Assembly (NCBI GenBank): GCA_023487205.1
Contig: JAMDBT010000030.1
Span: forward strand, 1-39,616
Source of the DNA: Thermoplasmatota archaeon
GTDB taxonomy: Archaea; Thermoplasmatota; Thermoplasmata; Thermoplasmatales; Thermoplasmataceae
Length of the DNA: 39,616 nt
Reading direction: 5' to 3'
Shown: positions 1 to 39,616 of the stretch, piece after piece
Layout: every line of letters begins with the position of its first letter
Numbering within the stretch: position 1 is the stretch's first letter
The notes under the pieces: model-generated
Databases searched by the model: none
What the model was told of the DNA's origin: nothing
The model's input: only the letters and a program-made list of their open reading frames with translations
Made by a program: the position numbers and the translations under genes

Positions 1-834
1 GAGTACATCTTCATGTTTCAATCCACGCACCCGTGAAGGGTGCGACAAGCTCGTAGACTTCCTCCCCATTCTCGACCATGTTTCAATCCACGCACCCGTG
101 AAGGGTGCGACCTGCGGCTGCTCCCTTCCCTTCTTCGGAGAGCGTGTTTCAATCCACGCACCCGTGAAGGGTGCGACCATTTGGTCTGTTGCTTCTCCAT
201 CCTGATATAAATGTTTCAATCCACGCACCCGTGAAGGGTGCGACTTCCGCCCGTATTCCCAGCAAGACCCACTTGACAGGTTTCAATCCACGCACCCGTG
301 AAGGGTGCGACCCTCCAGCGAATCGATTTCGAGGAAAAGCATGGCGTTTCAATCCACGCACCCGTGAAGGGTGCGACGTCTTGGTACTTGACGAGAGCCA
401 GAAGCTTAAGGTTTCAATCCACGCACCCGTGAAGGGTGCGACCTATGTACAGTAGGAGATGAGACACCAGCGATGGTTTCAATCCACGCACCCGTGAAGG
501 GTGCGACAACTGACACCTGTTCAGATCCGGATACGATGTTGTTTCAATCCACGCACCCGTGAAGGGTGCGACCTGCCGATCTCGCCGCGAACAACCTGTC
601 CATAGTGTTTCAATCCACGCACCCGTGAAGGGTGCGACGATTTTGTGCAGTTTACAGTTTATGGAATGGAAGTTTCAATCCACGCACCCGTGAAGGGTGC
701 GACTCGTTCTTGCGGTAATGGTGCTGAGCACTATCAGTTTCAATCCACGCACCCGTGAAGGGTGCGACTTTTAATATATCAAGCAGTAAACTTGAAGTAT
801 TAGTTTCAATCCACGCACCCGTGAAGGGTGCGAC
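1..834 (-). CRISPR. Type I-C CRISPR array, 13 repeats in view, truncated by the left window edge
   Basis: Thirteen identical 32-base repeats start at 15, 80, 146, 213, 280, 346, 411, 476, 541, 607, 672, 737 and 803. The 12 complete spacers are 33-35 bases; bases 1-14 are part of a further spacer. On the minus strand each repeat begins GTCGCACCC and ends TGGATTGAAAC. Inside it CGCACCC and GGGTGCG form a 7-bp stem around a 5-base loop. This is the type I-C repeat class cut by Cas5c to leave an 11-base 5' handle. Transcription should run leftward from the leader next to cas2, so the newest spacer is 769-802. No repeat differs from the others, so the distal end is not in the window. Short open frames inside the array only reflect the repeat. 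Confidence 0.98.
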
Positions 835-1005
835 CGCATATTCCAAATATAGCGAAAATAAGCGCACTTTATTATTATTTTTCGCGATTGCATACTATCA
901 TACTCTGCTAACTATATTTATGATTAATTATACAATTCTCGCAAGTCGCTCAGCACTACGTCCGCCGATCTATCCGATTTCGCGTGGTCACTTGGGGTTC
1001 GCCAC
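835..1005 (-). promoter_or_regulatory. CRISPR leader
   Basis: This 171-base stretch lies between the last repeat and the cas2 stop codon. It is A+T rich near the array (835-925). By position it must hold the array promoter and the signals for spacer integration. No conserved leader motif can be named from sequence alone. Confidence 0.8.
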
Positions 1006-1296
1006 CTAATATAATATGACTCCCTCGGGATCGTACCCTTGTTTTGCACCATAGTGTTCAATTCTGTTTTTCCAGTTTTTTCCAAGAAAATAGTAGCGTA
1101 AACTGTCAGTTTCAGGGTCTACTATGCTCTCAAGGCGATGTCTAAGCTCTGTAAATTGGTAAGGCTCCAATAGACATTCGAATACAGAATTTTGGACGCG
1201 TTGACCTAGGTCCACACATTCTTTTGCGATCTGCCGCAGACGTTTCGCGCCTGCAGAGCTTGAGGTATTAACATCATAAGTTATCAGAACCATCAT
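1006..1296 (-). CDS. cas2: CRISPR-associated endonuclease Cas2 (type I-C)
   Basis: The 96-residue product has the Cas2 ferredoxin-like fold signature: it opens MMVLITYDVNT, with the conserved Asp after the first strand, followed by RLRQIAKECVDLGQRVQNSVFEC. Cas2 dimers bridge two Cas1 dimers in the spacer-integration complex. The length is normal for the family. It is the last gene of the cas operon, 14 bases after cas1. A Shine-Dalgarno-like GAGGTC (about 1303-1309) precedes two adjacent ATG codons (1296 and 1293), so translation is probably independent of cas1. The leader and array follow directly. Identification is firm from sequence and context. Confidence 0.96.
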   Translation of the reverse strand: MMVLITYDVNTSSSAGAKRLRQIAKECVDLGQRVQNSVFECLLEPYQFTELRHRLESIVDPETDSLRYYFLGKNWKNRIEHYGAKQGYDPEGVILY

Positions 1297-1310
1297 CTCT
1301 CAAGACCTCA

Positions 1311-2342
1311 CTATTTCCAAAGAAACGGTGGATAGTCATCCAAGTCTCCCCTAATATTCCTTGCAAGAAGCATTGACTGAACATAAGGAATGAGGCCCAC
1401 CTGTATTTTCTCCTCTAGAAAAGTGTGAACGATTTCCTCCCTTTTCCTGTTCTGCCACGAGATTAGTACTTCCTTTCTTGTCTCGTCATTCATCAGAACA
1501 GCCCCATTTTCGCGTTTGACAAACCCGTTTTCTGAGACCTGTTTTCTGTTGATAAGGGACAATACCATTCTGTCAGCTAGATACGGCCTAAGTTCTTCCA
1601 TCACGTCAAGTGCGAGGCTCTTTCTTCCCGGTCTATCAGTATGCAGATAACCAACCTGGGGATCGAGGCCCACGGTTTCAAGTGCTGAGATGCATTCATG
1701 AGCCAGAAGTGTGTAAACGAACGAAAGAAGGGCATTTACATAATCTGTTGGTGGTCTCTTTATCCGTTCGCCGAATGTAAAATGTTCCTTTTGATTCATT
1801 ACCAGGCTGTCGAATTTGGAAAAATAGGCGTTAGCAGCCTCTCCCTCGATTCCCCTTACTGTATCAACCGAAGTGGCATTTTCGACCCTTCCGATCATGT
1901 CTTTCATGCGGTCTATGGTATTGCCGATACCATCGTCCGGAATTACATCGCCATGGTCTCTGATCACCCTTTGCAGGACTCTTCTAGAATTATGTATTTT
2001 TCCTTCAACGAATCGCTTAGCAAGCCTTAGTTTCTCGTGTTCCTCGTCGGCCCATCTGTACTGTTTTCTTCTAAGAAGAACGTTTCCTGAAACCTCGCCT
2101 GATACCCTAGCCAGAAACTTGCCGTGCTCGGTCAGAAAACTCAATTCGACACCTCTCTCGCTGCAAAGGTGCATGGCAGATGGGCTTGCCCCTATGTATC
2201 CAAAGCAGACGATACCTTCCAGATTATGAATAGGTACTCTGAAACGTATTTCGTCCTTGACCTTAACAAGAATGTTTTCTCCTTCTCGTGCGAGATACGA
2301 TTCCGGAGTCGTGACATAAAGGGTGTTGAGAAGCTTCCTCAC
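1311..2342 (-). CDS. cas1: CRISPR-associated integrase Cas1 (type I-C)
   Basis: The 343-residue product starts MRKLLNTLYVTTPESYL, typical of type I-C Cas1. It carries the metal-binding acidic/His set of the integrase: Glu in GIEGEAANAYF, His in VGYLHTDRPGRKS and the acidic residue of LALDVMEELRP. With Cas2 it inserts new spacers at the leader end of the array. The start is GTG and overlaps the cas4 stop by 4 bases (GTGA), which indicates translational coupling. The C-terminus ends about 14 bases before cas2. The length is normal and no key residue appears to be missing. The whole cas cluster is A+T richer than the ribosomal genes nearby. Confidence 0.97.
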   Translation of the reverse strand: MRKLLNTLYVTTPESYLAREGENILVKVKDEIRFRVPIHNLEGIVCFGYIGASPSAMHLCSERGVELSFLTEHGKFLARVSGEVSGNVLLRRKQYRWADEEHEKLRLAKRFVEGKIHNSRRVLQRVIRDHGDVIPDDGIGNTIDRMKDMIGRVENATSVDTVRGIEGEAANAYFSKFDSLVMNQKEHFTFGERIKRPPTDYVNALLSFVYTLLAHECISALETVGLDPQVGYLHTDRPGRKSLALDVMEELRPYLADRMVLSLINRKQVSENGFVKRENGAVLMNDETRKEVLISWQNRKREEIVHTFLEEKIQVGLIPYVQSMLLARNIRGDLDDYPPFLWK

Positions 2343-3001
2343 TCTAAATCCTTATCCTCATGTGTTAACAGTTTAGCTAGATACTTTCCAACAGCTCCAC
2401 TTGATGCGTTCCAATCGGGTTGGCAGATTTCGTACAGTGAGCACCGTAAACAGTGTTTTTCCTTCTTGGGAGCTGGCATGAATCCGCGACTGGCCATCCA
2501 ATGCATCTTAGTGGACAGGGTTTCAACGCGATCTCTGAGCTTACTGTCAAAAATTACTGTCTCTCTTCTGCGAGTCTCATTATAGTACAGGTAGCCTTCA
2601 TTCATGGTTATATTCAACATTTCTTCCAGGGCAATAGCTTGGGCACAAAGCTGGACTGCATCCCTATCATCAGGTTTAGGTCTCCCTCTCTTGTATTCGA
2701 CCGGCCATACTTTCCACCTTCCGGCTCTTCCCTCAAGGGAGATTGACTCCGTCCCCAGCAGATTGTCATCCCTTATGTATTCTATTACATCGGCTACTCC
2801 TTGCAACCCCAACTTCATTGATATTATTGGGACACTCCTGGTGGTACGAGTCTCCCCCCTAGTCTCATTTTCAAATGGGTTATCTGCGCGCTCGTGGACG
2901 TGCTTTCCCTCGACCGTGAGCACGTTTTCCTCCCACCGTTGCTCAATATGTATTAGGGCCCACTGCCTCTCACAGAAGGCCATATGCTGGATCCCCGACA
3001 A
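2339..3001 (-). CDS. cas4: CRISPR-associated exonuclease Cas4 (type I-C); true N-terminus probably upstream
   Basis: RecB-type PD-(D/E)XK nuclease with a 4Fe-4S cluster, used to trim and orient prespacers. From the TTG at 3001 the product is 220 residues. Visible features are the first cluster Cys in AFCERQWALIHIEQ, the nuclease VEYKRGRPK motif, and three C-terminal Cys in HCLRCSLYEICQPDW. The family usually begins about a dozen residues earlier. Here the same frame stays open for 15 codons back to the cas7 stop (3047) and encodes YSEDEFLLLSGIQH, which fits the family N-terminus. No ATG, GTG or other TTG lies in that stretch. Either TTG 3001 is used and the product is slightly short, or a start was lost by a small indel near the out-of-frame ATG at 3029-3031. 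Confidence 0.93.
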   Translation of the reverse strand: MSGIQHMAFCERQWALIHIEQRWEENVLTVEGKHVHERADNPFENETRGETRTTRSVPIISMKLGLQGVADVIEYIRDDNLLGTESISLEGRAGRWKVWPVEYKRGRPKPDDRDAVQLCAQAIALEEMLNITMNEGYLYYNETRRRETVIFDSKLRDRVETLSTKMHWMASRGFMPAPKKEKHCLRCSLYEICQPDWNASSGAVGKYLAKLLTHEDKDLE

Positions 3002-3046
3002 AAGGAGGAATTCATCCTCTGAATACGCATGCGTTGTGAAACCCCT

Positions 3047-3961
3047 CTAACGTCCGCTAATGATCTCAGGCTTCAGGTCTGGGAACTCCTTAAGGTGAAT
3101 ATCATAGTCTTCAATGTTGGTTGCCTCAGTTAACCCTTCCTTTAGTGATATCTGCAATGAGTGGTGAACATCTGCAGACGAGTGTTGTCCATTCTTTGAA
3201 TTATGCCTCCACCAATAAACCCGGTAGACCTCCATGCTTCCTTCTGGTCTAGCAGAAGATGCGTCATTTTCAAATAGCCCTATCAAAGCCCCTTTGATCG
3301 CCTCTGCATCCTCGTCTGTAAATCCAGTCTTACTGGCCAACTGTGAGTTAATGCTACCGTAGAACACATAAACACCATAATCAACTCGATGCTTCATCCC
3401 CATGGTATCTGAAGACTTCTTCTTCCCATCTCCTTCACCGCTGACGCTCTTTGTGATCTGAATGCTTGAAATACTGATTGGATTTACGCTAAAGGCAGGA
3501 TGGATTGAAACGGGTCCTCGAATTCCAATCGAAACGGATTCGTTGCTACCCTCGTTCCTTTCTTCACTTTCGCCCACAGATTCAGTGCCTTTCTTTTTGC
3601 TTCGACCTTTATTCTGAGAACCCTTGTATGCAAATACCTGGCCGAATGCGCGTACATCAAGCCATTTCTTGCAGGCTTCCTCGCGAAATCTCTTTTCATC
3701 CCTAAGATAATCCTTTAATTCACCTTCAGCTCGTGCACGGAGACTCCGATAATCATCGATTCTATCATCATCTGGTTGAACAAATATTGGTTTTCCTGCC
3801 TCCATTAGTCGATTTCTTATCTTGCGTTTGATACTAACGTCTGAAAGTTCACCGTAACCTTCGTAATTGACACGAGGTCTATTTCCATTTAGTGGGTCTC
3901 CATTGGGATTCGCATTCCTCACGCTAACTATCACAGCAAAATCAATCTTGTGTTCCAACAT
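3047..3961 (-). CDS. cas7: Cascade backbone protein Cas7c/Csd2 (type I-C)
   Basis: The 304-residue product starts [23 protein letters not shown], followed by LPR/RPRVNYEGYG-type and SIKRKIRNRL motifs, the hallmark of Csd2. It forms the helical backbone that holds crRNA in the I-C surveillance complex. Other family blocks seen are DVRAFGQVFAYKG, GIRGPVSIHPAFSV, QITKSVSGE, SSDTMGMKHRVDYGVYVFYGS and NDASSARPEGSMEV. A low-complexity Lys/Glu/Ser stretch (about residues 118-143) is inserted before GIRGPVS. The ATG at 3961 overlaps the cas8c end by 20 bases and is preceded by AGGTGA at about 3968-3974. Confidence 0.96.
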   Translation of the reverse strand: MLEHKIDFAVIVSVRNANPNGDPLNGNRPRVNYEGYGELSDVSIKRKIRNRLMEAGKPIFVQPDDDRIDDYRSLRARAEGELKDYLRDEKRFREEACKKWLDVRAFGQVFAYKGSQNKGRSKKKGTESVGESEERNEGSNESVSIGIRGPVSIHPAFSVNPISISSIQITKSVSGEGDGKKKSSDTMGMKHRVDYGVYVFYGSINSQLASKTGFTDEDAEAIKGALIGLFENDASSARPEGSMEVYRVYWWRHNSKNGQHSSADVHHSLQISLKEGLTEATNIEDYDIHLKEFPDLKPEIISGR

Positions 3962-4370
3962 TTCCGTTCACCTCATTCTTTTCATCAACATCCAAAATTT
4001 GGCCTTGACTGTTTGTTTTCTGACTAATCCAGAGGGCCTCACGTTGGCAGTAATACCCTAGCAAAAATTCACCGCTCAACTTCTTATCGCTCTTGAAATC
4101 TTCCGCCAGAAATTTTGATCCCACCTCTGTTATTAATTTTTCCCTAGAGGACACCTTTTTCCCTAATCTTGCTTTATAAGGGGCAAGTGCGAGATAGATA
4201 GTTCGCCATGTAGTGAATGGGTGTTCCGCAAATCTGTTCATCAATCTTGCCGCGGTTGTTTGTCGATTTTCATCAGATTCGTTCAGAGCCCAACTTTCAA
4301 TATTATCAGCCAGTGCCAGAAGCCTTCCATACAGATAATCCCTTGATTTCCTATTTTCTTCTAAACTCAT
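3942..4370 (-). CDS. cas11c: Probable internally initiated small subunit Cas11c
   Basis: Type I-C systems are known to make the small Cascade subunit from an internal start in cas8c. Here Met500 of Cas8c (ATG at 4370-4368, minus strand) is followed by [20 protein letters not shown], the block where known I-C small subunits begin. It would give a 142-residue helical protein. The bases just upstream on the minus strand carry AGGGA about 6 bases before the ATG, a plausible ribosome-binding site. The seen parts are the ATG, the purine-rich site and the conserved block; use of the start is inference. Confidence 0.65.
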   Translation of the reverse strand: MSLEENRKSRDYLYGRLLALADNIESWALNESDENRQTTAARLMNRFAEHPFTTWRTIYLALAPYKARLGKKVSSREKLITEVGSKFLAEDFKSDKKLSGEFLLGYYCQREALWISQKTNSQGQILDVDEKNEVNGNVGTQD

Positions 4371-5867
4371 ATTAAATCCCTTACTCCAATAGTACTTTCT
4401 ATAAATCGCGCACGCGATACTGAGCGTTTTCTCCCACATCCTTTTTTCAATTCCAATTCGGTTTGAAGCACGCCGCACACATGACTCCACAATGTCTGCA
4501 GGTAACTTCTCACCATCAATGATGCAGGGAAGCAATCTTTCTAGAGTTGATTTCTGAAGTTTGTCGCTTATGTTTTTCCCGTAGGCCGATTCGGCTATGT
4601 CACTGAGTGCAGGGGTGCCAATATACTTGATAGCAATTTTCTGTTTGTCCCTTGAAATCCACCAAGAACAAGTCTCATACCAATTCTTTATCCTATTCAG
4701 GAAGTCTGACCCAGTCAATTCTCGATAGAATGTTATGGAGATCCTTCCGGGTGTAGCAGAATCAATACCCATAACTACGATGTCTGCAGAATCGCCGAGA
4801 TTGGTGTGGTATCCCCTTAATTTCTGGTTTAATTTATGGGCAAATTCTTCGGAAGTTGTTGCCGGGACCAACGAATCGTTATCTAGGAAGTCAAAAGAAT
4901 CCATTAAAGGATCTGGAACCTTGATCCCTGCAGTCGACCAAGCAACTATAGCCTGATCATTGTGCATGTATCCCTGTTTCCTGATTAGCCAGCGTAGGGC
5001 ATTGTGCGCTTTTTGTGTTACTTCGTAACTAACTCCGCACGCCTGATCCGAGGTCTGAAACCTCCCCCGGAATGTAAATCCAGAGGTATCGTTTGAAGAA
5101 ATTATCTTGGCTTGATCAGCATCATGTCTCAATTTTTTTGGGTGCTGTTCGGCTGCGAAACTCAGGTCTCCTGTAACATAGCAAAGAGTTTTGTGCGTTT
5201 TGGTAGATTCGTAATATTTCGCCCAGCTCTCGAACAATTTTCGATCTGTATGTAACTTTGTCTGAGGATCACCCGGGATTTCCACGCTCCAACGTACAAA
5301 AGCTTCGGCTTGACGTTTATTTGGGGAGACCTTGAAAATCTCAGGAATCGGCTTCTTTTCCCATTGTTCTATGAGTTCTCCATCAGGTCCGGCGACCAAT
5401 ACACCGTAATTTACTAGGTCCTTGATCACAGTGCCTTTCCGAATATAGTCCAATACCCTCACTGCCTTTGGATCCGAATTACCCGACTCGCACCACGCGC
5501 TTAGAAGCTTTTCATATTCTTCATATGGTTCCATTGGATTTTCAGCATAACCTGATGTAACCGTTCCTCCAAACTCACTGAAATCTTTGGCAACATATTG
5601 TAATTTGTCGCTCAGGGGGTGAGGCTTTGGTTTCTTTCCAGATCTCCCTCCTGATTCTTCAGTGCATGGGATGATAGTTTGGGAGTCAGTCTTTGGTAGC
5701 ACCGCGGCACGACTGAAGTCACCGTTGTGATCGATAGTGATCTCAATCTGTGCTTCTTGAGTTGTGTGACCAATTGGCAATAGTATAGCATCACCACTTG
5801 CTGTATCGAATGATGCTGTCGAGTGGCACTGTTCGTAGGTCTCATACAATTTTTGTATCCAACTCAT
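3942..5867 (-). CDS. cas8c: Cascade large subunit Cas8c/Csd1 (type I-C)
   Basis: The 641-residue product opens [14 protein letters not shown], like Csd1 proteins (short N-terminal LY..Y helix, then a beta domain with [16 protein letters not shown]). Cas8c recognises the PAM and recruits Cas3. Later blocks are typical: [42 protein letters not shown] and, near the C-terminus, [16 protein letters not shown]. The ATG start (5867) overlaps the cas5c stop by 4 bases (ATGA), so it is translationally coupled. The C-terminal 142 residues probably also exist as a separate small subunit (see the Cas11c entry). The length is within or slightly above the family range. Identification rests on both sequence blocks and operon position. 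Confidence 0.95.
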
Positions 5868-6589
5868 GAACTATCCCTCCACCCCTCCAAATTGTCCTTG
5901 AGCAGTTCCTCCTCCATTAATCCTACAGAATCAATCTTGCTCGCAACCATTGGCCTTACAAACTTGGTAAATGTACACTCGTCCGGGCGAATGAATCGAA
6001 TAACGCCGTTGTTCATCCTTGGGTGCCAGAATCTGGCGCGAAGTTCGTCAAATCCAATTTCGTCAGGGTAATCGAAACCATGAAACATAAAGTCAAATGA
6101 CAACTCGCCGCATTGATCATAGAACCCAATCCCAGAGCCGAATTGGCAGGGTTCAACGTAGCCCTGACATTCACGCGTCCCAAGAAAAATGTCTCTTCTT
6201 CCACCTCTTTCAATCATTCTCTTCGCAACGAAGTAATGCTTGTTTTCGTTCCGGTCCTGTTCCATATCTGGTCTGTTTCTGTTCCACTCGAAGTGAGCCT
6301 GCACCTGATACTCAACATCTGCCAAATATGTATAAATGCTCAACTCGTGTTTTCCTTCCCCGTAGCTGATAGGCTTTGCACTTCTGGTCTGGGTCTTGAT
6401 AGGTTTCATAACACGCATCTTATCTATCAACCAAATAATGGTTGGTTTCCAATATGCCGACTCCAATATTCCCTTCAAAGCCTGATACGTTGGAATTTGG
6501 TAAGATGACTTTTCTCCCCCTATCTTAGTAAGCGGATCAGTAAACAAGGCATACTTCCCATAAACCCTAAACTCTACCTTGTTTTCCAC
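5864..6589 (-). CDS. cas5c: crRNA-processing endoribonuclease Cas5c/Cas5d (type I-C)
   Basis: The 241-residue RAMP protein opens with [14 protein letters not shown] and continues [20 protein letters not shown]. In type I-C, which lacks Cas6, Cas5c cuts the pre-crRNA at the base of the repeat hairpin and stays on the crRNA 5' handle. Residues Tyr46, Lys117 and His118 fall at the places of the catalytic Tyr/Lys/His triad described for Bacillus halodurans Cas5c. The family block [15 protein letters not shown] is present. The start is GTG with a strong AGGTGA just upstream, and the gene ends in a 4-base overlap with cas8c. No separate cas6 gene is visible in the window, as expected. Confidence 0.95.
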
Positions 6590-6600
6590 CTTTCACCTCA

Positions 6601-9090
6601 CTATGCATTATAAAAGGGCATATCGCTAGTTGGTTCACCACTAAAGCCATGATCTTGATCATAATAAGAGCTTTCGATATAAAAAATCTCGGCTCTGTCT
6701 CGAATTTCATGAATGACTCCCTGCGCCCTCAAATTCTGAAATTCGTAGTCAAAGAGATCTATAGAATACCTCTGAGCGGCCTTTATTAGTCTGTACTCAG
6801 TTTCAAGACTGGGGGCACCGCAAAGCTTCTCAATAATTCCTGCTCCGGCCCTATACGGAACAATTACCCCATGCACATTCGAATCTATGACATTAAATGC
6901 GTTGGAAGCTGTCATAAATGACTGTCTCAGTTGTATATTGGGTGATGAATTATTAATTCTGTTGTATTCCTGAAGCGAAATGGAGTTGGTCGATAAAAGG
7001 TTAAACAGAGTATCTTCCCTATTCACTAGAGAGCCTCTATGAATCTTATAAGGCATCTCATCCTTTTTGTCATAGAAGAAATATGTGTAATATGTTTCAA
7101 TAGCTTTTGGCCCAAGAACATCCTCATCGAATTGTTTCGGGTCTCTCTTAAAATCATTCAACACGCGCTGTGCAATATCCCTGCCTGTCGAAATACTCTT
7201 CAAATTGCTGAGGTTCTCATCTTTGGGATTTATTACAAAGAACCTTCCAAGAGAAGCTCTACTTCCATTGCGATTGCATCTGCCCGCAGCCTGGGCTAAC
7301 GAGTCCAGGCCTGCCAGATATCGTATTACACTTCCGAAATCTATGTCTATTCCTGCTTCAATGAGCTGAGTGCTAACACAAACCACCCGCCCCCCTTCTT
7401 CTAAGCGACTCTTCATACCTCTTAATACTTCCATTCTGTGTTCAGGGCACATGTTTGTGCTTAGATGATAAACTGCGCCATAAGTCTGACTTATTAATTG
7501 CTGAAATAGCCTAAGGGCACCTTTCTTCGTGTTGACTACCACAAGTACGCTTCCAGAGGATTCTAGTTCTTCTTTTACAAGGGCAGCAATTTCTTCTTCT
7601 CGCCATCCACCCGCTTTTCGTTTGTCGAAAAATATCACCCTTCTTAATTCACTGAACAATTGCCCAAGATCTGGAATCATTTCATGTTCGGGGTCAATGT
7701 GAAGGGCTCTTTGAATAGGCTCGATTTTATCAAGCAAGGGCTGAGTCGCCGTGCATAGAACTGCGGTTGAACCACAGTCATCGACAAGAAATTGTACAGC
7801 CACGTTGAAAATTTGAACGCATTTAACAGGAAGGGTTTGCACTTCATCGAAAATTACCACGGAATTCGCAAGGTTGTGCATCCTTCGTGCGTCTCTTGTA
7901 CCGTGACCATAAATAGTATCTAAGAACTTTACCATCGTCGTATAGATTATTGGGGCATCCCAATTTTCCGCTAATAATTTCTGACGAGACGTTTCCTCTT
8001 CAGGAGTTAGGTTTGAATGATGCTCCAGTACAATATTTTCTGGTTTCAGTCCATTTTTATCATTGTTCTCTAATATGTCTATTGCCTTTCCAGCATTCTG
8101 GTCAATTATCGAAGTGTATGGTATAACGTACACAATTCTATCCATCCCATGGATTTGTGCATGTTTCAGTGCAAACCTGAGACTTGAGAGAGTTTTTCCC
8201 CCTCCCGTTGGGACTGACAATTTATAGATGCCTTTAGGCTTAGCAGAAAAATTAAAACAGCTATCGGATACTTTTTGGCGAATCGCGTCGATTCTTTTCT
8301 CTACTTCGGTTTTCCCTGAAGAAAACTCTTCTAGTTTTCTTAAGTATGAATCAAGTCTTTCTATCAGTGCATTCCAATTTTCAAAGCCCTTCAAGTTTCT
8401 TGTGTTGCTTTGTTTTGGAAATTCAAAATCTGCTGTGTTAATCCTATCCGCATCTATCAGACAACTGAAGAGATATCGGGTAAGTAGTCCAACCTTGAAC
8501 CAGTACGTTTCGCGCGAGTCAGTTTTCTTTTTCAATGATCTAACCTTTTGATTTAGGCTTTCTACTACGGTATCACTCGCCAGAATTTCCCAAACGGCGT
8601 GGCCAATTACTTCGCCTAGATTTGCTTCGCATTCTCTTAAGTGCGTTTTTTCTTCAAGTTTATTCATACGCTTTTCAAAAATATCGTTTCCACTGGGATC
8701 GAGACAGTCGATCAATCCTGAATGATGAGATGCAATCACCAGAGACAACAGTTGGGATGACAACAAGGTATCGTTTGATTTACCTTTAAAGAATTCGTGA
8801 ATCATTTGGGCACCAGCGCTAGAGTGATCTATCTTCCCCTTATTGGTCGTCGGATCTACATATTGATCCTCATCTGAATTTATCAATCCAGTTGCTGACC
8901 TTATATATCTGAGGAATTCGTTGCTCGCCTTTCCCAGATCGTGCAGTAATCCAACTATTTTCCCTTGTTGCCCAAGTCCAATCTTAGCAGCGAATTGTTC
9001 GGTTAGTGAAGATGTCTCTAATAGGTGTTGCGAGAGACTTTGTGACTGCCCATCTTCCTCACGAATGTGCGCTATGTATTCTTTGTTCAT
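6601..9090 (-). CDS. cas3: Cas3 HD nuclease-helicase (type I-C)
   Basis: The 829-residue protein has the fused HD nuclease and superfamily 2 helicase layout. HD part: His22, LLHDLGK (His50-Asp51), DHSSAG (His89), SHHSG (122-123) and a late LIDADR (Asp213/Asp215). Helicase part: Walker A VPTGGGKT (about 293-300), the DEVQ box in VIFDEVQTLP (415-418), TATQPLL, and motif VI AQAAGRCNRNG. It is recruited by Cascade and degrades the DNA target processively. It is the first gene of the cas operon; ATG at 9090. All catalytic residues appear intact, so the interference module looks functional. cas5c follows 10 bases downstream. Confidence 0.97.
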   Translation of the reverse strand: MNKEYIAHIREEDGQSQSLSQHLLETSSLTEQFAAKIGLGQQGKIVGLLHDLGKASNEFLRYIRSATGLINSDEDQYVDPTTNKGKIDHSSAGAQMIHEFFKGKSNDTLLSSQLLSLVIASHHSGLIDCLDPSGNDIFEKRMNKLEEKTHLRECEANLGEVIGHAVWEILASDTVVESLNQKVRSLKKKTDSRETYWFKVGLLTRYLFSCLIDADRINTADFEFPKQSNTRNLKGFENWNALIERLDSYLRKLEEFSSGKTEVEKRIDAIRQKVSDSCFNFSAKPKGIYKLSVPTGGGKTLSSLRFALKHAQIHGMDRIVYVIPYTSIIDQNAGKAIDILENNDKNGLKPENIVLEHHSNLTPEEETSRQKLLAENWDAPIIYTTMVKFLDTIYGHGTRDARRMHNLANSVVIFDEVQTLPVKCVQIFNVAVQFLVDDCGSTAVLCTATQPLLDKIEPIQRALHIDPEHEMIPDLGQLFSELRRVIFFDKRKAGGWREEEIAALVKEELESSGSVLVVVNTKKGALRLFQQLISQTYGAVYHLSTNMCPEHRMEVLRGMKSRLEEGGRVVCVSTQLIEAGIDIDFGSVIRYLAGLDSLAQAAGRCNRNGSRASLGRFFVINPKDENLSNLKSISTGRDIAQRVLNDFKRDPKQFDEDVLGPKAIETYYTYFFYDKKDEMPYKIHRGSLVNREDTLFNLLSTNSISLQEYNRINNSSPNIQLRQSFMTASNAFNVIDSNVHGVIVPYRAGAGIIEKLCGAPSLETEYRLIKAAQRYSIDLFDYEFQNLRAQGVIHEIRDRAEIFYIESSYYDQDHGFSGEPTSDMPFYNA

Positions 9091-9170
9091 GGCAATATCC
9101 AGACACCGTGGTCTATTAGCTAGAATTGGAAGTTCATAAAAGCAATTTGGTTATCAAAGAATATTAGGGA
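9091..9170 (-). promoter_or_regulatory. Probable cas operon promoter
   Basis: On the minus strand the only good TATA-like element ahead of cas3 is CTTTTATGA (about 9135-9143), preceded by AAATTG. It would place transcription start some 20 bases before the cas3 ATG. No operator-like palindrome stands out. Assignment is by position only. Confidence 0.4.
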
Positions 9171-9314
9171 TTGGGGACCTTGTGGACCCTCAGATACGAG
9201 ATAGCAGAGATAAGAAGATACGTAAAGAAACCATCGAAGCTGGGCGAGATTCTCGATGTCGTCCGAAACGGGAAAGCGATGCGATTAAGCTCTAACTCCC
9301 GCTGTTTTGCATAA
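9171..9314 (+). pseudogene. Short unrecognised ORF remnant cut by the transposon 3' end
   Basis: A plus-strand frame opening at TTG 9171 (or TTG 9180) encodes 47 residues, including LRYEIAEIRRYVKKPSKLGE and ILDVVRNGKAMR, then stops at 9312-9314 inside the 3' end of the opposing transposase frame. The charged helical character looks like real coding sequence, such as the N-terminus of a regulator, that was truncated when the insertion element arrived. The family is not recognised. It could equally be chance. Confidence 0.3.
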
Positions 9315-10232
9315 TATGCATCTGGAGCCCCTCAATCAGGACCCTGGATTTCTTGGGTATTTCGGATATCTTCCACTCCTCCCCGATCTTCAGCATGAAG
9401 ACCCTCCCGAGATGATCCAGCACGTCCTGTGGCGAGTATTTCCCCAGGAGGTCTTTGCTCCTCAGGAGACCATATATCCTGTAGTGGATCATCAGTGCGA
9501 TGAAGTTCGCGAACATCCAACCCTGCAGCTGGTGATCGTCCCTCAAGTATGCCCGATCGGCATGAATCGTATTCTTGAACGTGTCGTAGGGTTGCTCTAT
9601 CTCAGACCGGGACTTCAGCATCACGTACACGATTTCGCCTGAGACCTTCAGGTTCGTGATCACCAATATGGTCCCCACGCTCTCCCTTAAGGCTGTGAAT
9701 CGTGCCGGTGATCCGGATCGGGCAAGGAAGTCCTTCTCCTCCTCGGCCTTCAGGAAATCGTTCCTGAAGGTGTACATGGCACGGTTGCCAACGGCATATT
9801 TCCTGTAGAATATGGGATGATCCTGGAACTTGAAGTGCCTCTCCCCTTCAGGGGGATGACATGGAAGATGCCCATGGAATCAAGTGCCGATGTGTTAGAG
9901 GAGGAATAGAACCCCGTATCTGCAACCAGCACCATCCTCTTGGCGCCGGATTCCTCCATGGTGAGTTTCAGGGAAGCCACGCTGTTTACTGCCCCGGGCA
10001 GGATGCGGAAATGTGCCGGCATCTCGTGATCCAGGGAGAAGAGGAAGAGGATCTGCACCTGTGGCAGGTATTCCTCCATGCCGTTGTGTCCCAGGGTTGC
10101 CGATATGATCCCCTCGCTCATGGACAGGACGTGCGTCAGATCGACGGCAAGATAGCGGTAGCTCTCTAAAATAACGGAAAAGAGCAGGGAAAAGATGGAA
10201 GAAAAGAAAGAATTCCAGTGAATCCGCCCCAT
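9292..10232 (-). pseudogene. Broken IS4/IS1634-type DDE transposase
   Basis: Two adjoining minus-strand frames form one decayed transposase. The upstream part (10232-9750) holds YLAVDLTHVLSMSEGIISA, GHNGMEEYLPQVQILFLFSL, FRILPGAVNSVASL and LVADTGFYSSSN, matching the first two catalytic Asp regions of the IS1634 group. The downstream part (to 9292) holds YRKYAVGNRAMYTFRNDFLK, the QLQGWMFANFIALMIHYRIY block and a typical C-terminus. The join requires one extra base in the four-C run at 9843-9846: with it, the text reads through as KGERHFKFQDHPIFY. A stop at 10245-10247 and missing N-terminal domain show 5' truncation. Catalytic activity is not expected. Confidence 0.85.
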
Positions 10233-10388
10233 TCTGCAGATAGATCAAGCAGGGAATCCGGGTTTTATTACACGCGATCCAAGATCAAGGGCGATTATAG
10301 AAAACGTCTGGAATATACTGGGGGGTGCTTTAACCGACATCTGGGGCCGGGCTACGCTAAGTACCGTGTGAGGTGTCCCGTGACATAA
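10218..10388 (+). pseudogene. Short unrecognised ORF remnant upstream of rpl11
   Basis: A 56-codon plus-strand frame (GTG 10218 to TAA 10386-10388) reads GFYYTRSKIKGDYRKRLEY followed by GGCFNRHLGPGYAKYRVRCP. The composition is protein-like and the frame directly abuts the truncated transposase, so it may be the 3' remnant of a gene or of a second element interrupted here. The family is not recognised. Confidence 0.3.
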
Positions 10389-10464
10389 TCGCCTGCCATC
10401 CTGTGTGGCCTATCCAGAGTCAACCGAAAGTTGACATTCAAGAAATAAATTGCCCATGCGATGC

Positions 10465-10508
10465 AAACGTTAAAAAGATTCTCTGCCATTTGCCCGAACT
10501 TAAGGTGA
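10465..10508 (+). promoter_or_regulatory. Promoter and ribosome-binding site of the ribosomal stalk operon
   Basis: GCAAACGTTAAAAAG (10463-10477) looks like an archaeal BRE/TATA element. Transcription would start near 10500. AAGGTGA at 10502-10508 lies 4 bases before the rpl11 ATG and matches the archaeal anti-Shine-Dalgarno. Confidence 0.55.
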
Positions 10509-10512
10509 AGAA

Positions 10513-10983
10513 ATGCCACAGAGCGTCAATGTCATGATCGAGGGGGGGAAGGCAACACCTGGCCAGCCTCTCGGGCCTGCACTGGGTCCACTGGGTTTGA
10601 ATCTGGGCAAGGTGGTCCAGGAAATCAATGAGAAGACCAAGGCGTTTTCAGGAATGCAGGTTCCGGTTTCAGTCATAGTTACGGATCCGGCCAAGAAGGA
10701 ATATGAGATCAAGGTAGGATCTCCACCCACTTCCGCGCTGATCAAGAAGGAGATAGGCATTGAGAAGGGTTCCGGCAAGAGAAAGGAAACCGTCGCAGGA
10801 AATGCCACCATGGAGCAGATCAAGAAAGTAGCCGCGTCAAAGATGGACAACATGCAGGCAAAGGATCTGAAGGCCGCAGTTCTTGAGGTCATCGGGACCT
10901 GCGTCTCTCTGGGAATTACCGTGGAAGGTAAAGACCCGAAGGAGGCGCAAACGCTTATAAAGAACGGAACACTCGCCGTTTGA
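10513..10983 (+). CDS. rpl11: 50S ribosomal protein L11 (uL11)
   Basis: The 156-residue product has both L11 domains. The N-terminal domain carries [20 protein letters not shown], the flexible glycine/proline-rich region at the GTPase-associated centre. The C-terminal RNA-binding domain holds [20 protein letters not shown] and [21 protein letters not shown]11 binds domain II of 23S rRNA at the base of the stalk and helps factor binding. It is first in the conserved archaeal order L11-L1-L10-L12, has ATG start with a good AAGGTGA site, and is 46 bases from rpl1. Length is normal. Confidence 0.98.
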
Positions 10984-11029
10984 ACTGTAGGAGAGCTTTG
11001 ATTGCTCGCATACTACGGGAAGTGATGAT

Positions 11030-11683
11030 TTGCCAGAAGGTACATTAGCAGAAGCAGTTGCGGAAGCCAAGAAACAGGCTCCGGAAAGGAAGTTCGCCGA
11101 AACGGTGGAACTGGCCATAAACCTCAAGGACGTGGATCTCTCAGACCCCAAGAATAGGGTCAACGAGGAGATTGCCCTTCCGAAGGGTAGAGGCAAGCAG
11201 ATTAAGATAGCGGTGTTTGGGGCCGAGGAACTCAAGTCCAAGGTCAAAGGTTCTGTGGATTACATTTTCGGCCCGGAAGACCTATCAACATTCGCTGAAG
11301 ACAAGAAGGCTTTCAAGAAGATTGCAGATGAGACGGACTTTTTCATTGCTGAATCCACGCTTATGACGACAATCGGAAAGTCTCTGGGACAGGTGCTTGG
11401 TCCGAGAGGAAAGATACCCCGGCCAATTGCGCCTGGACAGGACCCTACAAACATGATAGCTGCGCTACGCAGAACAGTAAGGGTGAGAAGCAAGGACAAG
11501 AGGACTTTCCATGTCCCCATCGGAACAAAGTCAATGTCGGATTCCGATCTTGCGGAAAACGCAAACGCTGTGCTTAAGAGGGTCATATCAAAGTTCGAGA
11601 AGGGAACTAGCAACATAGACGGCGTTTTTGTCAAGACCACCATGGGCAAAGCCGTGAGGATGAACGCGGGTGATGTGAAATGA
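11030..11683 (+). CDS. rpl1: 50S ribosomal protein L1 (uL1)
   Basis: The 217-residue product shows the L1 blocks KFAETVELAINLKDVDLSDP, KNRVNEEIALPKGRGK, GPRGKIPRPIAPG and the C-terminal GVFVKTTMGKAVRMN. L1 forms the mobile stalk at the E site and in archaea also represses its own operon by binding an mRNA mimic of its rRNA site. The only in-frame start after the TAG at 10988 is TTG at 11030, with GTGAT (11022-11026) just before it. The gene overlaps rpl10 by 4 bases (ATGA). An autoregulatory L1 site was not identified by eye. Confidence 0.97.
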   Translation: MPEGTLAEAVAEAKKQAPERKFAETVELAINLKDVDLSDPKNRVNEEIALPKGRGKQIKIAVFGAEELKSKVKGSVDYIFGPEDLSTFAEDKKAFKKIADETDFFIAESTLMTTIGKSLGQVLGPRGKIPRPIAPGQDPTNMIAALRRTVRVRSKDKRTFHVPIGTKSMSDSDLAENANAVLKRVISKFEKGTSNIDGVFVKTTMGKAVRMNAGDVK

Positions 11684-12627
11684 CCACTCCAGCGCCGTGG
11701 AAAGTTGACGAAGTCAACGACCTGTCTAAGCTGATCAAGGACGGAGAAATATCCGCACTTGTTGGCATTCACGGAATAAGGAACCGCCAACTGCAGAGCA
11801 TAAGGAAAGGATTGCGCGGAACAGCAACACTGAAGGTTGTAAGATCAACGCTCCTGCACAAGGCTCTTGACGGGATGGACAGCGATGCCATGAAACAGCT
11901 CAAGGAAGCTATTCATGGCCAGGTCGCGCTGCTGTCCGCAAACATGTCCCCAACTAAGCTTTATGAAACGATCCTGTCCACTGTACAGGATTCCGCTGCG
12001 AAGGGTGGGGAGATAGCGCCGGATGACATTGTTATCGAGGCGAAGGAAACACAATTTCCGCCTGGTCCCATGGTCAGCGAATTCCAGAAGGTCGGTTTGC
12101 AGACGGCGATCGAGAAAGGCAAGATTGTTATCAAGAAGGATACCGTTTTCGTTCACAAGGGAGAAGTCATAAGCAAGGATAAAGCCAAGATCCTGGAGAA
12201 GCTCGAGATCCACCCGCTGAAGGTGGGGCTAGAACTCCTGGGTGCATACAGTGACGGACTTTATTATCCAAAGGAGGTCCTGTCCGAAACGATTACCGAT
12301 ATACTGAACAAGTTCGTGAACGCGTACTCCAGAGCAAAGGCGATTGCTTCCGAAGCCATGTTCATCGTGCCTGAAATCGTTCCGGAACTCATTATAAAGG
12401 CGAGGCTGGGAGCGGAGAATCTTGCGCTCAGCACAGGTTTTGTGGACGAGGCAAATATACAATTATTTATACTGAAAGCAATTAAGGACGCCGCTGTCCT
12501 GAAGGGATTAACTGAGGGAGAGCAAGAACCACAAAAGGCAGAGGAGAAGAAAGAAGAGAAAAAAGAGGAAGAGCAGAAGTCCCCGGATGAAGACATCTCC
12601 GCAGGGCTCGGAAGTCTCTTCGGATAA
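11680..12627 (+). CDS. rpl10: 50S ribosomal protein L10 / acidic stalk protein P0 (uL10)
   Basis: The 315-residue protein has the archaeal P0 plan. An rRNA-binding domain opens with [20 protein letters not shown] and continues [20 protein letters not shown]. The archaeal insertion domain holds [21 protein letters not shown] helical spine binds L12 dimers. A Lys/Glu-rich hinge (about residues 280-300) leads to the conserved tail [11 protein letters not shown], shared with L12 and recognised by translation factors. It overlaps rpl1 by 4 bases and ends 13 bases before rpl12. The length is normal for archaea. Confidence 0.98.
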
Positions 12628-12640
12628 TGGAGGAATAAGA

Positions 12641-12961
12641 ATGGAATACATATATGGGGCACTGCTCCTGCATTCGGTCGGAACAAAAGTGAGCGAAGCC
12701 AATCTGAAGAAAGTGCTGGAAGGCGCCGGCGTAACGCCGGATGCTGCCAGGGTAAAGGCACTTGCGTCGAGCCTGAAGGACCTGAACATTGATGACGTCC
12801 TGAAGAGCGCCGCAACTGCCGCAATCGCTGCTCCTGCGGCTCCCGCGGAAGAACAGTCAAAGGGCAAGAAAGGCAAGGAAAAGAAAGAGGAGCCCAAGGA
12901 AGAGAAGGCCGAGGCAAACGAGCAGGACGCAATGGCAGGATTGAGTTCACTATTCGGCTGA
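12641..12961 (+). CDS. rpl12: 50S ribosomal protein L12 / P1 (archaeal stalk)
   Basis: The 106-residue product starts [20 protein letters not shown], the dimerisation domain that binds the L10 spine. An Ala-rich hinge and a Lys/Glu-rich stretch follow, then the factor-binding tail MAGLSSLFG. The ATG at 12641 is chosen over a longer reading of the same frame from 12587 because that extension lies inside rpl10, the family begins at MEYIY, and GGAGGA sits at 12629-12634. It is present in several copies per ribosome and recruits elongation factors. It is the last ribosomal gene of the operon. Confidence 0.97.
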
Positions 12962-12968
12962 TCACCTA

Positions 12969-13154
12969 ATGGACGCTTACGACTATTTCTGGGGAGCCAT
13001 AAAATTTCTGGTTCCCGCAATTTTATTTGGAATATCCCTGTACCCGCCCGTGGACTATCTTCTCATGTTTATTTCAATCATATGGGCATTTGCTGCCTTG
13101 ACGATCAGTGCACTCAACATGAATCCATCCTCGCACCAGGAAAGAAAGTTTTAG
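12969..13154 (+). CDS. Small two-helix membrane protein, unknown function
   Basis: A 61-residue product begins MDAYDYFWGAIKFLVPAILF and has two hydrophobic segments (about residues 9-27 and 30-49) with a short polar tail. It starts 7 bases after the rpl12 stop on the same strand, so it is probably co-transcribed with the stalk operon. No Cys, charged active site or known motif is visible. The coding call rests on the clean frame, the spacing and the clear membrane pattern. It is not recognised as a named family. Confidence 0.6.
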   Translation: MDAYDYFWGAIKFLVPAILFGISLYPPVDYLLMFISIIWAFAALTISALNMNPSSHQERKF

Positions 13155-13156
13155 AC

Positions 13157-13216
13157 ACCGGAAAGCGGATTCCAGATCAGGAGCCGTCCAATCCGCAATC
13201 GCACCTTCCGGTTTTT
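13157..13216 (+). terminator. Possible terminator of the ribosomal operon
   Basis: ACCGGAA (13157-13163) is complementary to TTCCGGT (13206-13212), and the second arm runs into five T (13212-13216) just after the last gene. Archaeal termination mainly needs the T run; the long loop makes the hairpin doubtful. Confidence 0.3.
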
Positions 13217-13246
13217 CGATCTGTGAAATAACCAGTTATCTTCAGG

Positions 13247-13708
13247 TTACCTGACCAGCTGAAGTTCCTTCAGTTTTTCCATTACATCAACGGCATGATC
13301 CTTGGGTGTGACTTTTCCGTAGACGTACCCGATTGTGCCGTCCGGCTTCACAAGGTAGGTCACTCTCTTCGCGGACCCGAATTCACCTTTCACGCCGTAC
13401 TTTTCAACGATATCCTTGCTCTTGTCGGATACCAGAGTGAAGTTCAGGCTGTACTTGTCCTGGAACTTCTTGTGGGAATTCTCGCTATCCACGCTCACGC
13501 CGAGGACCTGAACTCCATGATCCTTGTACGACGATATGTTATCCCTGAAATTGCAAGCTTCTGTGGTGCATCCCGGCGTATCGTCCTTGGGGTAGAAGTA
13601 TACCACTACAGGTTTTCCCCGATATTCACTTAACTTTACCGTATTCCCGTTCTGGTCTTTTGCCTCAAAGTCAGGAGCCTTGTCTCCGACTTTCAATAAC
13701 TCTGCCAT
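13247..13708 (-). CDS. bcp: Thiol peroxidase of the Bcp/PrxQ type
   Basis: The 153-residue thioredoxin-fold peroxidase reduces peroxides using thiols. The peroxidatic Cys47 sits in DDTPGCTTEACNF and the resolving Cys52 is five residues on, the atypical 2-Cys pattern of Bcp. The catalytic Pro/Thr before Cys47 and the later GEFGSAKRVTYLV Arg region are present. ATG 13708 is preferred over an upstream TTG because the family starts MAELLKVGDKAPDF and because a TATA box lies about 25 bases upstream, which would make the mRNA leaderless. It is a single gene convergent with the ribosomal operon and fits an aerobic or acid-stressed life style. Confidence 0.95.
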   Translation of the reverse strand: MAELLKVGDKAPDFEAKDQNGNTVKLSEYRGKPVVVYFYPKDDTPGCTTEACNFRDNISSYKDHGVQVLGVSVDSENSHKKFQDKYSLNFTLVSDKSKDIVEKYGVKGEFGSAKRVTYLVKPDGTIGYVYGKVTPKDHAVDVMEKLKELQLVR

Positions 13709-13726
13709 TATCAATCATAGTGGTGT

Positions 13727-13737
13727 AACTTATAATC
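13727..13737 (-). promoter_or_regulatory. TATA box of the bcp gene
   Basis: On the minus strand GATTATAAGTT lies about 25 bases before the ATG at 13708. This is the right distance for transcription to start at the start codon itself (leaderless mRNA). Confidence 0.55.
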
Positions 13738-14433
13738 ATTATGGTTTAGATTGGCCTGACTTGTGTACCGGTCATTGCATTACTGATAATTCTTGTCTGG
13801 GATGTCAACTAATCCAGATCAGACACTTGTTAAGGGGCTGCCCCTCCCACTTCAACCGAGCATAGCCCTATGGAACAGCAACGACGGGACGGTCAGTTTT
13901 GTCAGAGAAAGGACATTATCTGTTCAGTTTCAGGACAGCCTTCATTTTGAATTGCTGTTCCTGACGCTGTAAGGCCCAGATCCGTGACCGCATTCCCGAG
14001 ATTTCGATGTCCCCCATCATGACGATAGAACTTTTTTCATGGGAAGTCAGGCTGCATGTAAAACCACTCAACAACATCATAAGAGAAGATAGTAATACCA
14101 TAAGGACAAAGCCCACTAGATGCGAGCATGACTTACGATCCTCTCTCTGAAAACCAGATGGCGACACGTTGTTGTTCATGGCCGTCTTCTGGAGGAACTT
14201 GCAAATGCATTAGTTGGTTTCTATTAGGATGATTAGCACTTCGCAGTGGTTTCAACCGTGTCCCGCACAGACTACCACAGGTGCTGTATGAAACTCTCAG
14301 AGAAGATTTTGTTTTCTGGACTATGTGGTCAACTGCCTTACCATTGAGTCTACCAGATGTTCCCAAGATTCTATATGCTGCGGTATTTCGGAAGTCAAAT
14401 AAGTCTTGGAAGTTGAGTTCTTGACCTCAGATC
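13738..14433. other. Degenerate stretch without a supported gene
   Basis: About 700 bases between bcp and fic carry no convincing gene. The minus strand between about 13916 and 14180 has an open frame ending LVGFVLMVLLSSLMMLLSG in a hydrophobic run, preceded in another frame by AIWFSERGS. This arrangement recalls the C-terminus of some archaeal DDE transposases after several frameshifts, but it is too decayed to assign. The rest (14180-14433) shows nothing. Confidence 0.35.
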
Positions 14434-14452
14434 AGTATAATTGTGATCACAA
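14434..14452 (+). promoter_or_regulatory. TATA box and palindromic operator upstream of fic
   Basis: AGTATAATT (14434-14442) is a good TATA element and runs into the perfect 12-base palindrome TTGTGATCACAA (14441-14452). Transcription would start near 14465, just before the extended fic frame opens at 14471. A repressor or activator bound here would act on this promoter. The cognate regulator is not known. Confidence 0.45.
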
Positions 14453-14566
14453 ATCTTCTTACCGGTGTAGTCATACAACTTTACGAACATCGAAACCAGG
14501 GTCAGGAATGGAGTAACCTATTACTATCTGGCCCACAGCTATCGCAAACTGCTCAAAGTCCGAAAA

Positions 14567-15421
14567 GTGAGGGTCTATCTCGGGAGAGACCTTTCCCGGG
14601 AAGAAGTTGAGAAGAAACGAATTGAGGGGGAGATTGAGCTAAACCAGAAGCTCTCAGAACTCAAGGGAATCAAGGATCCATACAAGGAAACGCTTTCCAG
14701 CGAGGAGATATCTGAGCTCAACAAGCTTCTTCCGCAAGGGAAAATCGAACTTTCTCACATAAGCGACGACAACTGGCTGAAGTTCACCGAAGCCTTCACT
14801 TATGCCACCAATGCCATCGAGGGTTCCACGGTAAACAGGAAAGAAGTCGGGGACATCTTGGAAAAACGAAAGTGGCCCAATAAGCCCAGGGAAGAAATCT
14901 ATGAAACCCTGGGCGTGGAGCAGGCGGTGAAATACCTGAGGAACACGGAGGAACATCTTTCCATAGACCTCATCAGGGAACTGCATAGGCTCGTGTTTAA
15001 GGACTCGAAGCCGTTTGCAGGTAATTTTCGCGAGATAGGTGAAGAAGTCTCGGTGATAGATTACGAGGGAAACGTGATCCACGATGGCGCTCCATCGCGA
15101 TTGGTTTCTAAATTGCTGAACGAACTGGTAGCCTGGTACAACGTGAACAAGGGCACGTACCACCCCCTCATTCTATCCGTCGTGGTGCACAACCAGTTCG
15201 AGAACATTCACCCTTTCGCCGACGGGAACGGAAGGGTCGGAAGGCTGATCCTGATAAATGTCCTGATCAAGCATGGGCTTCCCCCTGTTAACATAGAAAT
15301 GGCCAACCGGTCGGAGTACTATATCGCACTGTACCAGTATGACAATGAGAACGATATCAGGCCGAGTCTTAACCTTCTCCTCAAGGAAATGAGAAAATCT
15401 AAGAAAAGTCTGGATGTATGA
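14567..15421 (+). CDS. Fic-domain protein (probable AMP-transferase), N-terminus probably longer
   Basis: From GTG 14567 the product is 284 residues. The Fic motif HPFADGNGRVGR (about 215-226) is complete, so transfer of AMP from ATP to a protein hydroxyl is expected. TNAIEG (81-86) matches the class II inhibitory (S/T)xxxE(G/N) helix, so the enzyme should be self-inhibited. Upstream of the GTG the same frame is open to a TAG at 14468 and encodes RNGVTYYYLAHSYRK and KVRKVRVYLGRDLS, the usual N-terminal strand-rich segment of archaeal Fic proteins. That segment has no ATG, GTG or TTG; an ACG at 14483 stands where an ATG would be expected. The gene is probably either start-mutated or read from a rare codon. 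Confidence 0.88.
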   Translation: MRVYLGRDLSREEVEKKRIEGEIELNQKLSELKGIKDPYKETLSSEEISELNKLLPQGKIELSHISDDNWLKFTEAFTYATNAIEGSTVNRKEVGDILEKRKWPNKPREEIYETLGVEQAVKYLRNTEEHLSIDLIRELHRLVFKDSKPFAGNFREIGEEVSVIDYEGNVIHDGAPSRLVSKLLNELVAWYNVNKGTYHPLILSVVVHNQFENIHPFADGNGRVGRLILINVLIKHGLPPVNIEMANRSEYYIALYQYDNENDIRPSLNLLLKEMRKSKKSLDV

Positions 15422-15509
15422 CTACGCAATTGCCGGCCGTGTAGTCACATCGATACAACACGTCAATTGAAGTCTTGTGAATTCGCGCAGCAGAACAAAG
15501 CTTTCCCGA

Positions 15510-16214
15510 TCAGGTCCTCACATTCTGGGATAATTTCCTGAGTGAATCCCCGAGCATCATGTCCTTATCCGAGGATAGGAAAGAGGAACTCCTTCCAAGA
15601 ATTTTCAGGCCCTTCGCGGATAGATAGGGCTTCAATATGGCCAGCACAATATCTGCACCGCGCTGTACCTGAACCGAGTCTTCTGGATTTCCGGTCACGT
15701 CGAGAAACGTTATCCAGCTCTGGAATACTAGCCATACTGCAATCATGACGTCCTTGCAGACAACAGATGATACGGGATATCTGAGCGCACCAATACTGTC
15801 GAGCTGTTCACCTAACCGGACTGAAAGTGCAAGTCTCTGCCTGTAATTTTCCAGGTAGATGCTCTTGAGTTCGGGATCTATTTCGGTAAGCGCAAGAATT
15901 TCCCGCTCCACGAACCTGTACTTCCAGGAGAGCCGTGTTGCCTCGACAAGGTTGGAACGCATTCTCATAAGGTTTCCCTCGGCCCCGATGTCCTTGTTCC
16001 AGGTCGAATCCTGGTAGGACGAGCATTCGAGGTACAGTTCCCTTATGATCTCCTCCTTGTTCCTGTAATGATAATAGAGGTTGCCGGGGCTAATGCCAAG
16101 TTCCCTGGCAATGAGGTTTGTGCTTACGTGGGAAGTTCCATTCTCATTGAACAGTTTTCTTGCTGCGTCCAGTATTCTCTTCCTGGTGAGGTCAGACTTG
16201 TGTTGCGGCCGCAT
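15510..16214 (-). CDS. TetR-family transcriptional regulator
   Basis: About 234 residues. The N-terminus MRPQHKSDLTRKRILDAARK leads into a TetR helix-turn-helix with NLIARELGISPGNLYYHYRN (about residues 38-57) and KEEIIRELYLE. The C-terminal helical ligand/dimer domain has no recognisable specificity. ATG 16214 is chosen over an upstream in-frame GTG (16229) because family members begin near this point. Two overlapping palindromes lie between its TATA box and its start, so self-repression is likely. It follows tldE on the same strand after a 92-base gap that holds its own promoter, so control of neighbouring genes is possible but not shown. Confidence 0.92.
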   Translation of the reverse strand: MRPQHKSDLTRKRILDAARKLFNENGTSHVSTNLIARELGISPGNLYYHYRNKEEIIRELYLECSSYQDSTWNKDIGAEGNLMRMRSNLVEATRLSWKYRFVEREILALTEIDPELKSIYLENYRQRLALSVRLGEQLDSIGALRYPVSSVVCKDVMIAVWLVFQSWITFLDVTGNPEDSVQVQRGADIVLAILKPYLSAKGLKILGRSSSFLSSDKDMMLGDSLRKLSQNVRT

Positions 16215-16230
16215 GGATTTCGAGTGCACG

Positions 16231-16260
16231 CTCTAATTAGAGTATCTACTCTATTAAATT
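16231..16260 (-). promoter_or_regulatory. TetR promoter with two overlapping operator palindromes
   Basis: On the minus strand TTTAATA (plus 16254-16260) is a TATA box. Between it and the gene lie GAGTA-TC-TACTC (16240-16251) and the perfect 12-base palindrome CTCTAATTAGAG (16231-16242), sharing GAG. Both fit the size of TetR-type half-site pairs and would block polymerase at the start site. Confidence 0.55.
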
Positions 16261-16306
16261 TTTGCAGCCCCCAGACCGGAGCAAATAGCTTCTTTCAAGC
16301 TAAGCC

Positions 16307-17611
16307 CTAGAAAGCCCTGGAGACGTTGACCTCGTTAACGGTCACGTACGGCATTGTGCTGGGAAATATCTCTTCCCACCACTTCACGTTCCAGGTTTCC
16401 TTTGAAATGAGGTCTATGTTCGCAAGTACGGACGGTATGGAATCGCTGATCCTGATTCCACCCCACGCCTCCTTGATTTCTCCGTCCTGCACGTAGAATA
16501 CGCCATCCCGCGGAACGGTGGAAAACACACCATTCCTGTCGTCCTGAAACCTTGTGTACCACGCGTTACGGATGTACAGTCCTTCCTTCAGGGAGGCAAG
16601 CATCTCCTGTTCTGACGAATCACCGCCCGCCATCTTCATCTGGAACGGCATAGGAGCTATTATCCCCGCGTTGCCCGTAGTCCTGGTATTGTTCCTGGAT
16701 GCAGTGGAATACGAGTGAAGATAACTTCGCAGTATACCGTTCTCGACGAGATTCTTCGAAAACGTGACCGTTCCCTCATCGTCTACCGGCCTGAATCCCG
16801 ATCCAGAAGCATCGGAAGGATCGTCCAGGATCGTGAGCTTATCGTTGCCGACCTTCTTTCCCATGGATTCAGCAAAACAACTGAACCCTGACTCCACAGA
16901 ATAATACGAGAAGTAGGCAGACGCATAAGAAACGATGTTTCCGATGAGGTATGGTGACATAAGTATCCTGAATTTTCCCTGTTTTCCCTCCTTCCGGTGA
17001 TCAAGCATCATGGCAGTTTCAGCAGCTTGTTCTCCGAGGGATCTCGCGATGGAGTCCATGTCAGATCCGCCAGATCCTGTATGTGTTGCCTCCTGTCCTG
17101 TCATATCTCCCTTGAAAGCCCGGATCAGGAATTCGGTTCCGCCGGTGGAATACTGGACCCTGTTGTGGGTTGTAACGGTGGTCACTTCGGCAAAGTTGTT
17201 GTATATCAGGCCGGCAGATCTATCCGCTCCCTTCCCCGTGGCGGAATCGATCATAATGGATGCGAGTTCCTGGATATCCACGTCGTTCTTCCTTGCACCG
17301 TTTATTGAGGAGTAGTCCTGCTTTTCCGGATTTATTCCCATGAAGGATTCATTGTCCGGAGTGTGATCCAGCAGGAACATCAGCTGATCTATTGAAGAAT
17401 CGAGAATGCCGTAATCCTTGACTATGGTGGACGCCGTCTTTTTTCCCCTGGCCACGAAAACGGAAGTGGAATCCTCCACCCAGTGGTTGTGAATGTCTTT
17501 CGAATTGCCAGAGAAGCGCACCTGGCTGCTGTCTTCTTTGACGTTGGAAACGGCTATGCTGTCAAGGCCAAATTTCTGCAGCCTGTCGAATATGTCGTCA
17601 GCGATACTCAT
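16307..17611 (-). CDS. tldE: TldE/PmbA-family protein
   Basis: About 434 residues of the TldE (PmbA) family, the partner of the metalloprotease TldD. Blocks seen include FVARGKKTASTIVKDY, the SGGSDMDSIARSLGEQAAETA helix region and TRTTGNAG; no HExxxH motif is present, as expected for the non-catalytic subunit. In archaea and bacteria TldD/TldE form a heterodimer that cleaves unfolded peptides in a tunnel. ATG 17611 is chosen because GAGGTG (about 17618-17623) lies 6 bases ahead and overlaps the tldD stop. A GTG at 17620 is an alternative. It is the last gene of the coupled SHMT-like - CBS - tldD - tldE cluster. Confidence 0.93.
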   Translation of the reverse strand: MSIADDIFDRLQKFGLDSIAVSNVKEDSSQVRFSGNSKDIHNHWVEDSTSVFVARGKKTASTIVKDYGILDSSIDQLMFLLDHTPDNESFMGINPEKQDYSSINGARKNDVDIQELASIMIDSATGKGADRSAGLIYNNFAEVTTVTTHNRVQYSTGGTEFLIRAFKGDMTGQEATHTGSGGSDMDSIARSLGEQAAETAMMLDHRKEGKQGKFRILMSPYLIGNIVSYASAYFSYYSVESGFSCFAESMGKKVGNDKLTILDDPSDASGSGFRPVDDEGTVTFSKNLVENGILRSYLHSYSTASRNNTRTTGNAGIIAPMPFQMKMAGGDSSEQEMLASLKEGLYIRNAWYTRFQDDRNGVFSTVPRDGVFYVQDGEIKEAWGGIRISDSIPSVLANIDLISKETWNVKWWEEIFPSTMPYVTVNEVNVSRAF

Positions 17612-17621
17612 TTCCTGCACC

Positions 17622-19004
17622 TCACGCTATCCTTATCCCGCGAAGCCTTACATGCGGCCCGCCAAGCCATACGTCACATCCCTGCTCCGGGTCGCCCTTT
17701 CCGCAGGTTGCAGCATGGAACTGCAGATCGTTGGCAACCGCGTCCACGGAACTGTAGAAATTGATGGTGTTAGTTTCTATGACCGGCCTCCTTAGTACGT
17801 CTGTCACTTTCCCGTTCTCGATCAGGTAAGCTTCCTTCCCCACGTATTTCTCGTTGAACCGGACATCGTCGATGTTCCACTCGGTGAAGGACTTCATGTA
17901 GATTCCGCGCTGTATGCCTTCAAACAGTTCATCCACCTCGAAGTTCCCCGGCTCTATGTAGGTGGTGCTCATGCGTGGAAGCGGCTCCATATCCCAAGAC
18001 GACGATCTACCGCCTCCGTTGGGATCGACGCCAAGAATTGCTGCACTCTCCCTGTTGTGCAGGAATTCCGATGTCATGCCGTTCCTGTACAGGTACCTCT
18101 TCCTGGCCCGGACGCCCTCATCGTCGTACTGGTAGTATCCATAGCTTCCCGGGTAGGTGGGATCATCGATAATGCTGACGGCTTCCGATCCTATCCTGTA
18201 AGGAAACTCTTTGCCAGTCAGGAAGGATTCCCCGGCCAGCGCGCCCTCCCTTCCTATTATACGATCGTACTCGGTGGGATGGCCGCACGATTCATGCGCC
18301 ACAATGCCGGAAACCTCCGGGCCGATCACGAAATCGTAAGTGCCCGGTTCAGGCCTTTTCGCCTGCGATGCCTTCTTAAGGACTGAAATCTCGTTCCTCA
18401 CTATTTCGGGAAGATCGATCTCGTCCAAGTACTCGTAGCCCATGCTTGCGCCGAACTGGCCGGTGGACTGCTCGAATTCTTCTCCCGTCCCGACTCCGAA
18501 CATGTAAAAATACTGGATCCTGCCGGATTCCCAGGAGACATTCGATCCCGACGAATTGGCATATTGTCCCTTCATCTGCTTGTCCAGGAGCTCGTTTATC
18601 CTCATGGGCGCGCCTTCGCTTTCCATGATCCTGTCCATATCCTTCAGGATCTGCAGCTTCTCCTCAAGAGGGAAATCCCGTATGCCCTTTCTCTGGGCGA
18701 TTTTCCAGCTTGCCCTGTCCTCCCTCCCGATGCCTATCTGGTTCTTTCCGGGGAATTTTGATTTCCTGACCGCGACGTCAATTATCGTCTTTGCAGCGTC
18801 CCAGTCAGTGGTGTCAAAGTACGCAGAACTGATGGAGTCGTTCAGCAACCGGACCGCAATCCCGGATTCCCTGTTGTTGTCAATGCCGTCAAACTGCCCG
18901 TTCCGGTACATTGCCCTGGTTGTCTCCCGTTCCATGTAACGGATCTCAAACCACTTTGAATTCTTCCCCGCATACTCGAAAGCTTTGTCGAAAAGCGGAT
19001 TCAT
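17622..19004 (-). CDS. tldD: TldD-family zinc metalloprotease
   Basis: The 460-residue product carries the TldD signature HESCGH (HExxxH, His237-His242) in IVAHESCGHPTEYDR, with a downstream Cys in the GKGDPEQGCDVW segment as the probable third zinc ligand. The N-terminal domain opens with MNPLFDKAFEYAGKNSKW. It is the catalytic subunit that trims unstructured peptides together with TldE. Its ATG overlaps the stop of the CBS gene by 4 bases (ATGA), and tldE follows after 10 bases, so the two subunits are made from one message. Length is normal and the metal site is intact. Confidence 0.95.
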   Translation of the reverse strand: MNPLFDKAFEYAGKNSKWFEIRYMERETTRAMYRNGQFDGIDNNRESGIAVRLLNDSISSAYFDTTDWDAAKTIIDVAVRKSKFPGKNQIGIGREDRASWKIAQRKGIRDFPLEEKLQILKDMDRIMESEGAPMRINELLDKQMKGQYANSSGSNVSWESGRIQYFYMFGVGTGEEFEQSTGQFGASMGYEYLDEIDLPEIVRNEISVLKKASQAKRPEPGTYDFVIGPEVSGIVAHESCGHPTEYDRIIGREGALAGESFLTGKEFPYRIGSEAVSIIDDPTYPGSYGYYQYDDEGVRARKRYLYRNGMTSEFLHNRESAAILGVDPNGGGRSSSWDMEPLPRMSTTYIEPGNFEVDELFEGIQRGIYMKSFTEWNIDDVRFNEKYVGKEAYLIENGKVTDVLRRPVIETNTINFYSSVDAVANDLQFHAATCGKGDPEQGCDVWLGGPHVRLRGIRIA

Positions 19005-20104
19005 TGCACTTTTTTCTCCTTCATCTTCCTGAGCCTGTTTTCGTAAGTCTCGAAAATGTCATACAGGCACTTACCGAAGTTCCAGTCAAAGGAATCCACT
19101 GTCAGGGATATTCCACCGGAAATGAGTCTGGTCCTGACTGAATATTTCGTGGACCCCTCTTCCTTGTACCGGATCACGTGCACGCTGAGTGTCCCGTTGG
19201 AATGCCCGGTAATCTTGGAGAATTTCTTGGCAAATTTCTCCGCATCCCTGTAAGCCATGTCGTAAAGATCCTCGTCGCCGTGATCCAGGCCGCTTATGGT
19301 CATCAGGAGGCCTTCCTGGGACAGGTTCGTGTTAATGATCCCAATCAGATCGGACTGGCTGACAACTCCCACCAGCATTCCCTCCCTGTCGGTAACGGGA
19401 ATTATGTGCAGCGAGTGTTCGGTCATCAAGTCAGCGCACTCCGAAACGGGCGTATCGGTCATCGCATGGACATCATTATCCATGACTGATCCCACCTGCA
19501 CCTTGACGGGTGCGCTTGTGGACTTGTACTGGCCGTAGCTGATCTTGTCCTTCTCGGTGATGGCCTTCTCCATCATGTCGTCCAGCCTGAGGATTCCCGC
19601 CGTGTGGCCCCTGTCGTCTACCACCGGGATCTCATATTCCCTTAGAATCCGGATCTTGTCGTGCGCTATGTCCAGGGCGTCGGTTTCCCTGACCGCAATG
19701 GGATCGGAAGACATCACGTCCATTGCAGTCAGGCCGGTGTCCCGGACTATCTCGTTGTATTTTCTCACTATGTCGGCGGTGCTGATTATGCCTGTAAGTG
19801 ACCCCTTCGCCAGGACAGGGAGCGCGGCTATTCCGGAGGACCTGATCTTGTCTATTACCGCAAGAACGTCATCCTCAGGGGATATGACAGGGGTGCTGGT
19901 AACGTATCCCGAGGCTTTGGAGTTGAACTGGATGCTCCTTCTCCTGATCAGGTCTCTGTAGATCAGCATTCCCTGGTATTTCTTCCCATTCACGATTGGA
20001 ATGGAGTGAACCCTTTTCTCGCCGAATATGGAAAGAGCCTGCGATACCTTCGAATCTGCACTAAGCGTCAACACCTTTTCGGTCATTATGTCCTTTGCTT
20101 TCAT
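19001..20104 (-). CDS. Four-CBS-domain protein with an extra C-terminal domain
   Basis: About 367 residues. Four CBS motifs can be followed: VKAKDIMTEKVLTL-type start (MKAKDIMTEKVLTLSADSKV), GYVTSTPVISPEDDV, TAMDVMSSDPIAVRETDALD and VGSVMDNDVHAMTDTPVSE. CBS pairs usually bind adenine nucleotides and act as energy sensors. The last 100 or so residues (from LLMTISGLDHGDEDLYD) form a separate alpha/beta domain whose strand-helix pattern recalls the ribosome-hibernation (HPF/RaiA-like) fold; that likeness is inference. ATG 20104 is chosen because GGTGA lies 5 bases upstream; TTG 20116 is less likely. It sits 1 base after the SHMT-like gene and overlaps tldD by 4 bases. Confidence 0.85.
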   Translation of the reverse strand: MKAKDIMTEKVLTLSADSKVSQALSIFGEKRVHSIPIVNGKKYQGMLIYRDLIRRRSIQFNSKASGYVTSTPVISPEDDVLAVIDKIRSSGIAALPVLAKGSLTGIISTADIVRKYNEIVRDTGLTAMDVMSSDPIAVRETDALDIAHDKIRILREYEIPVVDDRGHTAGILRLDDMMEKAITEKDKISYGQYKSTSAPVKVQVGSVMDNDVHAMTDTPVSECADLMTEHSLHIIPVTDREGMLVGVVSQSDLIGIINTNLSQEGLLMTISGLDHGDEDLYDMAYRDAEKFAKKFSKITGHSNGTLSVHVIRYKEEGSTKYSVRTRLISGGISLTVDSFDWNFGKCLYDIFETYENRLRKMKEKKVQ

Positions 20105-20105
20105 T

Positions 20106-21281
20106 TCAGTCACCAAACTTCATTGAGAGGCCGGAGACCAGGTCCGAGACCTCCTGAACTACCTTCACTCCCTGGAGAGCGCGATCCATGAGACTTGCGA
20201 CTTTCGACATGTCCGAAACGCCCATTCTGGTAGCCTCAGACAGGCCTATTCTGGAATCCCTGTCCACTATAATCCTGTTGCTTTCCATTCGCTGGGAGAA
20301 TTGCACCGGAGTGATCTTTCTGCTGGAAAAGAATTCGCCGGACAGCAGCACCTGGTGAGAATAGCTGAACCATGGGGGGAACCTCACTTCCCATCCCAGT
20401 TCATAAAGCCCTGACGCGAGGGACTTTGAATTCTTTGCCAGAGCCTTTGCATAGTCTTTCCCGTGCCTCTTCATCTCATCGGCTGCGATGGCAAGTGCAG
20501 CAACGCGGGAAGGATGGTAGTTATCCATAGTGTACCATATGGTATTCCTGTGTATTTCATTGTACAGGTCGCGATCATTGGTGAGGATTATCCCGCCCTG
20601 CGGGCCAAAGAATGACTTATGAGTCGACCCGTAGAGAGCCGCACAGTATTCAAGGGCATCGGGCTGGAATTCACCACCCGCTATCAGGCCCATTACATGG
20701 GATCCGTCGTAAACAATTGGCACGTGCATGTCCGAAGCAATCTGCGAAACGCCCCTGAGATCATATGGTCTCACGAACGCACTCTGACCAAGTACAATCA
20801 GGTCCGGCCGGTTCCTTTCCAATGCAGTGGAAAGGCCTTCAAGGTCTATCGCCTGGTTCTTGTCATCGTAGGGAATCCGGTAGCTCCTGTATCCCAGCAT
20901 ATCTGGCAGGTATGGCTGATCATATCCGGGATATCCGCCGGATTCTGGGCCTATATACAGGAAACTTCCTCCCTTAGGAAGTATCGACAGCAGGACCGTT
21001 TCCGCGGCGATGTGGCCGCCAATGGGCCTGACCTCCGCATATTCAGCATCATACAGGCTGGCAACAATCCTCTGGGCTTCCGAAAGAACCCGATCCGAGA
21101 ATTCCGACCCTCCGTACGAGTTTTCTCCGGAATCAGTAACGTGGGAGTACCTTGCGTACATGTCGTTTCCCATCGCCTGGAGAGCATTATCGCTCAGCCT
21201 GTTCTCTGACGCCTGGAGATTGAGGCAGGACCTCCTGTAGGAAACGTGCTTCCTGAGAATTTCCAGAATTTCAGATGCCAA
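20106..21281 (-). CDS. Serine hydroxymethyltransferase-like PLP enzyme
   Basis: The 391-residue fold-type I PLP enzyme shares the SHMT blocks NLQASENRLSDNAL, GGSEFSDRVLSEAQRI, IVYDGSHVMGLIAGGEFQ (Asp192 pairs with the PLP ring) and GSTHKSFFGPQGG with Lys222 as the Schiff-base lysine. It differs from standard glyA in several positions and is shorter, so it may act on another beta-hydroxy amino acid or use a different C1 carrier. The start is TTG at 21281; no better in-frame start is seen. A TATA-like GGATATGATAG lies about 30 bases upstream. It opens the cluster with the CBS protein, TldD and TldE. Confidence 0.85.
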   Translation of the reverse strand: MASEILEILRKHVSYRRSCLNLQASENRLSDNALQAMGNDMYARYSHVTDSGENSYGGSEFSDRVLSEAQRIVASLYDAEYAEVRPIGGHIAAETVLLSILPKGGSFLYIGPESGGYPGYDQPYLPDMLGYRSYRIPYDDKNQAIDLEGLSTALERNRPDLIVLGQSAFVRPYDLRGVSQIASDMHVPIVYDGSHVMGLIAGGEFQPDALEYCAALYGSTHKSFFGPQGGIILTNDRDLYNEIHRNTIWYTMDNYHPSRVAALAIAADEMKRHGKDYAKALAKNSKSLASGLYELGWEVRFPPWFSYSHQVLLSGEFFSSRKITPVQFSQRMESNRIIVDRDSRIGLSEATRMGVSDMSKVASLMDRALQGVKVVQEVSDLVSGLSMKFGD

Positions 21282-21361
21282 GTGCCCAGCCCTCGTTCGT
21301 CATTGCTATCATATCCAATGTGCCATTCGTGCGTGAAGAGAGCACAATATCCTAGTGTCTA

Positions 21362-21376
21362 AAATGTATATAATGC
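21362..21376 (+). promoter_or_regulatory. Promoter of the DUF99 gene
   Basis: AAATGTATATAATGC contains a near-ideal archaeal TATA box about 30 bases before the GTG start at 21399. A GGGGTGA stretch overlaps the start codon. Confidence 0.55.
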
Positions 21377-21398
21377 TTTCAACATTTTATCCACAGGG

Positions 21399-21992
21399 GT
21401 GAGGGCAATCCGATCGATAAAGAAAGGAGCAATGGTACTTGGTGTCGATGACGGGCCATTTAACAGGAGATTGGATACGAAATCGCTGATAATCGGCACA
21501 ATGATGCGCCTTGACTTCAGGATTGAGGCCATCCTCACCAGGGAAATCGTGGTAGACGGGGAGGATGTGACCCCTGTGATCGCCTCGATGGTGGATTCGA
21601 AACACGGGCAGGAGATCGACCTCATCGTGACCAACGGTGTAACTTTTGCAGGAATGAACATCCTTGACATCGACTCGCTCAATGAGAAAACTGGAGTCCC
21701 TGTCATTTCCGTTTCTCGCAGGATTCCAGACCTGGTCGCGATGCGCCTGGCAATAGAAAAGCATAGTCCGCAAAAGCTTGATCAGGTCGCGTCGAGACTT
21801 TCTCACGAAACCTTTGCCGTTGAGTTGAACTCAAACAACAAGATTTACGCAAACTGCACAGGGATTTCTGCAGTGGATGCCACTCTCGTACTGAGAAGAT
21901 CCTGCCTGAACGGGAAGGTCCCGGAGGCAGTCAGGATCTCTCACATGATTGGGTCGGCGATAAAATTTGGGGAAAGCGGAGGAAAGGCCTGA
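21399..21992 (+). CDS. DUF99 protein (endonuclease V-related fold)
   Basis: The 197-residue product has the DUF99 hallmarks: VLGVDDGPF near the N-terminus, a DGEDVTPVIASMV segment, LIVTNGVTFAGMNILD and VPVISVSRRIPD. The family is widespread in archaea and structurally related to endonuclease V and RNase H folds; its role is unknown, with nucleic-acid processing suspected. GTG 21399 is used because the residues RAIRSIKKGAMVLGVDD fit the family and a strong TATA box sits at the right distance. ATG 21432 would cut into the first conserved block less safely. It is divergent from the SHMT-like gene and convergent with the next gene (1 base apart). Confidence 0.9.
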   Translation: MRAIRSIKKGAMVLGVDDGPFNRRLDTKSLIIGTMMRLDFRIEAILTREIVVDGEDVTPVIASMVDSKHGQEIDLIVTNGVTFAGMNILDIDSLNEKTGVPVISVSRRIPDLVAMRLAIEKHSPQKLDQVASRLSHETFAVELNSNNKIYANCTGISAVDATLVLRRSCLNGKVPEAVRISHMIGSAIKFGESGGKA

Positions 21993-21993
21993 C

Positions 21994-22344
21994 TCATTCC
22001 TGATACATGATCGGATCGAGTTCAGGGACTGCCTGCTCAGAGACGTCCTTGAGGTTCTTCATCACCTCGTCCAGCTTCTCGTGGCCCGTGGGGATGTATT
22101 TCATCCTCCCCCTGGACATGTAATATGATCCCGGGCACAGTGTTCCTTCCTTCACCACGATTGCATCCGGCCTGAGGGATATGATTCCCGCCATTGCCCG
22201 CTCTTTGCCGCCGTGAGTTGCCCCAAATCCTGGATTCTCGTATTCTTTGATGTCCTTGTTATCCGAATCGATTACCATGATTGAGTTGCCAAATTCGAGC
22301 GGCACTATGTAGTTCTCATCATCCACCACTGTTACGATTTTCAT
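21994..22344 (-). CDS. NifX/NifB-C-like small protein (dinitrogenase cofactor domain family)
   Basis: The 116-residue product resembles the ribonuclease-H-like domain found in NifX, NifY and the C-terminus of NifB: FGATHGGKERAMAGIISLRP followed by DAIVVKEGTLCPGSYY. In methanogens and Thermoplasmata free-standing members exist without nitrogenase, so nitrogen fixation is not implied; iron-sulfur or metal-cofactor handling is the usual guess. One Cys (in TLCPG) is present. The ATG at 22344 lies downstream of an A+T-rich TTAATTAGTTAATAA promoter. It is 1 base from the convergent DUF99 stop. The assignment is by motif memory only. Confidence 0.65.
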   Translation of the reverse strand: MKIVTVVDDENYIVPLEFGNSIMVIDSDNKDIKEYENPGFGATHGGKERAMAGIISLRPDAIVVKEGTLCPGSYYMSRGRMKYIPTGHEKLDEVMKNLKDVSEQAVPELDPIMYQE

Positions 22345-22467
22345 CAGGTTAGAATCATTATTAACTAATTAAAGTTAGGTGGTCTCATCCGACTGGACCG
22401 TTTCATCCAGATCCTGGAGTGGAGATAACGCAAATAATATGGTCTCGTTGTGTATGTTTTCTCCCAT

Positions 22468-23298
22468 ATGGTCTTCAACAAGCCTGTGTCGGACATGGCA
22501 CTCGTGACAGCCGCTGGAAGGGCAAAGGAGAGCGAAAGGAGTGATTGCCTGGTTTATGACCCTTATGCGAAGAAACTGGCAGGAGATTCCGGTATGAAAC
22601 TGGTGGAGCAATTCGGCGACATTTTCATTGACGCTGAGGCCATAACGACCCGGGTATTCGACGATGCCGTGATCAAGTTTGTTGAAGGGGGCGGCACCCA
22701 GATTGTCGTGCTTGGCGCGGGAGTCGACGCAAGACCTTACAGGCTACAGATTCTCAGGGACAGAAGTATCCGCTGGTGGGAAATGGACTACGAAGGAGTC
22801 CTTTCATACAAGGCAGGAGTCTTGGGGGATAGCAAACCGCTCTGCATGCTGGTTCGCATCCCGACGGACATTCTGGAAAAGGGGCTTTTCCAGAGGCTGA
22901 TAGATACAGGATTAAACCCAGAGCTCAGAACTTTATGGGTTGCAGAAGGTGTTTTTCACTATTTGCGGAGAGAAGAGGTCGCTGAGTTCCTGGAAACAAT
23001 TCACTCCGCATCATCGGACGGAAGCACCGTATTTTTCAGTGCGCTGAGCAGTTCCACGAAATCCCACACCGGAAAATTCGAAGATTCAATGAGCTATCTG
23101 CGGAAGATTGGCGCACCAATGACCTTCACTCTTGACGATCCGCGGGAACTCCTGGAGTCCCACGGGTACGCAAACATTGAAGTTACGTTCATGGGCCACC
23201 ATTCGGCACATTACGGAAGGCTCCCCTGGCCTCCCGCCTACGAACCGCTTGAAGGATATCCTATGCATTGGTACATCAAAGGTGACATCAAGAAATGA
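22468..23298 (+). CDS. SAM-dependent methyltransferase, leucine-carboxymethyltransferase (LCM) type
   Basis: About 276 residues. VSDMALVTAAGRAKESERSD and DPYAKKLAG match the start of the LCM/TIGR00027 methyltransferase group. Motif I is QIVVLGAGVDARPYRLQ and the next acidic loop is WWEMDYEGVL; WVAEGVFHYLRREEVAEFL is also typical. The substrate is unknown: members methylate carboxyl groups in proteins or small molecules such as secondary metabolites. ATG 22468 is favoured since AAATAATAT (22431-22439) would start transcription close to it; GTG 22450 would add six residues. It is a single gene. This family is much commoner in actinobacteria than archaea, which hints at transfer. Confidence 0.82.
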   Translation: MVFNKPVSDMALVTAAGRAKESERSDCLVYDPYAKKLAGDSGMKLVEQFGDIFIDAEAITTRVFDDAVIKFVEGGGTQIVVLGAGVDARPYRLQILRDRSIRWWEMDYEGVLSYKAGVLGDSKPLCMLVRIPTDILEKGLFQRLIDTGLNPELRTLWVAEGVFHYLRREEVAEFLETIHSASSDGSTVFFSALSSSTKSHTGKFEDSMSYLRKIGAPMTFTLDDPRELLESHGYANIEVTFMGHHSAHYGRLPWPPAYEPLEGYPMHWYIKGDIKK

Positions 23299-23382
23299 TG
23301 CTGTAACGAAAACCCATTGACAGGATCCCATCAGGAACTCGTCGTGATTAATCTTCTGTGTTTCTATATTAATCAGTAAAAA

Positions 23383-23417
23383 ATATTTATACTGCCGCGA
23401 TCATTGAGATCGGCAGT
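23383..23417 (+). promoter_or_regulatory. TATA box followed by a large inverted repeat
   Basis: AATATTTATA (23382-23391) is a TATA box. Directly after it ACTGCCGCGATC (23391-23402) pairs with GATCGGCAGT (23408-23417) around a 5-base loop. The repeat covers the expected start site of the following gene, so it is an operator or a 5' hairpin. Confidence 0.55.
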
Positions 23418-23430
23418 CAGAGGAAAAACA

Positions 23431-24358
23431 ATGCTGATTAGGGAAATTAACAGGAAGCTTGACAGGAGAGTGGTCCTGTCATACAAGGGGAGGAGCAATT
23501 TTTTTTTCGATTTTCGAGAAACACAAGCAAGTTGCGCCCGCATACGGCTATGTCGATGGAGGCCGGGCGATTCTCAGCGTGTTTGTCCGGAAAGGCGATT
23601 CTTCGCTCCCCCCTCCTGCCCTTGACCAGTTTAACCCCGTGACCAAGGATGAGTACTCTATCATAAGGTTTGAGTCAGATCAAGACGCCGTGCCTGTGGA
23701 ACATCTCAACAGGCTGTATGAAATTCCATCCCTGATAGGGAACATATTGTACGTGGAAGGGGGATGCGTTCGTCTGGAAATGAGGTTTCATCACTCCTCC
23801 GCAAAGATTGTTTCCGAAGTGCTGAGGGACCTGGCGAAGGAGGACGAGTACGTCAGCGTACAGGAGCTTGGCTCCTCGCCAGGTATCGTGGAGACGCTGA
23901 ATTCAATCAACTCGCGCTTCCCTCTAATGCTGGTAGGCTACGAAGGATATGCTCCAAAAAATGCGATAACCCGTCAGGCCGGTCCCGACAGAGTGACTGA
24001 GGCAAGCCTTTCTTTTACCACCTCTGAGGGTTTCAAGATTGTTTCCTACTCCCCGTCTCCGCTTGACGGATCGGTCACCGCAGGAGTCATCTCCCGCGAG
24101 GACGGGATAGTGGAAACCCGTGCTTCCGTTCCTTTCATCTCCGAAATCTGGAAGAAATCAAGCGAACGAAGGATCCCGAGGTACGCGGCATTCGGACGGA
24201 TACGAGGAGAGAAATTCGAGGGCTATTCCATAGTTTCCAGGATACTTGCGGAAGAGCAAATGCGTGTAATTCTGGAAGTAAGTGACAAGTCCCCGGATTC
24301 GGGTTTCTTCCTGACTCATTTCCAGCCCTACACCCCCGAGATATGGGACTGGCTGTAG
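23431..24358 (+). pseudogene. Unrecognised protein gene with a frameshift at a T9 run
   Basis: Two plus-strand frames join at nine consecutive T (23499-23507). Frame one starts ATG 23431 and reads MLIREINRKLDRRVVLSYKG and RSNFFF. The other reads SIFEKHKQVAPAYGYVDGG and stays open to 24358. If the run had eight T, one frame of about 309 codons would result. This can be an assembly error, a true mutation, or a slippage switch. The long part has alternating strands and helices (SIIRFESDQDAVPVEHLNRL, CVRLEMRFHHSSAKIVSEVL) but no motif known to me; Cys and His do not form an obvious metal site. Promoter and inverted repeat upstream suggest regulated expression. Confidence 0.65.
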
Positions 24359-24470
24359 GGGATCACGCCCGATCTTCTGCTGCGAACATCGGCTTTTTCA
24401 GCGCCGTTCACGGAACCCGGATGGAAAGGGGGATGCAGTACGGCTGCCTGTTCCTTTCAGGGCAGCAGGA

Positions 24471-24640
24471 AATGTCGCCTATTTTGAGATACGCGCCGTG
24501 GACATTGAAAGGATCAAGAGATTCCATTCAGAATGCTCCGGTTGGAAGATCCGGAAATCTTGGATGCAGGACACGGGCTACTCGTTCATAGCATCCGGTG
24601 AAGATGGTGAAGTTCCCATAAGGACCGGCCGCAAACCTGA
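24471..24640 (+). pseudogene. Decayed glyoxalase/VOC-domain gene remnant
   Basis: One plus frame reads NVAYFEIRAVDIERIKRFHS, then SGWKIRK, then GYSFIASGEDGEVPI. This is the first half of a vicinal-oxygen-chelate domain (first strand, helix, FGWKI-like turn, then a strand ending GEVPIGG). No start codon lies in frame just ahead, and after GEVPI the text loses similarity before running to a stop at 24768-24770. The second VOC half is missing. It lies between two intact genes and is probably a dead fragment. Confidence 0.5.
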
Positions 24641-24736
24641 ACCGGATGCGCACCTGCATCTCCAATCCAGGGAGCGTTTCATCGCACAGGGGGCAACTCG
24701 GGGTTTTCCCCGCTCACCGCCCGGAACAGGCGTGAA

Positions 24737-25639
24737 TTACTTTTGGTTCCTGTCCGCCTGGATGCCGTAATAATCGTACCATCCACCCTTGCTTCCTGCT
24801 TTCTTGCCCAGGTAACCGGCAAGAACGAGGCGCTTCAGGACGGTTGGTGCGGAATATGCGCGGTCCTTTGTCTCCTCGAACATGTAATCGGCCACATGAA
24901 GCATTGTGTCCAGGCCGATCAGGTCGGACAATTCAAATGGTCCCATGGGAAAGCCGAATGCCAGCTTGGACATCTGGTCAATCTCCTTTATTCCGGCAAT
25001 CCCCTGCTCAAAAATTCTGTAAGCCTCCATCAGCCACGAATTGATGAACCTGGTCGTGAAGAATCCCGGACCGTCATTGACCACAATTGGCACCTTTTCC
25101 ATGGCTCCGGACACCGATCTTATGACTTCCAGTGTGGAATCGGAAGTTTCCGGACCCCTGACCACCTCAACCAGCTTCATTACCTGAGGGGGGTTGAACC
25201 AGTGCATTCCCACGAATCTGTCACCCCTCCTGGTGCTGGACGCAAGCTCGCTTATCATTATGCCTGAGGTATTCGAAGCAAATATGGCATCCTGGCCGCA
25301 AATAGAGTCAAGCTCGGAAAACAGCTTCGCCTTCAGGGACCTGATTTCGGGCGCTGCCTCAACAACGAGGCCACAGTCCTTCAGATCGGATAGCTTTGTG
25401 GTGATGGAGATCCTTCCGATGATCTCGTTCTTCTTGTCCTCGGTAATCGTTCCCTTTGAGACAAGCCTCTGGAGGCCGAACTTGCCAGAGGAGATACTTT
25501 CCAGCCCTTTCTTCAGCAGGTCTTCAGAGATATCGTACATTACCGTGGGAAACCCATACCTGGCAAAGCTCATTGCAATACCATGCCCCATCACTCCGGA
25601 ACCGATCACGCCGACCTTTGTCACGTCTGAAGGATTCAT
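24737..25639 (-). CDS. 3-hydroxyacyl-CoA dehydrogenase (3-hydroxybutyryl-CoA type)
   Basis: The 300-residue product has the NAD-binding start VGVIGSGVMGHGIAMSFARY (GxGxxG), FASNTSGIMISELAS, and FVGMHWFNPPQVMKLVEVVR with the catalytic His. The C-terminal dimer domain carries GPGFFTTRFINSWLMEA and the LIGLDTMLHVADYMFE segment. It oxidises L-3-hydroxyacyl-CoA to 3-oxoacyl-CoA in the cytoplasm. Length is that of the short monofunctional form. The ATG overlaps the stop of the upstream crotonase gene by 4 bases (ATGA), so the two are made together. The substrate chain length cannot be told. Confidence 0.93.
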   Translation of the reverse strand: MNPSDVTKVGVIGSGVMGHGIAMSFARYGFPTVMYDISEDLLKKGLESISSGKFGLQRLVSKGTITEDKKNEIIGRISITTKLSDLKDCGLVVEAAPEIRSLKAKLFSELDSICGQDAIFASNTSGIMISELASSTRRGDRFVGMHWFNPPQVMKLVEVVRGPETSDSTLEVIRSVSGAMEKVPIVVNDGPGFFTTRFINSWLMEAYRIFEQGIAGIKEIDQMSKLAFGFPMGPFELSDLIGLDTMLHVADYMFEETKDRAYSAPTVLKRLVLAGYLGKKAGSKGGWYDYYGIQADRNQK

Positions 25640-26475
25640 TGTCCTTCATCATCCCTGCGTTCATAATACCTCCAGAACTCCGGTTTCCTCTTCTCCATCA
25701 TGGCATTCCTGCCTTCCATGGACTCTTTAGTGCCATAGTACAGTGAGAGGCCGCCCACTCCAAGTTCAGTGATCCCTGATAGCCCCTCAGAATCCGCGAG
25801 GAAGGAATACTTTAGCATCTTGAGTGCCGTTGGGCTTTTTGAAAGGATTTCTGAGCAGATCCTGTCTGTCTCACTGTCGAGTTCATTGTCCGGCACAACA
25901 AAATTCACAAGACCTATCTGCAATGCCTGCTTCGCGCTGTATTTTCCTGCAAGATACCACATTTCCTTAGCCAGTTTAATTCCAATCGTCCTGGAAAGTT
26001 CCCCGGTCCCGAAGCCGGGATCGAAGCTTCCGACTCTCGGTCCTGCCTGGCCCAGGGTTGCGCTTTCTGCCGCCACGCTGAGATCACAATTCACCTGCCA
26101 CACATGCCCCCCTCCTATGGCGAATCCGTTTACCCTGGCTATTACCAGCTTCGGAATGTGCCTTATGAGGAAGGTGACGAACTGCCAGCTCTCCTCCAGA
26201 GGAAGCCTCGCTACCGGGTCTGCAATTTCAGAGGATGCATACCCTCCAGGACCCCGGGTCCCCTGATCTCCACCGGCGCAGAACGCCTTATTTCCCGCCC
26301 CTGTAAGGACCACAACTCCAATCCCGGCATCAGCCCAGGCTTCAAGGAAAGCAGCGTATAATTCAGACACCGTCCGGGAATCACACGCGTTCATCTTGTC
26401 CGGCCTGTTGATCGTGATTGTTGCCCGCCTGCCCTCTTTCTCGTAGATAATGTTCTGAAACCCGTTTTTCGACAT
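25636..26475 (-). CDS. Crotonase-family enzyme close to MenB/BadI
   Basis: The 279-residue crotonase-fold protein holds the oxyanion-hole segments NKAFCAGGDQGTRG and NGFAIGGGHVWQVNCDLSVA, plus LGQAGPRVGSFDPGFGTGEL and the tail MMEKRKPEFWRYYE. GGGH and SFDxG resemble naphthoate synthase MenB, while SFDPGFGT and the tail also fit 2-ketocyclohexanecarboxyl-CoA hydrolase (BadI). Both act on cyclic acyl-CoA rings, one closing and one opening them. No other menaquinone genes are in view, and the coupled 3-hydroxyacyl-CoA dehydrogenase favours acyl-CoA breakdown. It could still be menB. The ATG at 26475 is clear. Confidence 0.85.
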   Translation of the reverse strand: MSKNGFQNIIYEKEGRRATITINRPDKMNACDSRTVSELYAAFLEAWADAGIGVVVLTGAGNKAFCAGGDQGTRGPGGYASSEIADPVARLPLEESWQFVTFLIRHIPKLVIARVNGFAIGGGHVWQVNCDLSVAAESATLGQAGPRVGSFDPGFGTGELSRTIGIKLAKEMWYLAGKYSAKQALQIGLVNFVVPDNELDSETDRICSEILSKSPTALKMLKYSFLADSEGLSGITELGVGGLSLYYGTKESMEGRNAMMEKRKPEFWRYYERRDDEGQ

Positions 26476-26570
26476 AGTTGCAGATAGCCGATGTTTCCCT
26501 AATTTAGCTTCGCATTGCTTTCCTGCGACAGGCGATCTTTTTTCTTCTGGAATCCTATGACATAAGGAAA

Positions 26571-27275
26571 ATGACTACCGATGGCAACGATAGCCGGGCT
26601 GTCGAAATTCTGGAGAACGCAGTAAAAACGTATTCCTACAAGGGGCTGGAATACACTGCCCTGAGGGGCATAAATCTCACGATTGAGAGAGGGAAGTTTT
26701 ACAGCATAATGGGACCAAGCGGTTCTGGAAAGAGCACGCTTCTCCATATACTTGGGCTGCTGGATACGCCGACCTCCGGGAGGGTTGTGTACAAGTCCGT
26801 GGAGGCTGGCAGGATGAAGGACCGTGACCTGTCGGCAGTCAGGGGACGGGAGATAGGCTTTGTTTTCCAGTCCTATAACCTGATTCCCAGAATGACTGCT
26901 ATGAAAAACATGCTGATGGCCATGTCATTCGGAAACAAGATTCCACAACAGGACAGGAAGGAGCGGGGCCAGTCACTCCTGTCAACGGTGGGAATGGGCG
27001 ATAAGTCGGAGAAACTCGTATCCCAGCTGTCCGGCGGTGAGCAGCAGAGAGTCGCAATTGCAAGGGCAATGGCAAACGATCCTTCCCTGATCGTGGCCGA
27101 CGAACCCACCGGCAATCTTGACAGCGAGAACGCGAGAATAATCATGGACCTGTTTACCGGAGTAAGGGGAGAGGAGAGAACAATCATTGTTGCGACCCAC
27201 AACCCGGACGTTGCGAAATATGCAGACATAAACATCACAATCAGGGACGGAAAGTTGGCGGAGGAATCCCAGTGA
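26571..27275 (+). CDS. ABC transporter ATP-binding protein, MacB/LolD type
   Basis: The 234-residue ATPase has Walker A GPSGSGKST (48-56), Q-loop FVFQSYNLIPRMTA, signature LSGGEQQRVAIARAMA, Walker B LIVADEPTGNLDSE and the H-loop His in VATHNPDVA. DEPTGNLD and SYNLIPRMTA are typical of the MacB/LolD/FtsE subgroup that drives mechanotransmission rather than simple transport. Start ATG 26571. The stop overlaps the permease start (GTGA, 4 bases), so the two are coupled. The N-terminal dozen residues (TTDGNDSRA) are extra and poorly conserved. Confidence 0.95.
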   Translation: MTTDGNDSRAVEILENAVKTYSYKGLEYTALRGINLTIERGKFYSIMGPSGSGKSTLLHILGLLDTPTSGRVVYKSVEAGRMKDRDLSAVRGREIGFVFQSYNLIPRMTAMKNMLMAMSFGNKIPQQDRKERGQSLLSTVGMGDKSEKLVSQLSGGEQQRVAIARAMANDPSLIVADEPTGNLDSENARIIMDLFTGVRGEERTIIVATHNPDVAKYADINITIRDGKLAEESQ

Positions 27276-28549
27276 GGATTGCGCATTCTGCGGCCATTGG
27301 GATTTCGAGCATAAGGCGCCACAAGCTCAGATCTGTGCTCACAGCATTGGGAATAATCATGGGAATAGGGTCCATACTCGCAATGGTCTCCCTGGGGTCA
27401 AGCTTCGAGAGCTACATAGTCGGAAGCTATTCCAACACCCTGATGCCCAACGAGTTTGTGGTCAGCATTGGACAAAAATCAGGGTCTGGAACTTCGGGGA
27501 GTTACTACAGCGTGGAGGTTCCGGTGTTCACCACAAAAGACATACATCACATCCAGAATGAATCCGGAATCACGTCCGTGCTGCCCTTTGGAGCCTTTCC
27601 CGGCAATAACCCGAACTCGGTAAAATTCGGAAACGTTTCCATCTTCGGTTCAGGCGCCACCGCTACAGAACCGAGCCTCAACAAGTTCTTCCGGATCGCC
27701 AACGGGAGCACGTTTACCAGCTCAAGCCAGTGCGTGGTAGGGTCATCGGTTGCGTCTGCAATTGACTCCATATCCAACAAGACGAGCCCCGCTTACGCAA
27801 TTGGAAAAGTGATATCTGTTAACCTGTCCGGAAGCAAGATAGTGGATTTCACGATCTCGGGGGTCCTCGCTGCGTCCCCCCTGGGGATCAACGGAGACGT
27901 GTTCGTGGACCAGTCGTACTATAACCAGACAGGCAGTATCAACGGCACCAATTACGTTGCCTATACCGATCTGGCGGTCCTCACAGGCACTGCGGATCAG
28001 GTATCGTCCGGAATCTCTGAAACGCTTGCCTACCTCAACAGCAGCTCCCAGGCGAAGGAGATCCTGAAAGATTACGCTAACCTGAACCTGGGTTTTGTCA
28101 CTTTCTCCCAGACTGAGATCATACAGTTCATAGACCAGGAGGTGCAGAGCTTCGCGGGGTTCATCATCGCGCTTGGCAGCGTGGCCCTCCTTGTGGGAAT
28201 GGTTGGCATTGCAAACATAATGCTGGTCTCAGTGTCAGAAAGGGTGAGGGAGGTGGGAATGCTGAGGGCGGTGGGTGCCAGGAAACTGGACATCATGGAA
28301 ATGTTCCTGGTGGAGGTCCTTATTCTTGGCCTGATTGGATCACTCATTGGGGTCTTGGTTGGAATCGCCCTTGGATTCGTGTTCCTCAAGCTCGGGCTAT
28401 TCGGCGGGGCGAGTGTGCCTTTGGTAATAGACTGGGCCTGGGTTCCACTTGCCATACTCCTGGGCATGGCTATATCGGTGATCGCGGGCCTGTATCCAGC
28501 TTACAAGGCATCCCGAATTTCTCCGACAGAGGCAATCAGGAGCGAGTAA
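27272..28549 (+). CDS. ABC transporter permease, MacB/FtsX type
   Basis: The 425-residue permease follows the MacB layout. A first membrane helix follows LRSVLTALGIIMGIGSILAM. A large extracellular domain (about residues 45-285) is rich in Ser, Thr, Asn and Gly and carries several Asn-X-Ser/Thr sites. Three helices at the end include ALLVGMVGIANIMLVSVSER and REVGMLRAVGARKLDIM, the FtsX signature. Start is GTG at 27272 overlapping the ATPase stop. Such pairs export lipids, peptides or toxins or transmit force across the membrane. No periplasmic adaptor gene is present, as usual in archaea. The substrate is unknown. Confidence 0.93.
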   Translation: MRIAHSAAIGISSIRRHKLRSVLTALGIIMGIGSILAMVSLGSSFESYIVGSYSNTLMPNEFVVSIGQKSGSGTSGSYYSVEVPVFTTKDIHHIQNESGITSVLPFGAFPGNNPNSVKFGNVSIFGSGATATEPSLNKFFRIANGSTFTSSSQCVVGSSVASAIDSISNKTSPAYAIGKVISVNLSGSKIVDFTISGVLAASPLGINGDVFVDQSYYNQTGSINGTNYVAYTDLAVLTGTADQVSSGISETLAYLNSSSQAKEILKDYANLNLGFVTFSQTEIIQFIDQEVQSFAGFIIALGSVALLVGMVGIANIMLVSVSERVREVGMLRAVGARKLDIMEMFLVEVLILGLIGSLIGVLVGIALGFVFLKLGLFGGASVPLVIDWAWVPLAILLGMAISVIAGLYPAYKASRISPTEAIRSE

Positions 28550-28677
28550 TTTCCCGTGCTGCGGGAGTTCGATTGGAGTTTTGGCCGCCAGTCGCACTTC
28601 ACTGCAGGCAAATCCTCTCTCTCACACAGAAGTGTCAGACCGTCCCTAGAACTGTGTTTTATTTGCTTTCTGGAAAT

Positions 28678-28941
28678 ATGCCACACATGGAAAAGAAGGT
28701 ACATTTGTGGGAAGTGAAATGTTCAGCATGCAACGAGAGCTTTCAGCACATTTTTGTCGCTTCCGACGCGTTCAAACCCCACATCTTTAACAAGACAAGA
28801 ATGAAGTGCCCGAAGTGCGGCGCAACCAAATACGATCCTGTAAGAGCGCTGGGAAAAGAGCCTCTGGAAAAGTGGAAAAACGAGCACCCTGACCTGAACA
28901 TTGAGTCCCTGCCGGATCATTCATATGTTGAGGAATTGTGA
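28678..28941 (+). CDS. Small zinc-ribbon protein
   Basis: The product is 87 residues from ATG 28678 (or 84 from ATG 28687). It has CSACNESF and, 30 residues on, CPKCGATKYDPV, a two-knuckle zinc ribbon, followed by a helical tail KEPLEKWKNEHPDLNIESLP. A GTTTTATTTG element (28651-28660) lies at TATA distance, which favours ATG 28678 as a leaderless start; a longer reading of the frame from 28573 crosses that promoter and is rejected. Zinc ribbons of this size often bind nucleic acid or other proteins. It is not recognised as a named family. Confidence 0.7.
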   Translation: MPHMEKKVHLWEVKCSACNESFQHIFVASDAFKPHIFNKTRMKCPKCGATKYDPVRALGKEPLEKWKNEHPDLNIESLPDHSYVEEL

Positions 28942-29049
28942 GTAAGGGTTTCAATTTCCCCGGGATTGGCAGTGGAACTGGTCCACTCCTGAAAATGCTA
29001 AGCCCGTAGTCCCGACATCGCGTTTGCTGCGTGAGCTGCCATAGACGGA

Positions 29050-30066
29050 CTAATAGTACCCCGTGAAAGTAGTCTCGAGTTTGGGAATCACCGTTCCGGT
29101 TCCGTTCTCAACGTGGCCAACTTCCTTTATGTGCACCTTGTTTTTCAACAGGCTCAAAAGATCGCGTTTTCCATCCGGGTCTATGATCATAACGAATCCC
29201 ATTCCCATGTTGAAGGTCTCGTACATTTCCTGATCTGATAGGTTTCCCAGATTCTGTATCTGCGTGAAAACGTTCTGCGGATCCATGGGGCTGTCAAAGA
29301 CGAAGTGCATGTCCTTCAGCCTGGAGACGTTCTTTATCCCCCCTCCAGTAATGTTTGCCATTCCCTTGACGTTCACGATGGTCATGGCTTCCAAAACTTC
29401 TCTCACGTAGATCTTGGTGGGTTCCAGCAGGAGATCACCAATGGTCTTCTGCTCCCCTGAGAACCTGTCGTGGACCGTGAGTCCCTCATCAGCCATTATC
29501 TTCCTGATTGGGGTAAACCCATTCGAGTGGACACCGCTGCTTCCGAGTGCAAAAATGAGGTCCCCGTCCCGTATGGACTCTCCGGTTATTATCTGGGACT
29601 TCTGGACTATGCCGAACACCGCACCCGCAAGATCGACATGGTTGACGAGATCCGGGACAATGGACGTTTCGCCGCCGACCAGGGTTATGTTTGCCATCTG
29701 TGAACCGACGTTCAGGCCTATTCCCAACTGTCGGCCCACCTCCGAATCAACGGACTTCAGCTCAACATAATCGACCATTGCTATGGGCTCTGCGCCCGAT
29801 GTGATAGTGTCGTTGACATTCATTGCAATGCAGTCGATCCCGATAGTATCGTATCTGCCCATCTCCTCGGCAATTATGGATTTCGTGCCCACGTTATCAG
29901 TATTGAAAGCGATCGCAAAGTTACCCAGGTCTATAAGAGACGTAAATCCCCCAAAACTGCCAATGGTCCTGAAGTCTTCTCTCTTGAATTTCAACTGCCT
30001 GAGAAGGCTGCTTACGAAATCTCCCACTACCCTTCTGTTGTAAACATATGAGGGGTCCTTCGCCAT
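29050..30066 (-). CDS. purM: Phosphoribosylformylglycinamidine cyclo-ligase (AIR synthetase)
   Basis: The 338-residue ATP-grasp-unrelated PurM-fold enzyme closes the imidazole ring of AIR in purine biosynthesis. Seen are GSFGGFTSLIDLG, FNTDNVGTKSIIAEE (PurM Asp-Gly-Val-Gly-Thr loop), CIAMNVNDTITSGAEPIAMV, LVGGETS and FALGSSGVHSNGFTPIRKIM; MANITGGGIKNVSR lies in the C-terminal half. Start is ATG 30066, and AATTTTATTC on the minus strand about 27 bases upstream is a TATA box for a leaderless mRNA. It stands alone in this window; other pur genes are not adjacent. Length is normal. Confidence 0.95.
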   Translation of the reverse strand: MAKDPSYVYNRRVVGDFVSSLLRQLKFKREDFRTIGSFGGFTSLIDLGNFAIAFNTDNVGTKSIIAEEMGRYDTIGIDCIAMNVNDTITSGAEPIAMVDYVELKSVDSEVGRQLGIGLNVGSQMANITLVGGETSIVPDLVNHVDLAGAVFGIVQKSQIITGESIRDGDLIFALGSSGVHSNGFTPIRKIMADEGLTVHDRFSGEQKTIGDLLLEPTKIYVREVLEAMTIVNVKGMANITGGGIKNVSRLKDMHFVFDSPMDPQNVFTQIQNLGNLSDQEMYETFNMGMGFVMIIDPDGKRDLLSLLKNKVHIKEVGHVENGTGTVIPKLETTFTGYY

Positions 30067-30194
30067 GCGAACCGTATAGCAAAGTAGAATAAAATTATGG
30101 GGGCAAACCGTCGAGTATGGATGATATGGAGTTGGAATGGATCCTCGCGCTCAAGGAGAGCAAAGGTTCATGAAGTAGATGAATAGCAAGTCCG

Positions 30195-30233
30195 ATATAT
30201 TAAATATAATTCGGCGTTTCGGTTAAATTGGTG
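30195..30233 (+). promoter_or_regulatory. zfx promoter and ribosome-binding site
   Basis: ATATATTAAATATAAT (30195-30210) holds a strong TATA box. GGTGG (30230-30234) lies about 5 bases before the TTG start at 30239 and decides that start. Confidence 0.5.
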
Positions 30234-30238
30234 GAACA

Positions 30239-30670
30239 TTGGTTAAAGTCGAGTCGCTGGATTACAAGCCCAAGCCAATAGACGAGAACTTTCTCGAGGA
30301 GAAGGACAAGTACCCTGTTACTGGAAAGCACGGAGAGCACGATGTCAGGGCCCAGGGTGTTGCCAGGATGGATGCCACTGGAAAGCAGAATCCCACTAAG
30401 TGGGGAATTCACGGTACAAAAGTGGCAGTTGACTGGGAAGCTTGTGTGGCAGACGGTGCGTGTATGGATGTTTGTCCCGTCAGTCTGTTCGAGTGGACCC
30501 TGAACTCCGGACAGATGGGGACCGGTAACGACAAGAAGATCGCTGATGATAATGATCTTTATGGGAAGTACAGGACTGACAAGTGTGATCCCGTGAGGGA
30601 GAGCGAGTGCATATTCTGTATGGCCTGTGAAAGCGTTTGTCCCACTAGAGCCATTAAGATTACGCCATAG
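30239..30670 (+). CDS. zfx: Zinc-containing ferredoxin
   Basis: The 143-residue ferredoxin has an N-terminal extension with His31, His34 and His58, the zinc ligands of archaeal zfx proteins. The core shows CVADGACMDVCP (Cys69, Asp72, Cys75, Cys79), where an Asp replaces a Cys as in 3Fe-4S-type sites, and CIFCMACESVCP (Cys124, 127, 130, 134), a full 4Fe-4S motif. It carries electrons in the cytoplasm, for example for 2-oxoacid oxidoreductases. TTG start is chosen for the GGTGG site and TATA box; there is no in-frame ATG. The zinc form is known from Thermoplasma and Sulfolobus, which supports the host assignment. Confidence 0.95.
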   Translation: MVKVESLDYKPKPIDENFLEEKDKYPVTGKHGEHDVRAQGVARMDATGKQNPTKWGIHGTKVAVDWEACVADGACMDVCPVSLFEWTLNSGQMGTGNDKKIADDNDLYGKYRTDKCDPVRESECIFCMACESVCPTRAIKITP

Positions 30671-30769
30671 TGGCGTAATCTGGAATTTGGAGCGGCTGCG
30701 TGGTCCTGCTACATGGCTGATATTGGGCAGTCGGTTGATCTGGCCTAATTCATTCCATGGGTCTTTCCA

Positions 30770-31483
30770 TTGGTTTCTGATCTTGCCTTAATCGCCCTTT
30801 TCGCATTCGACGCTTTTATCCTGACTGTAGGATCGGTTTCCGACGTTTACACCAGGAAGGTAAACTCTTATCTCTTTGTAGCGCCGGCAGCGGGGGGCGT
30901 TGTGTACGACATTTTTTCCGGCAGCCCGGCAATCACATACGTTCCGGTATTTGCGATGTTCGCAGTCTGCTTCTTTCTCAGGGGCAACCTGATATACCTG
31001 CTCGTTCAGACGGCCATATTCACCATATCTCTTTTCCTTTCCTTGCTACTGGGCTTTGGGAACATTTCCCTTATTGTGGCATACGTCTACGCACTGATGG
31101 GGTACAGGGAATTCATAGGGATTGGTGACGTGAAGGCAATGCTTGCCCTTACAGGATCGTTTGCGGTACCATTCTTCGGCATTATTTCCGGAGGACCGGG
31201 GTTATTGATCTCATTCATTCCTGTTCCATTCTTTTTCATGCTGAACTCCACGGTACTTTCGGCTGCATATATCCCATATCTGCTCCTCTTGAATTTCAGG
31301 AGAGGGACGCTCAGGAAGAGGTATTCCTTTTACGCGATTGCGTACGACGAGAAGGAATACGGGAAGGCTGAGCACAAATACCGGTTACGGGACCTTGCGG
31401 ACGGGAAGGTGATGGTTTACAAGATGCCGTTTCTCGTTCCGATCACCGCGGGCTTTCTGATTGCGATGATCACGGGGATCTAG
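30770..31483 (+). CDS. Archaeal prepilin peptidase (A24 family, FlaK/PibD-like)
   Basis: The 237-residue membrane protein has about six to seven hydrophobic helices. The two catalytic Asp of A24 aspartic proteases are seen: Asp25 in VGSVSDVYTRKVNSYLF and Asp120 in the GxGD motif FIGIGDVKAML. It removes the signal peptide of archaellins or type IV pilins. A C-terminal cytoplasmic loop with basic residues (RRGTLRKRYSF) precedes the last helix, as in PibD homologues. TTG at 30770 is used because an upstream ATG (30757) runs into a stop. The stop codon abuts the hutI ribosome-binding site, so the two genes are co-transcribed. Confidence 0.9.
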   Translation: MVSDLALIALFAFDAFILTVGSVSDVYTRKVNSYLFVAPAAGGVVYDIFSGSPAITYVPVFAMFAVCFFLRGNLIYLLVQTAIFTISLFLSLLLGFGNISLIVAYVYALMGYREFIGIGDVKAMLALTGSFAVPFFGIISGGPGLLISFIPVPFFFMLNSTVLSAAYIPYLLLLNFRRGTLRKRYSFYAIAYDEKEYGKAEHKYRLRDLADGKVMVYKMPFLVPITAGFLIAMITGI

Positions 31484-31491
31484 GTGACCCC

Positions 31492-32745
31492 TTGATATTA
31501 TTCAGGCCTGCACAGGTCGTGACCGGCCCAGGTTCACAGGGCGCATTGCACGGAAAGGATATGCAGCACCTTGTTGTGATGACGGAAAAATCAGTTGCGA
31601 TCACCGAAGGCAAGATTGGCGGAATACTGGATAATGGCGAGGCAAAGAGACGGATTTCCGCAGGCGAGGAGTCACTCGACTGCGCTGGCATGACAGTTAT
31701 GCCGGGTTTCGTTGACAGCCACACTCATATCCTTTACGCCGGGGAAAGGAGGGATGAGTTCATCCAGAGACTGGGAGGTGCAGGATATTCAGAAATTCTG
31801 GCTTCAGGAAACGGCATCCTCAAGACAGTCCGGGAAACCAGGGCTGCCAGCGAGAATGATATATTTCGCGAAACCTTGAAGAGGATTAGATCGGCCATCT
31901 TGAACGGTACGACCACGATGGAAATAAAAACGGGTTACTGCCTCGACAATCCCGGCGAGGAAAAACTGGTGAACGTCCTGAAGAGGATGTCTGATTCACT
32001 TCCCATATCGCTGGTCGGAACATTTCTGGGCGCACACGCAATTCCTCCGGGAACGACGGAGGACCGTTACGTGGATTCCATCATATCTGAAATGATCCCC
32101 AATCTTCCGGAGTGGATCAGGTATGTGGACGTTTTCTGTGATTCCGGGGCCTTCGGGGTCGATTCCACCAGGAGGATGTTTGATGCTGCCGTGCAAAGCG
32201 GGAAGAAACTTCGTCTCCATTCAGACGAGCTTGCCTGCATTGGCTGCTCGCAACTCGCAGAAGAATTTCCCGTCGTATCGGTCGACCACCTGATCAGGGC
32301 AAACAATGCGAGCCTTCAATCCCTGGAAAAGTCAGGTTCCATAGCAACGCTGCTTCCCACCACGGCATATTCCCTATCCAGAGACTCGATGCCCGACGGG
32401 CGGAAGTTTATGGAAAGGGGCATCCCGGTTGCGATTGCGACAGATTCGTCGCCGAATGTCCCCGGAACTGATCTGCTGGAGTCCCTGTTTCTTGCCTGCA
32501 CGGAGTGTCACATGACCGTCGAACAGGCCGTCAACGCGATGACTGTGAACGCTGCACACTCGATTGATCTGGGCGATTCCAAGGGGACCATAGCTCCCGG
32601 CTATGACGCAGATCTCTGCGTCCTGGACATTGGCGACTACAGGGACCTCGTGTATATGCACGGCAATAGGATCGTCAGGAATGTGTTTGCCAGAGGATCC
32701 ATGGTTGTGGAGAACTTTTCTCCCTCCCGGGCCGATCAAGACTAG
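31492..32745 (+). CDS. hutI: Imidazolonepropionase
   Basis: The 417-residue amidohydrolase hydrolyses 4-imidazolone-5-propanoate to N-formimidoyl-glutamate in histidine degradation. Metal and substrate residues: HTH at 77-79 in VDSHTHILYAGERRDEF, His in GTFLGAHAIP, His in KLRLHSDEL and Asp in AIATDSSPNVPGT. The cluster is complete and the length is that of the family. The TTG start is set by GGTGA (31483-31487), which overlaps the stop of the prepilin peptidase gene. No other hut genes are present in the window. Identification is strong. Confidence 0.94.
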   Translation: MILFRPAQVVTGPGSQGALHGKDMQHLVVMTEKSVAITEGKIGGILDNGEAKRRISAGEESLDCAGMTVMPGFVDSHTHILYAGERRDEFIQRLGGAGYSEILASGNGILKTVRETRAASENDIFRETLKRIRSAILNGTTTMEIKTGYCLDNPGEEKLVNVLKRMSDSLPISLVGTFLGAHAIPPGTTEDRYVDSIISEMIPNLPEWIRYVDVFCDSGAFGVDSTRRMFDAAVQSGKKLRLHSDELACIGCSQLAEEFPVVSVDHLIRANNASLQSLEKSGSIATLLPTTAYSLSRDSMPDGRKFMERGIPVAIATDSSPNVPGTDLLESLFLACTECHMTVEQAVNAMTVNAAHSIDLGDSKGTIAPGYDADLCVLDIGDYRDLVYMHGNRIVRNVFARGSMVVENFSPSRADQD

Positions 32746-32765
32746 GTTTTTCAAACAGTAAAAGT

Positions 32766-32855
32766 TCAGCGCGATATCCTTCCGATCTCGGAGGGGGATA
32801 CACGCTTCCTCTTCTGTTCAATGATCCACTGATATTTCTTCTGGTTGAGGTTCAA
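32766..32855 (-). pseudogene. Remnant of an IS-type helix-turn-helix (transposase N-terminus)
   Basis: A 29-residue minus-strand frame reads LNLNQKKYQWIIEQKRKR then VSPSEIGRISR and stops. It resembles the first helix-turn-helix of IS481/IS630-like integrases in archaea (KK.QWII.QK.KGVS..EIARI). The rest of the element is gone. It lies in the otherwise empty gap between hutI and dph2. Confidence 0.4.
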
Positions 32856-32859
32856 TCCT

Positions 32860-33114
32860 AGGGATCGCTGGCATTAAAATGAATCCCGGGTACATATAGG
32901 AAATCTTCACGGGATATCGCATCGAAATCGTAGCTAAGAATGACCTTATGCCATTCGGTCATAGTGCGTCACCAAATCCTTCGCGTTCGAGATCATTTGT
33001 CCAACATTAGCGTTCCTCGACTAGGGGGCTGTTGCAATCCGATACGTTACAGTATGAAGTTATGCAACAATGTCTCAAAAAAAATAACTTCTACGAGGCA
33101 TTAGGACAAAATCT
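32860..33114. other. Intergenic stretch before dph2
   Basis: No gene is supported here. AAAAAAAATAACTT (33077-33090) just ahead of dph2 can serve as its TATA element, about 30 bases before the ATG. Nothing else is visible. Confidence 0.4.
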
Positions 33115-34113
33115 ATGCCTTACATTGATCCATCATCAGTAATAGAGAAACTGGAGATTATGGGGGCGAAGAAGATACTCCTCCAGTTGCCAGATGGGCT
33201 CAAGCCCCACGTTTTTCAATACTTCTCCAAACTATCTGAAAGATTCTCCGTCATAGTCAGCTCCCAGCCATTCTACGGCGCCTGCGACATTGGAAACATG
33301 GAAGTTTATAGCGGGGTAGACTGTATTGTCCAGCTTGGCCATTCTGCGATTCCAAACATAGGGTACCCAAAACCGGTAATATTCGAGGAGTACAGGTATT
33401 CTCCCGCATCGCTTCCCGAGCCGGAACTTTTTGAACCCATTCGGGAACGCGGATTCAGGAGGATAGGTTTACTGGCATCAGTACAGTACCTGGATTTCCT
33501 GCCTGGCGTCAGGGAGGTCCTGGAGAAGTCGGGTTTTGCGACCGCAATTGGAAACCCAGACTCCAGGATGCGCCATCCGGGCCAGGTCCTGGGATGCAAT
33601 TTTAGCGCAGCCCACTCCATTTCCGGGGAAGTGGATTGCTTCCTTATCATAAGCACAGGGAGGTTTCATTCGATCGGCGTGCAGCTATCCACCGATCTGG
33701 ACACATTCCTCCTGGATGTGAATGAGATGAAGCTTCATTCAATGTCCGGGGAGAAGGAACGCTTCCTGAGGTCAAGATACGCAGTCCTGTCGAGAGCCAG
33801 GGACGCAAAGAAATTCTGCGTGGTGATGGACACCAAGATTGGGCAGAAAAGAACCTCGCTGGCTAATCTCATAGCAGGAAAGGTGAAAGAAATGGGTGGA
33901 CAGGCGGTGATGGTTTCAGCTGACGACATCAGACCGTCAGATTTTGAGAACATGCAGTGCGATGCCGTGGTATTCACCGGATGTCCCAGGGTGCCTATCG
34001 ACGACTGGGAAAAGTTCAGCATGCCGATCATGACTCCTCCGGAGTTCCTGCAGATCTACGGCTTCAAGCAGCAATCCGGGTATGTTATGGATGAGATAGT
34101 GACCGTCGATTAG
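33115..34113 (+). CDS. dph2: 2-(3-amino-3-carboxypropyl)histidine synthase (diphthamide step 1)
   Basis: The 332-residue non-canonical radical SAM enzyme modifies a histidine of elongation factor 2 in the first diphthamide step. The three cluster cysteines lie far apart as required: Cys57 in YGACDIG, Cys161 in VLGCNFS and Cys290 in VFTGCPRVPIDDW. Other family blocks are LLQLPDGLKPHV and VQLGHSAIPN. Archaeal Dph2 is a homodimer replacing eukaryotic Dph1-Dph2. ATG 33115. Its last base pairs overlap the stop of the convergent methylthiotransferase gene. The target, EF-2, is elsewhere in the genome. Confidence 0.95.
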   Translation: MPYIDPSSVIEKLEIMGAKKILLQLPDGLKPHVFQYFSKLSERFSVIVSSQPFYGACDIGNMEVYSGVDCIVQLGHSAIPNIGYPKPVIFEEYRYSPASLPEPELFEPIRERGFRRIGLLASVQYLDFLPGVREVLEKSGFATAIGNPDSRMRHPGQVLGCNFSAAHSISGEVDCFLIISTGRFHSIGVQLSTDLDTFLLDVNEMKLHSMSGEKERFLRSRYAVLSRARDAKKFCVVMDTKIGQKRTSLANLIAGKVKEMGGQAVMVSADDIRPSDFENMQCDAVVFTGCPRVPIDDWEKFSMPIMTPPEFLQIYGFKQQSGYVMDEIVTVD

Positions 34114-35315
34114 ATCGCTTTTCCATTGAGGTACGTGGGTCCGTGCCCTACTATCAGGCAATCCACGTACGTGTTGAGATCAAGGTCTCCGGATAACACC
34201 ACCGGCCTGTAGGCTGAATCCCTTCCCACGCAGGTTCCGGGTTTTCCCTTTTCGGTGACGAGAACTCTCTCCAGTTTTCCTTCTAATTCTGAAAGTCTCT
34301 TATCCAGAAGTGTCCTGTGCAGTTCCATATAGGCGGTTGTCCATCTCTTGATGTAATTTGAAGTGGGAGTCCTTGCGCCGAAATCTTTCGTGTAAGGTCG
34401 CGGTGAAAACCTGGTAACGTTGAGTATTTCCGGCCTGGCTGATTCTATCACCTTCAAGGTTCGTTCAAAGGAATCCTCATCGTCTCCATGGTAGCCGGCA
34501 ATGACGTCAGTGGAAAGTGTGGAGTCGGGATAGAGTCTCCTGAACTCCCTGATTATTTCCAAGAACGTTGAAGAATCGTATTCCCTGTTCATCTGCTGAA
34601 GAATCCTGTCGTCACCGCTCTGCACGGGCAGGTGCATGAACTTGAACACCCTTTCATCGGCATAAGCGTGCATCAGCGGACCAAGTATCTGTCGTGTGTT
34701 CCGCGGTTCCATCATTCCCACCCTGAGTCTAAAATCTTCCCCGACTGAGAGTATTTCGCCGATGAGGTCCGGAAGCCTAATGCCAGTATCAGTCCCGTAG
34801 GCCGCAGTGTCAAGGGAAGTAATCCGTATCTCCCGGATGCCGCGCTTCAACTGAAGCTCAACCTGTCCGCGTATCTTGGATGGCGGTCTGGAGAGCAGCC
34901 TCCCCCTTGCGACCCGGGAAATGCAGAAATTGCAGGATCCGGTGCATCCCTGGTTGATTGGAATCCCGTCCAGGATCGACGGTTCCCTTATCTCAACGTC
35001 GTCCAGCGCACCAGAATAAAACCCCTTGAACTCCCCGTTGGAAAGAAACTCGACGTTAGGATCAGACAGCGATCCGGCAGAAACGGGGGGGAGACACCCA
35101 ATCACTTTGACTTTTCCCGTGCTGGAGAGGTCCCCTATTCTGCGTATCATCTTGTCCTCGGTATGCTTTATCACAACACAGGTGTTAATCACCGAGAGAT
35201 CGGCTTCATCTTGCGTCCGAACCAGGGTTGACCCGTCCAGGAGAAGTTTGTTAACGTAAAGCCCTGCCTCAGACTTAGAGAGCGTGCAGCCATATGCCTC
35301 CAGATAGATCTTCAT
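34110..35315 (-). CDS. tRNA threonylcarbamoyladenosine methylthiotransferase (MtaB/CDKAL1 type)
   Basis: The 401-residue radical SAM methylthiotransferase converts t6A37 to ms2t6A37 in tRNA. The N-terminal UPF0004 domain has cluster Cys10 (AYGCTLSKSE), Cys46 (INTCVV) and Cys74 (IGCLPP). The radical SAM domain has CTGSCNFC (Cys124, 128, 131), TSLDTAAYG and the HLPVQSGDDRILQQMNREY block; a TRAM domain ends it. The archaeal e-MtaB branch fits best. ATG 35315. A 16-base palindrome sits on its promoter. Its stop overlaps the last codon of dph2 on the opposite strand. Confidence 0.94.
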   Translation of the reverse strand: MKIYLEAYGCTLSKSEAGLYVNKLLLDGSTLVRTQDEADLSVINTCVVIKHTEDKMIRRIGDLSSTGKVKVIGCLPPVSAGSLSDPNVEFLSNGEFKGFYSGALDDVEIREPSILDGIPINQGCTGSCNFCISRVARGRLLSRPPSKIRGQVELQLKRGIREIRITSLDTAAYGTDTGIRLPDLIGEILSVGEDFRLRVGMMEPRNTRQILGPLMHAYADERVFKFMHLPVQSGDDRILQQMNREYDSSTFLEIIREFRRLYPDSTLSTDVIAGYHGDDEDSFERTLKVIESARPEILNVTRFSPRPYTKDFGARTPTSNYIKRWTTAYMELHRTLLDKRLSELEGKLERVLVTEKGKPGTCVGRDSAYRPVVLSGDLDLNTYVDCLIVGHGPTYLNGKAI

Positions 35316-35330
35316 CCGACAAGCCCGAAT

Positions 35331-35346
35331 TTAATACTAGTATTAA
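35331..35346 (-). promoter_or_regulatory. Perfect 16-base palindrome on the methylthiotransferase promoter
   Basis: TTAATACTAGTATTAA is a perfect palindrome starting 16 bases upstream of the ATG at 35315. On the minus strand its upstream half GGTTAATAC lies at TATA distance for a leaderless mRNA, so a bound factor would cover the promoter. Confidence 0.5.
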
Positions 35347-35406
35347 CCGATTGCAGGGTTCACCATCCTGATCTCTTCCCTGCATTATGTCGAATAGCCG
35401 ACTGGA

Positions 35407-36363
35407 CTATGAAGCCCGGTAGTATTTTATCCCGTTTCTTTCGCTGGTTTCAACCAACCCGTCGTTCGCAAGCTTTCGAATGTGTGAAACGGCTTCCCCG
35501 AATGCAAAGTTCCGTTCCAGGTCATTCATGCTGTCGAACGATCTCCCCCTGCTCCACTTCATGGCCAGGGTTATTTCGAAAGCATTTCTGTAATTTTCCC
35601 TCACAATTCCTAGCACCTCTTCCAGCCTTTTCCCATGGTGCAGTTCGATTTCGGAAATTCGGTTATTCAGGTTGTCAAAAGGTTTTCCGTGTCCAGGGTT
35701 AGACCTGGTGAAATTGTATTTCTTTACCATTTGCAGGGTCTGAAGGTACGTCGATAGCGTGTCGGCAGCATCATCGTAGAAACTGATGTTTGGGGTAATT
35801 GTCTTCAAGACGAGATCCCCCACGAATATCTCCCCGCTATCAAGGTATGGTGAAATGGATCCCGGTGAGTGCCCCGGAGTTATGAGAGCTTTCAGGCTTG
35901 AGTCGTTCAGCAGGCTTTGCGGTGTGTCAACCTTGTGGTCAATTTCCATTTCTGAGTATCTGGTATACTCCCTGTGCATGGGATGGTCTCTCATTAACTG
36001 TCCAAGTACTGATTCCGGGACTCCATTTGATTTACAGAGGGACTTCAGCATATTGAGAAAGCCAAGGTGGTCTTCTCCGATCATCTCAGTCAACAGCGCG
36101 TCTTCTTTCCCCATTATGATTTCCGCACCGTACTTTCTCTTGATTTCCATTGCGCCGCCAAGATGATCGAGGTGCATATGCGTGATCAGGATGGCGTCCA
36201 ATCCGCGCAGATCAGCTCCCATCCTTTCCAGTTCTCCGCAGGTCGACGGTCTCATACCGGAGTCGACCAGGAACTTATTCTGGTCAGTCCTGACGAGGTA
36301 TACGCTTGCGGTCCCTAGAGCCCTTATTTCTATGGGAACCTCATAAATGTCAGATGCAACCAT
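35407..36363 (-). CDS. Metallo-beta-lactamase-fold hydrolase with winged-helix tail
   Basis: The 318-residue protein starts with a metallo-beta-lactamase domain: HMHLDH (His62, His64, Asp66, His67) in LITHMHLDHLGG, then TPGHSPGSISPYL, IFVGDLVLK and NPGHGKPFDN give the remaining metal ligands. The last 75 residues (FDSMNDLERNFAFGEAVSHI, LANDGLVETSERNGIKYYRA) form a winged-helix-like module, as in several glyoxalase-II-like or LACTB2-like hydrolases where it helps substrate binding. The substrate is unknown; thioesters or RNA are options. ATG 36363. It is a single gene with its promoter toward the 23S gene. Confidence 0.9.
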   Translation of the reverse strand: MVASDIYEVPIEIRALGTASVYLVRTDQNKFLVDSGMRPSTCGELERMGADLRGLDAILITHMHLDHLGGAMEIKRKYGAEIIMGKEDALLTEMIGEDHLGFLNMLKSLCKSNGVPESVLGQLMRDHPMHREYTRYSEMEIDHKVDTPQSLLNDSSLKALITPGHSPGSISPYLDSGEIFVGDLVLKTITPNISFYDDAADTLSTYLQTLQMVKKYNFTRSNPGHGKPFDNLNNRISEIELHHGKRLEEVLGIVRENYRNAFEITLAMKWSRGRSFDSMNDLERNFAFGEAVSHIRKLANDGLVETSERNGIKYYRAS

Positions 36364-36431
36364 TAAGAAACCTCTTTCACAGGGAAAGGTTAAGCCGCTG
36401 ATCCGGCTTTCACCCTATGCTCCTCGATATT

Positions 36432-36459
36432 GTCAACTACCCACACCTGAAGGAGTGGG
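36432..36459 (-). repeat. IS200/IS605 terminal hairpin and flanking GTTGAC
   Basis: CCCACACCTGAAGGAGTGGG (36440-36459) folds into a short stem. On the minus strand it is followed by TAGTTGAC (to 36432). This is the usual right end of archaeal IS200/IS605 elements, where TnpA cuts next to the hairpin. Confidence 0.6.
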
Positions 36460-36722
36460 CGTGTTGCTGTCCTCCACCAAGCCCGTAGGCATGGGTTCGA
36501 TGGAGCGTAACGATTGGCTGGTTGACTTTCCCTTGCGGGGAACATGCCACCGGAACCAATATGCTCTTGCGAACAGTCCATCTTAACCGTTTTTCTCCTC
36601 AAGTGAGTGCCTTCCCGTTTCAGGAGCGGACAAAATATGTATGCTGTGCTGGCACTAAAGAGTTCCGTTGAGGGAAGTCCCTGTATCCCGCAGATAAACA
36701 TGTGGGTTTTACTGCTTCCCTC
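36460..36722 (-). pseudogene. tnpB: tnpB 3' remnant with probable omega-RNA region
   Basis: The minus-strand frame here holds GSSKTHMFICGIQGLPSTEL, AYIFCPLLKREGTHLRRK and TVKMDCSQEHIGSGG. This fits the C-terminal zinc-finger region of TnpB (SSK.CS.CGYIQ..LPLS....F.CP.CG) with most Cys already lost, followed by the linker that ends tnpB. Downstream the element runs into its terminal hairpin. In intact elements the omega-RNA that guides TnpB overlaps exactly this 3' part. The N-terminal and RuvC parts are absent, so no nuclease can be made from here. Confidence 0.55.
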
Positions 36723-36841
36723 AAACTCCTAACAGGATCATGAAATCGTCCTTCAATGGATCAAGAGACCGTCCTAGGGCAGGATCCAATTCTCGGTTGA
36801 ATGACAATTATCGGATGGAGGCTATTATTCAGGTTCACCAT

Positions 36842-36853
36842 AACGCTTATATC
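36842..36853 (+). promoter_or_regulatory. Probable 23S rRNA promoter
   Basis: ACGCTTATATCA contains a TATA box about 25 bases before a start near 36877, leaving roughly 100 bases of 5' leader before mature 23S. The upstream arm of the processing stem should lie in this leader; the partner arm is outside the window. Confidence 0.45.
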
Positions 36854-36974
36854 AGTCGGTAATATGCCACGGTTACGCTCAATGCACTCTGTGATGTGAG
36901 TCATAGGGGAAGGGTAAGAGGATTCATTTCCGATGATACCAGCCATTTGCAGTTACAGCAAAATGGATTGTGTA

Positions 36975-39616
<2,642 letters not shown>

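Follow-up and report, generated by a model that had tools for sequence, protein, structure and literature searches.

Results

A complete type I-C operon in an archaeal genome

The stretch of DNA analysed here (the window) comprises 39,616 nucleotides of contig JAMDBT010000030.1 from the Thermoplasmatota archaeon assembly GCA_023487205.1. It carries a complete type I-C operon of the order cas3-cas5c-cas8c-cas7c-cas4-cas1c-cas2 together with a CRISPR array (positions 15-834, no strand assigned), of which 13 exact copies of a 32-base repeat lie inside the window. All of the cas genes are on the minus strand: cas3, encoding a helicase and an HD domain (6601-9090; TIGR01587, 117 bits, and TIGR01596, 97 bits); cas5c (5864-6589; TIGR01876, 250 bits), which overlaps cas8c; cas8c itself, encoding the 641-residue type I-C large subunit (3942-5867; TIGR01863, 414 bits against a cut-off of 218.65, and PF09709, 427 bits); cas7c (3047-3961; TIGR02589, 313 bits), which shares 20 nt with the end of cas8c; cas4, the start codon of which is uncertain (2339-3001; TIGR00372, 130 bits); cas1c (1311-2342; TIGR03640, 505 bits); and cas2 (1006-1296; TIGR01573, 66 bits). 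Models for subtype I-C were passed above cut-off by cas1c, cas7c, cas8c and cas5c, and general models recognised cas3, cas4 and cas2. No separate small-subunit gene is present among these operon genes; all the way from cas3 through cas2, neighbouring genes adjoin or overlap and leave no room for one between them.

The host of the contig is an archaeon. The archaeal model gave the best match to both 16S fragments of the genome (920 and 708 bits), and the operon's own contig encodes ribosomal proteins L11 and L1 of archaeal type that score over cut-off, the two models concerned being, we presume, the archaeal ones. The idea that the host might be a methanogen was dropped, McrA not having been found in the genome. 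An apparent broken insertion sequence separates cas3 from the archaeal ribosomal-protein genes. Its two minus-strand ORFs (9292-10232) match neighbouring parts of a single DDE transposase (PF01609, each slightly below cut-off), and it could be related to the arrival of the operon.

An internal ATG in cas8c with a weak local signal

A previous reading of this DNA, made from the sequence alone (the sequence-only reading), proposed that the small subunit Cas11c is translated from an internal start at Met500 of Cas8c, behind a correctly spaced AGGGA site. The in-frame ATG is present at 4370-4368 on the minus strand, where it forms codon 500 of the 641-codon cas8c, and it would open a coding region of 142 amino acids (3942-4370, minus strand; 16.3 kDa, or 16,345 Da). 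The AGGGA (4377-4381, minus strand) also lies where it was said to, 6 nt before the ATG, but as an SD sequence it is weak: AAGGGATTT pairs with the 3' end of the organism's own 16S at -4.1 kcal/mol and with a bulge. This 3' end reads ATCACCTCCT, and the host 16S can therefore pair with SD sequences. The strongest anti-SD pairing in the region, at -5.9 kcal/mol, is that of a GGAG (4384-4387, minus strand) located 13 nt from the ATG.

A start pairing of -5.9 kcal/mol or stronger is found in 13 of the 27 long ORFs of the window, and among its 221 internal ATGs 33 reach -5.9 kcal/mol and 64 reach -4.1 kcal/mol. As synonymous-codon shuffling of the Met500 site alone moreover gave P = 0.30, the local motif, taken by itself, is within chance reach of internal ATGs, and it is the conservation of the start codon described below that rises above chance. 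Met500 has the best SD pairing of the seven in-frame internal ATGs of cas8c, with three TTG codons scoring higher and one GTG equally; the gene's own start pairs more strongly, at -11.4. The mRNA around Met500 is locally open, only 6.7% of positions in the gene being as open.

The predicted product matches bacterial Cas11c in register and fold

Alignment of the window's Cas8c with a known small subunit places the two proteins in the same register. A phmmer comparison paired residue 501 with residue 2 of D. vulgaris Cas11c (7kha_K), in a match that is itself weak (E 0.28 for the whole protein, 0.032 for the C-terminus). An AlphaFold2 model of the 142-residue product, built with 55 relatives, has a pLDDT of 92.2 and predicts the helical bundle fold of the small subunit, and its residues 1-116 superpose on residues 1-119 of Cas11c (8dex_J) with Z 16.3 and an rmsd of 1.6 over 110 aligned residues. 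In this structure match residue 1 of the model falls on residue 1 of D. vulgaris Cas11c, that is, on residue 489 of full-length D. vulgaris Cas8c. The claim that Met500 lies where bacterial I-C small subunits start is thus borne out, for the D. vulgaris protein, by both the sequence and the predicted fold.

The first ten rows of the structure search were all I-C Cas11 or Cas8 chains with Z of at least 14.3, and the next row had Z 2.9. Entries 8G9S and 8G9U, which we take to be Cas11 of the Neisseria lactamica I-C system, match the model at Z 14.3-14.8 and have Met as the aligned residue, although that system, unlike the one in the window, is bacterial. The D. vulgaris I-C Cas11c resembles the proposed product in gene, position and fold, and differs in that it is bacterial, is a proven separate product, and starts with GTG behind a near-perfect SD sequence, the DNA at this start being GGAGGTGCCC-GTG and the plasmid carrying the GTG behind GGAGGTG. 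It is reported to consist of Cas8c residues 489-612 and to be present in two copies per complex (O'Brien, 2020; PMC7684278).

A start codon is conserved in all 89 aligned cas8c genes

The TIGR01863 model recognised cas8c in six genomes of a draw of 389 from the phylum and in eight of a draw of 400 from the class; the two draws overlap and include the window's own genome. Used alone as a query, the window's Cas8c found no relative in genome_contigs or viral_contigs. With an alignment of four archaeal proteins as query, at least 546 of 587 stretches from genome_contigs were confirmed, and the best 80, all bacterial relatives, were kept, so that the bacterial set leans towards window-like sequences. 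Together with the eight genes from archaeal genomes (window included) and that of D. vulgaris, these gave an alignment of 89 cas8c genes.

At the position of Met500, 83 genes have ATG, four TTG and two GTG, so that all 89 carry a start codon there, the bacterial part being the best 80 of at least 546; among the 603 columns scanned this is the only one with a start codon in every row. Wherever the residue is Leu the codon is TTG (4/4; these rows form one clade and therefore count as about one event), and where it is Val the codon is GTG (2/2), although in the genes concerned TTG accounts for 12-18 of the 56-61 Leu codons and GTG for 12-14 of the 34-35 Val codons. The sequence-only reading had named loss of the ATG or its site in close relatives as one observation that would tell against it; the start codon is instead retained in all 89 genes and an SD-like word in 78 of them.

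More distant, plasmid-borne I-C genes were represented by 10 of 45 matching records, that of D. vulgaris among them. In six of the ten the exact codon is ATG or GTG; in the remaining four an ATG is displaced from it by one or two codons. These four come from Parabacteroides, Streptomyces, Thermus and Allomeiothermus (L094, L097, L098 and L099), and the Parabacteroides gene is without an SD sequence.

In the archaeal genes, all from the window's phylum, the Met500 position has a start codon in eight of eight (seven ATG, one GTG). The SD pairing of this codon is the strongest among the gene's in-frame internal ATGs in seven of the eight, the exception being L006, where it is poor (-4.0) and ranks fifth of 12. 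Combined, the first six archaeal genes gave P = 0.26 in synonymous shuffles; such shuffles have little power on single genes, and weight was accordingly put on the family-wide test and on conserved-Met controls.

SD-like words and open mRNA accompany the conserved codon

Across the family an SD-like word precedes the Met500-equivalent codon in 78 of 89 genes, typically 8-9 nt away. At three other conserved Met columns used as controls, those of Met543, Met366 and Met376, such a word was found in 0 of 84, 8 of 73 and 0 of 68 genes, respectively, and mean pairing was -0.6, -2.3 and -2.1 kcal/mol, compared with -7.1 kcal/mol at the Met500 column. In synonymous shuffles 32 of 38 representatives (less than 60% identity) paired more strongly than their own null mean (Wilcoxon P 3.6e-8), and an earlier run on 36 representatives gave a Fisher P of 1.5e-6. 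The mRNA shows the same distinction: the median fraction of the gene at least as open is 0.069 at the Met500 column versus 0.537, 0.725 and 0.5 at Mets 543, 366 and 376. The combination of start codon, SD-like word and open mRNA is therefore found at the Met500 column and at none of the three controls, and the ribosome-binding signal before the internal start is weak in the window gene but strong across the cas8c family.

Discussion

Here we have compared the cas8c gene of an archaeal type I-C operon with its relatives, and the sequence comparison and the structural model together make us confident that this gene encodes two proteins, Cas8c and, by internal initiation at Met500, Cas11c. Met500 is very probably the start of the predicted 142-residue, 16.3 kDa protein, because all 89 aligned genes have a start codon there, in 78 of them behind an SD-like word, and the surrounding mRNA is open, a combination lacking at the control Mets. 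According to the model, ribosomes entering at the normal start of cas8c would give full-length Cas8c, and other ribosomes would initiate inside the gene at the Met500 ATG to give Cas11c, assisted by the weak SD-like purine stretch and by the locally unstructured mRNA. Cas11c would then duplicate, as a protein of its own, the helical bundle at the C-terminus of Cas8c. From the D. vulgaris complex we infer its stoichiometry and role: two small-subunit copies would run along the belly of the I-C Cascade, where they would keep hold of the displaced target-DNA strand.

It is improbable that the start was functional in a bacterial donor and is decaying here, the SD sequence having weakened since transfer and Cas11c being made poorly or not at all. 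The window's Cas8c adjoins Bacillota-type sequences in the tree (60-61% identity to L009), and its SD pairing of -5.9 (-4.1 at proper spacing) is weaker than at the equivalent codon of its nearest bacterial relatives, three of which are at about -10 (L009, -10.1; L010, -10.5; L012, -10.0) and the fourth at -7.4 (L011), as such decay would have it. However, the ATG and the openness of the mRNA have both been kept, the cas reading frames are still recognisable as members of their families, and the array retains 13 exact repeats. We think it very improbable that Met500 has been kept only for the Cas8c protein, as a residue of structural importance at the linker leading to the C-terminal bundle, with no separate Cas11c in this archaeon. 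The chance level of the local motif alone would be compatible with this, as would the good conservation of other Mets, such as Met543, which has a start codon in 84 of 89 genes; yet residue 500 may be Leu or Val with the codon remaining TTG or GTG, in the four plasmid genes described above the ATG lies a codon or two away from the usual place, and Met543 has neither an SD-like word nor open mRNA. Proteolysis of Cas8c, by which a short Cas8b fragment in the I-B systems of Clostridium thermocellum and Methanococcus maripaludis was once explained (Richter, 2017, cited in PMC11899642), is scarcely credible as the source of Cas11c, the conserved features being start codons and SD-like words, for which proteolysis has no need.

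Internal translation of the small subunit is described as established for bacterial I-B, I-C and I-D systems (PMC10212523; PMC11899642; PMC7684278). The I-D protein Cas11d is, like the candidate Cas11c of the window, made from the 3' end of a large-subunit gene, although there the large subunit is Cas10d, and a review reports it to be widely conserved, one mostly archaeal lineage included (PMC10212523). An archaeal parallel is Cas11b of Haloferax volcanii, for which translation likewise starts at an ATG inside cas8, in frame and behind a non-standard SD sequence, but which belongs to subtype I-B and to another Cas8 family and is reported as proven by mass spectrometry and by an M545A substitution that abolishes Cas11b (Sailer, 2025; PMC11899642). 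The suggestion of the sequence-only reading that the bacterial mechanism also operates in an archaeon is thus supported by comparison for I-C, but the broad claim is not new, experiment having already reached it for the Haloferax I-B protein.

For the archaeon Methanomassiliicoccus luminyensis, a 2014 study reported an I-C system (PMC4153887). Our literature searches found no report of Cas11c from an archaeal I-C system, and Cas11c in archaeal I-C therefore appears to be a new instance. Given how well internal translation is established elsewhere, the predicted Cas11c start in archaeal cas8c is an expected extension of a known mechanism, well supported by comparison. Demonstrating an archaeal Cas11c would tell those who rebuild archaeal I-C systems to supply it, and would give an uncomplicated example in which to study how the ribosomes of archaea begin translation within a reading frame. 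It should be noted that Cas11c was annotated as its own CDS in none of the ten plasmid records (L091-L100; the PLSDB table is incomplete), and so goes unseen in these gene tables even though the I-C Cascade is reported not to assemble without it (cited in PMC11899642).

Two very different branches of I-C Cas8c, one with the window sequence, L005, L007, L008 and L090 and the other with L003, L006 and L089, are patchily distributed in one archaeal class (8 of the 400 genomes drawn). In a quick tree of cas8c, L005, L007, L008 and L090 form one archaeal group, and L003, L006 and L089 lie in a distant D. vulgaris-like branch, L003 and L006 on long branches. The patchy distribution points to repeated transfer of I-C from bacteria, and the presence of two branches would mean that at least two kinds of I-C entered the class, if the direction of transfer is as we suppose. 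The window's I-C was joined with the four-member clade in 0% of 200 bootstrap trees, with an AU p of 0.058 (30 of the 89 rows); separate entry of the two is thus borderline, and we do not claim a separate origin as shown.

These observations raise the possibility, which we put forward tentatively and at somewhat less than even chances, that I-C operons moved from bacteria to archaea more than once, carrying with them a built-in start that archaeal ribosomes used directly, and that selection kept this start in all of the archaeal genes sampled. In the window gene the SD sequence would have decayed, so that the start of translation would depend mostly on an AUG lying in open mRNA and not on strong SD pairing. 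If true, this would provide a testable case of archaeal internal initiation with little help from an SD sequence.

The SD-like word is missing in 11 of the 89 rows, three Chlorobiaceae and a verrucomicrobium among them (L044, L049, L060 and L028). These genes keep the internal ATG all the same, which suggests that internal initiation there may be SD-independent.

Follow-up and report, generated by a model that had tools for sequence, protein, structure and literature searches.

A conserved Thermoplasmatales gene cluster joins the ribosome hibernation factor HibA to TldD/TldE and suggests a coupling of dormancy to peptide salvage

In E. coli, the TldD/TldE (PmbA) peptidase cleaves unfolded regions of specific proteins, namely CcdA and microcin B17, and matures the latter; the tldD and pmbA genes are unlinked and neither lies near a hibernation factor. 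Among archaea, T. kodakarensis shows a 3.6-fold rise of a TldE homologue across stationary phase (PMC4870337). HibA, described in April 2026, is a ribosome hibernation factor of archaea whose function is established in Thermococcales: loss of hibA delays the recovery of T. barophilus from stationary phase, and the P. abyssi protein binds AMP, but its ribosome binding is unchanged by the nucleotide (PMC13324472; PDB 9SR9, 9SRA-9SRF and 9T7H). The HibA study mentions neither gene neighbours nor a cluster with tldD/tldE, and in T. kodakarensis hibA (TK1186) and the tldE homologue (YP_182912) appear from their numbers to lie far apart. Ribosome-bound archaeal CBS modules are also represented by Dri and Methanosarcina SriA-D (9E6Q, 9ZNF, 9ZNG and 9ZNI), which by their descriptions carry no HPF/RaiA domain. 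A further point of comparison is Ta0811, the second serine hydroxymethyltransferase (SHMT) of T. acidophilum (Ma'ruf et al. 2021); the citing paper PMC9876860 reports it as defective in the tetrahydrofolate-dependent reaction.

The window analysed here is a 39,616-nucleotide stretch of DNA from a Thermoplasmatota archaeon of the Thermoplasmataceae (GCA_023487205.1, contig JAMDBT010000030.1, positions 1-39,616), in which four minus-strand genes run from 21281 to 16307 in the order SHMT-like enzyme, HibA, TldD and TldE. The tight coupling of these frames, already noted in a first-pass annotation of the DNA, is borne out: the HibA reading frame opens at a TTG (20116), but the start conserved among orthologues is the ATG at 20104, which leaves a 1-nt gap after the stop of the SHMT-like gene; HibA and TldD overlap by 4 nt (ATGA), and TldD and TldE are again 1 nt apart. 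In other genomes the three junctions are similarly short: the median gap is 4 nt at the first (27 loci), 4 nt at the second (34 loci) and 5 nt at the third (34 loci). Upstream, the intergenic region at 21282..21398 (minus strand), common to a divergent Endo_dU gene, holds a putative promoter with a TATA-like TTATATA about 90 nt ahead of the first gene. Because the outer neighbours are scrambled (of 40 loci, one again has Endo_dU and the 116-aa ORF, and none has TetR), the four-gene order stands far above general synteny. Spacing and conservation together point to transcription as a single operon mRNA.

The second gene (19001..20116, minus strand) was initially described as an energy-sensing CBS protein with an extra domain, a description that is right about the adenylate-binding type of its CBS domains and missed the protein's identity. 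Judged from sequence profiles and the topology of its AlphaFold2 (AF2) model, the protein is HibA. It aligns over its full length with P. abyssi HibA (9SR9) as a single sequence (3.1e-18) and, as a profile, across residues 5-366 against 4-371 (5.9e-53). In both proteins an HPF/RaiA domain comes after four CBS domains, and their sequences are collinear over residues 6-365; in the window protein the CBS part spans about residues 5-262 (Pfam 3.2e-38), its model matches four-CBS modules, and the C-terminal domain at about residues 268-371 adopts an HPF/RaiA-type topology in the model. A profile of the latter domain retrieves mostly HPF/RaiA chains (best E 0.005), and PF02482 (S30AE) is found in 13 of 24 orthologues, at best with 1e-7, the window protein itself scoring 0.049, below the cut-off. 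The long loop between CBS3 and CBS4 is present and aligns with the P. abyssi PTC loop; residues 193-202 within the model form an unstructured segment (pLDDT <50), and the C-terminal end is likewise of low confidence. The two proteins are nonetheless distant in sequence, and each of the two archaeal-specific insertions is about 2 residues shorter in the window protein as aligned. Among the top 50 Foldseek matches in the PDB, all are to the CBS part, with Dri and SriA-D among the leading folds, and HibA entries are absent; membership in the HibA family thus rests on the profiles and model topology. Unlike Dri and SriA-D, the window protein has an HPF/RaiA-like domain. By analogy with its relatives it is predicted to bind the 70S ribosome and AMP and to inhibit translation.

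The two downstream genes encode a predicted peptidase heterodimer. TldD (17622..19004, minus strand) contains three PmbA_TldD Pfam domains (4.6e-48), matches the E. coli TldD structure (8e-30) and carries the HExxxH motif as HESCGH at residues 237-242; His237, His242 and Cys434 are invariant in 11 HibA-linked TldDs. It scores 207 bits against the NCBIfam archaeal TldD equivalog, below the cut-off of 635. TldE (16307..17620, minus strand) is assigned by PF19289 (8.8e-51) and by matches to PmbA-type structures, and its sequence lacks HExxxH. The pair shares with E. coli TldD/TldE and Sulfolobus TldD (MEROPS U62) the PmbA_TldD domains, the C-terminal one being present in both subunits, as well as HExxxH and an invariant Cys in TldD and the lack of HExxxH in TldE; TldD would be the catalytic subunit and TldE its partner.

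The leading gene (20106..21281, minus strand) belongs to the SHMT fold family (Pfam 2.5e-33; AF2 pLDDT 94.9), as its first description as an SHMT-related pyridoxal phosphate (PLP) enzyme implied, although its type is most likely that of a tetrahydrofolate-independent threonine aldolase like Ta0811 rather than an SHMT. It groups with the short paralogue of the presumed T. acidophilum genome, apart from canonical SHMT (support 100/100), and the window's family forms a group within this Ta0811 clade (100/95); the copy in the presumed T. acidophilum genome sits in the same gene context and is about 42% identical; the activity of the window enzyme is predicted from sequence. The folate/pterin-binding loop that precedes the carboxylate-binding Arg in 19 canonical sequences is absent from 55/55 paralogues, as it is from Ta0811. 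All 55 have also replaced or lost the canonical catalytic Glu (E57 in E. coli), mostly in favour of Leu, His or Met, and exchanged the PLP-stacking His (H126) for Tyr (Tyr117). It is the lack of this loop and of these two active-site residues that makes threonine aldolase the most likely assignment. The PLP-site residues Lys222, Asp192 and His195 and the carboxylate-binding Arg344 are invariant.

These identities bear directly on an earlier proposal that the four genes form a peptide-modification or maturation unit, in which TldD/TldE would mature a small peptide and the PLP enzyme would modify it. The role of TldD/TldE in microcin B17 maturation lends this idea a precedent, but we found nothing at the locus in its support and consider it highly improbable: no conserved modification enzyme is encoded there among ORFs of at least 80 aa (a size at which a very small precursor gene could be missed), the PLP enzyme retains a free amino-acid active site with its carboxylate-binding Arg344, and the identity of the CBS protein as a ribosome hibernation factor means that peptide modification is not the unit's primary function. 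The broader theme of peptide and amino-acid turnover, also put forward at the outset, remains likely.

The gene order is not peculiar to this genome. In the acidophilic Thermoplasmatales, HibA, TldD and TldE are adjacent in 43 of the 48 genomes that have both HibA and the peptidase, and 32 of the 33 genomes of the window's family have the aldolase gene just ahead of HibA; the deepest conserved core is HibA-TldD-TldE, and only in one family does the aldolase stand before it. An independent genome collection was scanned with a TldD alignment as query, the HibA alignment being too variable for the purpose; HibA lies immediately upstream of TldD at 47 of the 58 Thermoplasmata loci retrieved and at 0 of the 22 from other archaeal lineages. 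A scan with the single SHMT-like protein sequence gave no match. HibA-linked TldDs form one clade (support 100/99) with a single unlinked row nested inside, a pattern in the sequences that speaks for vertical inheritance of the linked TldD. One genus of a sister family lacks the HibA-linked TldD and has a different TldD.

We favour, as the probable explanation, that the four genes constitute a dormancy-and-salvage operon of Thermoplasmatales. At low energy, HibA with its adenylate-binding CBS module would fill the mRNA channel and tRNA sites and protect idle ribosomes, the co-transcribed TldD/TldE heterodimer would break down short or unfolded peptides accumulating once translation stops, and in the window's family the leading threonine aldolase would turn threonine from the peptide pool into glycine and acetaldehyde. 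The gene identities, conserved order, vertical inheritance of the linked TldD and conserved motifs are established at the sequence level; a single transcript, its induction by starvation and a functional tie of hibernation to peptide turnover are what we infer. Counting for this reading are the few-nucleotide gaps, the scrambled flanks, the single linked-TldD clade and a neighbouring M1 aminopeptidase, which in the three Thermoplasma-type loci lies behind TldE in the same orientation and in most of the remaining loci is the next conserved gene, usually convergent; so do the TldE rise in T. kodakarensis (PMC4870337) and the hibA phenotype of T. barophilus (PMC13324472). The aldolase part is favoured by a threonine synthase gene that adjoins the SHMT paralogue in 4 genomes of a sister family. 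Counting against it are the lack of an AMP effect on ribosome binding by P. abyssi HibA, the genus with a different TldD, and the fact that elsewhere in the phylum one partner often occurs without the other. Searches for expression, proteomic or interaction data on this operon, and of the literature for TldD together with hibernation, returned nothing relevant.

Also weighing against the salvage reading, nine genomes of the window's family without any TldD/TldE keep HibA, with the aldolase adjacent in 8 of the 9; HibA thus does not need the protease. The same nine genomes would suit a plain housekeeping cluster, in which one shared promoter drives constant expression of genes that all contribute to the general turnover of proteins and amino acids, and nothing specific ties hibernation to TldD/TldE. 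A general co-occurrence of HibA and TldD/TldE was indeed rejected, as outside Thermoplasmatales each occurs independently, often alone elsewhere in the phylum, where no adjoining pair was seen among the matches listed. Moreover, partly on the evidence of PMC9876860, the enzyme of the first gene may supply most of the family's glycine instead of serving under stress. We nevertheless regard the housekeeping account as possible but doubtful: the order is kept in at least five families with few-nucleotide gaps despite changed flanking genes, and the HibA-TldD-TldE core stays joined where the aldolase gene stands apart. In the Ta0811 study the mRNA is reportedly plentiful during growth, an observation that would argue against an operon induced by stress alone.

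A closer relationship, with TldD/TldE as a dedicated hibernation partner, could also be envisaged, whereby the peptidase acts on HibA itself, trimming or degrading it at its flexible loop or tail, or on unfinished or stalled nascent chains of idle ribosomes, and in this way governs when dormancy is entered or left. The order-wide pairing of hibA with tldD/tldE, the unstructured 193-202 segment and low-confidence C-terminal end of HibA, and the established taste of the E. coli enzyme for unfolded regions of CcdA and microcin B17 would all fit; the persistence of HibA in the nine genomes devoid of TldD/TldE does not, and we consider this version unlikely. Were it true, TldD/TldE in archaea would acquire a clear cellular function, and hibernation would have a proteolytic switch. 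The components of the preferred dormancy-and-salvage operon are already known; no earlier report of their conserved coupling was found. By joining HibA and TldD/TldE across an order, the cluster suggests that archaea couple ribosome dormancy to the salvage of peptides and amino acids, a prediction testable in Thermoplasma acidophilum, and it places the second, folate-independent SHMT of these genomes in a context.

Some TldD hits lie in open frames of about 900 aa. A TldD-TldE fusion was considered for these and rejected, as they look like adjacent frames; at two such loci (L042 and L049), our own ORF calls resolve TldD and TldE as separate ORFs.

The four genes that the first-pass annotation had grouped at 16307-21281 form a real set with correctly placed boundaries: open reading frames for an SHMT-like enzyme (21281-20106), a CBS protein (20116-19001), TldD (19004-17622) and TldE (17620-16307) all lie on the minus strand, spaced by 1-nt gaps and a single 4-nt ATGA overlap. 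We infer one transcript for all four; a TATA scan at operon loci did not discriminate. The window's 23S rRNA is archaeal and its genome measures 1.56 Mb, the nearest finished genomes of the family including ones of 1,584,804 and 1,564,906 bp.

The four CBS domains and the unexplained C-terminal domain already noticed in the second protein are both present, the latter being of HPF/RaiA type by profile search, Pfam S30AE matches in orthologues and predicted topology. The top PDB sequence-search match is 9SR9_H (3.1e-18, residues 6-365 versus 5-371), improved to 5.9e-53 with a 24-member alignment; 9SR9 is one of the deposited structures of the 2026 paper on the ribosome hibernation factor HibA, defined there by a module of four CBS domains joined to an HPF/RaiA domain and binding archaeal ribosomes at the mRNA channel and the tRNA sites (PMC13324472). 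Profile searches with the C-terminal domain alone return mainly HPF, RaiA and protein Y chains, individually weak (best E 0.005) and strikingly uniform, while S30AE is detected in 13/24 orthologues (up to 1e-7) and scores below cut-off (0.049) in the protein from the window. Structure prediction (pLDDT 85) gives an HPF topology, with a strand at 269-275, a helix at 282-303, strands at 307-319, 322-333 and 336-344 and a helix at 347-370, and a loop, disordered in the model, aligns at the position of the HibA PTC loop. The full-length match, the C-terminal domain type and the PTC-loop equivalent together lead us to file the protein as a HibA orthologue.

Gene coordinates in the compared genomes reveal that the order is conserved beyond the window's genome. 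The short SHMT paralogue directly precedes hibA in 32/33 HibA-bearing family genomes (only G019 departs from this, and in G021 a contig end coincides with the junction), and TldD/TldE, found in 24 of the 33, always follow HibA. Beyond the family, the paralogue is encoded away from HibA-TldD-TldE, which are adjacent in 19/24 genomes there and in 43/48 overall, with median gaps between operon genes of 4, 4 and 5 nt; genes beyond the four-gene locus are not conserved. A second set, independently collected, partly overlapping the first and made up of 80 loci in named genomes, places HibA directly upstream of TldD in 47/58 Thermoplasmata loci, several of the remaining 11 being contig edges, and in 0/22 loci from Woesearchaeota, Asgard, Bathyarchaeota, Nitrososphaeria, Methanomethylicota and Pyrodictiaceae. 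TldD relatives from this search come from Thermoplasmatales, Aciduliprofundum/DHVE2, Thermoplasma and Acidiplasma; the TldDs linked to HibA group in a single clade (100/99 support) with one unlinked row nested inside, and none of the matches listed contains an adjacent HibA and TldD/TldE pair elsewhere in the phylum. On the simplest reading of these sequences, HibA-TldD-TldE would have a single origin at the root of the order, with the aldolase gene added to it in the family of the window.

The first-pass description of a PLP enzyme related to SHMT holds as kinship; canonical SHMT function is unlikely. A canonical SHMT is encoded elsewhere in the genome, as both types are in most Thermoplasmatales, and a 74-sequence tree splits them with 100/100 support, the window enzyme clustering with the short paralogue of a putative T. 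acidophilum genome. In each of the 55 short paralogues the loop preceding the carboxylate-binding arginine is missing, and so are the canonical glutamate and the PLP-stacking histidine (replaced by Tyr117); Lys222, Asp192, His195 and Arg344 are retained. In the putative T. acidophilum genome the short paralogue maps to 865 kb, whereas the canonical SHMT sits at the very end, positions that by gene number fit Ta0811 and Ta1509. Ma'ruf et al. in 2021 are said to have found that Ta0811, highly expressed, cleaves threonine independently of THF as the main glycine source. The passage of PMC9876860 citing Ma'ruf et al. 2021 attributes the defective THF-dependent reaction of Ta0811 to the absence of one folate-binding loop. 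Threonine synthase directly precedes the short paralogue in four genomes of a sister family. The missing loop, the lost residues, the Ta0811 clade and this neighbour make a threonine aldolase role the best assignment, probable on sequence grounds.

TldD and TldE both carry the PmbA_TldD C-terminal domain; TldD has HESCGH and an invariant Cys434, and HExxxH is absent from the TldE sequence. An M1 aminopeptidase is the next same-strand gene in three Thermoplasma-type loci (in T. acidophilum presumably tricorn-interacting factor F3, by locus number) and the next conserved neighbour, usually convergent, in most other family genomes.

We lean towards a dormancy-and-salvage unit, in which HibA would bind idle ribosomes, the task of TldD/TldE would be to remove peptides, and that of the aldolase to turn threonine into glycine and acetaldehyde. 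Two Thermococcales observations fit this reading: in T. kodakarensis a TldE homologue increases 3.6-fold over stationary phase (PMC4870337), and T. barophilus lacking hibA is delayed in its recovery from that phase (PMC13324472); the two genes appear unlinked there. Against tight coupling, HibA is kept in nine family genomes without TldD/TldE, HibA and TldD/TldE are found apart from each other elsewhere, and expression of the aldolase during growth may be high. P. abyssi HibA prefers AMP (Kd 12 uM), but its ribosome binding is unchanged by AMP (PMC13324472), so any nucleotide control of the unit would be hypothetical. All four operon proteins are members of described families. PMC13324472 mentions neither TldD, operons nor genomic context in its main text, and the literature yielded nothing relevant linking TldD to hibernation in archaea, which, given incomplete coverage, is absence of evidence only; the HibA-TldD-TldE cluster is a testable lead on the role of TldD/TldE in archaea.

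The family genomes lacking TldD/TldE are G004, G008, G011, G016, G019, G022, G026, G027 and G032; the aldolase gene adjoins hibA in eight of them, and at two such loci (L045 and L050) a peroxiredoxin gene directly follows hibA. Three family genomes carry an extra, off-operon HibA copy (G010:C1:1633044-1634195, G017:C21:2027-3139, G031:C72:482-1594). Several genomes of family f5 (L214-L222) have a second TldD/TldE pair, and its genus g27 lacks the HibA-linked TldD and has another that groups with Asgard sequences. In one low-completeness genome (L056, G009:C11) the whole operon appears split into several frames, through decay or assembly error.

Elsewhere in the window, a Type I-C CRISPR-Cas locus, a type uncommon in archaea, spans 14-9090 (cas3, cas5c, cas8c, cas7c, cas4, cas1c), its array at 14-860 holding at least 13 repeats. 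Two IS1634-family transposase fragments (9292-10232), which separate the CRISPR-Cas genes from the cluster for ribosomal proteins L11-L1-L10-L12, look like a decayed insertion. Near the operon, on the opposite strand, lies a gene for a Fic-domain protein (PF02661; 14567-15421).
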